Assembly: GCA_030550585.1 (NCBI GenBank)
Contig: JAUQPB010000003.1
Location: 36,333-100,332 of the forward strand
DNA from: Thermoproteota archaeon
GTDB taxonomy: Archaea > Thermoproteota > Thermoprotei_A > Sulfolobales > Ignisphaeraceae
DNA length: 64,000 bases
Reading direction: 5' to 3'
The notes below the pieces were generated by a model. It did no database searches. It was not told where the DNA came from and saw only the letters and a list, made by a program, of their open reading frames with translations. Of the stretch, positions 1 to 64,000 are shown in pieces. Positions within the stretch are counted from its first letter, which is position 1. Each line of letters starts with the position of its first letter. The translations under genes were made by a program, and so were the position numbers.

Positions 1-99
1 GAAACTCCCATAAGGGAGTAGAAAGTTTGATAATAAAGAAAATGAGGATGACGCAGCACAGAACAAGGAGCTATGAAACTCCCATAAGGGAGTAGAAAG
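1..99 (+). CRISPR. Trailing end of a CRISPR array (two repeats, one spacer)
   Basis: Two identical 25-nt repeats lie at 1-25 and 75-99, separated by a unique 49-nt spacer. The repeat contains a short hairpin (CTCCC/GGGAG around ATAA) and ends in GTAGAAAG, which fits the 8-nt 5' handle typical of archaeal crRNAs. That orientation puts transcription on the + strand and the leader to the left of the window, so 75-99 would be the leader-distal repeat. No third repeat follows 99 and no cas gene is present. The array continues beyond position 1, so its length is unknown. Confidence 0.8.
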
Positions 100-162
100 A
101 GGGTTGGATATATCGATATTAATGGAGGTGTTGTTTCTGGTGTGCTGGGTTTTTGTGTTTAT

Positions 163-705
163 CTATCTATTTGTTGGTTGTGGGGGTTGATGATGGGTTG
201 TTTGTGTTTTATTGTTTTTAGGGGTTTTTGTTAGTATCTCATTTAGTATTTCTATGATTTCTGTTATTTTGGATTTTATCTTGTCTAGTGCTTCTTGGGG
301 TGGCTCTATGTCTTGGTTCCAGAGTTCTTTGATTATTTCGAACATGTTCTTTAATCCGATGTATGATGCTATTTCGATTGCTCTGTTTAGTTTCTTTACT
401 GTTTTCTCGATCTCTTCTGCTTTGTTACTAATGTATTTGTTGCCTTTTTCTGTGAGTGTGTAGATCTTTCTATTCTTTTCTATGAATGATTTTAGCATCC
501 CCTCTTTTTCTAGTTCGTGGAGGGTTGGGTAGAGAATGCCACTGCTAGGGGCATAAACTTTTATTGTTTGGGATAGAAACTTCTTTATTGCGTATCCATG
601 GGCTTTGCCAAGCTTCATTAGAGCATATAGTACGAGGTCTTTGAAAAGGCCTCTGACATTTACTAGCACAAATTCTATCTCTAGGAACTTGTCTTTGTTA
701 CTCAT
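163..705 (-). CDS. PadR-family transcriptional regulator
   Basis: The first 90 residues form a PadR-type winged helix: a segment HGYAIKKFL, then a PSSGILYPTLHELEKEGM recognition region and a wing ending in YTLTEKG. The C-terminal part is helical, as expected for a dimerisation domain, and ends in a polar Thr/Gln/Pro-rich tail. A TTG at 717 is in frame, but the ATG at 705 is preferred because a perfect inverted repeat and TATA box lie just upstream. PadR proteins usually repress their own gene and a neighbouring transporter. The divergent ABC ATPase gene is the obvious candidate target; that link is inference. Confidence 0.85.
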   Translation of the reverse strand: MSNKDKFLEIEFVLVNVRGLFKDLVLYALMKLGKAHGYAIKKFLSQTIKVYAPSSGILYPTLHELEKEGMLKSFIEKNRKIYTLTEKGNKYISNKAEEIEKTVKKLNRAIEIASYIGLKNMFEIIKELWNQDIEPPQEALDKIKSKITEIIEILNEILTKTPKNNKTQTTHHQPPQPTNR

Positions 706-716
706 AAAAACCCACA

Positions 717-738
717 ATTTCTGTTTCTAAACAGAAAT
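717..738. promoter_or_regulatory. Perfect inverted repeat, probable PadR operator
   Basis: Arms ATTTCTGTTT (717-726) and AAACAGAAAT (729-738) are exact reverse complements separated by 2 bp. The element lies 12 to 33 bp upstream of the PadR ATG and overlaps the transcription start expected from the TATA box at 745-753. This is the position of an autoregulatory operator in archaea. That PadR binds here is inferred. Confidence 0.6.
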
Positions 739-744
739 CTTTTG

Positions 745-756
745 CTATATAAGCTT
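745..756. promoter_or_regulatory. TATA box readable on both strands
   Basis: The stretch CTATATAAGCTT reads as a TATA box in both directions. On the minus strand it would start transcription near 723 for the PadR gene. On the plus strand it would start near 775, just before the GC-rich structured stretch at 776-843. Confidence 0.5.
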
Positions 757-775
757 GTAGAGAATTTTGAGTGGA

Positions 776-843
776 GGGTATTCGACCCCGTCGGCTTCTC
801 TCTTCATTCTCCTCGGCTTCCGAGGTGTCTGAGAGAGCCTACA
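776..843 (+). ncRNA. Candidate structured small RNA (GC-rich multi-hairpin)
   Basis: In an AT-rich intergenic region this stretch folds into nested stems: GGGT/ACCC (776-779 with 785-788), GGCTTCTCTC with GAGAGAGCC (793-802 with 831-839, one bulge), and inside it CCTCGG/CCGAGG (811-816 with 820-825). ACA at 841-843 follows the outer stem, as at the 3' end of an H/ACA guide RNA, and a T-run follows at 847-851. A plus-strand TATA box sits about 25 nt upstream. The apical loop is only 3 nt with no K-turn, so the H/ACA assignment is weak. It may instead be an untranslated leader or a terminator. Confidence 0.3.
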
Positions 844-895
844 GAGTTTTTGTAGAAAACGTTTAAAAGTTTTCATGTCTAAAGAGTTTAGGCTA

Positions 896-1636
896 ATGAA
901 TATCAGGGTGTGTGCTGTGGCTAGAGAGATTATAGCTGTTGAGAATGTTACAAAGGTTTATAGACTTGGCGATGTTGTGACATATGCTCTTAGAGGCGTT
1001 TCTCTAAAGATTTTCGAGGGAGAGATAATCTCTATCATGGGCCCCTCTGGATCGGGAAAAACAACGCTTCTCAATATGATAGGCCTCTTAGACAAGCCGA
1101 CAAGCGGTAGGGTGATAATCGATGGCATCGACGTTTCGAGACTTGGAAGCGGGGAGATAGCTAGGATAAGAAATGATAAGATAGGCTTTGTTTTCCAGTT
1201 CTTCAATTTGATAAACAGGCTTACAGTTCTAGAAAATATTGAGATGCCTCTAATCCCAAGAGGAATACCTAGATCAAAAAGAATTGAAATGGCTAGAGAG
1301 GCTCTAATCAAAGCTGGTGGAGATGTGTCGTGGCTTCCCAAGAAACCCCTTCAGCTATCTGGTGGACAGCAACAGAGGGTTGCCATAGCAAGGGCTATTG
1401 TAGCCAACCCAAGAATAATTCTTGCTGACGAGCCCACGGGAAACCTGGACAGGGCAAGCGCTAGAACAGTAATGAAAACGTTTCTAGAGTTGAACAAGAT
1501 GGGGGCAACAATAGCTATAATCACACATGACCCGGAGATAGCAAACTGCACACAGAAGATATACATCATTAGAGATGGAAGGATAGTCGCTGTACAGACA
1601 CCAGATCCAAGCAGGTGTATCCTGTACACACAATAG
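896..1636 (+). CDS. MacB/LolD-type ABC transporter ATP-binding protein
   Basis: This is a complete ABC ATPase with Walker A GPSGSGKT near residue 49, signature LSGGQQQ near 153 and Walker B ILADEP near 176, then a D-loop and switch His (THD). The Asn-Leu-Asp after Walker B and the overall sequence fit the MacB/LolD subfamily, which drives mechanotransmission rather than ordinary import or export. A TATA-like GTTTAAAAG at 861-869 would start transcription near 892, so a leaderless start at ATG 896 is preferred over the in-frame ATG at 875. It presumably pairs with the FtsX-type permease at 6493-7719, with the giant surface protein encoded between them. Confidence 0.9.
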   Translation: MNIRVCAVAREIIAVENVTKVYRLGDVVTYALRGVSLKIFEGEIISIMGPSGSGKTTLLNMIGLLDKPTSGRVIIDGIDVSRLGSGEIARIRNDKIGFVFQFFNLINRLTVLENIEMPLIPRGIPRSKRIEMAREALIKAGGDVSWLPKKPLQLSGGQQQRVAIARAIVANPRIILADEPTGNLDRASARTVMKTFLELNKMGATIAIITHDPEIANCTQKIYIIRDGRIVAVQTPDPSRCILYTQ

Positions 1637-1695
1637 TCTTTAGTCTTTTTTGACTCGCCACATAGATGATAGATGCTGTTTCCAATATTCATAAA

Positions 1696-1731
1696 TACTT
1701 ATAAGGCTTGCTTGAGTGTGTCTGCAGACAC
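1696..1731 (+). promoter_or_regulatory. Promoter with 14-bp palindrome over the start site
   Basis: A TATA element ACTTATAAGG at about 1697-1706 is followed by the perfect palindrome GTGTCTGCAGACAC at 1718-1731, centred where transcription should begin. A Shine-Dalgarno GGTGAT lies 8 nt before the ATG at 1763. This gives the surface-protein gene its own, apparently repressible promoter, although it sits in line behind the ATPase gene. Confidence 0.55.
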
Positions 1732-1762
1732 AGTTTATAGTATATGTTGGTGATTATCTCTA

Positions 1763-4700
1763 ATGAGAGGCGGGCATGTAATCGCATATACAATAACAAC
1801 ACTGTTGATACTCCAGTTAGTAACATTCATAGTCTATACTATCAACGCACAGCAAACACCTTTTGTGTTAAACAGCTTTAGCTACAAGTCTTCTGCAAAC
1901 ACAAACACTATCTACCCTGGGAGTAGAAACGTTGTTTTAACTGTCAATGTGTTGTACAACGGCTCTTCCACAGCATATGTATCGGCTGGCTGTATAGTAC
2001 TGCCACAAGGGTTCTCAGTTACGAGGGGATACAGCAGCTGTTCACCACCCCAAACGGCAAACGGCTCAACATATAGCATTCTCGAGCCTGGCGATATAAT
2101 CGTGTTTGAGTATCACATTGATGTTGACAGCTCTGTTAATCCTGGGGCATACTCAGCAAATCTCACAATATACTATAGAATAGGGACCTCCATGTACTCA
2201 GAGACTTTGGGCGGCATAACAATAAATGTTTCGCCTTATCCGCAGATTAATGTAGTGGTTGTGGACTGGTATTGGAGCCCAGATGCATATCCTGGCAGTC
2301 AGGGGGTATACCTCTACATAACAATTAGAAACAGTGGAAACTCGTCGATAGCTCAAGCAAATGGAGTTGCACAACTACCGCAAGATGCCTTCACCCCAAG
2401 CAGTATAAGGTTCCAGATATCGAATCTCGGCAAGAACCAAACAACAACTGTGTCTCTAGGCCCAGTCTCTGTATATACAACAGCATCTCCCGGCACACAA
2501 TACCCAGTCACACTAAAACTCAACGCCACTATGTCTACAGACGACAATGTTGTTTACTATGCTCAAGGCACAACAACATTTTATGTCACAGTATCCCAAG
2601 CTCCTCAAGTATCCATAGAAATAGTTGACTATGGACTTGAAACACCCAAGCCTATGCAGAATGCCGTTGGCACTAGGTTCTACATGACTATAGTTAACAA
2701 GGACTTCAAAAACATTAGAAGCATAACAGCATACTTCACAATACAGAGTGGCGGAGCATCATTCTACAACAGCACAGCTACTGCTGTAACAATATTTCAG
2801 CAGACTCTTGGCTATGGAGATGTTGCAACAATTTACAGCCCACCAATTATACTGGGTAGTGCAAGCCAAGTGACAGTCTCTGCCAAGCTTATCATATTCG
2901 GTGATAGCAATGGAGCTGAGTTTTGGAGTACCCAAATATACACATTCTATGTTAGGCCACAGACCCCATCGGTAAATCTAGTTGTCACAGATGTTTATTG
3001 GACCTCGGGTGAGGTGTACCCAGGTACAGAAGGGGCTACACTAAACATAGTTTTGCAGAACTACGATGTTGTTAATGTGAGGAGTGCTACGGCAACTCTT
3101 CAGCTACCCTCAGGACTCTACCCATCAACAATAACAGCATCGGGGATAGCTATTCAAAGCGGTTCAACAACAACACTATCGTTTTCAGGTATATCAATAC
3201 AAACAAATGTTGTAGGAGGAGACTACCCAGCGAAGCTAACCATCGATGGCATTGCCTATGACCCGAGCACAAACACCTTCTACAACTTTTCATCTGTATA
3301 CACATTAACTGTAAGGATCTCTGGAAAGCCATCGATAGATATAATTAATCTGACATCGAGTGGATGGGTTGAAAACAAAGCTTATACAACATCGGTTGGC
3401 GTGCATGCTTATGTATATCTCCAAGTGTCTTCACCTGGGTTTAGCGTGGAGGGAGTTAGGATAACGGCTTACCTCCCCAACGAAATGATATTCGAAAATG
3501 GTAATAGAAGCACCGTACTTGTTCTAGGAAACAACGTTTATAGCTATGGTCAGAGCCTCTATGTGGAGCTTGGCCCAATAGATGTTGTTTCTGATGCTGA
3601 TGGTCTATACCCGGTTGTTCTCAGAATAGATTTTCTCGCAACCTCGTCTAGGGGAGGCAGCTTCTGGTCGAGCAAATTCTACACAATTCTTCTACCAGTG
3701 TACAAACCCATGCTAAACATTTCTTTGATTGACTATGGCTGGGAGAACCAGCCAACGGGTTCCGAGGCCGGTGGAGCCTCTTTGTATGCAACTCTACAGT
3801 CTCTTTCAGTCGATGATATACAAAGCGTTGCTGCAAGAGTTGAGCTCTCTGGCGCAAGGTTTCTCAGCGGTAGAAACTTCTCTTGGGAGACGATAAACAA
3901 TGTAATTGGTTATGGATCGATATACTCGCTGAGCTTCAGAGACATCGAAATAGACAACAACAGCAATGTCACAGTTAGGCTGAGTATCTATGCTGTGTTG
4001 AGCAATGGTAGAAACTCTTTCTATAGAGCATCCATAGAATATAGATTTGCTTTAAACACCATTGCAAACACAAGCACATTCAAAGTTGTTGCCCTCCATA
4101 CCAGCATAGGCAATGTATACGCACCTATATTGCCATCAGCAAGAGGTGTGGCAATAGTTATCGACATTGCGAATACCAAGACATATCAAGTCGCTTGGGT
4201 AAAGCCAGAGGCTATGCTCCCCAAAGAGTTTAAGCTTAATGATTTAAGCGGATCTTGTCTAAATGGTGTTGCCTCTGGTGGTATATGCACAATAAGCCTC
4301 AATGTTGATGTTGCAGAAAATGCGTCTCCTGGGTCAAGAAATATAACCTTGGTGCTGGTTTATGCCATCAGAAGTGGGCAGACAATATCTGTATTTAGAG
4401 AAAGGATCGCTTTGCCGATAGCAATAGCGTCATATAGCTACTACAGACCTGCAATAGAGATTGTATCAGCATATTGGGGCACGCAAACACCTGTTAGAGC
4501 CCTGGTAGGGCAGAGAAACATACCATTCACAATATCTATAGTCAACAGGGGTTACTACCCAGTTGAAGGCGTCTATATCTATGCAAAGCCGCTGAACAGC
4601 AGTATTGCCATGGTCAAAGACTCTGACATGTGCTCCCCCCGCCTAGACCCAGGAACATCATGTAGTGTAACGCTTTATGCGGATCTAGCCAATGTCAATG

Positions 4701-6481
4701 TGGGTGGAATTGTATTTTTTGATATAAACATCAACTACTCATTCGCTTACTATGGTGCAAACATACACGACTCTAACTACTTCAGATTGTCGCTGCCCAT
4801 TGATGTCCCAGCATCTGGAAAGGGTTTAGAGATAGTCGATGTCTCGTGGAACAACAACTGGCCTGTGTATCCAGATACGGAGAATGCAACGCTTGTGATA
4901 ACAATTGCAAATAGATGGCCATATAGAGTCTCCGGCCTGGATCTCGAACTGGATCTTCCAAGAGGGTTCTACACCAAGTATGGCTCTATAGCAAAAACCT
5001 ATGTGGCGGGGCCCATCAACAGCCTACAGCAGTTTAGTGTTTCGTTCCAAATATCTGTGGCCAACGTTTCACCAGGTAGATACAACGCTGTGCTGATAGC
5101 TAGATACGTTGTCGAGTCTGGCTCGCCAAACACCCCAGTTGTAGAGAGATACAATGTCACTCTACAGGTAAATGACTTGGGTAAAAGCATAAGCTTGGTA
5201 TCCATCCAGTGGATTGGCAAAGCCCCTCAGCCACCAGAGTATGGAGCTGTTCTAATGGTTAGCCTAAGAAACAACTACAACCCATCGATGAGAGGGGTTG
5301 TCCTTTGTCTTGATCTTCCATACGGCTTCACATCATCAGATACCAACACATCTAAAGTTTGTGTACCAGCATCAAATATAAACATTGTTCAACAGATTCA
5401 AGGAGCTTCAGTAGCTAACCCAATTGTTCAGCAGTATATAGCGTCTCTAATTCAGCAAGCTGTAGCACCTACTGCACAGGGGCAGGGATTCGGATATGGA
5501 GACATAATGTATTTCTACATAAAGCTAAACATAGCTACAAACAAAACTGGAACATTCGTTTCTAATGCATCGCTTAATTTTGTTGACCAGTGGAACAATG
5601 TCAGGTCTATACCGCTTCAGATAAACATTAACTTGCTGGGATCTGCAAAGATTATCAACATATTTGCTCCAACCACTGTAACAGTTTCGAAGGGTGTTGC
5701 AACGCTAGACATAGGGATTTTGAACACGGGCTCCGCACCTCTCTACAACGTCTATGTTTATCTAGTGCCATACGCCTCTATGCTGATACCGCAGCAGGCT
5801 GTTAAATACATTGATTTGCTACCACCATCCAGAATTATTAATGTGAGCTATGAACTTGTTTACAATCCGGTCTCTGTCGCTCTCGGTGGTGGGGCGCAAA
5901 CCTACTTGAGGTATATGAGCGTGCCATTCTCTATATCGATACTTTACAGAGATGTTTATGGCAATACACAGTTCTTCAACACATCAATAGCTGTATTGAT
6001 ACAGCCATTTATAGACATAGTCCTCTTGGACACTAAAGCAACCCTCTCAGGAAACACACTAGCAGTCTCTGGAACAGTTGCAAACTATGGAATAGCATCA
6101 GCTAGAAGCGTTGTTGTTAGAGCTACATATGGTGATAGCTATGGAGAGACTTTGGTGGGCGATATAGACCCTGCATCACAATCGGCGTTTAGAATAGAAA
6201 TGGAGGTGAAGAGCTCTACAGAGAGAAATGTTCTAATCGAAATAATCTATAGAGATGACTATGGCAGGATCAATGTGGATAACTACACCATTCCACTCCT
6301 GGTACAAGCAACAGAAACGGTTGTTACAACACCACAGCAGGCCACACCTATATACAACCACTATATAGTGATAGCAATTGTCGCAGCATTCCTTGCTACC
6401 ATAGGCTACTTCCTATACAGATATATGAAGGCGCATGCAAAAGCTATCGAAAAGGTTATAGGGGGTGTCGAGTCTAGATAA
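1763..6481 (+). CDS. Giant surface protein of about 12 tandem Ig-like (CARDB/COG1361-type) modules
   Basis: An N-terminal hydrophobic segment (residues 8-30) acts as signal or anchor. A C-terminal transmembrane helix (about 1533-1552) is followed by a basic tail, so nearly the whole 1572-residue chain is outside the cell. It is built of repeats of 120-150 residues, each opening with a hydrophobic strand and an aromatic pair (such as VVDWYW or VTDVYW), then a YPG turn. The openings fall near residues 33, 160, 281, 402, 522, 649, 769, 896, 1020, 1141, 1295 and 1416. This resembles COG1361/CARDB S-layer-associated proteins encoded beside archaeal MacB-like transporters. It may be an adhesin or an extracytoplasmic subunit of the transporter; its function is unknown. 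Confidence 0.8.
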   Translation: MRGGHVIAYTITTLLILQLVTFIVYTINAQQTPFVLNSFSYKSSANTNTIYPGSRNVVLTVNVLYNGSSTAYVSAGCIVLPQGFSVTRGYSSCSPPQTANGSTYSILEPGDIIVFEYHIDVDSSVNPGAYSANLTIYYRIGTSMYSETLGGITINVSPYPQINVVVVDWYWSPDAYPGSQGVYLYITIRNSGNSSIAQANGVAQLPQDAFTPSSIRFQISNLGKNQTTTVSLGPVSVYTTASPGTQYPVTLKLNATMSTDDNVVYYAQGTTTFYVTVSQAPQVSIEIVDYGLETPKPMQNAVGTRFYMTIVNKDFKNIRSITAYFTIQSGGASFYNSTATAVTIFQQTLGYGDVATIYSPPIILGSASQVTVSAKLIIFGDSNGAEFWSTQIYTFYVRPQTPSVNLVVTDVYWTSGEVYPGTEGATLNIVLQNYDVVNVRSATATLQLPSGLYPSTITASGIAIQSGSTTTLSFSGISIQTNVVGGDYPAKLTIDGIAYDPSTNTFYNFSSVYTLTVRISGKPSIDIINLTSSGWVENKAYTTSVGVHAYVYLQVSSPGFSVEGVRITAYLPNEMIFENGNRSTVLVLGNNVYSYGQSLYVELGPIDVVSDADGLYPVVLRIDFLATSSRGGSFWSSKFYTILLPVYKPMLNISLIDYGWENQPTGSEAGGASLYATLQSLSVDDIQSVAARVELSGARFLSGRNFSWETINNVIGYGSIYSLSFRDIEIDNNSNVTVRLSIYAVLSNGRNSFYRASIEYRFALNTIANTSTFKVVALHTSIGNVYAPILPSARGVAIVIDIANTKTYQVAWVKPEAMLPKEFKLNDLSGSCLNGVASGGICTISLNVDVAENASPGSRNITLVLVYAIRSGQTISVFRERIALPIAIASYSYYRPAIEIVSAYWGTQTPVRALVGQRNIPFTISIVNRGYYPVEGVYIYAKPLNSSIAMVKDSDMCSPRLDPGTSCSVTLYADLANVNVGGIVFFDININYSFAYYGANIHDSNYFRLSLPIDVPASGKGLEIVDVSWNNNWPVYPDTENATLVITIANRWPYRVSGLDLELDLPRGFYTKYGSIAKTYVAGPINSLQQFSVSFQISVANVSPGRYNAVLIARYVVESGSPNTPVVERYNVTLQVNDLGKSISLVSIQWIGKAPQPPEYGAVLMVSLRNNYNPSMRGVVLCLDLPYGFTSSDTNTSKVCVPASNINIVQQIQGASVANPIVQQYIASLIQQAVAPTAQGQGFGYGDIMYFYIKLNIATNKTGTFVSNASLNFVDQWNNVRSIPLQININLLGSAKIINIFAPTTVTVSKGVATLDIGILNTGSAPLYNVYVYLVPYASMLIPQQAVKYIDLLPPSRIINVSYELVYNPVSVALGGGAQTYLRYMSVPFSISILYRDVYGNTQFFNTSIAVLIQPFIDIVLLDTKATLSGNTLAVSGTVANYGIASARSVVVRATYGDSYGETLVGDIDPASQSAFRIEMEVKSSTERNVLIEIIYRDDYGRINVDNYTIPLLVQATETVVTTPQQATPIYNHYIVIAIVAAFLATIGYFLYRYMKAHAKAIEKVIGGVESR

Positions 6482-6492
6482 GGGTTTTCTCC

Positions 6493-7719
6493 ATGGCTAT
6501 TACACAATTTATTTTCGATGTGTTTAAACTTGCCTTCAAAACACTTACAGAGAGGAAGATGAGGGCCACGCTAACCATCATCGGCATTGCAATAGGCCCT
6601 CTAGCACTAGTCATGATATCTAGTGTTATAGATGGCTATGCAGATTACGTGATCACGCAGATCGAGGGCCTCGGCCAAAACGCAATAGTTCTTTTTCCGG
6701 AGTCTGGATACAAGTTCAGCGACAGCGACTTGAATGCCATAAGAGCTTTGCCGGGGGTCGAAAGAGCAGAGCCATTCTATTCAATACAAGCACAGGTTAA
6801 GGTTGGCACGCAAACCAAGGTTGTTTTCGTCTATGCAATACCTGTGGATATAGTGTTCGAAGCTATAAGGGGGCTGGAGGTATCTGAGGGTAGCATACCA
6901 TCTGATTCAGATTATCTAAAAGCTGTTGTAGGATACAAAATAGCTTATGACGACAACAATAACAAGGTATATGACATTGGAGACGTCATTACAATAACGT
7001 ATCTGAAGACCTCTGGCGGCAAAACAGAGATTAAAAGAGCTTCAGTATCGGTTTCAGCTATTCTCAAAGAGTTTGGAGGAGCATTCATTCTAAGCCCCGA
7101 CACAACAATATTCCTCCCCTTGTCAGCAGGGCAAAAAGTTCTCGGACTGAATGAATGGAGTGGCATATTTGTTTTAGCTAAGAGAAGCGAATACGTGCCA
7201 ATGCTGATTAAGCAACTACAGCAAATGTACGGCAACTCAGCATCGATAATATCGTTTCAGAGCATCGCAAATATAGCAAGCTCTATTATCGGTGCAATGA
7301 ACTTCATATCCTTTGCAGCATCTCTATCAGCATTCGCTGTAGCTGTGGCAGGTGTTGCATCAACCATGATAACATCTGTTATCGAGAGAACTAGGGAGAT
7401 AGGCGTTTTGAAAGCACTTGGCTTCACAGATATCCAAGTGCTTGTAATGATCCTCATGGAAAGCATTGTGATGAGTCTCATCGGAGCGGCGATAGGGATT
7501 TCACTAGGTGTTATAGGGGCACACGCACTAGCATCTAGAGGTTTTGAGATAAGAGCTGCAGCAGAAGCGATAATGGTTATTAAAGCAGCTCCAAAGGTGA
7601 GTGCATACAACATTGCAAGAACGCTAGGACTGACAATTCTAGTTGGTATTGGTGGTGGGATTTTACCTGCCTATAGAGCAGCTAAAATACCCCCAGCTGT
7701 TGCACTAAGATATGAGTGA
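6493..7719 (+). CDS. MacB/FtsX-type ABC transporter permease
   Basis: The architecture is that of MacB/FtsX permeases: one transmembrane helix near residues 22-45, a large extracellular domain with the MacB core pattern (AIRALPGVERAEP near 75), and three C-terminal helices near 265-295, 320-345 and 375-395. The cytoplasmic loop ERTREIGVLKALGFT between the last helices is the coupling segment to the ATPase. The gene follows the surface-protein gene by 11 bp and overlaps the peptidase gene by 4 bp (GTGA), so transcription and translation are probably coupled. Substrate is unknown. Confidence 0.88.
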   Translation: MAITQFIFDVFKLAFKTLTERKMRATLTIIGIAIGPLALVMISSVIDGYADYVITQIEGLGQNAIVLFPESGYKFSDSDLNAIRALPGVERAEPFYSIQAQVKVGTQTKVVFVYAIPVDIVFEAIRGLEVSEGSIPSDSDYLKAVVGYKIAYDDNNNKVYDIGDVITITYLKTSGGKTEIKRASVSVSAILKEFGGAFILSPDTTIFLPLSAGQKVLGLNEWSGIFVLAKRSEYVPMLIKQLQQMYGNSASIISFQSIANIASSIIGAMNFISFAASLSAFAVAVAGVASTMITSVIERTREIGVLKALGFTDIQVLVMILMESIVMSLIGAAIGISLGVIGAHALASRGFEIRAAAEAIMVIKAAPKVSAYNIARTLGLTILVGIGGGILPAYRAAKIPPAVALRYE

Positions 7720-9275
7720 ATAGCTTGGAGCATATAGTAAGAGATGCAATAAAAGTAGCAAATGTTGTTAGTAGCTTTGGAGAGGTTGTTGCTGGTTCTG
7801 ATAGGGAGCTAGCCCTTCTAACCACTCTCAAAAGTTTTTTAGAAGACTATTCTGACAACATCTATCTAGATCCTGTTCCCGTAACCTCGTGGCACGAAGA
7901 CTACTGTATTGTAGAAGCTGGTGGAAGCTCCTATAGATGTGCTATACAACCGCCAATCCAAACAGATTTAGATGAGGAGATTGTGAAAAGCGATATAGTT
8001 GTGATGAGCGCTGAACAGGCGGTGAGAAGAAGCCTAGCAGAGGGGGAGATACAGAACAAGGCTATTGTCGTTGATACGCCTAGGGATCCCGATGACATAG
8101 CAACAATTGCAAGGGCCTTAAGCAAACACGAGCCTAAACTAATCATATTCTCTGATGATCTGAATACAATAAGAAGAATTGTTGTTTTGAGCAATCTGAT
8201 TGCATCATATGATCTTTCATCACCTGTTAAAACACCTGTGATAGTAGTTCCATCATATGTCGCTAAAAAATTCGTTGAGTTGGATAAGGCGAGGATACTG
8301 GCAAAATCATCTGTGGAAGAATCCTATGGATACAACCTGATAGCCGAATCATATGGTGGCGGAGACAGGGAGATATATATTACTGCCCACCATGACCACT
8401 GGCTCTCAGGAGCTTCGGACAATGTTTTGGGTGTGGCACTAGCAACAACCCTATTTAAAAATATGGCAAGATTTAACAACGTGAAGAAAGGCTTGGCCCT
8501 AGCTCTTTTCACAGCCGAAGAGGGTTTCCCGCAAAGACTAAGCTCTTTCTACTGGCTTGTTGGCTCTAGACACTTTGTTTCCAAAAACTTTTACAGACTT
8601 TTCGAGGAGATCGAAGCTGTTATAAACATAGATGTTGTTTATAGTAGCGATGTAATTGTCTCGACATCGAGCCCCATTCTAAGGAGCGCTATTGCTAAGG
8701 GTAATTTCAACCTTGATGTTGCCAACGACAACATAATTTTCGATTCATTCTCTTTCTCACTTGCAGGAATACCTTCTGCAACTATAAACTCTTTTCATAA
8801 GGCATTGGAAAGCAGAGTCTATCACAGTGATTTAGATGTTGTTAGCAATATTGATGTCAACACTATTCAGAGATTTGCTGAGGTAGCCATGAATATTGTA
8901 AAGACTGTGGACAGAGATGACACACTGGATTCGAATATTATTGAAAGTGTTCTTGCATCTGAAATCAATGTTGATCCCCCTGCCCTAGAGGTCTTGGACT
9001 CTCTATACAATTTCTTTAAAGCATTGGAGAAATGTGATTCAGTAAAAAAGAGGTTCTATATGAACGTCTTTGAGAGACTTGCTCTAAAATCTTATGTTGG
9101 GATGTATATTGGTGAGAGACTTGGTGTCAGAGAATTTGCCAGGATCCTCATGTGTAGAGACAAAGTCTATTCTGTTCCACTAGGCATTGTCGAGAATGTT
9201 GATGAGTGTCATATAAACTATAGATTTAATATGGACTTGCTAAGATATATAATCTGTGGAGCGTGTAAATTTTAA
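7716..9275 (+). CDS. M28-type (aminopeptidase-like) metallopeptidase
   Basis: The ligand pattern of family M28 is visible: HHDHW near residue 223 with GASDN following (His and bridging Asp), AEEGF near 267 (catalytic and ligand Glu), NIDVV near 305 (Asp), and YHSDLDV near 369 (last His). There is no signal peptide, so it should act in the cytoplasm. The N-terminal 200 residues contain a PA-like insert, as in some M28 enzymes. A GTG start overlaps the permease stop. The C-terminal 120 residues have no family I recognise. Likely a peptidase working with the surface-protein transporter; the substrate is unknown. Confidence 0.75.
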   Translation: MNSLEHIVRDAIKVANVVSSFGEVVAGSDRELALLTTLKSFLEDYSDNIYLDPVPVTSWHEDYCIVEAGGSSYRCAIQPPIQTDLDEEIVKSDIVVMSAEQAVRRSLAEGEIQNKAIVVDTPRDPDDIATIARALSKHEPKLIIFSDDLNTIRRIVVLSNLIASYDLSSPVKTPVIVVPSYVAKKFVELDKARILAKSSVEESYGYNLIAESYGGGDREIYITAHHDHWLSGASDNVLGVALATTLFKNMARFNNVKKGLALALFTAEEGFPQRLSSFYWLVGSRHFVSKNFYRLFEEIEAVINIDVVYSSDVIVSTSSPILRSAIAKGNFNLDVANDNIIFDSFSFSLAGIPSATINSFHKALESRVYHSDLDVVSNIDVNTIQRFAEVAMNIVKTVDRDDTLDSNIIESVLASEINVDPPALEVLDSLYNFFKALEKCDSVKKRFYMNVFERLALKSYVGMYIGERLGVREFARILMCRDKVYSVPLGIVENVDECHINYRFNMDLLRYIICGACKF

Positions 9276-9285
9276 GTGAACAGTT

Positions 9286-10461
9286 ATGCGATCCAATAAC
9301 CAAGGCGTTGGCAGAGAGGATTTGAGTATACTTCAAAAGATTTTAAACGAGCTTTCAAAGCCTTTTGTAGGCAGAGAAGAGGAGGCTAGAGTCATTCTCC
9401 TAGCCCTTCTAACAAAAGAGCATGCTGTTCTAATAGGCGAGCCTGGAACGGCTAAGAGTGCATTGATTAGAAGAGCTGCTCAAATTCTCAAGATGAAGTG
9501 CTTCACATATCTATTAACCAAGTACACCGAGCCTGCAGAGCTCTTCGGACCTCTGGACATCAATGCTCTGAAAGACGGTAAATATGTTAGGATAACCTCC
9601 AACAAATTGCCAGAAGCTGAGATAGCATTTCTAGACGAGATATTCAAGGCGAACTCAGCCATTCTAAACACACTTCTGACTATAATGAACGAAAGGCTCT
9701 TTTACGACGGATACACAGAGATTAGGGTTGCACTCTGGAGCCTCTTTGGAGCCAGTAACGAGGTTCCGCAAGAACCAGAGCTTGAAGCCCTCTACGACAG
9801 GTTTCTGCTTCGACACTATGTAAAGCCTTTGCAGGATGAGCTGTGGAAACAGCTTTTGAAGAAGGCATGGGACATTGAGAGATTTGGTTATCAGCCCCCA
9901 GAGGTGACAATTGATAAAAGTGTTCTTGAGAGACTGCATAAAATGTTGTTTGAGGTTAGCTTCAGTGCTGTCGAAACGAAGCTTCTGAAGGTGTTCTCCG
10001 TTTTAGAGTCAAAGAATATTCACCTGACTGATAGGAGAAAGGGCAAGGCTCTAAAGGTTATTGCCGCAAATGCTATATTGAATGGGAGGTTCCAGGCCTC
10101 TGAAGAGGATCTGATGGTTCTAAAATTCATAGCTCCACACGATATAGATGATTTTGAGAAGGTAAACATTATTCTATCTGAAGAGCTTAGAACTCCATAC
10201 AAGTATTTGAGGGAGTTGGAAGATATAGCTGTTAGCATAAAAGAGGTTGGAAACTATATAGCATCGTTTCCATCAGTAAACTCCCGATTTGTCGAATACA
10301 GACTTCTAGAGATATACAGAGACTTGGAGTCCACAAGAGACAGGGTCTTGTCTATGATGAGGGAGAGCAGCGATGAAAAGGTTCAGAAAAAGGCTATGGA
10401 GGTTGTGGAACAGATAAACGATTTGCTAGAAAAGATAAAGAAAAAGATTGAGGGTAGATAA
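9286..10461 (+). CDS. MoxR/RavA-family AAA+ ATPase
   Basis: Walker A GEPGTAKS lies near residue 52 and Walker B IAFLDEIF near 115, with sensor 1 (GASNEVPQE) and an arginine-finger region (YDRFLLRH) following. The helix-2 insert and the C-terminal lid match the RavA branch of MoxR ATPases, which work with a VWA partner as metal-dependent chaperones. The last 100 residues are predicted long helices. Its stop overlaps the start of the VWA gene (TAATG), the classic RavA-ViaA arrangement. Confidence 0.88.
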
Positions 10462-11768
10462 TGCCGGGGGTTCTAAAGAACATAGATTATCTAGATCCTT
10501 TCACAAGGTATAAGGGGCAGAAGATTCTGGATAATCTAAAGAGGTTGAAAGGAGGGGTTGAGATACCACTTGAAATGGCTATAGATGTTTACTACACCCT
10601 GTACCTGCCATTTCCACAAATAGTCGAGGTATCAGATGTTCCGCTAGGCAAGGAGAGGCAATACAAATTGATAAAGACTATGCTTTCTGATGAGGAGGCT
10701 AAGAAGCTTAGACTATATACTGTTGCTGACAGCTTTGCCTCTGTTGCCTTGGGAACACTATTCTTCCTCAACCTGTTTTCAGAGCTTGGCAGTGAGGAGA
10801 AGGACATTGAACGGGGTAGTGGGAGAGGAGAAAGTGGTATGCGCAACCAGCAACAAAATGAGGATGAGGGAGATGGCGGAAAAAGCTTCGAGGAATCTGT
10901 AAAGAGTGCTATTAAAAAAACTGTTGACTCAGCTGAAACTGTCAAGGAGATTCAGCACTTTGTCTATGGATACAAAGCTGGTGTTGGACACACACTCAAC
11001 CTCGATGATGACGTTGCAACAGTTTTGAGACTGGTTAGAAATACAGACATCAAGAACATTTTAAATGTCTTGACTAGGGTACCAGATATTGTATCAGCTG
11101 TTAAGAAGAAGAGGATTGGGTATCAGAGAGGGGAGATAGAGGGCTATTCGAGAGGGTCAGACATAGAGAGAATTGTCTATACAGAACTTGCATATCCGCA
11201 ACTATACTTCTATACAAAGATAGCTGAGGGGGATCTACTTCTATTCGAAAAAGTTATGTACCTGACAATGGGACCTATATACGTTTTGCTAGACAAGTCT
11301 GGGAGCATGGATGGAAACAAGATCCTGTGGGCAAAAGCAACAGCTTTAGCGCTGTTCATGAGAAGCAGGTTAGAGAGAAGAACATTCTTCATAAGATTCT
11401 TTGACTCGGAACCATATGAAATGATCTCCATAAAGCCAAATGCGAAGCCTAGCTATGTAGCCAAGCTATTAGAGTACATAGCCATGATAAGAAACGGGGG
11501 TGGAACAGACATATCAAAAGCTCTTATGACAGCATGCAACGACATACTGAAGTCTGGCGCTAAAGATGCTAGCGATATAATACTGATAACAGATGGCGAA
11601 GACAGGATAGCGAAAAGCCTTGTCAAAAAAGCTCTTGTACATGCCAAGGCAAGGCTGATATCAGTAATGATAATGGGGGACAACGAAGACCTTAAAGACA
11701 TAAGCGACAACTATATGAAGGTCGTCAAGCTTTCAGACAAGGAGATGCTAACAGTAGTCAAAAGCTAG
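10461..11768 (+). CDS. VWA-domain protein (ViaA/CoxE-like), RavA partner
   Basis: The C-terminal half carries a von Willebrand A domain with a complete MIDAS: DKSGSMDG near residue 277, a Thr in GGGTDISKA near 350, and an acidic ITDGED near 376. The N-terminal half is helical, as in ViaA. Residues 112-145 are a charged low-complexity linker rich in Glu, Gly, Gln and Asp. Translational coupling to the MoxR ATPase supports a chaperone-like complex in which the VWA protein recruits substrate. Confidence 0.85.
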   Translation: MPGVLKNIDYLDPFTRYKGQKILDNLKRLKGGVEIPLEMAIDVYYTLYLPFPQIVEVSDVPLGKERQYKLIKTMLSDEEAKKLRLYTVADSFASVALGTLFFLNLFSELGSEEKDIERGSGRGESGMRNQQQNEDEGDGGKSFEESVKSAIKKTVDSAETVKEIQHFVYGYKAGVGHTLNLDDDVATVLRLVRNTDIKNILNVLTRVPDIVSAVKKKRIGYQRGEIEGYSRGSDIERIVYTELAYPQLYFYTKIAEGDLLLFEKVMYLTMGPIYVLLDKSGSMDGNKILWAKATALALFMRSRLERRTFFIRFFDSEPYEMISIKPNAKPSYVAKLLEYIAMIRNGGGTDISKALMTACNDILKSGAKDASDIILITDGEDRIAKSLVKKALVHAKARLISVMIMGDNEDLKDISDNYMKVVKLSDKEMLTVVKS

Positions 11769-11979
11769 CAAACCCATCCTAATACATCCCCCAAACAGCT
11801 TCGAAGTCCATGCTTTAAAACAATAAAATAACCACTTTCCATAGAGCTTCATGGGAAAGACCATCAAATTGATATAGCCATTGCAGTTCCACAACCACCA
11901 TTGTATATTCCGTGGAGCAAAGCCCCATTTCAACATAGTTTACATGGCGTTTGTTTTTGATAAAACAATGTTTTAGTTA

Positions 11980-11995
11980 CACCAATAGCTTGGTG
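11980..11995 (+). promoter_or_regulatory. Small inverted repeat before the HExxH gene
   Basis: CACCAA and TTGGTG are perfect 6-bp arms around TAGC, ending 7 nt before the TTG start at 12003. It may be an operator or leader hairpin. The rest of 11769-12002 shows no convincing gene. Confidence 0.3.
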
Positions 11996-12002
11996 CAACA
12001 GG

Positions 12003-12767
12003 TTGAGGAATGGGGTTACAAACATTAAATGGTTTGTTGTTGGCCACGTCCCAAACACATTTGTTGATAGAGTTCTCAAAACTGTTAGAGACTTTATCGA
12101 AAAAGTTGATGGCATTGAATATCTCGAGATCTATTTCTATGCTTCTTCATATCACAAGCTTTTGTTCATCGAGAGCGAGGCTATTGAACTAGGCGTTATA
12201 GCTGTTGGAGATTTCATTGCTATGCACGAAGCTTGGAGGGGCTGGCCAAGGATACACATAGATTATGAGAAATGTTATAAGCTTAGAGATGACCATCTAA
12301 AATCGGTTATAGTCCACGAGATTTCCCATGCCATTCTCCACGGCTCGCCGATATACTATTCAATAGCGTTGCAAGCTGGTGATATTCCCAGATTGGACTC
12401 TTTAGAGGATGTAGCAAAGCTATTGTATGTTGCAACAACAATTGCAAAGGATATGGATGTCCACGAATTTCTAATAAGAAGTGGTATGAGCGATCTAGTC
12501 GAGGGTTATGCTGATTTTGTTGCCGAGCAGTATAAGGGTCTTGACTGCAGAAACATTGATGATTTGCTGAACCTGGCCAAGGCTCTGACTGTATGTATCT
12601 ATACCCCTTCCTGCAGATTGCTGAAGACCGTTGATGAGAAGTGTATTGATGTTGCCGATAGAGTTTTGAGAATGCTCAAAGAATTTGAAGGAAGTAGGGC
12701 AAAGAGTTTATCTGAGGACACGAGATTATTGGTGAAGATGCTGTGGAACATGGTTGAAGGCAGATAG
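12003..12767 (+). CDS. Gluzincin-like zinc metallopeptidase (HExxH)
   Basis: VHEISHAILHG near residue 105 is a zinc-binding HExxH. About 60 residues later VEGYADFVAEQY supplies the Glu expected as third ligand in gluzincins. No signal peptide or membrane helix is seen, so the protein should be cytoplasmic. No ATG is available at the N-terminus and the TTG at 12003 is the most upstream plausible start. It is the last gene of the plus-strand peptidase and MoxR cluster and ends 40 bp from the convergent DUF58 gene. No specific family recognised. Confidence 0.6.
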   Translation: MRNGVTNIKWFVVGHVPNTFVDRVLKTVRDFIEKVDGIEYLEIYFYASSYHKLLFIESEAIELGVIAVGDFIAMHEAWRGWPRIHIDYEKCYKLRDDHLKSVIVHEISHAILHGSPIYYSIALQAGDIPRLDSLEDVAKLLYVATTIAKDMDVHEFLIRSGMSDLVEGYADFVAEQYKGLDCRNIDDLLNLAKALTVCIYTPSCRLLKTVDEKCIDVADRVLRMLKEFEGSRAKSLSEDTRLLVKMLWNMVEGR

Positions 12768-12806
12768 GATTCTGCCATCCACATTGTATAGCATATGAAT
12801 GCCCTT

Positions 12807-14165
12807 TTAATGGTATTGATAGACTGTTTCTATCAATGAGACTATGTATTGCGGTATATGCTCCGCCCCTGTAGCTATTACCTTCACACCTCTACCCCTG
12901 AGTTTCTTAACGAATTCTAGCTCCATCTTAGTTCTCTCAAATGCTTTTAGCCTATATATTGCGTAGCCCCATTGTGGAAGACCCTTTATCTCGAATGTCG
13001 TTGTTATAGGCACTACTATGAAAACCTCGTTTCCAAGCAAAGACAGTTTCTGTGCTATTCTGGAGAGTGTATCGAGATGGTTTACACCTCCATATGATGT
13101 GAATATGAATACCAAGCTTTTCTCTCTTGGGAGTATTTGAAGAGCTTTTGCAAGAGCCTCACGCAACATTATTGCTCTGTCAACTGAGTCCAAATCCTCC
13201 TTGCTTGTAGACCCCTCTTCGAAGCGGTAGCTAGCTACAGTCTCTAGGATTTCTCTATAGCCTTTTCGCCCCTTCTCTAGCTTGGCTGTTGAATATATCC
13301 TGCTATCTCCAGCTATTACAAGACCCATGTAGTCTCCTCTATATGAGAGATACCTAGCTATGGAGGCTACAATCCTTGAGCTGTACTCAAATGGTGTATA
13401 GCCGTAGGGGCCGCTAACCATTTTGTTTGTGCCATCAACTATGAATAGAACTCTATTCATGGTTTCGAGCTCAAGCTCTTTAACAACAAATCTTCTCTTG
13501 TATGCGAAGTACTTCCAGAGTATCCTCCTAACATCATCGCCTTCTCTATACTCTCTAACACTATAGAACTCTGTTCCAAAGCCACTTCTTCTAGATCTTG
13601 TTAATCCAGTGGATCTTGTGAATACCAGAAGCCTTCTGACCTCAGTCTCGGAAATCCTTGGAACAGCCTTCACAAAACCTACTGCATCGAACGAGCTTCT
13701 GTATCTATAGAAAGCGAAAAAATCTCTTAAAACAACATCTATAGGGCCTATCTCATGGGTTCCAATTCTTGCCTGAAAGCCCAGTCTGATCCTAGTGTAC
13801 CCCCTCGGCGGTATCAATATCAACGCCGCTCTGACACCATCAACAAGCTTCAAGAAGCTTGAGTATCGTATAGAGATCTCGGCAAATGCTATGGGTATCC
13901 TAGTCGGGTTTCTAATAACAACATCTACATATATCTTCTCACCCTCAACACCTCTCGCAGATGTTATAGACGCAGAGCATTTGTTCAATGCTATAGCAGC
14001 TAGTAGGAGATACCCTCTTACACCTGCTAGGAAAACCAGTAATGCTATGCCAGACGCTATCATCTCATACCTGTACAAAACCCCAAATGCTATGAGAAAA
14101 GCTGATAAGACTAGAAAAGCTCTTGCACGTGCTGTTGTCTCTATCGCTGTTATCTCCTCGATCAA
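12807..14165 (-). CDS. DUF58-domain protein of the MoxR cluster
   Basis: The hallmark DUF58 motif YREGDDVRRILWK lies near residue 207, following two N-terminal membrane helices (residues 12-55). The C-terminal 200 residues form a degenerate VWA-like fold with IVDGTNKM in place of a full MIDAS. DUF58 proteins are encoded with MoxR ATPases in bacteria and archaea and are thought to be their membrane-anchored partners. This is the last gene of a five- to six-gene operon running from 18897. Confidence 0.85.
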   Translation of the reverse strand: MIEEITAIETTARARAFLVLSAFLIAFGVLYRYEMIASGIALLVFLAGVRGYLLLAAIALNKCSASITSARGVEGEKIYVDVVIRNPTRIPIAFAEISIRYSSFLKLVDGVRAALILIPPRGYTRIRLGFQARIGTHEIGPIDVVLRDFFAFYRYRSSFDAVGFVKAVPRISETEVRRLLVFTRSTGLTRSRRSGFGTEFYSVREYREGDDVRRILWKYFAYKRRFVVKELELETMNRVLFIVDGTNKMVSGPYGYTPFEYSSRIVASIARYLSYRGDYMGLVIAGDSRIYSTAKLEKGRKGYREILETVASYRFEEGSTSKEDLDSVDRAIMLREALAKALQILPREKSLVFIFTSYGGVNHLDTLSRIAQKLSLLGNEVFIVVPITTTFEIKGLPQWGYAIYRLKAFERTKMELEFVKKLRGRGVKVIATGAEHIPQYIVSLIETVYQYH

Positions 14166-14183
14166 TATTTCACACCTATGTGT

Positions 14184-15605
14184 CTACCTCATTAAGATAT
14201 ATTCAACACCCTTTTCCCCATATATTGTTTGTCCAAGCATTGAGAGAAACTCTTCACTTTCTCTAATCATTTTAGCTGTGGTTCTATTCCATGAGAGCAC
14301 AATTGGGAGGAAACTCCTGCCCAAAGCCTTTTTATATAACTTGCACATTCTGTTCAGATACTTCTCGGCAGCATCCCTCTTGGGAATCACACTCAAAAGC
14401 CTTTCATCACATAGCTCAAGCCCGTACAATGTCTGGGTAACGGTGTTAACAATTGAGAAGAGGGTTTCAAAGTCTTGTTTCGAGAGCTTTATCCTTCCCC
14501 TCAGAATAGCGTCTCTCAAATCACCTGTGACATAACTCTCAATCTCTTTCTGCTCCTCTAGTCTCTGGTCAGCAACAATGAAAATTCTCCTCTTTAAAAA
14601 CATGTATACAGCAACCGTTATTATCAGCGAGACGATGACGGATAGGCTATAAACAGAGGATATAGATCTAAACACATTGTTGGAGAATTCTATGGCTGGT
14701 GGAAGCCAGGTTGCTGGATGTAAAAGCCTTGCTATAAATGATAGTGCAAGTGTTATTGGGTCAGAATACATATATACCATGCTATGCAAACTCTCTGGGG
14801 TTGCCCCCGGATACCTACTGCCATCCAAAACAATTCTACAACTAGCATCAAACTTGCAGAGATAGTCTATTAGAGCAATGGCAAAATCTCTATAAGAGGT
14901 TATATTGGATTCCAGAACCTGGTTTAGAAAAATTGATCCATCGCCAATTACAAACACATGTATACCCAGCTCACTCACCTCCTCAGCTGCAACAACATCG
15001 CCTGTCTCAGCATAGCCAACCACATGCACTTGACCACCGTTTACAAGAAGCTTTGATGCTATATCCAGTCTGAGGTAGTATGTCATGTTGTTCGAGCTGT
15101 TTGATGGTATGGTGATAAAGGTGTATACATATGGCCCATTCACATTGTCTATAATGATGCTTCCCGCTACACGAATAGAGGAGCCCAGTTCTCTCAGAAG
15201 ACTGTTTGAATATGTAGATTCGTCGGCTATCAAAACCGATGCATGTTTGCACTCTCTAAGGCTATTTACAATTGTGGCCGCATCACTGTTGTTATAACCA
15301 ATCTCTGGCGAGATCACTATATACAAGCATCTGTCTCCACCTCTAAGCAAATTCTCCATCTCTTGGATAGACGAAATAGTATATGTGTTTGGATATCTAG
15401 ATTTGAGTAATTCGACAAGTTTGAATGTTCCTATAGGGCCTGTGTTATATGGTGAAGCACCTATGAAGACAAGGATCTGGGGAGGGCCCTTCTCAGCTAG
15501 TGCTATAAGCCCTATTGCAATTAAGGCAAGCATTGTAGCCATTGTAACAGCTGCAACAGCTTTTTCATTTTTCATGCGACTCTCCTTTCTCAACAGCATA
15601 GACAT
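14184..15605 (-). CDS. DUF4350-like membrane protein
   Basis: One membrane helix near residues 17-38 is followed by a 230-residue extracellular domain with the layout of DUF4350 (GIFT-like alpha/beta fold; opening GPIGTFKLVELLKSRYP). A second helix near 320-342 leads to a cytoplasmic helical tail of about 130 residues. Its position between the DUF58 and DUF4129 genes matches known MoxR clusters, where DUF4350 and DUF4129 proteins co-occur. Start may be the ATG at 15605 or the one at 15575; either overlaps the upstream gene. Confidence 0.65.
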   Translation of the reverse strand: MSMLLRKESRMKNEKAVAAVTMATMLALIAIGLIALAEKGPPQILVFIGASPYNTGPIGTFKLVELLKSRYPNTYTISSIQEMENLLRGGDRCLYIVISPEIGYNNSDAATIVNSLRECKHASVLIADESTYSNSLLRELGSSIRVAGSIIIDNVNGPYVYTFITIPSNSSNNMTYYLRLDIASKLLVNGGQVHVVGYAETGDVVAAEEVSELGIHVFVIGDGSIFLNQVLESNITSYRDFAIALIDYLCKFDASCRIVLDGSRYPGATPESLHSMVYMYSDPITLALSFIARLLHPATWLPPAIEFSNNVFRSISSVYSLSVIVSLIITVAVYMFLKRRIFIVADQRLEEQKEIESYVTGDLRDAILRGRIKLSKQDFETLFSIVNTVTQTLYGLELCDERLLSVIPKRDAAEKYLNRMCKLYKKALGRSFLPIVLSWNRTTAKMIRESEEFLSMLGQTIYGEKGVEYILMR

Positions 15606-15816
15606 ATGCTGAGAGTCTTAGAACATATAGCGATGCTGAGAGCAGGGTGAAACCTATCAATGCCGATATAAGGGATGTGCCAACATATGCCCTCTCCATG
15701 TATCCAACAGACCATATTAGGAATAGAATGGATAGTATTGCAAGAGCTAGTCCAACGCCTAGATATATAGCAAACTGTAGGTTTTTAATCCTTGGGGATG
15801 TGTAGCCCCTGCTCAC
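15565..15816 (-). CDS. Small membrane protein of the MoxR operon
   Basis: This 83-residue protein has two hydrophobic segments (about 13-33 and 42-65) and little else. It overlaps the upstream gene by 4 bp and the downstream DUF4350-like gene by up to 41 bp, so it is embedded in the operon. No family recognised. Confidence 0.65.
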   Translation of the reverse strand: MSRGYTSPRIKNLQFAIYLGVGLALAILSILFLIWSVGYMERAYVGTSLISALIGFTLLSASLYVLRLSAYVYAVEKGESHEK

Positions 15817-16892
15817 GGTGCAACACCAAAAAGTTTCGAGATACCATCTAAAAATATGAGGATGTCTGAGTAAAATCCTATATAAGTATTAGATATGCTT
15901 TCCATGAAATAGCCTATTGCAGGCCTTGTCAATGCATACAAAACATTTTTATACATGTTATAGGACACTATGAAGCCGCCAACATAGATTAGTAGTAGTG
16001 TTACTGTTGACAATATCAAAAGTGTTTTGGGGTCTAAAACAATTGGCTTCTCCAGTCTGTACATAGCATATCCGATAGCCACAAACAAGATAGTTGCTAC
16101 AGCACCTCTGATAAGATATGCATAAATTGATGATTGCCAAGAAGATAGGATGAGCATGTTCACCACTTCGTAGACCGGGGGTGTGAATAGAGCTGAGAGT
16201 GCCAGGCTCTTCACTATTGTTAGCGGGGTCTCAATATAAACATCCACATCTCTTCTGTTCTTGAGGGTCTCCAGAGCTACTTCTCTAGACCCGCCTACAT
16301 ATATCGCTATTACCTCAGGTAGAGCAGTTGTCGCTCTGTATATGGCTATGCCTATAGCTAGGGAAAACGATAGCACAAAAATGGGGTTGACAACAATTTC
16401 TCTTAGAAAGTTGTTCGAGGTTTTCTGAGCTATGTTATACGGTAGTACAGCTGCTATGTAGGCATTTGCAAGAAGAGGAACAGCTATGAGGACAACAAAT
16501 ATTGTGGTTACCGATATGAGAGTTAACACTATGGTCCTCCTCCCACCAATCTCTACAAACCTCTCTTGGCGATTTCTATAAAAGCTCTTCAAATGGTCTG
16601 CAACAGCTATGGCGCCAATGGATAGAAGAGCCTCTAGCGATATCATCGATACGCTAAACCTCGTTGCTATAGAGTATGTCACAATGGCGAGAACATAGAT
16701 GAAAGGCGTTGGGTAGACAAGCGACGCAGTTGCTAGTATAAGTGACGCCATAAGAAAGACTGTTTCAATAGGTGCTTTCACCATACTGCCAAGAACATCC
16801 AAGCCTATGGTGCTAGTAAAGGTGTTTACTATATTGAATAACAGGACAGCTACTATTACCCTAGGCAAAACCTCTAGCAATAACTTAATCAT
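15813..16892 (-). CDS. Polytopic membrane protein of the MoxR operon
   Basis: About eight hydrophobic segments cover the 359 residues, with one charged cytoplasmic stretch near 105-118 (YRNRQERFVEIGGRR) and another near 225-240. No catalytic motif is visible and I do not recognise the family. It sits between the DUF4129 and small membrane proteins with 4-bp overlaps at both ends, so it is likely a stoichiometric component of the same membrane complex. Confidence 0.7.
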   Translation of the reverse strand: MIKLLLEVLPRVIVAVLLFNIVNTFTSTIGLDVLGSMVKAPIETVFLMASLILATASLVYPTPFIYVLAIVTYSIATRFSVSMISLEALLSIGAIAVADHLKSFYRNRQERFVEIGGRRTIVLTLISVTTIFVVLIAVPLLANAYIAAVLPYNIAQKTSNNFLREIVVNPIFVLSFSLAIGIAIYRATTALPEVIAIYVGGSREVALETLKNRRDVDVYIETPLTIVKSLALSALFTPPVYEVVNMLILSSWQSSIYAYLIRGAVATILFVAIGYAMYRLEKPIVLDPKTLLILSTVTLLLIYVGGFIVSYNMYKNVLYALTRPAIGYFMESISNTYIGFYSDILIFLDGISKLFGVAP

Positions 16893-17962
16893 TTCTTCCC
16901 ACCAGTTAGAATCCTCAAATACCTCTCGCTTTCTTCATCAACATCGCTTCTTGGGTCATGAGCATATCGCGCCGCTTCATACATCATTGTTATCTTCTCA
17001 AATGCTGTTCCAAGATCTTTGAGCTTACCAGAGGCTGTAGCTAGGTATTCTCTATGCGTCATGCTATCCTCTTTCCTCACCATATAAACACTCTCAACAA
17101 ATTTTACGGCTCTCCAATAGTTCTCTATCGCCTTTCTAAGTGGCTGTGCAAATGTTTTTGTATGCCAACCCCCGGCTCCAGCAAATCCTCTCCAGCCATG
17201 TGCTTTTCTGATCAAGCTGGCTATAGCCCCTCTCAAAACAGCAATAATCACTATTGCTAGTGTGATCCCCAGAATCAATATAATTGTTCCGCGATCTATA
17301 GAAAGAGACATTGATGGCAATTGCATGCTTGGTGCAAGCATCTGCGGAGATGCTACGCCGAGGCTAGGCATAGACTCTATTGCTTGTGGTATCCTCGGCA
17401 AAACCTCTACAATTTTTTGTGGCACCTGACTAGCGGAGTTGCTTTTCTGTTGGAGCCAATTAATGTTGGCCAGTTTCTCTAAAATCTTTGCTATAGTATC
17501 TTCGCTGGCAGTTACAATATCTTTATAGCCCTCAGCCTGGGCCAAGCTATTCACAGCATTAAGAAACTGTAGCAAATCACTTAAACTTGCATTTGATTTT
17601 GTCGCCATTTCAACAGCGTTCAAAAGTGTCTCTCTATCAATAGAGCCATTCAAAGCATAGCTATTGGCAATGTCTGCAAGAGTGCTTTTCAGATTCTCAT
17701 CGCTTATCTGATTAAGTGTATTATAAAGGTTTTGAGTGACATTCTCCTCTATGGGCGCTGTATAGCCTTGGGATAAATTGCCAAGATTCTTGTACAGAGA
17801 CTTGAGCATGTCCAAGATTTTCTCAGATGAGATGTTGTAGGGAAATCCTAGCGTGTGTCTCTCAAAAGTGGTTTGGTAGCTGTAAACCTTTGGATAAGGG
17901 ATAAGCTGTGCAACAAACAGCATTATATGTAATGTAACTATTAGAATGACTATACGTCTCAA
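16889..17962 (-). CDS. DUF4129-domain membrane protein
   Basis: An N-terminal signal or anchor (residues 3-20) precedes an extracellular helical region of about 190 residues. A membrane helix lies near 225-247, and the cytoplasmic tail has the DUF4129 pattern: [14 protein letters not shown], then [19 protein letters not shown]4129 proteins typically accompany MoxR, DUF58 and DUF4350 genes, as here. It overlaps the MoxR stop by 4 bp (ATGA). Confidence 0.75.
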
Positions 17963-18897
17963 GGCTTTGGCACCGGAACCTTCTTCAGAATTTCCTCAAC
18001 AACTCTAGAGCTTGTGACACCCTCAACCTCATACTCGGGCTTGACAATTATTCTGTGGGAGAGGGCTGGAACAGCCACAGCCTTGACATCATCTGGAATG
18101 ACATAGCTTCTACCGTCTATATATGCCCAGGCTTTGGCGAGTCTGAGAATTGCTATGCCTGCTCTTGGCGATCCTCCAAGCTTTACTGCCACATGTCTTC
18201 TGGTCTCCTCAACTATAGAAACAATATAGTCGTAGATAGAATCGTCTACGTTAACGCTTCTAACCTGTTCAATAGCCTTCAGAACATCATCTCTTGTGAG
18301 AACAGGCTGAAGAGACTCTATACCCGCCTCAATCTCGTCAATTCTCTTGAGCATTTCCTTAAACCCCTTAGTCGATGGGTAGCCAGTGTCGATTTTCGCC
18401 AAGAACCTGTCTAGCTGTGCCTCTGGAAGTGGGAAAACACCCTCCATTTCAACAGGATTCTGAGTGGCTATAACTATGAAGGGCTCCTCAAGCTTTCTTG
18501 TAACACCCTCTACAGTAACCTGCCTCTCCTGCATAGCCTCAAGCAAAGCAGATTGTGTTCTTGGAGAAGCTCTGTTGATCTCATCAACAAGAAGAATGTT
18601 GGTGAAAATTGGCCCCTCTCTAAAAATGAATTCACCTTTTCTCTGATCATATATATAGCCTCCGATAACATCCATTGGAAGAAGATCGGGTGTCATCTGA
18701 ATTCTCTTAAAGCTGAGGCTGAGAAGCTTTGCAACAGCCTTTGCCATAGACGTTTTTGCAACGCCTGGAACACCCTCTAGAAGAACGTGGCCTTTGGAAA
18801 GCATGCATGCAATAATCATCTTAACCTCAAACTCTTTCTCGATAAGCAGACCGGAATAGACAAGCTTATCCAAAACAGTCTTAAAGCTCATAAGCAT
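17959..18897 (-). CDS. MoxR-family AAA+ ATPase
   Basis: This is a canonical MoxR: Walker A GVPGVAKT, Walker [10 protein letters not shown], sensor 1 ATQNPVE and LPEAQLDRF, with the C-terminal lid [14 protein letters not shown]. Length of about 312 residues is normal for the family. An in-frame TTG exists at 18909, but the ATGs at 18897 and 18891 suit the TATA-like element near 18927 better. It is the first gene of the operon and presumably powers assembly or activation of the membrane proteins encoded behind it. Confidence 0.9.
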
Positions 18898-19013
18898 CGC
18901 ACAAATCAATTTATGGTGGTAGAGAAAATATGTTTTTCGGATCCTTTATTACAATAGATATGCAACTAGCATACATAAAGCTATTGAAATTGAAAATGTG
19001 GTCATATAGCATT

Positions 19014-19394
19014 CTATGTAGCGACACCTCTAAGAATAACACACAGATTGTTTAGAGGTGCCAACAAAAACACCACCAAGAGTACAATTCTTGCCGACAA
19101 CTCAAAGACATTATCGGATATTATGCGCCTTCCCTGGATCTTGGCTATGAATGGCAAAAGCTTTTTCTCTGTCAGATAAACTATGTATTGGTATAGGATT
19201 ATGAATATATAGCTTAGAACCAGGTTGATAACTATTGTCGGCACCCATCCAAAATACCTCAAAAGATGTCTTATAAATATATTGCCTTCTCTATAGCCAA
19301 GCACAGCTATGCCCACATAGCTTGTAGCTATATCTAGAACCCTCAATATGATGTATGCAACAACCCATTTGTTTAGCAAAAAACCTCTTTCCAT
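19014..19394 (-). CDS. Small membrane protein (DUF5658-like)
   Basis: The 126 residues hold three hydrophobic helices (about 9-30, 49-72, 98-118). The first contains LDIATSYVG, and a polar GNIFIRHLLRYFGW lies between the first two, a pattern resembling DUF5658 proteins. Its function is unknown. It is a single gene between the MoxR operon and an unrelated plus-strand gene. Confidence 0.55.
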   Translation of the reverse strand: MERGFLLNKWVVAYIILRVLDIATSYVGIAVLGYREGNIFIRHLLRYFGWVPTIVINLVLSYIFIILYQYIVYLTEKKLLPFIAKIQGRRIISDNVFELSARIVLLVVFLLAPLNNLCVILRGVAT

Positions 19395-19709
19395 GAACGA
19401 TCACAGCATCTACAAGATTGTTTATCATCGGCAACCATATTAAATAAACTTATGTGGCAATCTACTACATATAGACCGTTGCCATCCCTTTTAACTATAT
19501 TTAAATGGAGATGCTACCAAGAGCTACATCTTCCAAGAAAAGGGTTTGGCAGATTGTGTACTGCTTGCAGATATGTCTCCAGATTCTAAAGGGTTTTCTG
19601 AAAAACTATCAATAAGCTGTTCAGCAACTTTTTATAGCTTCGAATCTCTGTATCATCTAAAAACCAGAAACGTTTTTAGTTATCTGGAAAACGGTTTTTG
19701 TGTGAGAAT
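19395..19709. other. Intergenic region
   Basis: This stretch of about 315 bp separates divergent genes. An AT-rich element CTATATTTAAATGG near 19496-19509 could be a plus-strand TATA box, and GTTTTTAGTTAT near 19672-19683 lies about 25 nt before the ATG at 19710, suiting a leaderless mRNA. Short open frames here have no protein-like features that I can support. Confidence 0.4.
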
Positions 19710-20087
19710 ATGTTTGTTGAAGAAACTAGCCAAGGTGGATACTCTGAGTGGATAGAGAAGGTTAAGGAGCTGTTAAGAGATATGGGTGTGAGGTTTGAGG
19801 CTGAAGAGAGTGTGAGGATACATAAAGGCGATGTTGTTATAGAGGTTATGGAGAAGGGTGACAAGTTCACAATATCGATAAGCATTGAGATTCCTAGAGC
19901 GCTTGAGCTAAGTGAGGTAGACAGATATGTCGCTGCCTACAGAAGCTTTTTAGAATTGGTTGCAAAGGCATCTACAGAGCCTTTCTATGAGCTTGATACA
20001 AGCATAGGCTACACATTTCTGAGGGCATTAATAGATGTAGAGAGCGTTGATCAGCTAATAGATAAACTCAAGACGATGCTGGGCTGA
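19710..20087 (+). CDS. Uncharacterised 125-residue protein
   Basis: It looks like a soluble alpha/beta protein: a helix at the N-terminus (YSEWIEKVKELLRDMG), then three beta-strand-like stretches (SVRIHKGDVVIEVMEKGDKFTISI in overlapping segments), then helices. There are no cysteines beyond the optional upstream start region. An in-frame TTG lies at 19698, but the ATG at 19710 fits the AT-rich promoter element 30 nt upstream. I do not recognise the family. It converges with the KH-protein gene, 23 bp away. Confidence 0.6.
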   Translation: MFVEETSQGGYSEWIEKVKELLRDMGVRFEAEESVRIHKGDVVIEVMEKGDKFTISISIEIPRALELSEVDRYVAAYRSFLELVAKASTEPFYELDTSIGYTFLRALIDVESVDQLIDKLKTMLG

Positions 20088-20110
20088 CAGCCACAAGCTT
20101 TTTTGAAAGC

Positions 20111-20770
20111 CTATTTAGGAATAAACTCTTTTTCCCATAGGGCTGTCATTCTAGATCTCTTGACCTGTCTCATAGCCTTGTCCACATATTTATATACTGT
20201 TGAGTGTTGCCTCCCCTCTATAAGCATTAAAATCGCTTCTCTGGCTATGTTAGCGCTTTCGTAGTCGCCTATTATGGCGACATAGTCGTCGTATACGGAT
20301 ATCTCTGTTCCAGTCATCTCCTCCAAGTTCTTTCTAGCCTTGCCCTCCTCGCCTATTATCCTCCCCTTAACTCTAGTCAAGTGATTTTCTGTAGGCTTCA
20401 CATACTGCTTCAAATCTATTACAACGAGTATCTGATCCTCGTTAAGAAGCTTAAACGCCCTCTCGGGCGAGAATCCATAGCCTATGGCGAGCACAGTGTC
20501 TCTGGCTTTCATAAGGTCTAGAACCTTTGTCTGCGGAGACTGGGGCTCTATCACAACAGTTCCATTGACCTCGTCAACGCTTATCCTAGTCCTCGTCTGC
20601 TCCATAAGCCTCTTCAAAACCTCGCCGTTTCTACCTATCAACACACCAATTCTCTCAAGCGGGATCCTCACATAGAGTCTTGTAACCCCCGGCATGAGAT
20701 AGCCTTGAACCACACCAATCTTTGGTTTGTTGCTGTCGCTACCTGTGCTATTCTTGTCCCCCGACTCCAT
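20111..20770 (-). CDS. Two-KH-domain RNA-binding protein (Pno1/Dim2-Krr1 family)
   Basis: KH domain 1 carries the loop IGRNGEVLKRL near residue 45, and KH domain 2 carries IGEEGKARKNLEEMTG near 140 with a preceding VKGRI strand. This is the archaeal counterpart of eukaryotic Dim2/Pno1, which binds the 3' end of small-subunit pre-rRNA. Its place right behind RIO1 kinase is conserved in archaea and supports a role in 30S maturation. Start is ATG 20770, with a GTG at 20785 as alternative. Confidence 0.88.
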   Translation of the reverse strand: MESGDKNSTGSDSNKPKIGVVQGYLMPGVTRLYVRIPLERIGVLIGRNGEVLKRLMEQTRTRISVDEVNGTVVIEPQSPQTKVLDLMKARDTVLAIGYGFSPERAFKLLNEDQILVVIDLKQYVKPTENHLTRVKGRIIGEEGKARKNLEEMTGTEISVYDDYVAIIGDYESANIAREAILMLIEGRQHSTVYKYVDKAMRQVKRSRMTALWEKEFIPK

Positions 20771-20849
20771 GGCTTTCCATCCCACAGACTGTAGATGGAT
20801 CTTAGCAATCAGCTGTTACTTGTGTTAACAGTTTAATAAGCTCCACTAT

Positions 20850-21701
20850 TCACTCCTCTAAGTACTTATCCAAATCATCGCACGTCTTATTGGATGTTAT
20901 ATAGTTGTATATCTTGTCTGGCGATGCCGCTTCTAAACCAAGCTCATCTCTGAAAAATCTCACAATGTTTATTACATCTCTGTAGAGAAACATGTGTGCA
21001 TTTGGATGCGATATTTCGACGGCTTGGCTAACATCAATTATATAAACACTGCCGTTATGAAGCATAACATTGTATTCGCTTAGATCGCCGTGGACAAGTC
21101 CTGCGAGCCAGTACATTCTATGGATGTTCCTTACAATCTCAGCAAAAATCTTTTTGGCTTCCCCATAGTCTATCTCTCCAAGTTCAACAGCCTCTTTGAG
21201 TAGGGGTGCCCTAACACCCTCTGCCCCTATAAACTCCATAACTAGAACATTTCTGTGTACACATAGCGGTTGTGGGACAGAAACTCCAGCTCTATACATC
21301 TTCACTAGATTTGAAAACTCTTTTCTAGCCCATATAGCCATGAGCTTGTGTGTCGGGAGAGATGTTATCCACTCAAATCTCTGGTCACCCTTTATATACT
21401 TCCATATACTCTTCTTGAACTCTGCAGAGGAGGTTAGATAGATCTTCACAGCCAAATCCCTACCATTCTTATCTTTTGCCCAGTAAACCCTAGCCTCTTT
21501 ACCCGATGATACAACCCCCTTAAGCTTGTCTATACAGCCCCGGCTCTTCAGCTCTAGAACTGCTAGAACTGTTGACCTGTCGAAAACCTCTTCAACTGTT
21601 TCGAATAGATCGCTGTCCTTTATCCTAGGCTCTCTAACCCTCTTGACTATCTCTCTATCAATCTCTTTCTCAATGTCTTTGCCCATAGAGCGCACCACCA
21701 T
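20850..21701 (-). CDS. rio1: RIO1-type serine protein kinase
   Basis: RIO signatures are clear: the P-loop-like STGKEAxV equivalent SSGKEARVYWAKD near residue 66, the ATP-anchoring Lys in LAVKIY, catalytic loop HGDLSEYN near 200 and metal-binding IIDVSQA near 222. Of the RIO branches, the N-terminal region and spacing fit RIO1. The kinase/ATPase acts in late small-subunit maturation. It lies between aIF1A and the KH protein on the same strand. Confidence 0.92.
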   Translation of the reverse strand: MVVRSMGKDIEKEIDREIVKRVREPRIKDSDLFETVEEVFDRSTVLAVLELKSRGCIDKLKGVVSSGKEARVYWAKDKNGRDLAVKIYLTSSAEFKKSIWKYIKGDQRFEWITSLPTHKLMAIWARKEFSNLVKMYRAGVSVPQPLCVHRNVLVMEFIGAEGVRAPLLKEAVELGEIDYGEAKKIFAEIVRNIHRMYWLAGLVHGDLSEYNVMLHNGSVYIIDVSQAVEISHPNAHMFLYRDVINIVRFFRDELGLEAASPDKIYNYITSNKTCDDLDKYLEE

Positions 21702-21804
21702 AGCTATGTATGTGGCGACAGAACGTTTTTGCCGTATAGAGAAGAGATTTCGCTAATATTGGGGCAGAGACTGTGTGCTCCGGTTTTTGGAGCAAAAACT
21801 TGTA

Positions 21805-22125
21805 TCAGACTACTCCCTCTATAAACTCTTTTGTTATTAAACCCATGTTGACTAGCTTCCTGACCTCATCCTTGCTATATTTGTATACAATATCCCCTTT
21901 GTCTTGCTGAAAGTCCCACGGCTGGACAAGCACCACATCGCCTCCAGCAAACCAAACCCTTCTCCTATATTTCCCAGGTATTCTACAAACCCGTGAAATA
22001 CCATCAACACATCTAACCTTTAGGAAGTCCGCCCCCACAAGCTCCTCAACAACACATAGAACCTGGCCTTCGGTAGGCAATGTAAGGTCTTTGGGAGCAC
22101 CCTCAACTTTTTTGTCTTTTGCTAT
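21805..22125 (-). CDS. eif1A: Translation initiation factor aIF1A, apparent AUA start
   Basis: An OB-fold protein with the aIF1A signature: VDGISRVCRIPGKYRRR, then VWFAGGDVVLVQPWD and KGDIVYKYS. It promotes ribosomal subunit dissociation and scanning-like initiation. The first standard start codon is TTG at 22080, which would remove the basic N-terminal tail. The frame stays open 17 codons further upstream, encoding AKDKKVEGAPKDLTLP, typical of the family. The next codon up is ATA at 22123-22125, placed 6 nt after AGGTGGTGA. With it the protein has 106 residues, the usual length. An in-frame TGA lies at 22132-22134. Confidence 0.85.
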   Translation of the reverse strand: MAKDKKVEGAPKDLTLPTEGQVLCVVEELVGADFLKVRCVDGISRVCRIPGKYRRRVWFAGGDVVLVQPWDFQQDKGDIVYKYSKDEVRKLVNMGLITKEFIEGVV

Positions 22126-22131
22126 AGCTTC

Positions 22132-22178
22132 TCACCACCTTCTCAACCTATTTCTGGGATTCTCTAGAGCTTATAAAT
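22132..22178 (-). promoter_or_regulatory. aIF1A promoter and Shine-Dalgarno
   Basis: On the minus strand ATTTATAAG (22170-22178) is a good TATA box just after the NMD3 stop. It predicts a transcript starting near 22148. AGGTGGTGA (22132-22140) is the Shine-Dalgarno; the same GGTGGTG precedes the CDF gene start at 53093 by 4 nt. Its spacing of 6 nt to ATA at 22125 fits initiation there, whereas the TTG at 22080 is more than 50 nt away. Confidence 0.6.
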
Positions 22179-22189
22179 CTAAGCTCTTC

Positions 22190-23047
22190 TCACCTTCTAG
22201 CTCTGTACTTCGAGAAATTCTTTGCGATGTAGTCTATGTGTATAGTCTTCAAATCGCCTTCCCGGCTCTTCAGCTTGAGCCATAGACCATCGAATGATTC
22301 CACAGTATAGGGCCTTCCATCAACAACTATGTAGTCTCCAGGCTTGAAGTTTAGTATCCTGATTGATATGTAGAGCCTAGCTGTTTTCTCTCCACTAGAC
22401 AGTCTTTTAACATCTCCAAAAGTTTCAACAACTCTTACACCAGGCCATCTCCTCTGAGCTATTTCAGCTATCTTCTTTGCTATTCCAGCATCTACCAAGC
22501 TAATGTCATAGCCGTTTTTAACAGGTTTAATATCTTTGATGAATTTGCCAAACTCGTTGCTGATACTATCCACAAACTTCTCCACCTCATCATCCTCGTT
22601 AACATATCTTATCTGGACAACTGCCTTGTGCCCTCCTCCAACAATTCTCTTGCAGTTTGGACATAGGGTTGGGCGCCAGACCATCTTAACACCAATTCTA
22701 TGCTCTATCCTGGCATTGCCAAGCTTCCCAAACAGTGTTATAATAGCTGTGGAGTCTTCATATGGCTTGAAATCAGCTCTAACATCATCTAGCAGAAAGT
22801 CCTGGGATGGTCTAAGCACATCGATTATATAGTCCTCTACAATGTCTGCGAGCTCTGGGTAGCTTCTAACACTAATCCACTTGCCATGAATGCTAACTGC
22901 GCCACAGGAGCGGCAAAAACCAATCTCAATTCTATCTATTTTTTCGACCAGCCCCCTGACCTCTATATAGCACCTTGGGCAGAGGCCATTTATTATAGGG
23001 GTTGTTGGAGACTCTTCAACACCGCATTTAACACAAAATCTCTTCAA
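22190..23047 (-). CDS. NMD3-family ribosome biogenesis protein
   Basis: The N-terminus has paired zinc knuckles (FCVKCGVEE, GLCPRCYIE, GFCRSCGAVS) and a further CPNCKRIVGGG near residue 150, characteristic of NMD3. The later part is an alpha/beta and OB-like region (RPYTVESFDGLWLKLKS). In eukaryotes NMD3 escorts the 60S subunit. The archaeal protein is thought to act in large-subunit maturation or subunit joining. It overlaps the DUF424 stop by 4 bp. Confidence 0.88.
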   Translation of the reverse strand: MKRFCVKCGVEESPTTPIINGLCPRCYIEVRGLVEKIDRIEIGFCRSCGAVSIHGKWISVRSYPELADIVEDYIIDVLRPSQDFLLDDVRADFKPYEDSTAIITLFGKLGNARIEHRIGVKMVWRPTLCPNCKRIVGGGHKAVVQIRYVNEDDEVEKFVDSISNEFGKFIKDIKPVKNGYDISLVDAGIAKKIAEIAQRRWPGVRVVETFGDVKRLSSGEKTARLYISIRILNFKPGDYIVVDGRPYTVESFDGLWLKLKSREGDLKTIHIDYIAKNFSKYRARR

Positions 23048-23355
23048 GTCTCCAGAACCTCTCTAACTATCTGTATATGCAGCTGATCGCCTACTCTCAA
23101 CGCATATTCTTTAATCACAGCACCTCTTCTATCAAGTTCTTCAACTATTCTCTTACCAGATAAAACAACTATATCCGCATCCATGATCTCGTTAATAACC
23201 TCCTCTAGATCTGCCTTCTTACCGCCATAGAACTTAGGCGAAATGTCTAGAACCACATCACCTTCTCTAAACACCATGCCAAGAATCTCCTCATCACAAA
23301 CAGCAACAATCTTTTTCCTGCCTACGCTATGGATCTTCATAAAGTATAGACTCAT
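23044..23355 (-). CDS. DUF424 protein
   Basis: A 103-residue archaeal protein of the DUF424 family: strand-rich N-terminus (VAVCDEEILGMVFREG), then DISPKFYGG and a hydrophobic helix region VVLSGKRIVEELDRRG. Its function is unknown, but it is conserved next to aIF2-beta in archaea, as here, suggesting a role in translation or ribosome assembly. It follows aIF2-beta by 12 bp. Confidence 0.85.
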   Translation of the reverse strand: MSLYFMKIHSVGRKKIVAVCDEEILGMVFREGDVVLDISPKFYGGKKADLEEVINEIMDADIVVLSGKRIVEELDRRGAVIKEYALRVGDQLHIQIVREVLET

Positions 23356-23367
23356 GTTTAGAGCCCT

Positions 23368-23802
23368 CTAGACAGGCTTAACATAGGTTATAGCTCCACA
23401 TGCAAGACATCTGATAAACCATACCTTACCCTCTCTAACAAGCTCAGTATCGTAACTACCACATGTTGAGCACCTAACATAGCTCTCCAAAAACCTTGTG
23501 TAGAGACTCTGAATAGACTTTGCAGAAACCCTCTTATATATAATCAAACTATTGTCGGGGTTGAGAGACCCCGGCATAGCAAGCTCCTTCAGCAAAAACC
23601 TCATAACAATCCTAGGCTCTCTCCTAATCCTCTCACAAACAAAACCAAAATTCTTAACGACAGTGTGATCCCCAACATAGTCTATCTCAAGTGTTGGAAT
23701 ATCGTATGCTCTACCGCTAACCCTTTTGGGAAGACTTCTATAAACTCTATCTAACAAAGCCTCATAGTCATACAAAATCTTTATCTCAACATCATCCTGC
23801 AT
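23368..23802 (-). CDS. eif2b: Translation initiation factor aIF2 subunit beta
   Basis: A core domain with VKNFGFVCERIRREPRIVMRF in overlapping segments and a C-terminal zinc ribbon (CSTCGSYDTEL then CLACGAITYV) identify aIF2-beta. Length of 144 residues is normal. It is part of the ternary complex that delivers Met-tRNAi. It is the first gene of the operon. A TATA box lies near 23855 on the minus strand and GAGGTG stands 10 nt before the ATG. Confidence 0.92.
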   Translation of the reverse strand: MQDDVEIKILYDYEALLDRVYRSLPKRVSGRAYDIPTLEIDYVGDHTVVKNFGFVCERIRREPRIVMRFLLKELAMPGSLNPDNSLIIYKRVSAKSIQSLYTRFLESYVRCSTCGSYDTELVREGKVWFIRCLACGAITYVKPV

Positions 23803-24070
23803 CCTATTGACACACCTCAGAAAAACACTTAGAGTAGAAGAGCTTATAACAAAACATGAGAAAATATAGGTATTGCCCTTAGATTTTCTTAACGATAATA
23901 CTGTTAAAAATCACAGAAAACTCAAAGACATTGACAACTAACTATCTTTATGCTTGGGGAATAATAATCGCAACTTCCATGAACAAACTATTGGCGGTAA
24001 TTTAGTGGAATTACATGATACTTTCTTTCAATTAGCCTAAATATTGAGATTCATGTATACAGCGTTTACA
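23803..24070. other. Intergenic region with aIF2-beta promoter and a small hairpin
   Basis: The right-hand promoter of the translation operon sits near 23829-23860 (minus-strand TATA GTTATAAGC). GTAATT/AATTAC arms at 23997-24002 and 24009-24014 form a 6-bp stem downstream of the unknown gene ending at 24071 and may mark its 3' end. Nothing else is evident. Confidence 0.4.
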
Positions 24071-25009
24071 CTATAAACCATCATAATTAATATTAGGGGT
24101 GGCAACTCTAGGCTTCGGTATTTCTATACTTCTATTCGTTAATGCGTTTACATATATAGTCCCTTGCAACTCTGATAATAGCCTTTTTGGAACCTGGTTT
24201 AGATATGCTGTACCTACTAGATATTCAATGGATTTCTCTTCACCAATAAATATTCGTGCTATTGGTAGTTTTGTCCCAGCATCAATACATACGTAAACTT
24301 CGTCAATTTCGATAATTCTTGAATTTTCTGCAACAGAAAATATAAATTTAGCTAGCCAAAGGGTTCTATTGCCAATGTCTATTCTCCCAATAAAGCTCAT
24401 CTCAATAGACTCCCTATACCTCCCAATAGTCACATTTGTCATGATTATAGTCCTCTTGTCAACGAGATCCTCTATCCAGAAATGTGGTAAAAATGTTGGG
24501 AGTCTAGCTATAAGATAGATCATCTGATTCTCTTTTGCAATTGGGTAGTAGAAACGCCTAGTTTGAATAGGATATCCTTCGGCATGGAGGTACCTATACA
24601 CAACTTGAGGCTTTACAGCATTTTCTCTAGAGTAAATAGCTATGGGGTCGATATGTATAAAGATGCCTTTTGAAAACAGTGGATAACTACCAATGCCACT
24701 TACATAGACAATTACATGAGATTCGTTTGCTACGGAGATAATATATGTTTGGCCTATATACATAATTTTCTCCCGAACCAGCCCCTTAACATAGCTGGTA
24801 GAGTTGTAGATAAGCACTCTGCCATCCCAAAGCGAAACTCCCTCAATATTTTTAACGTATTTAGTACAAGTTCTCGTCAACTCATTGATGATATTATGGG
24901 ATCCAGGTGAATTATTAGCTAAAAACATTGTGAAAAATATGGAGATTATTGCAAAGAGAGCTACAAAAATGAGAACTTTTTTAGATCTTGTGAGTAACAT
25001 TAATCTCAA
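24071..25009 (-). CDS. Unknown exported, membrane-anchored protein
   Basis: A positively charged start (LTRSKK) and a hydrophobic helix (about residues 12-30) precede a 280-residue extracellular part rich in beta strands, with several Asn-X-Ser/Thr sites and two cysteines (near 48 and 255). There is no C-terminal helix. No family recognised. It follows the Cys-rich gene at 25013-25972 after 3 bp, so the two form an operon and may act together. Confidence 0.65.
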   Translation of the reverse strand: MRLMLLTRSKKVLIFVALFAIISIFFTMFLANNSPGSHNIINELTRTCTKYVKNIEGVSLWDGRVLIYNSTSYVKGLVREKIMYIGQTYIISVANESHVIVYVSGIGSYPLFSKGIFIHIDPIAIYSRENAVKPQVVYRYLHAEGYPIQTRRFYYPIAKENQMIYLIARLPTFLPHFWIEDLVDKRTIIMTNVTIGRYRESIEMSFIGRIDIGNRTLWLAKFIFSVAENSRIIEIDEVYVCIDAGTKLPIARIFIGEEKSIEYLVGTAYLNQVPKRLLSELQGTIYVNALTNRSIEIPKPRVATPNINYDGL

Positions 25010-25012
25010 GCC

Positions 25013-25972
25013 TCAGCACTTATTGTGCCACCAATACACATACCATGGCCAAAAACCATTTATATATCCATACCAATTGGGGTCAGGATTGGGTTCAGGC
25101 CCTTCACTATAACCCATTTTCCTTCCGTCATGATACCATGCTTCATATCTATAACCATAGCCGATATCTCTAGTAAATGCATATATTCCCCTCTCCGGAT
25201 ATGAGAATATGCTTTCATAGTAACCGCGTGATTCTACATAATTTCGAAATTCTTGTAAAGAGTTAAATGGTTTTCCAGTAGGACCAAACCCTAGTACTGG
25301 ATCTTCATTTTCACAACCCCATAAACATTCAACCTTACCAGGTATGCAGCAGTCTGTAGGCATGTTTATGACATGGCAAATAGTTATATTCAAAACTCTA
25401 GGGCATGGTATGTTGTATGCTCGGGGTATAATCCCGCAAGAATATACATTATTTCCACTACTACAAGCGCCTAGGGAAGGACATGTAGTAGTACTAGAGG
25501 CACCTATAAGAGCAGCATCTTTTGTTATACATTTGCTATTGCTACTATTAAATATAGATTTTATTATAGCATTTCTAACACCCGTAATCTTAGCATATAT
25601 TATCTTGATCTTTGCCTCTCTAGGTAATGAACAGAACTCTTTAATCTTAGGTATATTGTTATGTGTTAGCCCTTTGGCATATAGTTCCTTTATATTCATT
25701 CTACACAACCTGTTCTCGAACACATCAACTATTTTAGCTACTGATGAGTCTATATTATCTTCCACAAGCTTACATGTAACAACATTATCACATTCGTATG
25801 CTATCTCTGTAGACTCTCCCTGTATTACAATTACTGTAAGAGATGCCAAATATATTGTCACTGTTACAGCAATTACTAATGCCATATACAAACTATAGTC
25901 TGATACTCTTGGCCCATTATCAGCGTTTTCAGCAGAATTTTTCACGTGAATTGAAGACATATGTCTAGGCAT
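25013..25972 (-). CDS. Unknown Cys-rich exported protein
   Basis: A short cytoplasmic N-terminus is followed by one membrane helix (about residues 30-50) and a 265-residue extracellular domain with about 16 cysteines, clustered in the middle (TTCPSLGACSS, YSCGIIPR, IPCPRV, DCCIPGKVECLWGCEN). The C-terminus is aromatic (GFWPWYVYWWHNKC). The pattern implies several disulfides in a small, rigid surface domain. No family recognised. A TATA-like repeat near 26002 predicts a nearly leaderless mRNA. Confidence 0.65.
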   Translation of the reverse strand: MPRHMSSIHVKNSAENADNGPRVSDYSLYMALVIAVTVTIYLASLTVIVIQGESTEIAYECDNVVTCKLVEDNIDSSVAKIVDVFENRLCRMNIKELYAKGLTHNNIPKIKEFCSLPREAKIKIIYAKITGVRNAIIKSIFNSSNSKCITKDAALIGASSTTTCPSLGACSSGNNVYSCGIIPRAYNIPCPRVLNITICHVINMPTDCCIPGKVECLWGCENEDPVLGFGPTGKPFNSLQEFRNYVESRGYYESIFSYPERGIYAFTRDIGYGYRYEAWYHDGRKMGYSEGPEPNPDPNWYGYINGFWPWYVYWWHNKC

Positions 25973-25985
25973 TAGATATACCGAT

Positions 25986-26034
25986 TTATTACTAACTTTT
26001 TATTACTAACTTTCTGCGGCTTTTTTTTTTTTTT
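25986..26034. repeat. Tandem AT-rich repeat and T14 tract
   Basis: TTATTACTAACTTT occurs twice almost head to tail between about 25986 and 26013 and, read on the minus strand, gives two TATA-like elements for the Cys-rich gene. A run of 14 T follows at 26021-26034. Confidence 0.5.
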
Positions 26035-26203
26035 AACGGTGTACTGGAACGATGGTTGAGTATAACTGCTATAGCTCTTTAGTTATGTTATCTTGTTGCA
26101 TTTGTATTGTTGTCTTGCGGAAAATCTTTATAGCTTTGTTAGATTTTATATGAGTTAGACGTGGATATATCTGGCTGTTGTTGTTTAGAGGGTTTTGGTT
26201 TGT

Positions 26204-27490
26204 ATGGCTGGTAAGAGGGTGTATATAGAGACCTATGGATGTGCGTTGAATAGAGCTGACTCTGCTATTATGAAGACTATTTTGGTGGAGAGTGGCTATG
26301 AGGTTGTTGATAGAATTGAGGATGCTGATGTGGTTGTCTTGAATACGTGTGTTGTTAGGCATGATACTGAGTCTAGGATGTTTTCTAGGATGGAGTATCT
26401 CAAGAAGCTTAATAAGAGGGTTGTTGTTGCTGGTTGTTTGGCTAGGGTGTTGCCTGCTAAGGTGAGGAGGGTCCTCCCATCTGCTTCTATAGTGGTTCCG
26501 CAAAGTGTTAACAGAATTGTTGAGGCTGTTGAGTCTTCAGAGCCCCAAGTTCTTTTCGATGATTTCAAAAGTTTTGTTGTATTGCCTAGGATTGTGGATG
26601 GAGTTATTGCGACTATACCTGTTGCAGAGGGTTGTTTGGATGAGTGTTCTTTTTGTGTGGTGAAGGTTGCTAGACCCCATCTGAGGAGTGTTCCCATAGA
26701 GAAGGTTGTTGAGGTGTTCAAGGATGTTTTGAGGAGGGGTGCTATAGAGATAGAGATTACTGCACAGGATCTCAGCGTCTATGGCTATGACCTTTATGGG
26801 AGATATGCATTGCCAGATCTTTTAGAGTCTTTGCTGGCAGTCGAAGGAAATTACATGATTAGAATTGGGCAGCTGAACCCAAGGCACTTGATAAACTATT
26901 TGGATAGAGTTATAGACATTCTCAAGAGCCCCAATGTATACAAACACCTTCACATACCTGTGCAAAGTGGTGATAACAGAGTTCTAGAGATTATGAATAG
27001 AAAGCACAGTGTCGAGGACTTCATAAACATTGTTACAGAGGTTAGAAGAAAGATAGAGGGTGTACACATAGCAACAGACATTATAGTTGGGCACCCAGGA
27101 GAAGATGAAAAGGCTTTTATGGAGAGTGTGAAGCTCATTGTCGAGTACGGCATAGAGAGGGTTCACATAGCAAGGTTCTCGCCGAGGCCATTCACAAAAT
27201 CGTCTCTAATGCCGCAGATTCCAGACCCTGTTAAGAAGAGTAGGAGTAGCTATATAGAGAAGGTCTATGAGGAAACAGCTGCAAAGATAAACATGGACTA
27301 TGTTGGATCCAAGGCTGTGGTCACAATAACAGAGGTTGACAATGTTAGGAACAAGGCTATTGGAAGGCTTTTCAACTATATACCAGTTGTATTGGATGTT
27401 GGAAGAGAGTATCTGGGTAAAAGAGGCGTTGTTAAAATAGAAGATGCGACGTTCTTCGATTTGAGGGGGAGGCTCCTAGAGGTTATCTAA
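26204..27490 (+). CDS. MiaB-like tRNA methylthiotransferase (t6A to ms2t6A, MtaB/CDKAL1 type)
   Basis: Domains run in order: N-terminal UPF0004 with YIETYGCALNRAD, NTCVV and GCLARV supplying three cysteines, a radical SAM core with CLDECSFC near residue 143, and a C-terminal TRAM-like domain from about 365. It binds two [4Fe-4S] clusters and adds a methylthio group to t6A37 of ANN-decoding tRNAs; the archaeal members group with eukaryotic CDKAL1. ATG 26204 is preferred over TTG 26195 because homology begins there. Confidence 0.9.
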   Translation: MAGKRVYIETYGCALNRADSAIMKTILVESGYEVVDRIEDADVVVLNTCVVRHDTESRMFSRMEYLKKLNKRVVVAGCLARVLPAKVRRVLPSASIVVPQSVNRIVEAVESSEPQVLFDDFKSFVVLPRIVDGVIATIPVAEGCLDECSFCVVKVARPHLRSVPIEKVVEVFKDVLRRGAIEIEITAQDLSVYGYDLYGRYALPDLLESLLAVEGNYMIRIGQLNPRHLINYLDRVIDILKSPNVYKHLHIPVQSGDNRVLEIMNRKHSVEDFINIVTEVRRKIEGVHIATDIIVGHPGEDEKAFMESVKLIVEYGIERVHIARFSPRPFTKSSLMPQIPDPVKKSRSSYIEKVYEETAAKINMDYVGSKAVVTITEVDNVRNKAIGRLFNYIPVVLDVGREYLGKRGVVKIEDATFFDLRGRLLEVI

Positions 27491-27581
27491 ACACATTATA
27501 CTCGTCTGCATGGTGGTAAACTACTTCAGGAGACAAAGAATTCGATAACAAATATATATTCCACCACACCACTAAAGATTG

Positions 27582-28547
27582 GTGCATATCGTGACAACAA
27601 CTCCATATGGCTATATCCAGCTTCTACCACCTCTCCTAGACGCCGAAGTTGAGGCAGACTTAGATAGAATACACAACTGGAGAAACATAGGACTGGCATC
27701 TGTAGACCCAAATCTGTGGGGATTGAGCAGATTCCAGGGGGCTGAGGGCGTTATAGGCAAGGCCATAGCCAAAGCTGTTAAAGGCTCTGAGCTCATCTTC
27801 AAATCAAGGTTTTTGCTAGAGGGCATCGACTTCAAACCTTGGGAGGTTCTAGCATACCACGAGATCATCTATGGTTACAAGCCTTGGGAACACACCGAGA
27901 CCCACCCACAACCTGTAAAAACCCTTGGGCTTCCCACCAAGGTCTCCAACCTATACAGAAAGTCGATAATTCTGTACACAGACCATGAGATAAGAAAGAG
28001 CAACACAAAAATCAATTTCTCATATGATATGTGGCTAATGAGAAGTGCAACAGACATGAAATGCTCTAAAGGAGATATAGAGCTCATGATATGGCTCTAC
28101 AGATCCCCAGATCTAAAGCCCCTGCCCAAAGAAGCTGATGCTGTTGTTGAGATACCTATTCTCATAAACGGGAGGATTGCAACAGCAAAGCTAGAGGCAT
28201 ATATAACAGAGATAACTCTGCCTAGTGGAATTGGGGGATGGACATACATAGCATTTGCACTAGAAAACCCTGTTGAGAAAGGTTCGATAGCCCTAGACTT
28301 CACAAGTTTGTTAGAAATCACAAGAGATGTGCTTGCAAAGCACATGCCTAGCGAGTGGAATAAAGAGAAGTTTGATGATCTATACCTGAGATCAATCGAG
28401 GTTGGCACAGAGGTGTTCTTCTCTAATAGAGTAGATGTTGAGTGGAGCTTTAGAGAAATGCACATAGCTGTTCTACCCACGAGGATAAGCTCTGAAAAGG
28501 CTTTGGAAAGTCTCGTAGACCCGTTAACACTATTCAAAATTAGCTAA
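27582..28547 (+). CDS. GH12-like glycoside hydrolase (endoglucanase), intracellular
   Basis: The central region has the GH12 signature: ITxxYGYKPW-like EIIYGYKPWEH, then INFSYDMWLMR and GDIELMIWLYRS near residue 165, in which the Glu before LMIW is the expected nucleophile. A WTYIAF strand follows. The acid/base Glu should lie nearer the C-terminus; I cannot fix it by eye. There is no signal peptide, unlike most GH12 cellulases. TATA AATATATATT (27551-27560) predicts a leaderless start at GTG 27582. It faces the GH94 phosphorylase gene. Confidence 0.65.
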   Translation: MHIVTTTPYGYIQLLPPLLDAEVEADLDRIHNWRNIGLASVDPNLWGLSRFQGAEGVIGKAIAKAVKGSELIFKSRFLLEGIDFKPWEVLAYHEIIYGYKPWEHTETHPQPVKTLGLPTKVSNLYRKSIILYTDHEIRKSNTKINFSYDMWLMRSATDMKCSKGDIELMIWLYRSPDLKPLPKEADAVVEIPILINGRIATAKLEAYITEITLPSGIGGWTYIAFALENPVEKGSIALDFTSLLEITRDVLAKHMPSEWNKEKFDDLYLRSIEVGTEVFFSNRVDVEWSFREMHIAVLPTRISSEKALESLVDPLTLFKIS

Positions 28548-28794
28548 ACAGCGTGAAAACCTACTGCAATCACCTTTTTATCTGTACAATGCTACTCTAC
28601 CAATGCTCCCCCATATTCAAACTTTGTGATGTGCAGCATCAACTAGTATGATGGCAAAGTATGTGCACTTCTCTAAATTAGTGCCTAAAGCTAGAGGCTC
28701 TGGGTCATAAATAGAATATCCATGACGTTTGCAGACGCCCTATATTTCTAATCAAATCATGTGTTGGTTATATGAATTAGAAAAAGGTTTTGTG
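28548..28794. other. Intergenic region between convergent GH genes
   Basis: About 250 bp between the convergent GH12-like and GH94 genes. CACCTTTTTATC near 28575 could terminate the GH12 transcript. No further feature is seen. Confidence 0.4.
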
Positions 28795-31272
28795 TTATTT
28801 CCTACCCATTATGACAAGCACGTGGTGCTCTTTTCCATCGTTGAACGCTGGCACAACATTTCCTTCTATGGGCTTGCCATCGACTATTATCTGTTTGACT
28901 CCTCTATTCACATGCTCCTCGTTTTTGACTTCTATGATGTATGTGGCATTTCTGAATTTTCTAATCATTTTGAATCCTGGCCAGTCTCTCGGTATGGTTG
29001 GGTCTATGATCAGCCCATCGTATGTTGGCCTTACGCCTAGTATCCACTGGGTTATGGCCACGAACATCCACGAGGCTGTGCCGGTTAGCCACGAGTTTCT
29101 CGCCATTCCAAATCTTGGCGATGCCGGCCCTGCTATCGTCTGTGCGTATACATATGGCTCTGTTCTATGTATGTGGGCTATAGCTTCTCTCACAGATGGG
29201 TTAAGCCTCAAGTAGTAGTCTAGAGCCTGCTCGGCTCTGCCAGCAATGGCCTCTGCTATGATTATCCATGTGTTGGGGTGGCAGAAGATGCTTGCATTTT
29301 CTTTGTGTCCTGGGGGATAGCTCGATATTTCTCCTAGGTGCACATAGTATTTTGTGTATGGTGGCCAGTGTAGGATTATTCCATGTTCTGTTGCCAGATA
29401 CTTTTTAACTGAGTCTAGGGCTTTCAGAGCCATTCCATTGTCGAGGCCTATCCCAGCCATTATGCACATGCCCTGGGGCTCAATGTATATCCTGCCCTCC
29501 TCATTCTCCTTAGACCCTATCTTCCGGCCAAAGGCATCATATGCTCTTAGGAACCACTCACCATCCCACCCATACTTCTTCACCCTCTCAGCCATGTCCT
29601 CAACAAGCTTTCTAAAGTACTCTGCATCCTCTTTGCGGCCTATGCGCTCAGCTATTTCAGCAAGCTCCTTCACAGCCCACACAAATTGACAGGCTATGAA
29701 AACAGACTCTGCTGTCTTGCCATCTGTTCTCTCTGGAGCTGTTTGGAAAGATTCGTCTGGGTTCATAGACATGACGTTGAGGTTTAGACAGTCATTCCAG
29801 TCTGCATGGCCTATCAGCGGCAGTCCGTGTGGACCTCTGTTCTTGTCTATGTATATAACAGCCTTTTTGAGATGCTCATACAAAGGCTCTTCAGTGCCGG
29901 GGGTGTTGTCGTAGGGTGCTTTTTCGAAGAGTATTGAGAAGTCTCCTGTCTCTTTTATGTAGGCGACCGTTGATGCGACTAGCCACAGCGGGTCGTCGTT
30001 GAATCCCCCGCCTATCTCTCTATTCCCTCTCTTTGTGAGGGGTTGGAACTGGTGGTAGGTGCTTCCATCTGGGAGCTGTATAGATGCTAGGTCGATTATC
30101 CTCTCCCTTATTCTCTGCCATAGAGGCGCTAGATGCAAAGCCCCGAGAATATCCTGGTTAGAGTCTCTAAAGCCGACACCTCTAGCGATACCGGATTCGT
30201 ATCCAGAGGCGCTTCTAGCTAGATGGAATGTCATGAATATCTGGTACTGGTTCCAGACATTGACGATTCTGTTTATATGTTCGTTGGGGGTCTCCACATG
30301 TAGATACGATAGCATTTCGTCCCAGAACCTCCTAAGCTCCTCGAATGCCTGTTTAACCCTCTCGGGTTTGAGCCACTCTTTAAGTAGTTGCTTAACCCTT
30401 GTCTTGTTGATGATGTTAGGAGCTATGAATTTCTCCTCCCACGGGTTCTCTGCATAACCCAGTATGAATACTATCTCCTTCTCCTCTCCAGGCTTAAGCT
30501 TGAGTCTAATGTGGTGAGACCCTATTGGGTGGCCGCCATATAAGATGCTGTTCCTCGACACCCCCTCCTCAACTACTATTGGGTTTTCATAGCCTCTGTA
30601 AGGCCCTATGAAAATCTCTTTATCTGTGTCGAACCCTACTATAGGTTCTGAGGATGCGAAGAATGCAAAGTGGTTTCTTCTCTCTCTATAGCCAGTCTTA
30701 TGGTATATGACATTGTCCTCCACCTCAACCTCTGCAATGTTTAGATTCCTCTGAAAGTTTGTCATATCGTCTACGGCGTCCCAGAAGCAGAACTCTACAT
30801 ATGTGAACAGCTGGATATCTGCTTCCCTATCCCTGAGATTCTTTATCTTAAACCACCAGACCTCAAAAGTCTGCTTCAGAGGTACGAAGTATGTTACCTC
30901 TGTCTCTATACCCTTGTACCTAGACCTTATCTTCGTGTAGCCAAGTCCATGTCTACACTCGTAAAAATCAAGAGGCTTTTTCACAGGTTGCCAAGTGGCT
31001 GACCAGTACTCCCCCGTTTCAGCATCTCTCACATATATGTACCTGCCAGGCTGGTCCATTGGGACGCTATGATATCTATACCTCGTTATACGTCTGTACC
31101 TAGGATCTTTATAGAAGCTATAGCCACCACCAGTATTCGATACAATTCCAAAGTACTCTTCTTGTCCAATATAGTTGATCCATGGCGTGGGGGTATCAGG
31201 CCTAGTTATAACATATTCACGTGCAGCGTCATCGAAATAGCCGTAGGGAGAGCCCTTAGAGCGAGAGCTCAT
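28795..31272 (-). CDS. GH94 cellobiose/cellodextrin phosphorylase
   Basis: The N-terminus ([19 protein letters not shown]) opens the GH94 beta-sandwich, and the (alpha/alpha)6 barrel carries [10 protein letters not shown] near residue 490, whose Asp before CLN is the family's general acid. Phosphate-binding residues downstream fit TxxxxG patterns. The enzyme splits beta-1,4-linked disaccharides with phosphate, saving ATP. Subfamily (cellobiose, cellodextrin or chitobiose) is uncertain. ATG 31272 is chosen: a TATA element near 31298-31306 lies about 28 bp upstream. An in-frame TTG is at 31311. Size of 825 residues is normal. Confidence 0.85.
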
Positions 31273-31466
31273 ACACAGATACCTCAGATGCCTTTTAGCT
31301 ATATGCTCCAACTACAGATGCTATGGATAAGAATATAAGTCTTATTGTCTTAGGGTGTTTTAAATACTAGGCAATGCAAATCGACTCTTTAGGTTTGCAA
31401 ATCAACTGCTTAACAAATCCGTTACATATTTTATATTGTTATACAATTCGTCTCTTTACAGATTTT

Positions 31467-32240
31467 CTAGGTGTCGTAGATTGATTTGCAGAAAGCTGTT
31501 GTGCCTGCCCCGCTTTCGGCTGGCGTTTTCATTCTCTCTGCAATGAGGTGAAGATTGTTTGTGTAGAGAATTTCTCTGAGTATCTCTTTGCCTTTCATGG
31601 CTTCTGTTCTTAGGCATTGCAGAGGTGTTTGCAGTGCTATATTCAGGACCGCTTCGTCTAGGAAAGGGGCTACAGCATCTATACCTATACACTTAGCTAA
31701 TTCGATTTCTGGATATCTTCCATTTGCAAGTCTTTTAATGTATTCTTCAAGTTCATTACCTGTCAGTGTTAGGAGGAAGGTATAGCCAGCGAATATCTCG
31801 TCCCCACCACTTCCAGTGTAAATGCATTTGCATCCATCTTCAAAGGCTTTTCTGAGCACAGAGTAAAACACCAAATCATTTCTAATCTCTATGCACCCTC
31901 CATCGCCATGGGAGTCTATCCTCTCTTTGCCAATGCATCTAACAATGTCTTGGACTGTCTCCCCCTCTTTCTGCTTATCTATAAAGACATATCTAGTCTC
32001 TATATTGAAGATCTTTGCCAAGTGCTCCACATATATGAGGTCTCTTGGCAAGCCGTTGCTGTATATTGCTATGTAGCCCCTTGGCTTAACACCAGCTGAA
32101 AGAGCTGCTATAAGCACTACTGTTGTGTCTATCCCGCCGCTTAGAGCAATGCAATCACACTTCCTCTTCTCGATTACATCCCTAATCACATTGAATAGAA
32201 TTTTGCTGTATATTGTACAAGGCATTGAGAATCTCATCAA
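31467..32240 (-). CDS. Asparagine-synthase-like ATP-pyrophosphatase without glutaminase domain
   Basis: The PP-loop ALSGGIDTT near residue 34 and the distal GSGGDEIFAGY near 145 match the synthetase half of AsnB (PF00733). The N-terminal glutamine amidotransferase domain is absent and the protein starts straight at the PP-loop domain, so ammonia, or a partner, would supply nitrogen. The SGGxDS Ser is replaced by Thr. It overlaps the Dph6-like gene by 4 bp at the end of the B12 operon. The substrate is unknown; a corrinoid or amino-acid substrate is possible from context. Confidence 0.7.
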   Translation of the reverse strand: MMRFSMPCTIYSKILFNVIRDVIEKRKCDCIALSGGIDTTVVLIAALSAGVKPRGYIAIYSNGLPRDLIYVEHLAKIFNIETRYVFIDKQKEGETVQDIVRCIGKERIDSHGDGGCIEIRNDLVFYSVLRKAFEDGCKCIYTGSGGDEIFAGYTFLLTLTGNELEEYIKRLANGRYPEIELAKCIGIDAVAPFLDEAVLNIALQTPLQCLRTEAMKGKEILREILYTNNLHLIAERMKTPAESGAGTTAFCKSIYDT

Positions 32241-32860
32241 ATCAGCCTCAATATCTTGTATCCGTCGTAGTTCTCTACATCAACAATCTTATAGCTCAAA
32301 CTAGCTTTGTGCAGAGGACCCGACAAAACGATTGTGTGGTACTCCCCCTTTTCACCTAGAGGGTCAACACCAATACTCTTAGCATTCTCGGCAAATGCAT
32401 AAACATTGTCACGATCCAATACCACGCCAAGCCACTTGCCCAAACCATTTACACACCCTATAACCATAGGCTTTAGCCCATCTTCGATCTCCTTATAAAG
32501 AAGATCCTCTGGATCCATACCCCAAAGAGGCTCAACAAGAGCGGCACCAACCTCTTTAGCGATATTTTCCATATACCTGAGATGATCCTCAATATAAACA
32601 TCGCCGGCTATAAGAGTATCTACACCCAAACTCCTAAGAAACCCCACAGTCTCAACAAACTCCCTGCCCTTACCAAGCTTAACAACAGCCACCGGTATCC
32701 CCATCAAAAGAATTGTCTCAACAGTCTTCCCCAAATTAACTAGGTGGGGACTTGGCCTAGGAAAGTCGTATACCAGTACAAGCCCTATGTCAACTTGGAT
32801 TCCAGAACGATATATTGCATAGTAAGAGTCTTTACCACCCGAAAGAAAGGCTACATGCAA
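32237..32860 (-). CDS. Dph6-family ATP-pyrophosphatase (diphthine-ammonia ligase-like)
   Basis: The PP-loop FLSGGKDSYYA is at the very N-terminus, and GDVYIEDHLRYMENIAKEVG near 95 plus EPLWGMD near 113 are diagnostic of the Dph6/MJ0570 family. Those enzymes amidate diphthine on EF2, the last diphthamide step. C-terminal GEKGEYHTIVLSGPL is also family-typical. Its place within a B12 salvage operon, 2 bp after the SerK-like gene, is unusual and leaves open an alternative amidation substrate. Confidence 0.8.
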   Translation of the reverse strand: MHVAFLSGGKDSYYAIYRSGIQVDIGLVLVYDFPRPSPHLVNLGKTVETILLMGIPVAVVKLGKGREFVETVGFLRSLGVDTLIAGDVYIEDHLRYMENIAKEVGAALVEPLWGMDPEDLLYKEIEDGLKPMVIGCVNGLGKWLGVVLDRDNVYAFAENAKSIGVDPLGEKGEYHTIVLSGPLHKASLSYKIVDVENYDGYKILRLI

Positions 32861-32862
32861 TG

Positions 32863-33516
32863 CTAGTCACCTGATTTCTGGAAATGCTTCAATTTGAACT
32901 CCATGGTAACATTCTTAAGGACAGTCTTATGACATGTTGTTCTCGGGGGTAGCAATAGATTCTTTGATACAATTCTGTATATGTCATCTACTACAAGCTT
33001 TGGAGGTGCCAAACAAATATCGTGAGCTAGGCAGGTTTCAGGGTCAACGGGGGTCTTAGTTAAAGAGTTAAGTATTTTGTGAAACCCTAATTCTTTAATG
33101 GCGAGATAGAAGTCTATTCTGTCAATCCTTGCCTCAACCACTTCATAACCCATTTTAAAAATCAGCAAACCATCTCCTCTCTTAGCAGAAAACTCAGCTT
33201 CGCTAACTATTTTCTTCAAAAGTCTTTGATCCTTGTACCACCTAGAAGCTGTATACATCCAACCACCAACATCAGAAATGTCAGAGCTGTAGTCAGCTAA
33301 TACCACGGGTATGTGTCTTGCCCCAAGAATTTTCAGGGCACTGACTCTATGATGCCCATCGATAACTATATACCTTTTTTCATCAACTATAACAGGCTTT
33401 CTAAGGATCCCTGCCATCGAGAGTTCTCCCAAAATGTTTAGAAGCCTCTGTTTCTCCACATCTTCATGGGAAATAAGCATGTCTATGGGAACCATTTCGA
33501 TCCTTAGGCGACTCAA
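32863..33516 (-). CDS. SerK-like free amino-acid kinase (ParB/Srx fold)
   Basis: The N-terminal ParB-like segment ends in VIDGHHRVSALKILG near residue 52, and the C-terminus has LLPPRTTCHKTVLKN; both fit the archaeal SerK family, whose Thermococcus member phosphorylates free L-serine. CobD of the same operon needs L-threonine phosphate (or serine phosphate), and no PduX-type threonine kinase is seen here. A threonine or serine kinase role for cobamide linker synthesis is therefore the favoured inference. DNA-partitioning ParB is unlikely because the HTH domain is absent. Confidence 0.7.
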   Translation of the reverse strand: MSRLRIEMVPIDMLISHEDVEKQRLLNILGELSMAGILRKPVIVDEKRYIVIDGHHRVSALKILGARHIPVVLADYSSDISDVGGWMYTASRWYKDQRLLKKIVSEAEFSAKRGDGLLIFKMGYEVVEARIDRIDFYLAIKELGFHKILNSLTKTPVDPETCLAHDICLAPPKLVVDDIYRIVSKNLLLPPRTTCHKTVLKNVTMEFKLKHFQKSGD

Positions 33517-33548
33517 TACTTTTCACCATGTGCTACACAATATGTGGA

Positions 33549-34508
33549 CTACCTAGCCAGATATATAGTTATCGATAATACATTTATAATCAATATATAT
33601 GTAGCCACATTTAAAATGGCAAGCCCAAGAGCCCTCTTAATATCTCCCCCTGTTGGAAGAGGAAAACCCTCTCCTATTACATATGATCCTATCTTCTCGA
33701 GCCTCACAGATAGACAGCCAGAGGCTGCTGCCATTGGATGACCTGCATTAACACTTTCAGTAGCTCTTCTATATCTTTTGTATGTATCCCAGCTTCTTCT
33801 TATAGACCCTTTTACGATTGGGGATAGCAGTATTATGAGCAGGGCCTCTAGTCTTGCGGGAACGAAGTTTATGATTGTGTCTGCTTTTGCTGAGAACCAG
33901 CCCACATCTCTAAATTCCTCTTCTTTGTATCCGAGTGCAGAGTCGAGGGTGTTGGCTATTCTCTGTGTGAGTGCTCCTATAGGTCCGAGTATGAGGTAGT
34001 ATAGGAGTGGGGATATAAAGCCATCGACAAGACTCTCAAAAAGCGATTCTATTGCTGCTGATGCTATGTGTCCTTCGCCAAGGTTTTTGACCTCTCTTCT
34101 AACAATGTTTGAGACTTCTGTTCTTGCACATGTTAGATCTCCTTTGGCTAGACATATGTAGACGTTTTTGACGTGGTTGTATAGCAGTTTGAACGATGTG
34201 GAGACCTTGAGTATGTATGCTGAGAGAATGATCCAGGCAATTCTGCTAAACATATCCGCTATGTATAGCGCCAAAGAGTATAGAGCTACGTGGCTTGCAA
34301 CAACAGCAAACCATATAGCAATGCCCCAAAGCCTTGTTCTGGGAAGTGATCTATGTAACTTTAAAGCCATTGCATATGATGTGTGGACAGGGTGTATATA
34401 GTATAGAGCTCCCTCGTGCCTCGGATATGCAAGGTCTAGGGCCAGGGCTAGAAACAGTATGACTACAAATTCTGGGTAGCTCTGGGGAAGGAGAAAGTCT
34501 AGAGCCAT
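33549..34508 (-). CDS. cbiB: Adenosylcobinamide-phosphate synthase CbiB
   Basis: A polytopic membrane protein with CbiB landmarks: DLAYP...HPVHTSYA near the N-terminus, NLGEGHIASAAIESLFESLVDG near 165 (in two segments), and NAGHPMAAASGCLSVRLEK near 270. It joins aminopropanol phosphate to adenosylcobyric acid. ATG 34508 is preferred since the 34 residues upstream in frame (Cys/Trp-rich) are not family-like and would overlap cobS deeply. With 34508 the overlap with cobS is 10 bp. Confidence 0.9.
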   Translation of the reverse strand: MALDFLLPQSYPEFVVILFLALALDLAYPRHEGALYYIHPVHTSYAMALKLHRSLPRTRLWGIAIWFAVVASHVALYSLALYIADMFSRIAWIILSAYILKVSTSFKLLYNHVKNVYICLAKGDLTCARTEVSNIVRREVKNLGEGHIASAAIESLFESLVDGFISPLLYYLILGPIGALTQRIANTLDSALGYKEEEFRDVGWFSAKADTIINFVPARLEALLIILLSPIVKGSIRRSWDTYKRYRRATESVNAGHPMAAASGCLSVRLEKIGSYVIGEGFPLPTGGDIKRALGLAILNVATYILIINVLSITIYLAR

Positions 34509-35287
34509 AGACTGGCACCCAGAACAAGAGCTGTTAGTATAGCTGCATAGCTCAGCTCGTTTGCAAATCCAAGGACATCTCCATTGGCATAGCCAAGGGT
34601 TTTCATACATAAAACAATTGTTGTATATGCAGAGATTGTTAGTGCTGCTAGCACTAGAATAGAGGTTGTAGCTCCTATGTAAATAGACAAGAAGGTTGCA
34701 TATGTTATCGAAAGCGATGCAAGTAAAGCGCCAACTATATCAACAGTCCTCAACCCTTTTCTAAAGAGTCTTCCCAACCCATCTGGAGGCTCCCTGCAAG
34801 CATATGCCACAACAGCCATTGTTATGGGAGACCACGTCTCGGCAACTAGAACAATTCTTGTCGCCTTCCATAGATCTGAAAGGTGAATGGCTTGTAGCGT
34901 TATTGAGTAGAGCCATAGTGCAAACAATGCAAATACTGCTATGGCGTAGGATCCTCTGAATCTATCCTTAACAACTTTGCTGGCATCAGCACCAAATCTG
35001 TGGGCTAGTACAGCCTCGGAGAAGTCTATGAATCCATCTGCGTGGATAAACCCTTGTATAATGTAGTGCATTGCCACTACGGAAAACGCTTGGATATACG
35101 GTGCATCAATGTGGAGCAAGGCTGAGAGTATTATTGGTGTAGCAGTGAAAACACCTCTGACAAAGCCTATAATGGGTAACATATAGAGGGATTCGAATGA
35201 GATCTCTGCCCCCAGATATCTTCGTGGAATTGGCAGCGAGGTTAGAAAAGCTAGTAGGGATAGAAAGTCTCTTAGCTTTTTAGCCAA
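34499..35287 (-). CDS. cobS: Adenosylcobinamide-GDP ribazoletransferase CobS
   Basis: An integral membrane enzyme with the CobS motif GFIHADGFIDFSEAV near residue 80 (the HxDGxxD metal site of the CDP-alcohol transferase-like fold) and FRGSYA after it. About six hydrophobic helices follow. It condenses AdoCbi-GDP with alpha-ribazole (phosphate), the final nucleotide-loop step. It overlaps cobD by 8 bp and cbiB by 10 bp. Confidence 0.9.
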   Translation of the reverse strand: MAKKLRDFLSLLAFLTSLPIPRRYLGAEISFESLYMLPIIGFVRGVFTATPIILSALLHIDAPYIQAFSVVAMHYIIQGFIHADGFIDFSEAVLAHRFGADASKVVKDRFRGSYAIAVFALFALWLYSITLQAIHLSDLWKATRIVLVAETWSPITMAVVAYACREPPDGLGRLFRKGLRTVDIVGALLASLSITYATFLSIYIGATTSILVLAALTISAYTTIVLCMKTLGYANGDVLGFANELSYAAILTALVLGASLWL

Positions 35288-36323
35288 CGCCCATCACAAT
35301 CTTTAGTGCTTCGACAAGCTCATTGTTTTCTCTAGGGCTTCTAATAGCTATTCTAATGTAGTTTGAGTCCAATCCCCTGAAGCTACTACAGTCCCTCAGA
35401 GCCAGGCCCATCTCCCTAAGCTTCTCAACTATTTGTCTACCACCATCTATCTTGATTAGGAGAAAATTTGTGACGCTTTCAAAAACCTTTGCACCAAGTG
35501 ATTCAAGTATTTTTCTAACCCTCTCCCTCTCACTATCTATATACTCTCTAGATCTTTGAATAAAGCTCTTCAGCTCCTGCTCATACACAGAAATGTTTTT
35601 ACCCAAGCACTCAGCCAAGCTATTCACATTCCATGGCTGTCTCAAAGCCTCTACCCTCTCCAATAAATCTATGTCATTTGTGTATAGAAAGCCTAGTCTC
35701 AGGCCTGGAAGCGAAAGCCATTTCGTTAGCGATCTCACAACAACAATGTTTTTTGGTATTTCACCCCCAACTTCAATTGGGCATCTACTGCAAAGCTCTA
35801 TATAGGCCTCATCGACAAGGCTCCTAGCACTACAGTTGGATAGGTAGCTAAATAGTCTTTCTCTATCAATGTATAGCCCAAGGGGGTTACTAGGATTTGT
35901 TATCACTATCAACCCATCTCTATCGCTACAAGGCTTCTGCAAGTCTGAGAGGTCTATGTGGAACCCATCTGATGTTCTTCTATAGAATATAGGTCTATAT
36001 TCTAGGCCGAGAGCCTTTGAAAGATCTTCGTATTCGCCGTAGGAAGGCTCTAAAACGTATACCCTCCTCGCTTTTGAAGCGATTACAGCAAGGTTTATAG
36101 CCTCGCCAGCTCCTGCAGTTGGAACTATATACTCTTCTTTGCAACGATAGAACCTTGCTAGAGACCTCTTCAAATCTCTGTATGTGTAGTCGGGGTACTT
36201 CTCCAAAACCCTTTGGCTAAAGCATGTGGCAAGAATCTCTAAAACTGTTTTTGGTGGGCCAAGCGGATTTAGATTGGAGCTGAAGTCTATTCTAGCTTCT
36301 CTGTCCCCTCCATGGATCCGCAT
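35280..36323 (-). CDS. cobD: L-threonine-phosphate decarboxylase CobD
   Basis: A fold-type I PLP enzyme: N-terminal IHGGDREARIDFSSNLNPLG, substrate-side TNPSNPLG near 155, VDEAYIEL near 185, and the PLP lysine in RSLTKWLSLPGLRLG near 215. The first motif separates CobD from HisC. It makes aminopropanol phosphate for CbiB. ATG 36323 keeps the HGG motif; GTG/ATG-type alternatives at 36338 add five residues. It overlaps the cobY 3' end by 37-52 bp. Confidence 0.88.
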   Translation of the reverse strand: MRIHGGDREARIDFSSNLNPLGPPKTVLEILATCFSQRVLEKYPDYTYRDLKRSLARFYRCKEEYIVPTAGAGEAINLAVIASKARRVYVLEPSYGEYEDLSKALGLEYRPIFYRRTSDGFHIDLSDLQKPCSDRDGLIVITNPSNPLGLYIDRERLFSYLSNCSARSLVDEAYIELCSRCPIEVGGEIPKNIVVVRSLTKWLSLPGLRLGFLYTNDIDLLERVEALRQPWNVNSLAECLGKNISVYEQELKSFIQRSREYIDSERERVRKILESLGAKVFESVTNFLLIKIDGGRQIVEKLREMGLALRDCSSFRGLDSNYIRIAIRSPRENNELVEALKIVMGVG

Positions 36324-36832
36324 TGGCTTTTCGCCCACAGCAAATCCTCTACAGTGTCTATATCTCTAAGCTCTTTCGATTCCTCAAAATATATGTTTTC
36401 CCAAGTGCCTTTAGATCTCCTGAAGAGGGATATTCCAGACTCTCTACACACACCATCTTTGCAGATAGCCAGCGTCACCACATCAGCTTTGGAGTTGGTT
36501 ACTTTGTCCAGAAAGCTTTTGACTGCATCAACTGTTAGGAAGGGTATGTCAGCTGGCAGAACCAGTACCGGGAACCTGGCTTTCTCTAGTATGTAAGCCA
36601 AGTCAGTGACATAGTCTATCCCTGGACACTCAACAACATCGACCTTTTTCAGAGATTTGATTAAGGGTACATCCTCGCTTCTGGCACACACAACAATCCT
36701 TCCATCGATGCCAAGGCTTAGGGCAACCTCTAACGAGACCTCGATTAGCTTTCTATTGCAAATCTCAAGAAAATATTTTTTAACACCTCCAAGCCTCGAG
36801 CCCTTGCCGCCAGCCATGATTATAACATCCAT
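36287..36832 (-). CDS. cobY: Adenosylcobinamide-phosphate guanylyltransferase CobY
   Basis: A small nucleotidyltransferase with N-terminal MAGGKGSRLGG nucleotide loop, followed by KYFLEICNRKLIE and PADIPFLTVD near 98 (metal-binding Asp). CobY is the archaeal, non-orthologous replacement for bacterial CobU and activates AdoCbi phosphate with GTP. Position between cbiS and cobD and the size of 181 residues fit. Confidence 0.85.
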   Translation of the reverse strand: MDVIIMAGGKGSRLGGVKKYFLEICNRKLIEVSLEVALSLGIDGRIVVCARSEDVPLIKSLKKVDVVECPGIDYVTDLAYILEKARFPVLVLPADIPFLTVDAVKSFLDKVTNSKADVVTLAICKDGVCRESGISLFRRSKGTWENIYFEESKELRDIDTVEDLLWAKSQCGSMEGTEKLE

Positions 36833-36858
36833 TGGAATCCCGCAAAAGCTTGCCTATA

Positions 36859-37947
36859 TCAATGGCTATTCAGATACTTGTCATATACCCTGCTAAGAAC
36901 ACTTCCAACGACTGCAGCAACAATGTCGTCTGTCATAGGTGGAAGATTTTCCAGCTCCTCGAAAACCCCTTCCTCTTTCAGTCTTTCTATCCAGTAGTAT
37001 GCTAAAAGCCCTTTGAACCCATTTACATACTCTGCAATTGCTTTGCCTATAAGCTCGTCAGCTATGATCTTGGGCGTGTCAACTCTATACTCCTCCTCGC
37101 TAATTCCCGGAAATAGGTTTAGTGCCATCAGCATCTCAGCCAACCTAGCACCCCTCACAACTATGCAGATATTCGGATCCTTGAAAACATCCTCAAACTC
37201 TCTTCTAAGAATCTTCTCCACCTCTCCACTACTGAGCATGGGTATTGGAGCCTTGTTGTAGGCCTTTACCGCAATCTTCAATATATCATCGATGGATCTG
37301 AGCCCAACACTATTCACAAAATACTCTATGCAGTTCGTACCCACTACAAATTTTGACAAAGCCTTTAGAGTGGCTACAGCAGCTGTGAAACCAACATCAG
37401 TTGCTATACCACCAAACCTTTCGCCACCCTGAGGAGCTGCAACCATTGTTGCATCAGATGCTGTTCCTATTGAAGGGGCTGTTAAACACATTGGGCCTGC
37501 CAAACCCATTGCCAACCCCTTTACCTCAGACACCAACCTGTAGAGATCGAGTAAACCAACCTCATCAAGAGGTTTATTGACAATAACGGCAACATTTATG
37601 GTTCCAACAGCCATCGCATTGCTCGGAATGTTAGCATCTATGCACGAAGGCTTATCAACTCCAAAGGTTACATAGACCTCTGCTATAACATCTCTAAAAA
37701 TGTGTGTTGCATGCCCATACTCCCTTACATCAACTGCTGTAAGAAATATTGTAGATTTTTCATAGTCTATGCCAACAGATTTTGCAGTGTCTTTGCAGTA
37801 CCCATCTAGATCAACATATTCGAAATCTTTTGGAACCCTTCTAAACACTATGTACCTAACATCCTTGTATATCTTTGGGCATCCAGCAGTCGACAAAACC
37901 TTGTATTCCTTCTCCAAATCGATGACCAGAGTGTCGCTGTTTCTCAT
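36859..37947 (-). CDS. cbiS: CbiS: adenosylcobinamide amidohydrolase fused to alpha-ribazole-phosphate phosphatase
   Basis: Residues 1-220 form a CbiZ domain (GTINVAVIVNKPLDE, later GTASDATMVAAP), which opens the aminopropanol amide of salvaged cobinamide to give cobyric acid. Residues 225-362 form a CobZ/PgpA-like domain (VDTPKIIADELIGKAIAEY, PPMTDDIVAAVVGSVLSRVYD in segments), which dephosphorylates alpha-ribazole phosphate. This two-domain fusion is known from Methanopyrus. It explains how exogenous cobinamides are remodelled here. Confidence 0.85.
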   Translation of the reverse strand: MRNSDTLVIDLEKEYKVLSTAGCPKIYKDVRYIVFRRVPKDFEYVDLDGYCKDTAKSVGIDYEKSTIFLTAVDVREYGHATHIFRDVIAEVYVTFGVDKPSCIDANIPSNAMAVGTINVAVIVNKPLDEVGLLDLYRLVSEVKGLAMGLAGPMCLTAPSIGTASDATMVAAPQGGERFGGIATDVGFTAAVATLKALSKFVVGTNCIEYFVNSVGLRSIDDILKIAVKAYNKAPIPMLSSGEVEKILRREFEDVFKDPNICIVVRGARLAEMLMALNLFPGISEEEYRVDTPKIIADELIGKAIAEYVNGFKGLLAYYWIERLKEEGVFEELENLPPMTDDIVAAVVGSVLSRVYDKYLNSH

Positions 37948-37964
37948 AAAGGCCTTAGCCGTAG

Positions 37965-39074
37965 CTATACCACCTTCACAATCCTCTCATACTCTCTATA
38001 CACAGCATGCTTAAGCTCATTAACATCAACACCTTTTAAAATGGCTAGAAGCGATGTACCTCCAGCCCCCACACCCTCTTTAACAAACCCGTCTTCATAT
38101 GCTCTAAGCCCATTGAATGGAGCGTCGCTAAAGTCTAGCTCGACATAGGCAAAGGTTATGTTAGGCACCACCATCTTTATGAACCTAGTTATCTCCGCCC
38201 CCCTGTCGCTGTATATCCATTTTGTGGTGGCTAAAACGAGTCTTTGCTCATCGAATCTAGGATCTATGGCTTTCATCAAGGCGAGTGCTGCGAGCATTTG
38301 GGTTCCACCAGCAAGAATAACAGTTGCTCTTGATTTCAGTGCTCCAAGGGCTAGACCAGCAATAGCTATGTGGACAGGGTCTCCAATAACATCATTTATT
38401 TTGAAGGGGTCTTCAGATTGTCCGAGCCTCTTCAGAGCCTCTTCAACAACAGCTTTTTTAATGTTTAGCGGATTTTCTTTTGCAGAGCTACTGATAATGT
38501 TATAGGCGTTGTATCCAAGTCCTTGTAGAATGGATAGAGCTGTTGTTGTTCCACCTGGAATGCTCTCCCCAATTAGCACGACACTGGCTATAGAGCCCAT
38601 TGCTCTGCCAACTAGAGTTGCCTCATCGAAAATTTTTCTCGATGTTCCATGGGACAACGCATCCTCTCTATCTATTCTACCCCCAACACAGCTACTTGAG
38701 AGGCTTATCAAAGGTATTCTAGGCTTTATGTAAGAGCCTGCATCAATAACCATGAAAGGTGTTTGAGAAAGCTGTAAGGCTGTTCTCGTTATTATAGCAG
38801 GTGTTGGTATGCCCGTTGGGGTTGTCGGTATGATGTCTATAGATACAGGCTTCCCAAAATAGAGATACTCCACATCGAGAGCAGGCGTAAACAGCGTTGC
38901 GATACTCATAGAGCCTGCTAGTGATATATTTGGAATTGTAGAGGTCATAGTGGATCCTATAACGTATAGCGCAATTGAAGAGCTTTGGAAAGCAGAGATG
39001 CTGTCTAGAGACCCTTGCAGAACCCTAATCCCCTTAACCATATGCGTCACACAAAAGGGTCTGGCTATAAACAT
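37965..39074 (-). CDS. cobT: Archaeal CobT-type nicotinate-nucleotide phosphoribosyltransferase
   Basis: A 369-residue protein of the archaeal CobT-like family (TIGR00303 type): N-terminal IPNISLAGSM, central SSSCVGGRIDREDAL and GESIPGGTTTALSIL, C-terminal GVGAGGTSLLAIL. It should make alpha-ribazole phosphate from the lower-ligand base. ATG 39074 is used, but an in-frame ATG at 39041 is equally plausible. Follows btuD by 23 bp. Confidence 0.85.
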   Translation of the reverse strand: MFIARPFCVTHMVKGIRVLQGSLDSISAFQSSSIALYVIGSTMTSTIPNISLAGSMSIATLFTPALDVEYLYFGKPVSIDIIPTTPTGIPTPAIITRTALQLSQTPFMVIDAGSYIKPRIPLISLSSSCVGGRIDREDALSHGTSRKIFDEATLVGRAMGSIASVVLIGESIPGGTTTALSILQGLGYNAYNIISSSAKENPLNIKKAVVEEALKRLGQSEDPFKINDVIGDPVHIAIAGLALGALKSRATVILAGGTQMLAALALMKAIDPRFDEQRLVLATTKWIYSDRGAEITRFIKMVVPNITFAYVELDFSDAPFNGLRAYEDGFVKEGVGAGGTSLLAILKGVDVNELKHAVYREYERIVKVV

Positions 39075-39097
39075 TTCATTAGTTGTCGCCTATAGTC

Positions 39098-39892
39098 TCA
39101 TATCTGAACCCCCTTTTCGAGGGGCTCCAATGGAATGACAATCTTCCTGCCATCAACATTTGCAATAGCTATTTTAACACCATAGACCTTCTCAAGAATA
39201 TCCTTCTTTAGAACCTCTTCAGGAGCTCCACAGGCAACCACCGACCCGCCATTCATCACTATTATCTTGTCTGCGTATAGAGAGGCCAGATAAATGTCGT
39301 GTATAGCTACAATAGCCACAATGTTATCTCTCTTTACAACAGATTTGATATAGTCTAGAACCTCTAGCCTATACCTCAAATCTAAGAAAGCTGAGGGCTC
39401 GTCTAAAAGCATAACCTTGGGCTCTTGGATAAGAGCCCTCGCAATTAAGACTCTCTGCAACTCGCCACTACTAAGCTGATCTAGTCTCCTATCGAGGAAC
39501 TGCTTTATGTTTAGCTGCCTTGAAACCTTTTCAACTATCTCAAGATCTTTTGTTGATATGGAGAAGCTTAGCATGTTTTGGTGGGGGTATCTAGCTGTTA
39601 GGAGAAACTCTAGAACTGTTGAGGGTATGGATCTAGATATGTGTGGGTCTACATAGGAGAGAAGCCTGCTTATATCTTTGGGCGACAAACTCGAAACAGC
39701 TTTTCCATCGATATAAACAACACCTTTTCTAGGCTTTACAACAGATGCTATTGTCTTTAGAAGAGTTGTTTTACCCGCTCCGTTAGGACCTATAACAAAT
39801 GCTAGTTCGCCAGAGGATATGGACAAGGTTACTCTATCCAGAGCCTTCACAGAGTTGTACCAAACTTCAACATCTTCAACAACTATCTTCAT
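39098..39892 (-). CDS. btuD: Corrinoid ABC transporter ATP-binding protein BtuD
   Basis: Walker A GPNGAGKTTLL near residue 34, signature LSSGELQRV near 140, Walker B MLLDEPSAFLD near 160 and switch His in AIHDIYLA near 195 place it in the FecE/BtuD subgroup. The C-terminal 40 residues (EPLEKGVQI end) are short for the family but intact. It overlaps btuC by 4 bp. The surrounding B12 genes indicate corrinoid rather than siderophore uptake. Confidence 0.88.
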   Translation of the reverse strand: MKIVVEDVEVWYNSVKALDRVTLSISSGELAFVIGPNGAGKTTLLKTIASVVKPRKGVVYIDGKAVSSLSPKDISRLLSYVDPHISRSIPSTVLEFLLTARYPHQNMLSFSISTKDLEIVEKVSRQLNIKQFLDRRLDQLSSGELQRVLIARALIQEPKVMLLDEPSAFLDLRYRLEVLDYIKSVVKRDNIVAIVAIHDIYLASLYADKIIVMNGGSVVACGAPEEVLKKDILEKVYGVKIAIANVDGRKIVIPLEPLEKGVQI

Positions 39893-40932
39893 TGTCTCAT
39901 CCTCTTGGCTATTAGATAGGCGAGAAAAGGTGCTCCTATAATCGATGTTACAACGCCTAGGGGGAGCTCCCCAACAGCACCACTATACATAGAAACCAAT
40001 CTGACAACAATATCTGCAAATGTTGTTAGAATCCCCCCGACAAGAGCTGTTATTGGTATGGAGAATCTGTGGTCAGAGCCCACAAAGAACCTTGCTATGT
40101 GGGGTGCTGCAAGACCAACAAAACCTACGATGCCTATGAAGGCTATTGTAATGGCTGTTAAGAGAGATGCTATACCTGTTGATATTAGGGATATGAGTTT
40201 TGGGTTAAAGCCAAGCTGCTTCGCATAGTCATCGCCGTATAGATATGCGTTCAATGGTTTGAATAGAGCTATCGAGAATATTAGCAATGCTATGGTCGGA
40301 TAAGCTATGAACGCTATATCTCTGTACAACACAGTGTTTGTAGAGCCCATCAAGAAGTACACAATTGGTGTTCCAATAACCCTTTGAACTATGTACAGAA
40401 GAACATGTGAAACACCTGAGAATAGAGATGCCACAGCTATGCCTGCTAGAACCAGCGCCAGGCTACCCCCTCCAGCCAGTTTTGCAAGCATCATTGTCAT
40501 GAAATAGCCTAGTAGAGCCCCTATAAACGCCACCACCACAAGGTTATATCTGTAAACAGCTGTTGATGGAGATAATATAATTGTTAGCGAGATAGCTGTG
40601 AGTGCAGTTGATGAAAGGCCAAATATGTATGGGTCTGCCAAGGGGTTTCTAGTGGTGGTCTGCATAAGAATGCCTGCTATGGATAGGGCAACACCGCAGA
40701 AGAAAGAGGCTACAGTTCTAGAAACTCTTAGCATAGCCACTAAACGAACGCTGCTATCGCTAGTTGCCATGCCAAAGGGGCTTAGAAAAACTGTTTTGAA
40801 AATCTCCTTGGGATCCAGCATCGAAGGGCCTATAGATAGAGATGCGATTGTTATGGCCATGGATAGAACTATGAGTGTAAAAAGCGAAATTAAAAAATGT
40901 TTTACCTTTCTTTTGTAGAGCTCTAAAGCCAT
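39889..40932 (-). CDS. btuC: Corrinoid ABC transporter permease BtuC
   Basis: A FecCD-family permease with about ten membrane helices. Landmarks include RVSRTVASFFCGVALSIAG near residue 70, TRNPLADPYIFG near 92, and IGFVGLAAPHIARFFVGSDH near 280, which forms the coupling helix region. Length of 347 residues is normal. It is separated from btuF by 3 bp. Confidence 0.9.
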   Translation of the reverse strand: MALELYKRKVKHFLISLFTLIVLSMAITIASLSIGPSMLDPKEIFKTVFLSPFGMATSDSSVRLVAMLRVSRTVASFFCGVALSIAGILMQTTTRNPLADPYIFGLSSTALTAISLTIILSPSTAVYRYNLVVVAFIGALLGYFMTMMLAKLAGGGSLALVLAGIAVASLFSGVSHVLLYIVQRVIGTPIVYFLMGSTNTVLYRDIAFIAYPTIALLIFSIALFKPLNAYLYGDDYAKQLGFNPKLISLISTGIASLLTAITIAFIGIVGFVGLAAPHIARFFVGSDHRFSIPITALVGGILTTFADIVVRLVSMYSGAVGELPLGVVTSIIGAPFLAYLIAKRMRQ

Positions 40933-40935
40933 GTT

Positions 40936-42204
40936 CTATGCAACCTCTATAGGTGGTGTTGAAACAGCTTCCCCTATTTCTAGCACCTCAAGATTTGCCA
41001 CAGCGATGTTAACTACATCAGCTCTCTGTACCTCTCCGAAAATCTCTGGGTGGATAACCTTGGAGAGTATATCCAAAGCCTCAACAATCCTTGGGCCGGG
41101 TCTGCTAACAACATCGTCTGCTTCTCCCATCAACAGATAAACCCTTCCATTCTTCCAAGCGGTTGTATTAACAAGAGGTGTTGCAACAAGCTCTTGATAG
41201 ACAGACTTTGGATCCACATCGTGTACTGTGACAATTATTATCTCAGGATCCTTAGACAAGATAAATTCGTAGCTTAGCGTAGGCCATTTGCTATAGCCAG
41301 ACGCTATATTGTTTCCACCAGCTGTTGTTATAACCCAATTGATAAATGTGTCTCCACCAGTGCTGTACAAGCCCCATGATGGTGGCCCTACAAGCCACAA
41401 AACCCTTGGCTTGGATGCATTGACCAACTTGCTGCTTATCTCATCTATCTTTCTCTGCATAGACTCTACAATCTCTTTAGCCTTATCCTCAACACCGAAG
41501 ATCTGGCCCAGCGTCATGAGATCTGCATAGATATCATACTGGTTTCTAGCTGCATCACATATGAGGAAGAATGTCTTTATCCCAGCCTCTTCAAGCTTTG
41601 CTCTAAACCCTGTCTCCTGAGGTGATACATCCCTGCACATAAAGACCACATCGGGCTTTAAACTAATTATCTTCTCCACATCCAGTGTCCACGGACCACC
41701 AACAACAGTTATCTTACCTTGTTTAACAAGGTCTAGAACCTCTGGTGGATAATTGGAGTAGGAGTCCACTCCAACAACTCTATCCCCAACTCCTATAGCA
41801 AATAGATCCTCTGTTATGCTAGGAATTGTGGATACAACTCTTTTTGGAGGTTCATTAAATGTTATTTCTCTTCCCAATGCATCAACAATTGTTCTTGGCC
41901 ATGTTACTTGTACTGTTTCAACAATTGTTGTTGGGATAGATGTTGAGACAGTTTTAATCGTAATGATTGTTGTTGGTAGTGTAGCTGAGGTGGTAAACGT
42001 TAGAGTTGTTAACGAAGCAGATGCAATTGTTGTATATAGTGTTGTGTACATCGTTGTAGTTTGTACTATAGAAGTGTAGATAGGAGATGTTGAGGTTATT
42101 GTGATGGTTGTTGTTGGCTTTGGAGCTATGATGTTTGGTGTATACCCTATTGCAATACCTATTATCAATGCTATTGCAATCAAGGCTATGTGTTTTGCCT
42201 GCAT
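40936..42204 (-). CDS. btuF: Membrane-anchored corrinoid-binding protein BtuF
   Basis: One N-terminal membrane helix (about residues 5-25) is followed by a Thr-rich, probably glycosylated linker (about 30-105) and a class III substrate-binding domain beginning IVDALGREITFNEPPKRVVSTIPSITEDL (in segments). GVGDRVVGVDSYSNYPPEV and SLKPDVVFM are typical of BtuF. The ATG at 42204 lies directly beside a conserved dyad. It is the first gene of the B12 operon. Confidence 0.88.
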   Translation of the reverse strand: MQAKHIALIAIALIIGIAIGYTPNIIAPKPTTTITITSTSPIYTSIVQTTTMYTTLYTTIASASLTTLTFTTSATLPTTIITIKTVSTSIPTTIVETVQVTWPRTIVDALGREITFNEPPKRVVSTIPSITEDLFAIGVGDRVVGVDSYSNYPPEVLDLVKQGKITVVGGPWTLDVEKIISLKPDVVFMCRDVSPQETGFRAKLEEAGIKTFFLICDAARNQYDIYADLMTLGQIFGVEDKAKEIVESMQRKIDEISSKLVNASKPRVLWLVGPPSWGLYSTGGDTFINWVITTAGGNNIASGYSKWPTLSYEFILSKDPEIIIVTVHDVDPKSVYQELVATPLVNTTAWKNGRVYLLMGEADDVVSRPGPRIVEALDILSKVIHPEIFGEVQRADVVNIAVANLEVLEIGEAVSTPPIEVA

Positions 42205-42220
42205 ATGGTTACCCTAGCCA
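42205..42220 (-). promoter_or_regulatory. Probable operator at btuF start (copy 1)
   Basis: On the minus strand TGGCTAGGGTAACCAT abuts the btuF ATG. It matches 14 of 16 bases of the element before the divergent gene and has partial dyad symmetry (TGGCTAG versus TGGTTAC). Minus-strand TATA elements near 42233-42248 put the transcription start inside or beside it. Confidence 0.6.
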
Positions 42221-42328
42221 TATAGAGTTCATACATATAGTTAAAAAGCTTTGTTGAAAGCCTTACAAAAATTGGATAACCATTGTGTGCTTCGTTTTAG
42301 CTAAAGACAAAAGACTTATAAATTTATG

Positions 42329-42344
42329 TGGCTAGCCTAACCAT
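42329..42344 (+). promoter_or_regulatory. Probable operator at the divergent btuF-like start (copy 2)
   Basis: TGGCTAGCCTAACCAT lies between the TATA box CTTATAAATT (42315-42324) and the TTG/GTG start at 42345-42350. Its half-sites TGGCTAG and CTAACCA form a near-perfect dyad around one base. Binding here would block polymerase recruitment at a leaderless promoter. Confidence 0.6.
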
Positions 42345-42347
42345 TTG

Positions 42348-43145
42348 GTGTTACAACTGAGAATTGTTAGCCTGTCTCCAGCTGTTACCGAAACCCTTGT
42401 CCTCTTGGGACTTGAAGATGAGATTGTTGGTATAACACCATGGTGCAGAATGTACTTGAATAATCCAGCAGAAAAAGAGATTGCAGGAACATATCTTCAC
42501 GTGCCCATCAAAAAGCTCAAGGATCTCAGCCCTGATATAGTCTTTCTTCAGTCGAGGGTGCACGACAAGATCTTCAGCGATGTCAGGTCTGCTGGGTTTA
42601 ATGCATATTTAATGCCTTTGCCAACCAATGTCAATGCCATAATATCGCATATAGTCCTTGATGTGGGTGCAATCACTGGTAGATATTATGAGTCTAGGAG
42701 GTTAGCTGAAGAGCTTCTAGACAAGGTTATGGATATATATAGGAGGTCTAGAGGTGGGAAGAGGCTAAGGATATATGTTGAGTATCTGTGGCCCGACAAA
42801 ACATATTCGACAAGCGGTGCTCTTACATACATAGACGATGGTATTTGGATAGCTGGTGGAGAGAACATCTTTCATAGTGTGCCAAAGGAATTCTTTAATC
42901 CTAGAGATGAAGATATTGTAGCAGGGGATCCAGATTTGATACTTGTGAATATAGAGCCGCCATGGGAATCCCTGACAGTGGATAAGTATAAAGAGATTAG
43001 AGAGCCTCTATCAGAGTTGAAGGCGTTCAAGTATAACAGGATTCTGTTGGTTAAAGAGACTAGAGATGTTAATCTAGCGCACTTTGGGCCTTCGTTCATA
43101 TCGACAGTAGACTGGTTGTCGAAGACATTAAGGCAATACCTATAG
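42348..43145 (+). CDS. Soluble BtuF-like corrinoid-binding protein
   Basis: The sequence is a complete class III binding-protein fold: RIVSLSPAVTETLVLLGLEDEIVGIT, DLSPDIVFLQS, then a long spanning helix and WIAGGENIF. Unlike the operon's BtuF it has no signal peptide or lipobox, so it would stay in the cytoplasm. The TTG at 42345 or GTG at 42348 follows directly on the operator. It may sequester or sense a corrinoid, or the leader may be lost; function is not established. Confidence 0.75.
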   Translation: MLQLRIVSLSPAVTETLVLLGLEDEIVGITPWCRMYLNNPAEKEIAGTYLHVPIKKLKDLSPDIVFLQSRVHDKIFSDVRSAGFNAYLMPLPTNVNAIISHIVLDVGAITGRYYESRRLAEELLDKVMDIYRRSRGGKRLRIYVEYLWPDKTYSTSGALTYIDDGIWIAGGENIFHSVPKEFFNPRDEDIVAGDPDLILVNIEPPWESLTVDKYKEIREPLSELKAFKYNRILLVKETRDVNLAHFGPSFISTVDWLSKTLRQYL

Positions 43146-43157
43146 CAGAAACAGAAT

Positions 43158-44003
43158 GTGCATAGCAGGTGCGCGAAACTGGGTATAGACATGGATTCGA
43201 CAAGTAGAGATAAAGGCGTTAGGACAAGAGTCTATCACATAACATTCTATGACCACGACAACTCTGCGTACATCCAATTCCTCGGATGTAATCTCAGCTG
43301 TCTGGGTTGCATAAGAAAGAGGTATCTGTGGGACCACCACATCGAGAACATAGACCAGGCAATAGATGCGAAAACAGCGATCAGAACCCTAACGCTTGGC
43401 GAACTAGAAGATATTTTGAGAAAAGCTGTGGATGTGCTTGGCCTCAGAAGAGCTGTTCTTGGAGGGGGAGAGCCAACTTCAGATCCAAGCTTCTGCCAAA
43501 TCATCGAGATCCTTGGTGAACTGGGCCTCAGCATTTCAATTCTTACAAACGGCTATGAACTAGATAGGGTATTAGGCTGCATACCTCCAAAGACTTTGAT
43601 AGAGCTCAGCATCAAAAGCATAGACAGCACAAAATACAGTTTATATACAGGTGGCGGGGATCTAAATAAGGTTTTGAAAAACTTTGAAATGTTGCTCAAC
43701 ACACAACTAAATGTTGTGGTAGAGACAATACTCATTCCACAATTCAACGATGTTGACGATATCGAGAAACTGGCTATGTACATAGCTGGCAAAGACCCTG
43801 GAATACCCCTCATAATAGATGAATATATACCTGTGCCCCAGACGCCCTGGGGTAGGCCAAGCAGAGAAAGTCTGTTGGATGCATATAGAAGAGCTAGGAA
43901 GTATCTACACATAGTTATAGTCAGATCATCGTATCCAGAGTTTCACACATCCAAGAAGTTGGGAAACACCTTGATACTCTACCCTTCTAGTCAAATCCGC
44001 TAG
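43158..44003 (+). CDS. Radical SAM protein
   Basis: GCNLSCLGCIRKR near residue 49 supplies the CxxxCxxC cluster motif, followed by GGGEPTSDP (the SAM-binding GGE) near 97 and LTNGYEL near 125. The size of about 280 residues, without a C-terminal cluster-binding SPASM domain, resembles activase-like (PflA/NrdG-neighbour) enzymes. It follows the BtuF-like gene by 12 bp, so it may be corrinoid-linked. Start is GTG 43158 or ATG 43191. Substrate unknown. Confidence 0.8.
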   Translation: MHSRCAKLGIDMDSTSRDKGVRTRVYHITFYDHDNSAYIQFLGCNLSCLGCIRKRYLWDHHIENIDQAIDAKTAIRTLTLGELEDILRKAVDVLGLRRAVLGGGEPTSDPSFCQIIEILGELGLSISILTNGYELDRVLGCIPPKTLIELSIKSIDSTKYSLYTGGGDLNKVLKNFEMLLNTQLNVVVETILIPQFNDVDDIEKLAMYIAGKDPGIPLIIDEYIPVPQTPWGRPSRESLLDAYRRARKYLHIVIVRSSYPEFHTSKKLGNTLILYPSSQIR

Positions 44004-44059
44004 AAAAACGTTCTCCCCCAGCCCAATGTTCCAAACCTCCTTATCATAATGCTGACCAT

Positions 44060-45109
44060 CTAACTTTGGTCTATGTGTAGTCTTAGTGATGCTTCTCGGT
44101 ATATGGGGTCTAGGAACTGGTAGTTGTGGATTATACTCATATCTTCGAGGTTTTTCAGTATATTGTAGAGTATGCTTGGTGATATGGTTGTCCCCTCTTT
44201 TTCTTCGATGTATCTCTTCAAGCCGCTCCATGTTTTGACTCCCTCGGCTATTCCTCTGAGAGCATATGCGTATCTCTTCCCCCTTTCTCTCACAATGTTC
44301 TGCAGCTCCCCTAGGGCTATGTCTATGGCCAGCTTCTTTATTCTGTCTATATCCCTATTCCCCCTAGCATACTCGTTGCCAAAGAATGTCAGCCAGCCTG
44401 GTATGCCATCGAATTCCTCGACGGCCTTCTCCAGAACCTCTGCCTCCACATCTATTCCCAGCTCTCTGAAACCAGCTTTCAGAAACTCTTGCGAGGTGTC
44501 TCTGTCGAATCTCTCTAGCTTAAGATTAAAGCAGTACCTTCCATAGAGAGGTGAATCGAGTCTGTCGATTCCTAGAAACCCGTAAAGCAAACCAACTTCT
44601 GAACCGGTTAATACAAAGGTTATGTTTCTATCGTAGTCGTATGCATGGGCCAAAGCATTTAAAAACTCCTGCGAGCGGGGGCCTCTAAGCTTTTGAGCCT
44701 CATCAAAAGCTATTATGATTCTCCTCCTGTTAAGAGCATCAAAAAGCGATGAAAGCGTGAGAGAGCCCCTGCCCCTCCACTTAATCTCTACCTCAACACC
44801 CCTAATACTTATACCCGATATCGACTTGAGAACATCATACAGCTTATCAAGCTTTGACGAAAACGCCTTCGAAAGCAAGTTATACAAATCCCGCAAGCCA
44901 TAGTTGGTATGCAAATCCCTCAAATCAATTATAACACTAGGAATGCTAACCTCATTGAGAAAAACAGTCAAGAGAGAGGTCTTGCCAATCCTCCTAATAC
45001 CAGAAATAATTATAATAGGTACATCAACATTAGCATGAAGCAACTCAAGCTCGCGATCCCTCCCAAAAAGCTCACTTCTACTAGCCTTAGGCCTGGGATC
45101 AAACAGCAC
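44060..45109 (-). CDS. Archaeal AAA-type ATPase (PF01637 family)
   Basis: FGRDRELELL near residue 15, Walker A SGIRRIGKTSLL near 40, Walker B IIAFDEAQKL near 132 and sensor VLTGSEVGLL near 167 are hallmarks of the archaeal STAND-like ATPases. The C-terminus (from about 265) is a winged helix (SPSILYNILKNLEDMSII). These genes are variable between strains and often adjoin mobile or defence loci. GTG at 45109 starts one base from a perfect inverted repeat. Confidence 0.85.
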   Translation of the reverse strand: MLFDPRPKASRSELFGRDRELELLHANVDVPIIIISGIRRIGKTSLLTVFLNEVSIPSVIIDLRDLHTNYGLRDLYNLLSKAFSSKLDKLYDVLKSISGISIRGVEVEIKWRGRGSLTLSSLFDALNRRRIIIAFDEAQKLRGPRSQEFLNALAHAYDYDRNITFVLTGSEVGLLYGFLGIDRLDSPLYGRYCFNLKLERFDRDTSQEFLKAGFRELGIDVEAEVLEKAVEEFDGIPGWLTFFGNEYARGNRDIDRIKKLAIDIALGELQNIVRERGKRYAYALRGIAEGVKTWSGLKRYIEEKEGTTISPSILYNILKNLEDMSIIHNYQFLDPIYREASLRLHIDQS

Positions 45110-45110
45110 G

Positions 45111-45144
45111 GTTCTACCCCAGAAGTTATATTCTGGGGTAGAAC
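45111..45144. promoter_or_regulatory. Perfect 14-bp inverted repeat before the ATPase gene
   Basis: GTTCTACCCCAGAA (45111-45124) and TTCTGGGGTAGAAC (45131-45144) are exact reverse complements around GTTATA. The minus-strand TATA box GTTTATAAG (45144-45152) puts transcription start near 45120, inside the repeat. It can act as an operator or as a stable hairpin in the short leader. Confidence 0.65.
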
Positions 45145-45482
45145 TTATAAACTTTAAATACCAGTCATAATAGCATCATCTAGACAAATTCGAAAACCAA
45201 AACGAGTAGAAAGCAAATCAAAAACAAAACAACAACATGCCCCAGCTTATCAATAAACATGGAATACCAACCCCTTAGTTCTAGGCACTGTACAAGAGCA
45301 TGCAGAACCTACTGTATAGCATGTGATAGCAACAGGGATACTATCAGCAGATCTCTTGTGAAAGAAAACTGTGCAGAGAGCTACAATATCAGTGTAATAC
45401 CACAGGAAAAATAGCAACACATGCAAGCTATCCTCGCTTGATTATAAAACACGACAGCCCGAAAGAGGCTTTTTGAAGCGGG
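45145..45482. other. Intergenic region with a possible Cys-rich small gene and the sRNA promoter
   Basis: Apart from the small open frame at 45259-45414 and the TATA box TTATAAAAC (45442-45450) that precedes the C/D box sRNA, no gene-like content is visible. Confidence 0.4.
45259..45414 (+). CDS. Possible 51-residue Cys-rich protein
   Basis: ATG at 45259 opens a frame with HCTRACRTYCIACD near residues 10-23, four cysteines in 12 residues that could bind zinc or a cluster, and one more Cys near 39. No clear TATA box or Shine-Dalgarno precedes it and I recognise no family, so it may be a remnant of a larger gene. Confidence 0.25.
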   Translation: MEYQPLSSRHCTRACRTYCIACDSNRDTISRSLVKENCAESYNISVIPQEK

Positions 45483-45562
45483 GCGGCGCCCAATGATGGA
45501 TCAAGCTATCACTGAACGTGATGAAAGGCTTAGATGAAAGGCTTAGCAACTGACGCCGCTCA
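45473..45562 (+). ncRNA. C/D box sRNA with tandemly duplicated guide
   Basis: Elements in order: C box ATGATGG (45493-45499), 12-nt guide (45500-45511), D' CTGA (45512-45515), C' GTGATGA (45518-45524), guide of 25 nt (45525-45549), D CTGA (45550-45553). GCGGCG (45483-45488) and CGCCGC (45554-45559) form the closing stem. The long second guide is explained by a 13-nt tandem duplication, ATGAAAGGCTTAG at 45521-45533 and 45534-45546. Removing one copy leaves the usual 12 nt. TATA at 45442 predicts the 5' end near 45470. A T-run follows at 45599-45604. Confidence 0.8.
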
Positions 45563-45696
45563 ACAATTTCTGTATCTATAACTAAACCTAGATATAAATT
45601 TTTTCTACATATAAAACAATAGACAAGGACTACACAAAACTGGAAGAAGGCATGTACAAGTAGACAGCAGAAAAATATTGTATTTAGCCAGGCACA
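45563..45696. other. AT-rich intergenic stretch
   Basis: Contains the T-run that probably ends the C/D box sRNA transcript (45599-45604). No other feature seen. Confidence 0.4.
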
Positions 45697-45921
45697 TTAT
45701 TCTCTGCTATTTCTCAAGCTAACAATGCAAATCCTAACCACATCTTCTAGATCATTATAACTGGGAATAACATTAACGCTTGTATGCTTCAAAAATGGGG
45801 GCAGCAATATTGATAACCTTGTCAGAGGAGGACTAGAAGAGAATGTGTCTTTATAGATGCCTCTATCAGATGCGTCGATTTTTGTAGAGAAAGATCTTGC
45901 TACCTGTGTTTGGAGGTCTGG
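45697..45921 (-). pseudogene. Possible 5'-truncated gene remnant
   Basis: On the minus strand a 74-residue frame runs from a stop at 45922-45924 to TAA at 45697-45699 with no plausible start codon near its beginning. It reads like a protein C-terminus (RLSILLPPFLKHTSV, then VIPSYNDLEDVVRICIVSL). The family is not recognised. It lies directly behind the ABC ATPase gene, consistent with a gene fragment left by rearrangement. Chance openness cannot be excluded. Confidence 0.3.
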
Positions 45922-45943
45922 CTATGGGGTCTCACACCCTAGA

Positions 45944-46744
45944 TTATTTCTGTTGACTGGGATTTGCGTTAGGGGTTGCCACGTTTTTGCGTATCATTTC
46001 AAGTAGTTTTTCTTGTAGTGTGATAAACTTCTTTATTCTGATTGGTTTGATAAGTTTGTTTAGGTCTTCTAGGCTTAGCATGCGTTCTTCGCCAGAGACG
46101 TCTATAACTACTTCTACAGAGGCTTTGCCAACGCCTCCATGGTATATCAGCTGTCCCTGGTCTATTATTGTTACTGTCGATGGTTCGAGGTTGTAGAGCT
46201 GGTGTGAGGTTACAATTACTATTCTATCTCTTAACTGTGTTAGTATCTTCTCGAGGGGCTCAATCATAAGGATATCCAAGTTTGCAAAAGGCTCGTCGAG
46301 AAGAACTATCTTAGCATCTTTGCCTAGTGCTATAGCCAACTGCACCCTCTTTCTATAGCCTGCTGATAGTTCAAGATACTTTTTGTGGAGATAGCCCTCA
46401 AGCCCTAGCTCAAGGCTCATCTCCCTCGCTTTCTCATCACCAAGAAAATCTGCGAGTATATCCCCAACCCTCATATTCGGCAAAACAACATCTTCACCAA
46501 CATAGCCCATAAGCTTAACAATAGAGACTGTTGAAATCTTCTCACCTTTTTCTGTAACCGTGTAGATCTCCCCTCGATCAGGCCTTATGAACCCAGCTAT
46601 AGATTTGAGCAACGTACTTTTGCCACTACCGTTAGGCCCTAGAATCAGGTTGACACCCTTTCTGAATACAAGTCTCGGAATTTTCAAGGTGAAGTACTTG
46701 TACCTCTTCTCCAGACCTTCGACAACCACCTGCTCTATCTCCAT
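45944..46744 (-). CDS. ABC-2 type exporter ATP-binding protein
   Basis: Walker A GPNGSGKSTLL near residue 34, signature LSAGYRKRV near 122, Walker B VLLDEPFANLD near 143 and a switch His (TSHQLYNLE) near 177 mark a complete NatA/CcmA-type ATPase. The last 60 residues, beyond the domain, are helical and end polar. It overlaps the small membrane protein gene by 10 bp and pairs with the permease at 47129-47917. Confidence 0.88.
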   Translation of the reverse strand: MEIEQVVVEGLEKRYKYFTLKIPRLVFRKGVNLILGPNGSGKSTLLKSIAGFIRPDRGEIYTVTEKGEKISTVSIVKLMGYVGEDVVLPNMRVGDILADFLGDEKAREMSLELGLEGYLHKKYLELSAGYRKRVQLAIALGKDAKIVLLDEPFANLDILMIEPLEKILTQLRDRIVIVTSHQLYNLEPSTVTIIDQGQLIYHGGVGKASVEVVIDVSGEERMLSLEDLNKLIKPIRIKKFITLQEKLLEMIRKNVATPNANPSQQK

Positions 46745-47139
46745 TTCCTCACCACCGTCAAATCGCCAGCACTTGTTGTATATGGCTCTACATAGGCCTT
46801 AACAAAAATGTTTAGATTTCCAGAGTCGCAGTATAGTGTAGCTGTCTTGGTCTCGCCACCCAAGGCTTTTATCTGCACGGCCTGCTCATCGCAAGATATG
46901 CATGCCTCGATTTGAGTCCTTGGATTAATGGAGACGAGGTAGGTTCCGCGCCCAAGAAAGGCATTGATTGTGAAGATATATGTGTAGTTGTAGGGGTACA
47001 GAGGGGTCTCAAGATCTATATTCGCCGTAGCCCAGGGCACAAAACCTTCTAGAACCAGCAGCATTCCGGCAACGCCTATGCCAAGGAGTGTAGAGACTAG
47101 GACTACAATTTGAGTGGCTTTGCTTCTTCTAATAGCCAA
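46735..47139 (-). CDS. Small exported accessory protein of the ABC-2 cassette
   Basis: A basic start and one helix (residues 11-30) precede a 100-residue extracellular beta-rich domain with three cysteines (EACISCDEQ, LYCDSG). There is no second helix. Overlaps at both ends place it firmly in the exporter operon, between the permease and ATPase genes. Family not recognised; it may be a chaperone-like or immunity-like component. Confidence 0.6.
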   Translation of the reverse strand: MAIRRSKATQIVVLVSTLLGIGVAGMLLVLEGFVPWATANIDLETPLYPYNYTYIFTINAFLGRGTYLVSINPRTQIEACISCDEQAVQIKALGGETKTATLYCDSGNLNIFVKAYVEPYTTSAGDLTVVRKWR

Positions 47140-47917
47140 CCCTCCCAGCCTCTATAACATCTATAGTGAACAGAATGAATTGAACAGGTGCGACAACAAA
47201 TATAGTCCCGGGCTCCTCCACAATATTCTCTATGCTTATGAGCGCCTTTGCCACATCGAATTTCTGGCTAACTACAAGACATAGGGCAACGAATCCCAGA
47301 AGCCCGAAGATAGATAAGGTAGTGTTTTTGGAGCTCAACGAGAGGAGTGTGGCTATAGGGATTGAGAGCAGTGCCGAGCCTATTGATATCAGCAGAGAAA
47401 GCCCCAATGCTGTGTAGAGCCCCCCAGGGATAATTGCCGTGTATAGTATTGCTGAAAGAGCTAAAGCACTGGAAGCCGCTGAGACAAGCAGCAAAAGGGT
47501 TACACTGGCTAATCTACTTAGAAGTAGCTTAACCCTGCTACCAGCGAATGTCAGCTCTATGAAGAAGTACTTCATTTCGAGGGGCCTTGCAACAGCTATG
47601 GCAACAATCATGCCAGATAACATGAAGTAGAGTATGGATAGGTGGTTCAGGAACCAGCCATAGCCACGCAAGAACATGGTCATATTGATATTGAGCCTGT
47701 TAGCACCCATAGCATTGCAAACAAATTCGCCGACACTTGTAGGGGTAGCCCCTACTACTACCCCAACAGACATGTTCGTCGACATCCCCCATACAGAGTA
47801 CCTATTCGGAACAACATCCTCGTTGATAGCCAGGATAATGGGTAGCAACACAATAGCTATAGCAAGCGCTATGGAAGAGTGCTGAAGCCACACATCCCTG
47901 ATGAACAAGCCCTTCAC
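47129..47917 (-). CDS. ABC-2 type permease
   Basis: Six hydrophobic segments can be traced over 262 residues (starting about 13, 95, 135, 165, 195 and 235), with a 60-residue extracellular loop between the first two. The pattern is that of ABC-2 permeases (NosY/CcmB-like), without a recognisable substrate signature. It lies 5 bp after the larger membrane protein gene and overlaps the small one by 11 bp. Confidence 0.7.
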   Translation of the reverse strand: MKGLFIRDVWLQHSSIALAIAIVLLPIILAINEDVVPNRYSVWGMSTNMSVGVVVGATPTSVGEFVCNAMGANRLNINMTMFLRGYGWFLNHLSILYFMLSGMIVAIAVARPLEMKYFFIELTFAGSRVKLLLSRLASVTLLLLVSAASSALALSAILYTAIIPGGLYTALGLSLLISIGSALLSIPIATLLSLSSKNTTLSIFGLLGFVALCLVVSQKFDVAKALISIENIVEEPGTIFVVAPVQFILFTIDVIEAGRVGY

Positions 47918-47922
47918 ATGGT

Positions 47923-48792
47923 TTACCTCTTTTTGGTTATGCGGCGGACGAGCATGAATATGCCTATGGCTATTGCTGCGAATACTGTGATTATTATGCC
48001 GAGTCTCGTGTAATCGATGTAGCTGACGGACTCTGGATAATCGTTTACAGCTATTAAACGCTCTAACATCTCACCAGCTGGACTTAAATAAACGGTTATG
48101 TATCTATCGCCTCCTATGGGCAGGGCACCATCAACAAGTACGGGATAGTGGTGGAGGATATTTAACTCTATGAAGTCGTTGTAATAGCGCACAGATTTTA
48201 AACGTACTGTGCGACCACCATACTCTACAGGCATGACATTTGGTACGGGCTTACCTTGAACAGTATCTATCTCAAGCTCTTTACCAAGATATACAAACTT
48301 GTACTTTGTGGCATTACCATAGCTTATATCGGGTACGACATAGAACGGGAAAAACCCGATGAAACTCCCATTAAGCCACGCATAGTTATTCGACGGATCA
48401 ACGTCGTAGACCAATGCAAGTGTGTAAGAGTAGTTCAAAAGCCTTACATTAATTAGTTTTAGGGCCACATTGCAGTAGATCCGGGGGCTAGAACCCGTAC
48501 AATTCAAATAATCACTATTGTAATAGAGTGGGCCACGAATCTCCACAAGTATCCTATAACGACTATCCACCTTACCACACATCTTCACAGTCACAGTAGC
48601 ATCAGGTATGTACAAACCATTACGCATATAGACAGAGCCATTTCTAACAACGAAATATATGTCTCCTCTAAGCATATAGAGGACATCACAATCCGAAAAA
48701 GCATTGAGAACAGGTTCAAACAGCGCAAAAGAGAAGCAGAGATAGGAAAACACAAAGACAAGCAAAGCCTTAAAAAATGAAACTTTCTTCAA
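47923..48792 (-). CDS. Unknown exported, C-terminally anchored protein of the exporter operon
   Basis: An N-terminal signal-like helix (residues 9-30) and a C-terminal helix (about 262-283) with the tail RRITKKR frame an extracellular domain of about 230 residues. That domain is beta-rich with many Tyr and NxS/T sites and four cysteines that could pair. No family recognised. Between the secreted protein and the permease, it could hand the secreted protein to the exporter or protect the producer. Confidence 0.6.
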   Translation of the reverse strand: MKKVSFFKALLVFVFSYLCFSFALFEPVLNAFSDCDVLYMLRGDIYFVVRNGSVYMRNGLYIPDATVTVKMCGKVDSRYRILVEIRGPLYYNSDYLNCTGSSPRIYCNVALKLINVRLLNYSYTLALVYDVDPSNNYAWLNGSFIGFFPFYVVPDISYGNATKYKFVYLGKELEIDTVQGKPVPNVMPVEYGGRTVRLKSVRYYNDFIELNILHHYPVLVDGALPIGGDRYITVYLSPAGEMLERLIAVNDYPESVSYIDYTRLGIIITVFAAIAIGIFMLVRRITKKR

Positions 48793-48826
48793 ACCTAGCT
48801 CACCACTTTCTTCAAACTTACCTCAT

Positions 48827-49438
48827 TCACTTGTAGCTCATTTGGTAGCTCATTGATTGTAGAATACTGCATGGTACCAGAGCTGATAGATATAGAGTTG
48901 GATATTCATCCCGCGTTGATGATAGTGCTCCCCACCAAGTGGAGTATGTGATCTTGAAATGAAATATGCCGCTGGTGTAAATTTGTGCATATCCTGTGGA
49001 GGCGCAAGTGCTCCTATTTATCTTAGGATCAGGCAGATAGCCAGAGATATAGCTTATATCATACCGATCCCATCCTCCAGCTCCTCCTACCCAACTCTTC
49101 ATAGCCACACTATATGGTGCCGCAAATGATACGTACCTGCCATGATAGTCTTCATAAATTATTTCTACTAAGGCTCCTGCTACAGCATAATAAGCATCTG
49201 CGCCAGAGACTGTTACAGATACAGTAAAAGTTATGCCTTGATATGTTATACCTAACTTTATTGTTGTGGTTGGACCTACAAATCCGTGTGATACTGAGGC
49301 CGTGGATAGAACTTGATATGCCATTAATGCACTAGCTTTTGGTAGAGTTGGCATTAAGGTGGCTAGGGAGATAGACATGATAATTACGATTCCTGCTATT
49401 ATCTTGTTTTTCGTTTGCATCTTATACATCGATTGCAT
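48827..49438 (-). CDS. Unknown secreted protein, first gene of the exporter operon
   Basis: A signal peptide is clear (basic KTKNK, hydrophobic core about residues 12-32 of the full frame, then KASA as a plausible cleavage site). The mature part of about 165 residues is beta-rich and Gly/Ser/Tyr/Thr-rich with two cysteines and no anchor. A GTG lies at 49447 and further ATGs at 49438, 49429 and 49420. Minus-strand TATA-like TTTTAATA near 49478-49485 fits. It is a natural candidate for cargo of the ABC-2 system; no family recognised. Confidence 0.6.
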   Translation of the reverse strand: MQSMYKMQTKNKIIAGIVIIMSISLATLMPTLPKASALMAYQVLSTASVSHGFVGPTTTIKLGITYQGITFTVSVTVSGADAYYAVAGALVEIIYEDYHGRYVSFAAPYSVAMKSWVGGAGGWDRYDISYISGYLPDPKINRSTCASTGYAQIYTSGIFHFKITYSTWWGALSSTRDEYPTLYLSALVPCSILQSMSYQMSYK

Positions 49439-49447
49439 ATACCGCAC

Positions 49448-49912
49448 TTGATCTACACTACGTGAATGTTAGGGGTATTAAAATTTTTTGTTCTTGAGGT
49501 TGGGCGGAGAATGCTTGTGCCATGGTGTGGGTTGTGCTTGAGTTGTTTATAGGTCTGGTGTAGTACTGGTATGGGTGTGGGGTTTTCCAAGGGTTTTTCG
49601 GTAGGGGTCTGCAAGTGGGTTTTCATGTACATGTTGCTGTGTGGTGTAGACTAGGAATAGGCTTTGACTTATAGCAAAACGCTCTTTTTGGACGCAGATT
49701 TAAAGACAGCTATGAGAGGTTTCATCGCTATACTGTATCGCAGCTTGTTGAGAGGTGTACGGCTTCGTAAATTCGTTTGTTTTCCGATTTCCAAGGTTTT
49801 TATTGGCTAGTCTATCCCGGGACGCTTCTAATGTTGTTACATGCTATAGGGTCTTCTGGTCTTTTTGCCTACAGCTCGTCTCTGAAACGCTGAAGACCTT
49901 CGGCAAGGTCTA
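49448..49912. other. G/T-rich intergenic region with traces of decayed coding sequence
   Basis: The left part carries the promoter of the secreted-protein gene. A plus-strand AT-rich element (49699-49706) precedes ATG 49711 and a 32-codon frame starting MRGFIAILYRSLLRG, similar in style to the N-terminus of a membrane permease but soon interrupted. GACCTT/AAGGTC (49895-49900, 49905-49910) is a perfect hairpin around CGGC. Nothing intact is seen. Confidence 0.35.
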
Positions 49913-50175
49913 GTGCAGACTGTGCCAGCGTTGTGTTTGAGGCTGTGGCTGTTCATCTTAATCATAGTTGTAGCTGTTTGCACCTCTATTGCTCTCGGCA
50001 TCTATGCTTATACACCGAGCCACAGAAAATGTTCGTTAAATGCATTGCTATTGTGAGGCTTGAGGACGCGATAAGCTATGGGAAGACAGGGCCTTTCGGG
50101 GGAGCTGTTATTACGCCTAACAATGCCAGGTACCACATAGACTCTGTTCCAGTTGATCCACAGTCAAAAAGCTGA
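49913..50175 (+). pseudogene. Frameshifted small membrane protein gene
   Basis: From GTG 49913 the first frame encodes a clear membrane helix (LWLFILIIVVAVCTSIALG) followed by YTPSHRK. At the A-run 50026-50029 coherent coding moves to the -1 frame, starting MFVKCIAIVRLEDAI, and continues to the stop at 50173-50175. Neither frame alone makes a sensible protein; joined they give about 87 residues with one helix and a short exported tail. A one-base deletion, sequencing error or programmed -1 shift would explain it; no classical slippery heptamer is present. Confidence 0.45.
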
Positions 50176-50396
50176 AGAGATGCTGTGGAAGAAAGATCAA
50201 AGTATAGAAAGTATAGATAGTGATAGAGCCAAAGTAACCACATATAGCCATAGTGGCTAAGATAGCCAAAAGGCAAACTCTGAGGGGCACGAGAAGACAA
50301 ACTTTTTCTGCCCATACATTCTTTCATCGTGGCCTAGAACAATTGGGCAGGCATAAACTTATCGGAAATGCCGTCAATTCTATAAATATTTTGTGG
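50176..50396. other. Intergenic region before tRNA-Arg
   Basis: Holds a perfect short dyad, TAGCCA/TGGCTA at 50245-50250 and 50254-50259, and AT-rich sequence near the tRNA 3' end. No gene seen. Confidence 0.4.
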
Positions 50397-50471
50397 CGGG
50401 CCCGCGGGGATTTGAACCCCGGACCACCGGCTTAGAAGGCCGGCGCTCTCTCCTGGCTGAGCTACGGGCCC
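50397..50471 (-). tRNA. tRNA-Arg (anticodon TCT)
   Basis: Read on the minus strand: acceptor GGGCCCG/CGGGCCC, D-arm GCTC/GAGC, anticodon stem CCGGC/GCCGG with loop CTTCTAA, T-arm CGGGG-TTCAAAT-CCCCG and discriminator G. The anticodon is TCT, which decodes AGA/AGG, common in this genome. No intron, and CCA is not encoded. Very GC-rich stems fit a hyperthermophile. Confidence 0.95.
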
Positions 50472-50544
50472 TTTGTGTTTTTGTGGTGGCTGTTGATACT
50501 CTTTTGTTTTTGGAGGGTTTTTTAGTTTTGCTTCTCCAATTTTG

Positions 50545-51642
50545 CTATTCGTTGTGTTGCCATGCTATTTTTCCGTTGACTATCGTGTATTTTGCTATGT
50601 GTATAGAGTTCAGTATGGTGTTTGCCATGTCTTTTTGAACCTCGTGTTTGTTTATCTTGAATATTGCTATGTCTGCCTGTTTACCGATTTCTATGGTGCC
50701 TGCATCGATGTTTAGTGCTTGGGCTCCGCCTTTTGTGGAGTAGTGTAGCACATCCTCTGTATGTGGGTAGAGCCCCCATGTCTTTGCTGAGTAGACTGTT
50801 TGCAGTGCTATAATGTCGTACAGTATCGATGTTCCTATTCTTTTCCAGATGTCGTCTATCCCTATACTAATCCACTTTAACCTGAATAGCTGTGGGTGTA
50901 CAGAGCCTAGGATGCCGGCCATAGAGTCTGCATATGGCGCTATAGAGATGCTTGCCTCGCTTTGCACAAGCTCTTCTATCTCCCATGTCGTGGCCCATGA
51001 GAAGTGGGCTAGACATGTCCGCCTTGTTAGAAGCCCTGTTTTGGCTAGGTGCTTGACTATCCACTCACCTTTCTTCCTGTAGTACGCCAGCACATCCGAG
51101 ATTTTCTGCGGCATTATAACCTGTATGTTTATGTTGTTTCTAGAGGCAAAGTCGCTAACGAAGCTCAGAACATCGGTGTTTGTATCCCCAGTTAACTTGA
51201 TGTTTATTGCCGGTATGCACAACCCTCTCCTCAGGTTCTTGGCCATATCAAGCTTTTTCAGATCGTCTTCAGAGCTGATTAGAGGCCCTATGGAAATCCT
51301 CAAACCAATTTCATTTGCTTTATCACAAAGCAGATCAGCATATTGCTCATCGACTATGTGAACTGCTGTAAAGCCGTGTTTGAGTAGCGTGGCCAAAGCC
51401 TCTCTAACCACATCATCGACGCCGCCAACGATATTGTTTGACAATAGGTGGGTGTGGCTACTCACAAAACCTGGCATTGCTATAGAATCTCCACACTCTA
51501 GAATTTCATAGCCGTGAATATCCTTGCATTCGCCCACACAAGAAATGGTATCTCCATCGATGACTATACTGCTGTTCTCAACGATATGGAGAGGCTTAAA
51601 AGACTTCACAACATATCTACATCTCTTCACAACTATGCCCAT
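50545..51642 (-). CDS. Amidohydrolase-superfamily protein
   Basis: The metal-binding SSHTHL near residue 65, a later LAHFSW (His) near 218 and ISIGIDDIW (Asp) near 258 follow the amidohydrolase pattern. The closing GTIEIGKQADIAIF segment is shared with S-adenosylhomocysteine/methylthioadenosine deaminases and chlorohydrolases. The usual Lys or second His on strand 4-5 is not obvious. Substrate is unknown. ATG 51642 is chosen; GTG 51648 and TTG 51651 are in frame. tRNA-Arg lies just downstream on the same strand. Confidence 0.75.
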   Translation of the reverse strand: MGIVVKRCRYVVKSFKPLHIVENSSIVIDGDTISCVGECKDIHGYEILECGDSIAMPGFVSSHTHLLSNNIVGGVDDVVREALATLLKHGFTAVHIVDEQYADLLCDKANEIGLRISIGPLISSEDDLKKLDMAKNLRRGLCIPAINIKLTGDTNTDVLSFVSDFASRNNINIQVIMPQKISDVLAYYRKKGEWIVKHLAKTGLLTRRTCLAHFSWATTWEIEELVQSEASISIAPYADSMAGILGSVHPQLFRLKWISIGIDDIWKRIGTSILYDIIALQTVYSAKTWGLYPHTEDVLHYSTKGGAQALNIDAGTIEIGKQADIAIFKINKHEVQKDMANTILNSIHIAKYTIVNGKIAWQHNE

Positions 51643-51712
51643 ATCCACCAACTACAACAATTTATAAATCACATACAGCAATCTGTAGAAAAGGTAAAAA
51701 AGGTGCTGATAG

Positions 51713-52255
51713 GTGCTGAGAGCACAGTTCATATCAAAGAAAGAGATTAGAAATATTTTAGAGGAGCTTCAAAAAAGAGCTGAGATAGACCCCCAGTTCA
51801 TAGACTATCTAAAAGAGTTTGAAGACGATGTTAAAAAGGTTGTGGAAGAGAAGTTCGAGATTGTTGTTTTTGGAGCCACACCAGCTCTGTTCAAGACCCA
51901 GAAAACATCGTTCTACATGCCAACGCTTTATGCAATAAACGTAATGTACAATACGAAAAAAGTTGCTATAGTCCCTGCAGTTGTTGTTGACGAAGGTGCT
52001 GTGAACCACCTTAAAAATGGGGCCGACGTTATGATGCCAGGCATCAGAAAAGTTTTGAAGGGATTCACACAAAACTCTATCGTAGGCGTCTTAGAGCCTT
52101 CAGAAAAATATTTCTTGGTTGTTGGCTACGCATTGACAGACTCAACACAGATTGTGCCAGGGGCCAAGGGCAAGGCAATCAAGAATGTGAGCCACATAGA
52201 CGATGATATATGGAGAGCCTCTCTGCAAATAGCAAAGACCTTGTCTAGCAGATGA
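51713..52255 (+). CDS. PUA-domain protein, MCT-1/Tma20-like
   Basis: The C-terminal PUA domain is clear: PTLYAINVMYN, VVVDEGAVNHLKNGADVMMPGI (in segments), GVLEPSEKYFLVVGYALTDS and GKAIKNVSHIDDDIWR. The N-terminal domain of about 75 residues matches the MCT-1/Tma20 type, involved in post-termination ribosome recycling and reinitiation in eukaryotes. GTG 51713 lies 8 nt after AGGTGCTGAT. No tRNA-guanine transglycosylase domain is present. Confidence 0.82.
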   Translation: MLRAQFISKKEIRNILEELQKRAEIDPQFIDYLKEFEDDVKKVVEEKFEIVVFGATPALFKTQKTSFYMPTLYAINVMYNTKKVAIVPAVVVDEGAVNHLKNGADVMMPGIRKVLKGFTQNSIVGVLEPSEKYFLVVGYALTDSTQIVPGAKGKAIKNVSHIDDDIWRASLQIAKTLSSR

Positions 52256-52328
52256 CCAACATATTTGGCGTCTATCAGTCTCAGCTTCCCAGCGCCATGC
52301 TGTAGATCTCCTCCAATCTCTATGTAGC

Positions 52329-52862
52329 CTATCTAGCAACTCTAAACTCCTTTTCGAACTCGATGCTGTAGAAGCTTATCCCCGTCAGCTCACCCAATAT
52401 CTCAATACGTACAACATGCTCCGGCTTCCTGAACTCGATTTCAGCTATACCCAAAGCCTCGATTAACTGTCCCAAATACCTTGATAGTTTTGAGCAGGAG
52501 TCTATAGACCAACCCCTCTTTCTACATTTAAAAACAAGCTTGATGGGCTTGGAGACATTGGATAGCAGAAGAAGCTCTAGTACACATTTCGATATGTCCT
52601 CATATGAGGTTTTACATGTGGCATGTATGGGGATGACCCAATAGCATCTAATATTATTTCTAACCAAGGTTTTGACAATCTGAAGAGGGTCATAGTCTTT
52701 CTCAGCATAGACTAGAACAACTCCACCTCTTTCAATGGGTTCACACCTAACGCCAGCAAAGGAGAACGCCAATGCGTTTTCTATATCCTCACATGCTTCG
52801 TGCTCTACATCGATATCTGTTGTTGCAATAGCTTTTAGATCAGCACTCTTGACACCAATCAC
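52329..52862 (-). CDS. THUMP-domain RNA-binding protein
   Basis: The C-terminal 100 residues match a THUMP domain: LVFKCRKRGWSIDSCSKLS, then VVRIEILGELTGISFYS. There is no attached methyltransferase, thiolase or pseudouridine synthase domain, so it probably works as an adaptor, like Tan1 in tRNA acetylation. Start is GTG 52862. It is a single gene converging on the PUA gene. Confidence 0.8.
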   Translation of the reverse strand: MIGVKSADLKAIATTDIDVEHEACEDIENALAFSFAGVRCEPIERGGVVLVYAEKDYDPLQIVKTLVRNNIRCYWVIPIHATCKTSYEDISKCVLELLLLSNVSKPIKLVFKCRKRGWSIDSCSKLSRYLGQLIEALGIAEIEFRKPEHVVRIEILGELTGISFYSIEFEKEFRVAR

Positions 52863-52976
52863 AGGATGTCATCACGCTCGTGTATCATCATCATAGAATC
52901 TGTGTTGATTAGCCACTATAAAAGTTAATAACCTAAACACTAATAAAAATAGTGTAGTTGAAGCCGGGCTTTGTGC

Positions 52977-53061
52977 GCGGGGGTGCCCGAGCTAGGTCAA
53001 AGGGGGCGGGCTTAAGACCCGCTGGCGTAGGCCTGCGTGGGTTCGAATCCCACCCCCCGCA
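52977..53061 (+). tRNA. tRNA-Leu (anticodon TAA)
   Basis: Acceptor GCGGGGG/CCCCCGC with discriminator A, anticodon stem GCGGG/CCCGC around CTTAAGA (anticodon TAA), a long variable arm (class II, around TGGCGTAGGCC) and T-arm GTGGG-TTCGAAT-CCCAC. No intron and no CCA. TATA-like CTAATAAAAATAG near 52940-52952 predicts the right 5' end. Confidence 0.95.
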
Positions 53062-53092
53062 CTAAACCCTCTCCAATTTTTGGTGGTGTTAA

Positions 53093-54046
53093 ATGTCGTT
53101 GCATGAGATTTCAGCTAAGCTAAGAGATGGCTATAGGGTTGTTAGAACCGTCTTGATATTGTCACTTGTTGGTATGGTAGCAGAGTTTCTATTTGCTTAC
53201 CTCACTGGCTCTATGATACTCTACACAGATTTTGTTCACTGGGCTATAGACGCGTCGCTCGAGTTCATGACTATGATCGCTCTATACCTTGTTAGCAAAA
53301 CTTTGAAGAGGTTTTCGTGGGGTATTCTATATCTAGAGTCCTTCCTTATCCTATTAACATCTATATCCATAATATCTGTGTATATCATAAGCTTCGTGGA
53401 ATATGTCAACAACATTGTTTTGAATGGTGGCAATACAAAAGTTACGACAGTAAACCCATTTCTATCTCTTGTCACTTTGGCAGGAGGATTCCTAACTTTC
53501 TATGCCTTTCTAATCCTCAGAAAAGAGTATGCAAAGACAAGATTAGAGATCCTCAAGTCTGAGTATATCCATGCCCTAATAGATATCGCAGCATCTGCCA
53601 TAGCATCTATAGGCGTTGTCGTTACAGCATTGACTAGAAGCCCGTCGGTAGAGCTACTAACAATTGTCGCAGGTCTTTTCTTCGCTTTGCACAGCATAGC
53701 CAATGTAATTGAAGACTCTGTAAAGTCTATTATTGGTGTGGAAGGGGATAAGGAGCTTAAATATGATATCATGTCTGAGATATCCGGTTTAGAGAATGTG
53801 AGAATAAAGAACGTCGATGTTAGAAAAATAGGCTCGTTCTACATAGTTACAGTAGATCTTTATGTGGATCCCAGTGCAACGCTGTTAGAGCTCAATAAGC
53901 TCAGAACAAGGATAATAAAGCTTTGCAGAGGTATTAGCGAAATGATATACCATGTCGATGTGGTGTTCCGCCCAGATCCAGAAAAGTACAAAAGCATCAA
54001 AAAAGCTAAATCTAGAAAAGGTAGAAAGAGGGAGCAGATAAGCTAG
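53093..54046 (+). CDS. Cation diffusion facilitator (CDF) metal exporter
   Basis: Six membrane helices and a C-terminal ferredoxin-like domain (from about residue 215) define a CDF. The metal site is intact: TDFVHWAID in helix 2 (His and Asp, with the preceding Asp) and YIHALID in helix 5. The tail is very basic. Adjacent NikR suggests nickel or cobalt, but zinc is equally usual. GGTGGTG lies 4 nt before the ATG, and only 31 bp separate it from tRNA-Leu with no TATA between. Confidence 0.88.
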   Translation: MSLHEISAKLRDGYRVVRTVLILSLVGMVAEFLFAYLTGSMILYTDFVHWAIDASLEFMTMIALYLVSKTLKRFSWGILYLESFLILLTSISIISVYIISFVEYVNNIVLNGGNTKVTTVNPFLSLVTLAGGFLTFYAFLILRKEYAKTRLEILKSEYIHALIDIAASAIASIGVVVTALTRSPSVELLTIVAGLFFALHSIANVIEDSVKSIIGVEGDKELKYDIMSEISGLENVRIKNVDVRKIGSFYIVTVDLYVDPSATLLELNKLRTRIIKLCRGISEMIYHVDVVFRPDPEKYKSIKKAKSRKGRKREQIS

Positions 54047-54061
54047 TGAAAGTGTAATACT

Positions 54062-54487
54062 ATGGAGCATACAGAGACTAGTGGTAGTAGAAAAACAAAG
54101 TTCGGTGTATATGTACCACCGGAGCTGGTACAAGAGCTAGAGGAATTGATGAGCGCTCTCAGCATAGATAACAGGTCTAAGCTTCTCCAAGAAGCTCTAA
54201 GACTCTTTATCATAGAGAATAGGTGGAACATAGCCAAAGAGGTTGTTGGATCAATCAACGTCTTGTACAATCATGAGATAGGGGATAGCGACAAGGAACT
54301 TACCGAAATCCAGCATAGATTCCTAGACATAATAGTCTCGGCAATGCATGTCCACCTAGACAAGGAGAGGTGCCTGCTCATAATAGCTATAAGAGGCTCT
54401 AGCGAAAGGGTGAAAGAGTTGCTGGGCAGCATACACAGTGTAAAAGGTGTTCTACTAGTTAGACCAGTGCTCATGTCAATGCAATAA
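54062..54487 (+). CDS. nikR: NikR-type nickel-responsive regulator
   Basis: An N-terminal ribbon-helix-helix (KFGVYVPPELVQELEELM) is followed by a regulatory domain with all four NikR nickel ligands in register: His 11 residues before HVH, the two His of HVH, and the Cys six residues after the second (HVHLDKERC). Length of 141 residues is normal. The gene follows the CDF exporter by 15 bp. It would sense nickel and probably control the exporter or an importer elsewhere. Confidence 0.85.
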   Translation: MEHTETSGSRKTKFGVYVPPELVQELEELMSALSIDNRSKLLQEALRLFIIENRWNIAKEVVGSINVLYNHEIGDSDKELTEIQHRFLDIIVSAMHVHLDKERCLLIIAIRGSSERVKELLGSIHSVKGVLLVRPVLMSMQ

Positions 54488-55427
54488 CATCTCTATATGC
54501 AAATGTTGATCCATCGCATGCAAATCCGGGGGTGTGAAGCGTGTTAAAGCCTTCTCTACATGTTGCAAAAACAAGTCCACTGTCGTAGGAGACCTCCCTT
54601 ACAATTTTCATATATGAGAACCTAAGCCTTTCATCTAGATATCTATAGCCTTGCACAACAGTTGAAGAAGCCTCGAAATACATGTGTCTAAACTCATCTG
54701 CAGCCCTATCGCCATGTAGCATTCTAACAGCATTCAAAACTTTCTTAAAGTCTATTGGCTTGGCCTTGTATGTAGAGGAGGTTATCTGAACAGCCCCCGC
54801 AGATGCAACAGCATCAACAACATGTTTTATATTCTCATAAGAGTCGTTTACAAACGGTATTATAGGATCTAGTCTAACAGCTACGCTAATGCCATTGGCA
54901 GCTAGAATCCTTATAGCCTCTAACCTTTCGGAGGGTGCCGGAGCCCCGGGCTCTATAATCCTCGCTATTCTATCATCTAACGTTGTTATCGTCATAGCCA
55001 CAGCAACTCTATCCCTATAGCGTTGCAGAATATCGATGTCGCGAACAATAAGACTGCTCTTAGTTGTTATCAGAATCCTCATACCGGCCTCCAAAAGCTT
55101 TTGCAAAGCCCTGCGAGTAAGCCCCAACTCCCTTTCAGGCCAGGTATATGGATCGCTACTGCTTGACAGCTCCACTAGAGCATCTTTTGGCATTCTGCTC
55201 AAATCCTTTTCTAGGAGAGTTAAAAGATCTTTCTTGGGTCTTGGACTAAAATGCCTAGGTATGTAGTTTGCTGCATAGCAGTATAAACAAGCATGGGAAC
55301 ACCCCGTATACGGGTGAAGAACATACTTCAGTGGGCATGTGCACAGTGGCGATATCCAGGGGTCAAAAGGCTTTAACACCTTAAGCGTTGACTGTCTTGG
55401 AAAAATCCTCGGCACATCTAGAGCCAA
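54471..55427 (-). CDS. Radical SAM protein, SplB-like (COG1533)
   Basis: The cluster motif is CSHACLYCYA near residue 43, preceded by LHPYTG, with SSSSDPY near 90 and later ITTLDDRIARIIEPGAPAPSERL (in segments) typical of the COG1533 group related to spore photoproduct lyase. Those archaeal proteins are uncharacterised. Its 3' end overlaps the 3' end of nikR by 17 bp (convergent). Confidence 0.82.
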   Translation of the reverse strand: MALDVPRIFPRQSTLKVLKPFDPWISPLCTCPLKYVLHPYTGCSHACLYCYAANYIPRHFSPRPKKDLLTLLEKDLSRMPKDALVELSSSSDPYTWPERELGLTRRALQKLLEAGMRILITTKSSLIVRDIDILQRYRDRVAVAMTITTLDDRIARIIEPGAPAPSERLEAIRILAANGISVAVRLDPIIPFVNDSYENIKHVVDAVASAGAVQITSSTYKAKPIDFKKVLNAVRMLHGDRAADEFRHMYFEASSTVVQGYRYLDERLRFSYMKIVREVSYDSGLVFATCREGFNTLHTPGFACDGSTFAYRDVIALT

Positions 55428-55526
55428 GGTCTAGCCCACCTAGTCTCTGCAATCTATGGCCTCTCTTCATCTAGTCTATGAATACTTTTATACCTTACCC
55501 ATTATACAGCTACTATGTGATTAATC

Positions 55527-55937
55527 ATGAAGAAAAAGACGCTACTGTTATTAACACTAGCATTTATAGTGGTTCTCACAGCAATAGCCCAGGGCAAAAT
55601 ACATGCAGAGCCAATAGAACAGGTAACAACAACCACTACTACACAAGCTATAACAAACACAACAACCACAAGAAACACAAATGTGACAACAATAACAATT
55701 ACAGAAACAAGTCCGACAACAATATTTGCAACAACCACAATCCCTGTATTCTTTTCCTATACTACCACACGCCTTGCAACAGTGGTCATGGGGCTAGAAC
55801 CACATCTAGCAATATTATTGACAATGATATTCATAATCATAGCGCTTCTAGTTGGCTATGCAATAGGTCTGAAGACACGTAGAGAAACTGCACCACCTCC
55901 AGTACAGCCCAAGCCTGCTAAGAAGGCAAGAATATAA
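55527..55937 (+). CDS. Thr-rich exported membrane protein
   Basis: A signal peptide (residues 1-25), a stretch dominated by Thr (about 33-72) and one C-terminal helix (about 93-115) followed by a Pro/Lys-rich cytoplasmic tail make a small type I surface protein of 136 residues. The Thr-rich part is probably O-glycosylated, like the linker in btuF. TATA CTTTTATACC lies near 55488. Function unknown. Confidence 0.65.
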   Translation: MKKKTLLLLTLAFIVVLTAIAQGKIHAEPIEQVTTTTTTQAITNTTTTRNTNVTTITITETSPTTIFATTTIPVFFSYTTTRLATVVMGLEPHLAILLTMIFIIIALLVGYAIGLKTRRETAPPPVQPKPAKKARI

Positions 55938-56063
55938 AGTTTTTGCGACCATCTTACACCGTCTGTATATAGATTGTGGTGTAGAAAGGGTGTTTCTAGG
56001 CTTGACAGAAATGTGAACCAAGAAACATTACACATATTTTGTATTATAAACCCAAAAACGCTG

Positions 56064-56672
56064 TTAGACCTGCCCGCGGTTGCGGAGATATTGTAGTAGC
56101 TCTTGTGGTGTTGGCTCTCTACCATATTCATTCTTAAAGTCTTGTATGGCAGATTCTATGTGCTGCCATGCCCTCTTTCCAGCAAGGCAAAAGTCTGGTA
56201 TGAATGGTTTTGGTGGGTTTGGCGGAGACCAAGATGCTATGATGTCTTTCTGAATGTCTTCTACAGCAAATGGATAGGATAAACATGAATATGGTTTGCT
56301 CCTGTGTATAGTGCATTTCCAGCCATTCTGAAAAGGGCAAGGCCTTGGAATATAATGTTTGTTATTTGATTTCACCAACTTGCTTATGTCTACACCACTT
56401 TCAATTAATTCGCTTATATCAAAGTCCATTAGTTCTATTGCCGACCCCATTTTACAGCACATACCGCCACATTTTCTGCATTCCTCCCCCAAATCTAGAA
56501 GCACATTCATAGCAATTTGATAAACTATTAGATATGCTATTGCAGTAGCCTCCTTTATCTCCAAGCCAGATAGAAACTCTATTACAATCTCAGCTGCCTT
56601 CATATCACCCTTCAAGGCCTTTTTTGTAATGAAATGTATTTGATTTGCGTCAAAGCCTATCTGCATTGTCAT
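56064..56672 (-). CDS. YkgJ-family Cys-cluster protein
   Basis: CRKCGGMCCKM near residue 67 and CPFQNGWKCTIHRSKPYSCLSYPF (in segments) near 112 form the paired Cys clusters of the YkgJ/UPF0153 family, thought to bind zinc or iron-sulfur. The C-terminus is helical. ATG 56672 shares its A with the preceding stop (TGATG), arguing for that start rather than upstream alternatives. Function unknown. Confidence 0.75.
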   Translation of the reverse strand: MTMQIGFDANQIHFITKKALKGDMKAAEIVIEFLSGLEIKEATAIAYLIVYQIAMNVLLDLGEECRKCGGMCCKMGSAIELMDFDISELIESGVDISKLVKSNNKHYIPRPCPFQNGWKCTIHRSKPYSCLSYPFAVEDIQKDIIASWSPPNPPKPFIPDFCLAGKRAWQHIESAIQDFKNEYGREPTPQELLQYLRNRGQV

Positions 56673-57259
56673 CACGAATGTAGGCACTCGTCTATAGCCT
56701 GCGCCACCTGCTTATCCATGTCTAAAAGGGTTGCTAGAACACTTGATGCCATAGCCGCTGAAAACGGGCCTATAAGCTCTTTGCTCCATCTAATCTTTGT
56801 TGAAAGAGAGAGAAACACTATAACAAGTTTTATGGCTATGGAGTTAACATTGCTAAGCAGATTTGACAGCCCAGCCAAGATCCTCTCGTCACCGCCAATA
56901 TATTCAAAGTGGTCTCTCAGCATATTCAACTTGTTCCTCAATTCAACAAGTCTATTGAGAATGTTTGTTGCTGTGTGGACCAGCGATTCTTTATTGCTAT
57001 CATCAACAGCTATTCTATGAACGTTTTTCGTGAATGAGTCTAGGGATGTGCGGATGTTTAACGCTATATTTCTTATTGTTTTCAGCTCTTGGGCCATCCG
57101 ATCATCTTCTGGTCTAGGCGATTTAATTGTGTAGACCATTCTCGTAATCGCATCAATGATTCTAGAAACATCGTCTAGTGTAACACAACATAAGCCCTGT
57201 TTTAAGCATAGAACATCAGATTGAGCATATGGGCTCTTCATCCCATTCACACAAGTCAT
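56672..57259 (-). CDS. Uncharacterised helical protein coupled to the YkgJ-like gene
   Basis: Predicted almost all-helical with long amphipathic segments (about 30-130) and a short hydrophobic helix near 140-160. Three cysteines lie at the N-terminus (TCVNG, VLCLKQGLCC). No family recognised. Stop-start overlap with the YkgJ gene (TGATG) indicates the two proteins are made together and may interact. Confidence 0.55.
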   Translation of the reverse strand: MTCVNGMKSPYAQSDVLCLKQGLCCVTLDDVSRIIDAITRMVYTIKSPRPEDDRMAQELKTIRNIALNIRTSLDSFTKNVHRIAVDDSNKESLVHTATNILNRLVELRNKLNMLRDHFEYIGGDERILAGLSNLLSNVNSIAIKLVIVFLSLSTKIRWSKELIGPFSAAMASSVLATLLDMDKQVAQAIDECLHS

Positions 57260-57343
57260 TGGCTGCCCACGTCATCATCGAATAACAGTAGTGTTTCGAA
57301 ACTTTATTTGCTTTTAAGTCGATATGGTAGATGTGTGAGGTCT

Positions 57344-58909
57344 ATGCATATAATTACCGCTTTATTTATGTCTATTTTGATGTTAATGTCACCTATTTCT
57401 CTACACCTTAACACTAATGATGAGAGTGAAACAAGGTGCGTATACGTGTATTTTCTTGCAATTTCTGAGCAGACAAACAGTGGAGAGGCCATACCTGTAA
57501 AGATATGTTTAACGCCCTCAACACTGTTTAGCATATCCATAGCTGGTACAGAATACGATGACAGTTTGTTCAATTCATTTATTGTTGCAGGCTATGTGCT
57601 CAATAAACTCTGTGGGGCTAGTCTAGGCAGGGTTGAGGTGCATATGCAGAATGTTGCAAAAGCTAAAGGCTCTAGCGCTTCTCTTGCATTTGCAATAGCT
57701 ATCCACAGCATTCTTAAAAACTATGCAAACACATCTGTAGGTGCAACTGGGGTTGTATCAATAGACGGCTTTATAGATGCTGTGGCAGGCTTAGACAAGA
57801 AAATAGGTGCTGCAATTAGTGCTGGGGTAGAGAGAGTTTATGTACCTTTGATAAACGGTGTCAATGCCAATGATACTATAGTGCCAATCGCATCAATTCT
57901 TGATGTATGTAATATTAGTGCCAGCAACACCACACCTTATGTCAATGAGAAGCTTCTTAACATTGTGAACAGCTATTTCAAGAACGTTACAAGCTATTTC
58001 ATTAACGAATCTATTAGAATTGCTAACAACCTCGACGACACATCCGTATACAGATATGTGAAAACCATGGAAAACAATACGTTGAAAGCCATTGGTAAAG
58101 GTCATTGGTATACTGCTGCAAGTGTTGCATACTCAACTTTTATAACAGTATTAGAAAAGTATTTAGCTAGAGAAAAAGAAGAGACTCTAAATAGATTTAT
58201 CTCGCTTTGTGAAAACGGTTTGTATAACATCACCAAGATGTTAAATGAAGTGAAGAGTGTCAGAGCTGAAGCCATTCCATTTCTTATAATGACAATTGAT
58301 AGAGCTGCTCTAGCCAAGTACTATCTCGATACAGCTAATAAGAGCCCACACCCGAACCCGACTGCCATTGCAAATGCCTATGGGAGGGTGGTAACAGCGT
58401 TGCAGTGGCTAATCTTAGCAAAACTAGTTAACTCATCATCGTCTGGAAGGATCTATAGTTTTAGAAGCGTTGAGAATGCATTGACAAGGGTTCTAAATAT
58501 CGTTAGCAGTATTGTGGAATTCGATGGGAATTACACTATTCTGTCACTTGATGGTATAGCGAACATGAGGTCATTTCAATACACTAGACTTTCAAATGCA
58601 TCGAAACAGCATGTCAAAAACTCTTTAAATAATTTGCTTAAGGTATATATGGGTATCCTTGGCGAAAATCTTAGCATTGTGCCATACCTATATTACCAGT
58701 ATTCCACGGATATAGATGATATTAGCAGCGTGTATCTGTTGTCGATTGCTACGCTAACTGCAGGTGTTACAAGCATGGTTTTAGATGTGGCAAGCAACAC
58801 ATCTGGTACACTTTCAGGGAGCCTTCTCGACATAGTTCTCTATGAAAGCATATTCCTGTTTATTGTATTGGCTATAATCATTAGAGAGCTATTTAAGGTA
58901 ATCGAGTAG
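57344..58909 (+). CDS. Exported Lon-type (S16) serine protease, archaeal COG1750 type
   Basis: A signal peptide (residues 1-20) precedes the Lon proteolytic domain: KAKGSSASLAFAIAIHS near residue 105 (catalytic Ser after GS) and DAVAGLDKKIGAAISAGVERVYVP near 145 (catalytic Lys in DKK), as segments. A C-terminal region of about 330 residues is helical and ends in a membrane helix (about 494-515). There is no AAA+ domain. TATA CTTTTAAGTC (57311-57320) places transcription start at the ATG 57344. A TTG at 57221 is in frame but not supported. Confidence 0.78.
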   Translation: MHIITALFMSILMLMSPISLHLNTNDESETRCVYVYFLAISEQTNSGEAIPVKICLTPSTLFSISIAGTEYDDSLFNSFIVAGYVLNKLCGASLGRVEVHMQNVAKAKGSSASLAFAIAIHSILKNYANTSVGATGVVSIDGFIDAVAGLDKKIGAAISAGVERVYVPLINGVNANDTIVPIASILDVCNISASNTTPYVNEKLLNIVNSYFKNVTSYFINESIRIANNLDDTSVYRYVKTMENNTLKAIGKGHWYTAASVAYSTFITVLEKYLAREKEETLNRFISLCENGLYNITKMLNEVKSVRAEAIPFLIMTIDRAALAKYYLDTANKSPHPNPTAIANAYGRVVTALQWLILAKLVNSSSSGRIYSFRSVENALTRVLNIVSSIVEFDGNYTILSLDGIANMRSFQYTRLSNASKQHVKNSLNNLLKVYMGILGENLSIVPYLYYQYSTDIDDISSVYLLSIATLTAGVTSMVLDVASNTSGTLSGSLLDIVLYESIFLFIVLAIIIRELFKVIE

Positions 58910-59563
58910 GGTCTTCGACTTTGATTTCTCCTTTCTAATCTCCTCTGCACCACTAACAATCTCATCAATGACACTTTTTATGAGTTTCATATCATTTTCG
59001 AATATAGATCTCAATTGCGGGTTGTACAATGCTGCAGCAGGATGTATAGTGGGTATCGCATGTAGTTGCATACCCAGAATCTGTAGCGTGTACTTCTTAC
59101 CCCTCATCTTCATTACCCCACCCCATTCACGATTAGCCATAGAAAAAATTGTTTTTCCGGCCACATTACCCAATGTGACAATTATCCTTGGTTTCAATAG
59201 TAGTATCTGAGATTTTAGAAATATGTTACAAGCATTTATTTCCTCGTCTTTAGGCTCTCTATTCCCAGGGGGCCTGCATTTAACAACATTAGTTATGTAC
59301 ACATCTTCTCTTCTCATACCATAGCTCTCCATAACCATAGTCAAAAGCTTTCCCGCTGCTCCAACAAATGGTCTCCCCATCTCATCTTCTGTTGCGCCAG
59401 GAGCCTCACCAACAAACATTATGCTAGAATTCTTGTTTCCCTCTCCTGGAACTGGATTGCGTCTACTCTTGTACAGGGGACATCTGGTACATCTTCTAAT
59501 TTCATCCTCCAGCAATTCCCAAGTTGAATACAGTTGGTCACTATCCGTTGTTAGCACCCCCAA
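58889..59563 (-). CDS. udg: Type-4 uracil-DNA glycosylase
   Basis: Family-4 UDG landmarks: cluster cysteines CTRCPLY near 25 and KCRPPGNREP... with a later Cys (INACNIF), the catalytic motif GEAPGATED near 51, and HPAAALYNP near 170. It removes uracil from DNA, essential at high temperature. Its 3' end overlaps the convergent protease gene by 21 bp. Confidence 0.9.
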   Translation of the reverse strand: MGVLTTDSDQLYSTWELLEDEIRRCTRCPLYKSRRNPVPGEGNKNSSIMFVGEAPGATEDEMGRPFVGAAGKLLTMVMESYGMRREDVYITNVVKCRPPGNREPKDEEINACNIFLKSQILLLKPRIIVTLGNVAGKTIFSMANREWGGVMKMRGKKYTLQILGMQLHAIPTIHPAAALYNPQLRSIFENDMKLIKSVIDEIVSGAEEIRKEKSKSKTLLDYLK

Positions 59564-59678
59564 ACACTTAATTATGTATGCTTAGCAACAGCTTATTATC
59601 TCTCCCACCTCATATCTAATTAAAGCTAATAAAGCTTTACAATGATAGATCATGTATTCAGATAATGGTGATAATGGT

Positions 59679-59882
59679 ATGGGGCTGAAGCACAAAAAGT
59701 ATGTATATGTAGAGAGAAGCGATGGAGCCTATGTGAAGGTGAGGGTTTTAAAGAGTAGACAGGAAGATGAAACAAAATATATTGTTGTTGGCCCCAAGGT
59801 TAATAAACCGCCAAGCAATGCAACCATTATTAGTGAGAGCCAGCTACCAGACGCTGTAAAAACAAAACTGTATGAGGTTTAG
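59679..59882 (+). CDS. DUF5622-like small protein
   Basis: A 67-residue, beta-rich basic protein (KKYVYVERSDGAYVKVRVLKS, then GPKVNKPPSNATII) of an archaea-specific family, probably nucleic-acid or ribosome associated. A perfect Shine-Dalgarno GGTGAT (59668-59673) lies 5 nt before ATG 59679, which is preferred to ATG 59652. A C/D box sRNA begins within 15 bp of its stop. Confidence 0.7.
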   Translation: MGLKHKKYVYVERSDGAYVKVRVLKSRQEDETKYIVVGPKVNKPPSNATIISESQLPDAVKTKLYEV

Positions 59883-59887
59883 ATAGT

Positions 59888-59948
59888 AAAGCTGATGATG
59901 AGGTCGACGTTGTCGGAATAGTGACGAGGGGTCGATAAACTGAAGTTG
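59888..59948 (+). ncRNA. C/D box sRNA just downstream of the DUF5622 gene
   Basis: All boxes are in register: C ATGATGA (59895-59901), guide of 12 nt GGTCGACGTTGT, D' CGGA (59914-59917), 3-nt linker, C' GTGACGA (59921-59927), guide of 12 nt GGGGTCGATAAA, D CTGA (59940-59943). Both guide lengths match archaeal sRNP geometry exactly. No separate promoter is obvious, so it may be processed from the mRNA of the preceding gene. I could not identify the rRNA or tRNA targets by eye. Confidence 0.8.
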
Positions 59949-59967
59949 TTTTGAGAACTTGTAATAG

Positions 59968-60543
59968 CTACAACAAAAACAACTTTCTTCGGCAAGTGCA
60001 GTAATTAGGTAAATCTGCTAAACCTACCATTCCAGATTCTGTGAGCTGTCTTGCCTTGGGATTCGAAAACCCGTTGACATATATCCACACAGTTCTGCTA
60101 TGGTCATTCTCATCAATTATATGTTTGACGAATACTGGGCTCCAGCCCCTTATGGGAAAATCGAGTGTTGCTATAATGGTACAAGTGTCTAACTCATTTT
60201 CTAGTTTATTTGAAAGTGCTTCCAAGGTCGATGGATATAGATATGCATATACTATTGTTGGCTTCGGCTTTATGTTTGCCAGATCCACAGAGAAAAAGTC
60301 TTTGCATATAACATCAATTTTGTTCTCCATTCCATGCACCCTAAATGCTAGTTGCGCCACGTTACACAGAATCCTGTTGATCTCAATACATATTGTGTGG
60401 GCACCTGCCTTGGCAAACTCTAGAAGTACTCTTCCATCTCCGCAGCCAAGATCTAAGACAACGTCGCTGCTATTTACACCTAGCCCATACTTCAAATACT
60501 CTATTGGGGTTTTGGGAGATGGAATCCATGGAACTGTAGACAT
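59968..60543 (-). CDS. Class I SAM-dependent methyltransferase
   Basis: Motif I VVLDLGCGDGRVLLEFA near residue 28, the acidic end of strand 2 (CIEIN) near 53 and VICKDFFSVD near 83 define a Rossmann methyltransferase. No clear substrate motif: the DPPY/NPPY of N-methylases is absent and VYAYLYP stands in its place. Size 191 residues. It is divergent from the LysRS gene; substrate unknown. Confidence 0.78.
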   Translation of the reverse strand: MSTVPWIPSPKTPIEYLKYGLGVNSSDVVLDLGCGDGRVLLEFAKAGAHTICIEINRILCNVAQLAFRVHGMENKIDVICKDFFSVDLANIKPKPTIVYAYLYPSTLEALSNKLENELDTCTIIATLDFPIRGWSPVFVKHIIDENDHSRTVWIYVNGFSNPKARQLTESGMVGLADLPNYCTCRRKLFLL

Positions 60544-60593
60544 ATTAGCCTTTCCTTCGATTTTATTGACTGGATTTTACATGTGCTGAAAGC

Positions 60594-60689
60594 GCTCTTC
60601 GCTGAGTTATGATGAAGAGCAATCCAGCTGAGTTTTTAACTTCTACACCTAATTCTGGGCTGTGCAGAAGCTGGTTTGAGGCGTTGACG
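60594..60689 (+). promoter_or_regulatory. Possible structured leader of the LysRS gene
   Basis: TATA-like TTTTATT at 60561-60567 predicts transcription from about 60590. GCTCTTC/GAAGAGC (60594-60600 with 60614-60620) is a perfect 7-bp stem, and CCAGC/GCTGG with TTCT/AGAA (60624-60628, 60641-60644 with 60666-60674) can form a second. GAGG at 60678-60681 stands 8 nt before ATG 60690. If that is the start, the mRNA has a leader of about 100 nt, unusual in this window. If ATG 60609 is used, the first stem spans the start. Confidence 0.35.
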
Positions 60690-62240
60690 ATGTCTACTAC
60701 GCACAGGTTTTGGCGTTTTGTTGAGATTGGGGTAGATCCGTATCTCACAGAATATCGATATGATGTGACAACAACGCTTAGCGATATAAGAGCCAAGTAT
60801 AGCTATCTAGAGAAAGGAGGGGAGGCAAAAGAGAGATTTTCTGTTGCTGGAAGAATTATGGGGATTAGAAGGCATGGCAAGATAGTTTTTGCTGTACTAG
60901 ACGATGGTACAGCACAGCTACAGATAGTTTTTAGACATGATGTTCTAGGTGATGCAATGTGGAGGCTAGTTGAATTGCTTAACGTTGGTGACATAGTAGG
61001 TGTTAGAGGGAGACCTATTAAAACTCTTCGCGGAGAACTATCACTACTTGTCGAAGAGTTCAAGGTATTAGCTATTACATGGAGAGACTTCCCCGAGAAA
61101 TGGCATGGACTAGCAGATTCTGAGAAAAGATATAGAATGAGATACCTTGACATGATGCTAAACGAAGACGTTAGAAAGGCTATAATATCCATGTACAAAA
61201 TAGAGAAGGCATTTAGAGACTTCCTCGATTCAAGAGGTTTTATAGAGATTCATACACCAAAGCTACAAGCGGTGTATGGAGGGGCTCTAGCAAGACCATT
61301 TGTAACAAGAATGTATGCCCTTGATAGGGATGTTTATCTAAGTATAGCGCCAGAGACATATCTGAAGAGAGCTGTTGTAGCCAACCTCTTTAAGGTGTAT
61401 GAGATTGCCGTTTGCTTTAGAAATGAGGATATAGATGCCCAGCACTACCCAGAATTCGTACAAATAGAGATATACCAAGCCTTCTCAGATTGGCTAGACA
61501 TGATGAAGCTTGTAGAGGAAATGATTTCCAGTGCTATAAAGACTGTTTATGGCGACTATAAAATTGAGGTGAGTAGAGGAGAGGAAAAAGTAGTCCTCGA
61601 TTTTAACCCGCCATGGACTAGAATAACTATAGAGGATGCCATAGAAAAATTTGGCAACATAAAGATAAAGGGGAAGGACTACAACGAATTGATAGAAATC
61701 GCTAAGAGCCTAGATATAAAAATTGATGATCCGAGGAGAGGAAAGATCATAGAAAAGATCTTCGAGAAAGTTGCAGAACCAAAAATAGTCCAACCAACAT
61801 TCATAACAATGTTCCCTAGGGATGTATCCCCTCTTGCAAGGCCATCGAGAGAGGATCCAGAGTATGCTGAAAGATTCGAGATCTTCATAAACGGTCTTGA
61901 AGTAGGAAATGGCTACAGCGAGCTCAACAACCCCATTGTACAATACTATTTCTTCAAGAAGGAAGAGGAGCTGAGAATAAAGAGCAAGGAAAAATTTGGG
62001 GAGGTAGAACATCACCCAATGGACAAAGACTATGTTAGAGCTCTAGAATATGGCATGCCACCAACCGCAGGGGTTGGAATAGGCATTTACAGACTTGTTA
62101 TGATTCTCCATGGTCTTCCATCGATAAAGGATGTCATACCCTTCACCATAGTCGAACAAGACGATTTCAAGACCATTGCAGAGCAGTATAACGATATTTT
62201 GAACTACTATGTGGATAGACTCAAACTTGATAAGATATAG
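60690..62240 (+). CDS. lysS: Lysyl-tRNA synthetase, class II
   Basis: An N-terminal OB-fold anticodon domain (VAGRIMGIRRHGKIVFAVL in segments) is followed by class II motifs: motif 1 around FRDFLDSRGFIEIHTP, motif 2 CFRNEDIDAQHYPEF near 260 and motif 3 GVGIGIYRLVM near 480. In the usual LysRS motif 3 the residue before Arg is Asp (GIDRL); here it is Tyr. The start is placed at ATG 60690 because family similarity begins soon after. ATG 60609 would add 27 residues. Confidence 0.88.
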   Translation: MSTTHRFWRFVEIGVDPYLTEYRYDVTTTLSDIRAKYSYLEKGGEAKERFSVAGRIMGIRRHGKIVFAVLDDGTAQLQIVFRHDVLGDAMWRLVELLNVGDIVGVRGRPIKTLRGELSLLVEEFKVLAITWRDFPEKWHGLADSEKRYRMRYLDMMLNEDVRKAIISMYKIEKAFRDFLDSRGFIEIHTPKLQAVYGGALARPFVTRMYALDRDVYLSIAPETYLKRAVVANLFKVYEIAVCFRNEDIDAQHYPEFVQIEIYQAFSDWLDMMKLVEEMISSAIKTVYGDYKIEVSRGEEKVVLDFNPPWTRITIEDAIEKFGNIKIKGKDYNELIEIAKSLDIKIDDPRRGKIIEKIFEKVAEPKIVQPTFITMFPRDVSPLARPSREDPEYAERFEIFINGLEVGNGYSELNNPIVQYYFFKKEEELRIKSKEKFGEVEHHPMDKDYVRALEYGMPPTAGVGIGIYRLVMILHGLPSIKDVIPFTIVEQDDFKTIAEQYNDILNYYVDRLKLDKI

Positions 62241-62302
62241 CCACGGCATTGAAATTAATATACCGAGTAAAATAGTTATTTTAAGTTTAGAAGGCGACTA
62301 GA

Positions 62303-63112
62303 ATGCCAATAGGACCTGCTGAAATTTTTGGAATATTCCTTCTAATCATGATAATAGCTATAATACTCTCGAAATCCATTAGGATTGTTAGAGAATGGGA
62401 GAGAATGATTGTTCTAAGACTAGGGAAATATGTTGGGATTAGAGGACCTGGTCTAGTTTTCTTAGTGCCATTCATAGATAGAGGGATAATTGTTGATACA
62501 AGGATAAACACTGTTGATGTTCCTAAACAGGATGTTATAACAAGAGATAATGTAACCGTTAGAATAGATGCTGTGGTCTATTACAGAGTTCTAGACCCTG
62601 AAAAAGCTGTAATGAAAGTGAGGGACTATAACTATGCCATTGCAATGCTTGCACAAACAACTATAAGAGATGTGGTGGGGCAACTAGAATTAGATGATAT
62701 ACTGGCTCGCCGTGAGGAGATCAATAAGAGGGTTCAAAGCATAATTGATGAGATTACCGAGCCTTGGGGAGTCAAAGTTTCTATGGTCACCTTGAGAGCA
62801 GTTGAATTGCCGGAGGGTATGATAAGGGCTATGGCCTATCAGGCAGAAGCTGAGAGGATTAGGAGGGCGAGGATCATCGAAGCCGAGGCTGAAAGGTCTG
62901 CAGCAAAGATATTGCTAGAGGCTGCTTTGACCTATGAGCAGCATCCTGTGGCGCTTAGGCTTAGAGAGCTTCAGACATATGTTGATATTGCAAAAGAGAA
63001 GAACGTGATAATAATCACTGAGAGCGGTATCTCTAAAACAGTTGCAGAAGCTGTTGCATCGTCGCTGGCCATAGGAAAGATGAAACCTAGTGAAACAACA
63101 GGTAAAGAGTAG
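62303..63112 (+). CDS. Stomatin/SPFH-domain membrane protein
   Basis: An N-terminal membrane helix (about residues 8-26), then an SPFH domain (REWERMIVLRLGKYVGIRGPG in segments, FIDRGIIVDTRINTVDVPKQ) and a coiled-coil tail rich in Ala, Glu and Arg (near 195-225). Archaeal p-stomatins partner with and are cleaved by the NfeD/STOPP protease encoded next, 6 bp downstream. ATG 62303 lies about 25 nt after the TATA-like TTATTTTAAG. Confidence 0.9.
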   Translation: MPIGPAEIFGIFLLIMIIAIILSKSIRIVREWERMIVLRLGKYVGIRGPGLVFLVPFIDRGIIVDTRINTVDVPKQDVITRDNVTVRIDAVVYYRVLDPEKAVMKVRDYNYAIAMLAQTTIRDVVGQLELDDILARREEINKRVQSIIDEITEPWGVKVSMVTLRAVELPEGMIRAMAYQAEAERIRRARIIEAEAERSAAKILLEAALTYEQHPVALRLRELQTYVDIAKEKNVIIITESGISKTVAEAVASSLAIGKMKPSETTGKE

Positions 63113-63118
63113 AACGCC

Positions 63119-64000
63119 ATGAAATTTGCAGACATATCTAAAGCAACTGTTTTTGTGCTTTTGGCGTTCTCATTCACAATAACACTTGTACAAAGCAGCA
63201 TAGCGAACTCTCAGACGGGATCAAATGCTGTTCTAATAAGAATACAAGGGTCGATGGAAACAATAGATGTTCCAACAGAGCTTTACATCAAAGAGGCTTT
63301 GTCGCTTGCCGAGCAACGAAACGTGCCACTAGTAGTTGTGGTAGACAGTTATGGTGGCTACATGGACTCTATGATCAACATCGCTAATGCCTTTCTGAAT
63401 GCGAGAATCCCCGTACTGGGTTATATAGCCGACAAGGCGATGAGCGCTGCAAGCATAATTGTACAGCCAATGCACATCGTGGGTATATCGCCATATGGTG
63501 TTATAGGTGCTGCTCAACCAATATCAGTAAACCCTGTTACAGGCCAGTATGAGTTTATCAATGAGAGTAAGATAATAAATAGTGTTGTGGCTATGGCCAC
63601 AAGATATGCGGAGGCTAGGGGCAGAAACTCGACAGCTGTTGTAATGTTTATTACAAAGAACCTAGTTTTAAAGGGTGAAGAAGCTGTTAGAGAAAAGGTT
63701 GTTGATGTTGTTGCAAACGATTTAAACGATTTCATAGCAAAGGTTAATGGTAGGATAGTGACGGTCGAGCATGATGGGACTAAAGTAAATTATACAATAG
63801 ATATAGCAGGATTGGACGAGTTTTCCCCACCTATATACATACAGATATATGGCTATCTAAGAGACCCTACAGTAAATTCGATTCTATGGTTTATAGGGTT
63901 CTTCGGAACGTTCATAGCTCTTCTCTCTGGCAGAATAGATATTTTGCCAATCACAATAGTGTTTCTATTACTAGCATTGCTCGGAGGCTCAATAAACATA
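63119..64000 (+). CDS. NfeD-like membrane serine protease (STOPP type), partial
   Basis: ATG at 63119-63121 opens a signal peptide (hydrophobic core about residues 10-25) and a ClpP-like domain: VDSYGGYMDSMINIANAF near 80 and ADKAMSAASIIVQP near 105, where the Ser of MSAAS aligns with the nucleophile of Pyrococcus PH1510. The Lys in NESKIINS near 147 is the likely base. The C-terminal membrane region begins near 258 and the frame is still open at 64000, so the gene continues beyond the window. It should act on the stomatin tail. Confidence 0.85.
   Translation, partial: MKFADISKATVFVLLAFSFTITLVQSSIANSQTGSNAVLIRIQGSMETIDVPTELYIKEALSLAEQRNVPLVVVVDSYGGYMDSMINIANAFLNARIPVLGYIADKAMSAASIIVQPMHIVGISPYGVIGAAQPISVNPVTGQYEFINESKIINSVVAMATRYAEARGRNSTAVVMFITKNLVLKGEEAVREKVVDVVANDLNDFIAKVNGRIVTVEHDGTKVNYTIDIAGLDEFSPPIYIQIYGYLRDPTVNSILWFIGFFGTFIALLSGRIDILPITIVFLLLALLGGSINI

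Follow-up and report, generated by a model that had tools for sequence, protein, structure and literature searches.

A codon-conserved AUA start for the gene of translation initiation factor aIF1A in the Ignisphaera family, and its possible link to start-codon stringency

The gene for translation initiation factor aIF1A in the archaeal genome examined here (G000, 1.76 Mb) appears to begin at an AUA codon that is conserved as a codon among its relatives, is led by a Shine-Dalgarno sequence and follows a short leader; from the genome comparisons set out below we consider this assignment very likely. Initiation on AUA in the cell, with methionine as the first residue, would follow from it. The explanation that best accounts for the observations as a whole, and that we regard as probable, is an AUA-started aIF1A in which a weak codon has been kept for an output linked to the stringency of start-codon selection.

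Start site and leader of the aIF1A gene

The window, a stretch of 64,000 nucleotides (positions 36333 to 100332 of contig C3 of G000), carries the aIF1A frame on its minus strand, flanked by an NMD3-family gene that ends at 22190 and a RIO-family kinase gene that starts at 21701. The coding sequence (21805..22125) specifies 106 amino acids plus a stop. When read from ATA, the product matches the NCBIfam model NF003082, "translation initiation factor aIF-1A", with 138.9 bits (cut-off 108), and its OB-fold domain matches Pfam eIF-1a (PF01176) with 76.8 bits (cut-off 30.2). The NF003082 match begins at residue 3, and the N-terminal tail is therefore part of the aIF1A family. This basic tail (22066..22122, minus strand), which includes KDKKVEGAPKDLT, lies between the ATA and the OB fold, is typical of the family and shares 15 of 17 aligned residues with its counterpart in the related genome G005.

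The order on the minus strand is AGGTGGTGA GAAGCT ATA GCA AAA GAC AAA AAA GTT GAG GGT GCT CCC AAA GAC CTT ACA TTG. The ATA start codon occupies 22123..22125, and the frame is closed upstream of it by an in-frame TGA (22132..22134, minus strand). The TTG at 22078..22080, within the tail, is the earliest standard start codon of the frame, there being no ATG, GTG or TTG in the aIF1A frame between that TGA and the TTG. A sequence-only reading of this DNA had placed the ATA, the TGA and the TTG at these positions, and all three are confirmed in the sequence. An upstream standard start can be set aside as impossible in this genome, where the frame reads TGA, GAA, GCT, ATA. The other signals that the same reading described are likewise present: the Shine-Dalgarno sequence AGGTGGTGA (22132..22140, minus strand) stands 6 nt before the ATA, and a TATA-box-like TTTATAAG (22170..22177, minus strand) lies ~50 nt before it. 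The position of TTTATAAG predicts a leader of ~20-25 nt, and an A/T-rich element resembling it is found at a comparable distance in several members of the genus.

Conservation of the ATA codon across the family

The sample consisted of 18 genomes of the same GTDB family, in each of which one aIF1A was found and the tails of which were aligned. Such an alignment of sister genomes had been put forward with the AUA proposal as a means of checking it, and it shows the homologous codon to be ATA in 17 of the 18, distributed over five genera; G012 alone has ATG, at the same alignment column. The residue that follows the ATA is A, P, S or V, and after it comes the basic tail, as is the case behind standard starts in other families. 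The tail, which exists only if translation begins at the ATA, could be aligned in all 18 genomes, and this, together with the NF003082 match, bears out the suggestion that family-typical sequence is encoded upstream of TTG 22080. A functional-looking Shine-Dalgarno sequence precedes the codon throughout: the GGTGR core ends 4-7 nt upstream of the ATA in 17/17 cases, as compared with a background rate of 0.64% among 13,529 ATA triplets in 224 kb of this genome.

The start column also differs from ordinary isoleucine positions. It is ATA in 17/17 sequences, whereas the eight internal columns with at least eight isoleucines among the same aIF1A sequences contain 65 ATA among 100 isoleucine codons and are mixed in every case, counts that come from related species and are reported without a formal probability. 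The orthologous frames of G000 as a set use 595 ATA, 316 ATT and 159 ATC. An internal isoleucine residue would be expected to show ATT or ATC in places; the start column is ATA throughout, and it is therefore the codon itself that is conserved.

The protein might instead begin at an internal standard codon (TTG 22080 in this genome) and leave the conserved tail untranslated, a reading for which the position of that TTG ahead of the OB fold speaks here but which we consider highly improbable. The TTG is not conserved as a start, since many relatives have TTA, CTA or CTC in its place (TTA in G006, CTA in G009), and in 7/17 of the ATA genomes the OB core has already been reached where the earliest downstream standard codon occurs. 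The tail has furthermore the family-typical basic sequence, and its codon changes relative to G005, over the 17 residues aligned, are mainly synonymous (six, against two non-synonymous). In-frame ATG, GTG or TTG codons upstream of the ATA are absent from 12/17 of the ATA genomes and present in 5/17. Three genomes (G007, G008 and G011) have no such codon either upstream of the ATA or before the OB core, and in them the whole gene product could therefore come only from a non-standard codon.

The sequence-only reading had also offered a sequencing error as an alternative, in which one base in the A6 run (22113-22108) would separate the tail from the GTG GTG at 22138-22133. These codons do sit one base out of the aIF1A frame, and a base error or a programmed frameshift could in principle join them to it. 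The ATA is in frame in 17 separate assemblies, however; most relatives lack the A6 run and keep the frame nonetheless; and the frame of the GTG within the Shine-Dalgarno sequence varies by species relative to the ATA (nine genomes have it in frame 1, six in frame 2, two in frame 0), so that no single shift would join GTG to the tail. We rejected this alternative and assign it a negligible probability. A 5' intron was dropped as well because the Shine-Dalgarno sequence stands directly before the ATA in 17 genomes. The fixation of ATA in 17/18 genomes of the family, the Shine-Dalgarno spacing and the three genomes without a possible standard start together argue strongly for initiation at AUA, as had been proposed.

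Specificity for aIF1A and starts elsewhere in Thermoproteota

Other genes were compared between G000 and G005 by looking for coding sequence that is conserved ahead of all standard starts in a control set of 203 orthologous frames, 44 of them in the window and 159 on contig 4 (the stretch G000 C4 165-345 kb was used instead of G000 C3 100-260 kb, which is not syntenic with G005 C1 96-256 kb). Among these 203 frames no second gene with an ATA start was found, aIF1A being the sole frame that pointed to ATA; several other frames flagged by the comparison were shadow frames or near-identical DNA and are uninformative. The genes of the partner factors have standard starts in 16/16 family genomes, a conserved ATG for aIF1 (SUI1 family) and standard codons for aIF2-gamma. 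From these comparisons the ATA start is, as far as the sequences indicate, specific to aIF1A.

A dedicated AUA-reading initiator tRNA, or a wide use of ATA starts in this genome, would account for the fixation of ATA. The genome nevertheless holds a single initiator-type anticodon stem, with the anticodon CAT, and a search by anticodon-stem pattern, which could miss an unusual tRNA, detected no dedicated AUA initiator tRNA (ARAGORN read 30 of the 42 tRNA hits). When the absence of other ATA starts among the 203 frames and the standard starts of aIF1 and aIF2-gamma are considered as well, there is very little likelihood that either explanation is correct.

The comparison of 203 frames yielded one further gene without a usable standard start, in this instance with an in-frame TAG at codon 3 and not an ATA. 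This is an HMGL-domain gene (citramalate/isopropylmalate-synthase type, Pfam) on the minus strand at G000:C4 ~283798-285378 (L266), which starts GTG GTT TAG AAA TCC. The TAG occurs in 8/10 genomes of the genus and in G043 of another family (further loci L267-L270, L272, L273, L275 and L288); G009 has AAG and G001 has CAA at its position, and other families have AAG, ACG, GCA or similar codons. The catalytic DTTLRDG motif lies downstream of the TAG, and in G000 there is no standard start for ~60 codons past it. The gene is a candidate for UAG readthrough or another odd start. Within the window, a 57-codon intergenic frame without a standard start (59844-60017, minus strand) has ~85% DNA identity to G005 and resembles a shadow frame or a conserved non-coding stretch.

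A survey beyond the family covered the tails of aIF1A in ~120 further genomes, all of the phylum Thermoproteota, with CTG starts assigned by eye from the aligned tails. Among the genomes surveyed, the ATA start is restricted to the Ignisphaera family. CTG is the apparent start in 10/18 genomes of f7, which we take to be Pyrodictiaceae (L054, L055, L058, L057, L059, L063, L064 and L066 among the loci), in 2/2 of the g63 genomes read (f2; L093 and L125), in 2/2 f21 genomes (L160 and L161) and in 3/3 g13 (Desulfurococcus) genomes (L034, L042 and L100), although the assignment is less certain for the three g13 genomes, which have a GTG inside the Shine-Dalgarno sequence, and for G172 and G174, where an ATG or TTG stands in frame a few codons before the CTG. 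Many of the CTG-start loci have a Shine-Dalgarno-like GGTGA upstream, and in G162 no near-cognate codon other than CTG is available, since a stop occurs two codons before it. The start is TTG in 5/5 genomes read of f11, presumably Sulfolobaceae. The aIF1 gene starts with ATG in 18/18 genomes of f7. Judged by these alignments, aIF1A has repeatedly come to have weak or non-standard starts in the phylum, and its partner aIF1 has not.

A possible control role and its relation to known systems

Start codons in archaea, of which AUG, GUG and UUG have been described (PMC7531240), are selected by a complex of the 30S subunit, mRNA, aIF1, aIF1A and aIF2 with the initiator tRNA (PMC7531240, PMC6412873). 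The discriminator in this complex that resembles bacterial IF3 is aIF1, which destabilises complexes on non-AUG codons, and the bacterial homologue of aIF1A is IF1 (PMC7531240, PMC6237735). Toeprints show a more dynamic complex when aIF1A is present along with aIF1 (PMC6237735). Discrimination by the factor itself is thus known for aIF1, and for aIF1A the indications are indirect.

In the mechanism that we propose, the Shine-Dalgarno sequence would position the 30S subunit with AUA in the P site, where the single initiator tRNA, with its CAU anticodon, would pair with it except for a mismatch at the third position. The output of aIF1A might then depend on how readily the pre-initiation complex rejects near-cognate codons, a stringency that would be set by aIF1, aIF1A and aIF2 themselves. 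The likeliest sign of such a circuit is negative, such that a rise in aIF1 or aIF1A would make selection stricter and lower aIF1A. Yeast eIF1A has a basic tail that favours suboptimal starts (PMC5756025), and the opposite, positive sign would follow if the tail of aIF1A acted in the same way. The feedback, suggested in its negative form by analogy with infC, its sign, and indeed any control exercised by the codon, are inferred. We would put the possibility that AUA has been retained for the link it makes between aIF1A output and start-codon stringency at close to an even chance, with the ATG of G012 counting against a strict need, since ATA is evidently not indispensable.

AUA might also be the true start and merely set a low output for reasons of stoichiometry, without feedback, in which case any weak codon would suffice and the lineages could have drifted to ATA, CTG, TTG or GTG. 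The differences between families in the aIF1A start codon (CTG, TTG, GTG, ATG) and the ATG of G012 are in keeping with this explanation, which we consider a serious one though somewhat short of an even chance. It sits less easily with the fixation of ATA in 17/18 genomes and five genera, with the strength of the Shine-Dalgarno sequence, given that a weak one could also provide a low output, and with aIF1, a partner of similar size that always has ATG. Returning to control by stringency, we suggest tentatively a broader form of it, in which the aIF1A start codon in Thermoproteota is a built-in gauge of stringency that arose separately as AUA in the Ignisphaera family and as CUG in Pyrodictiaceae, Desulfurococcus and others, aIF1 having kept AUG, so that aIF1A output would balance the ratio of the two small factors.

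If the start codon does act as such a gauge, aIF1A would provide the first case in archaea of an initiation factor governed by a non-standard start codon of its own gene. Bacteria and archaea, whose discriminators are unrelated, might then have come to control an initiation factor in the same way. A conserved AUA start in a core initiation factor would also provide a natural test gene for the rejection of near-cognate codons by aIF1, aIF1A and aIF2, and it is of the type that is misplaced by gene finders restricted to ATG, GTG and TTG. We found no earlier report of this start in the open literature on aIF1A start codons and on non-standard starts in archaea, most subscription journals being outside this coverage. 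Bacteria already provide examples of this kind; what is new is the factor involved, the codon and the domain of life.

The nearest parallel is infC, the gene for bacterial IF3, which starts with ATT in E. coli and ATC in Streptomyces (PMC5472188) and which, like the aIF1A gene, encodes an initiation factor, has a conserved ATH start behind a Shine-Dalgarno sequence and has neighbours with standard starts. The sequence-only reading had suggested that the archaeal factor may use the same trick as IF3. The idea is plausible, but IF3 was the wrong counterpart: with IF3, codon discriminator and regulated factor are the same protein and the feedback is proven, whereas aIF1A is an IF1 homologue for which feedback is proposed and whose partner aIF1, the discriminator, starts with ATG here. 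The protein is aIF1A and not a member of the IF3 family, and it might at most work like infC. The autoregulation of eIF1 (Ivanov et al. 2010, cited in PMC6237735) likewise concerns a small start-selection factor with a poor start on its own gene; it differs in that the start is an AUG in poor context, the system is a scanning one and the factor is eIF1, not eIF1A. The GTC start of Streptomyces sigR, which is repressed by IF3 (PMC5472188), is similar to the aIF1A start in being non-standard, conserved and overlooked by gene finders, although sigR is not an initiation factor and its case has been proven by experiment.
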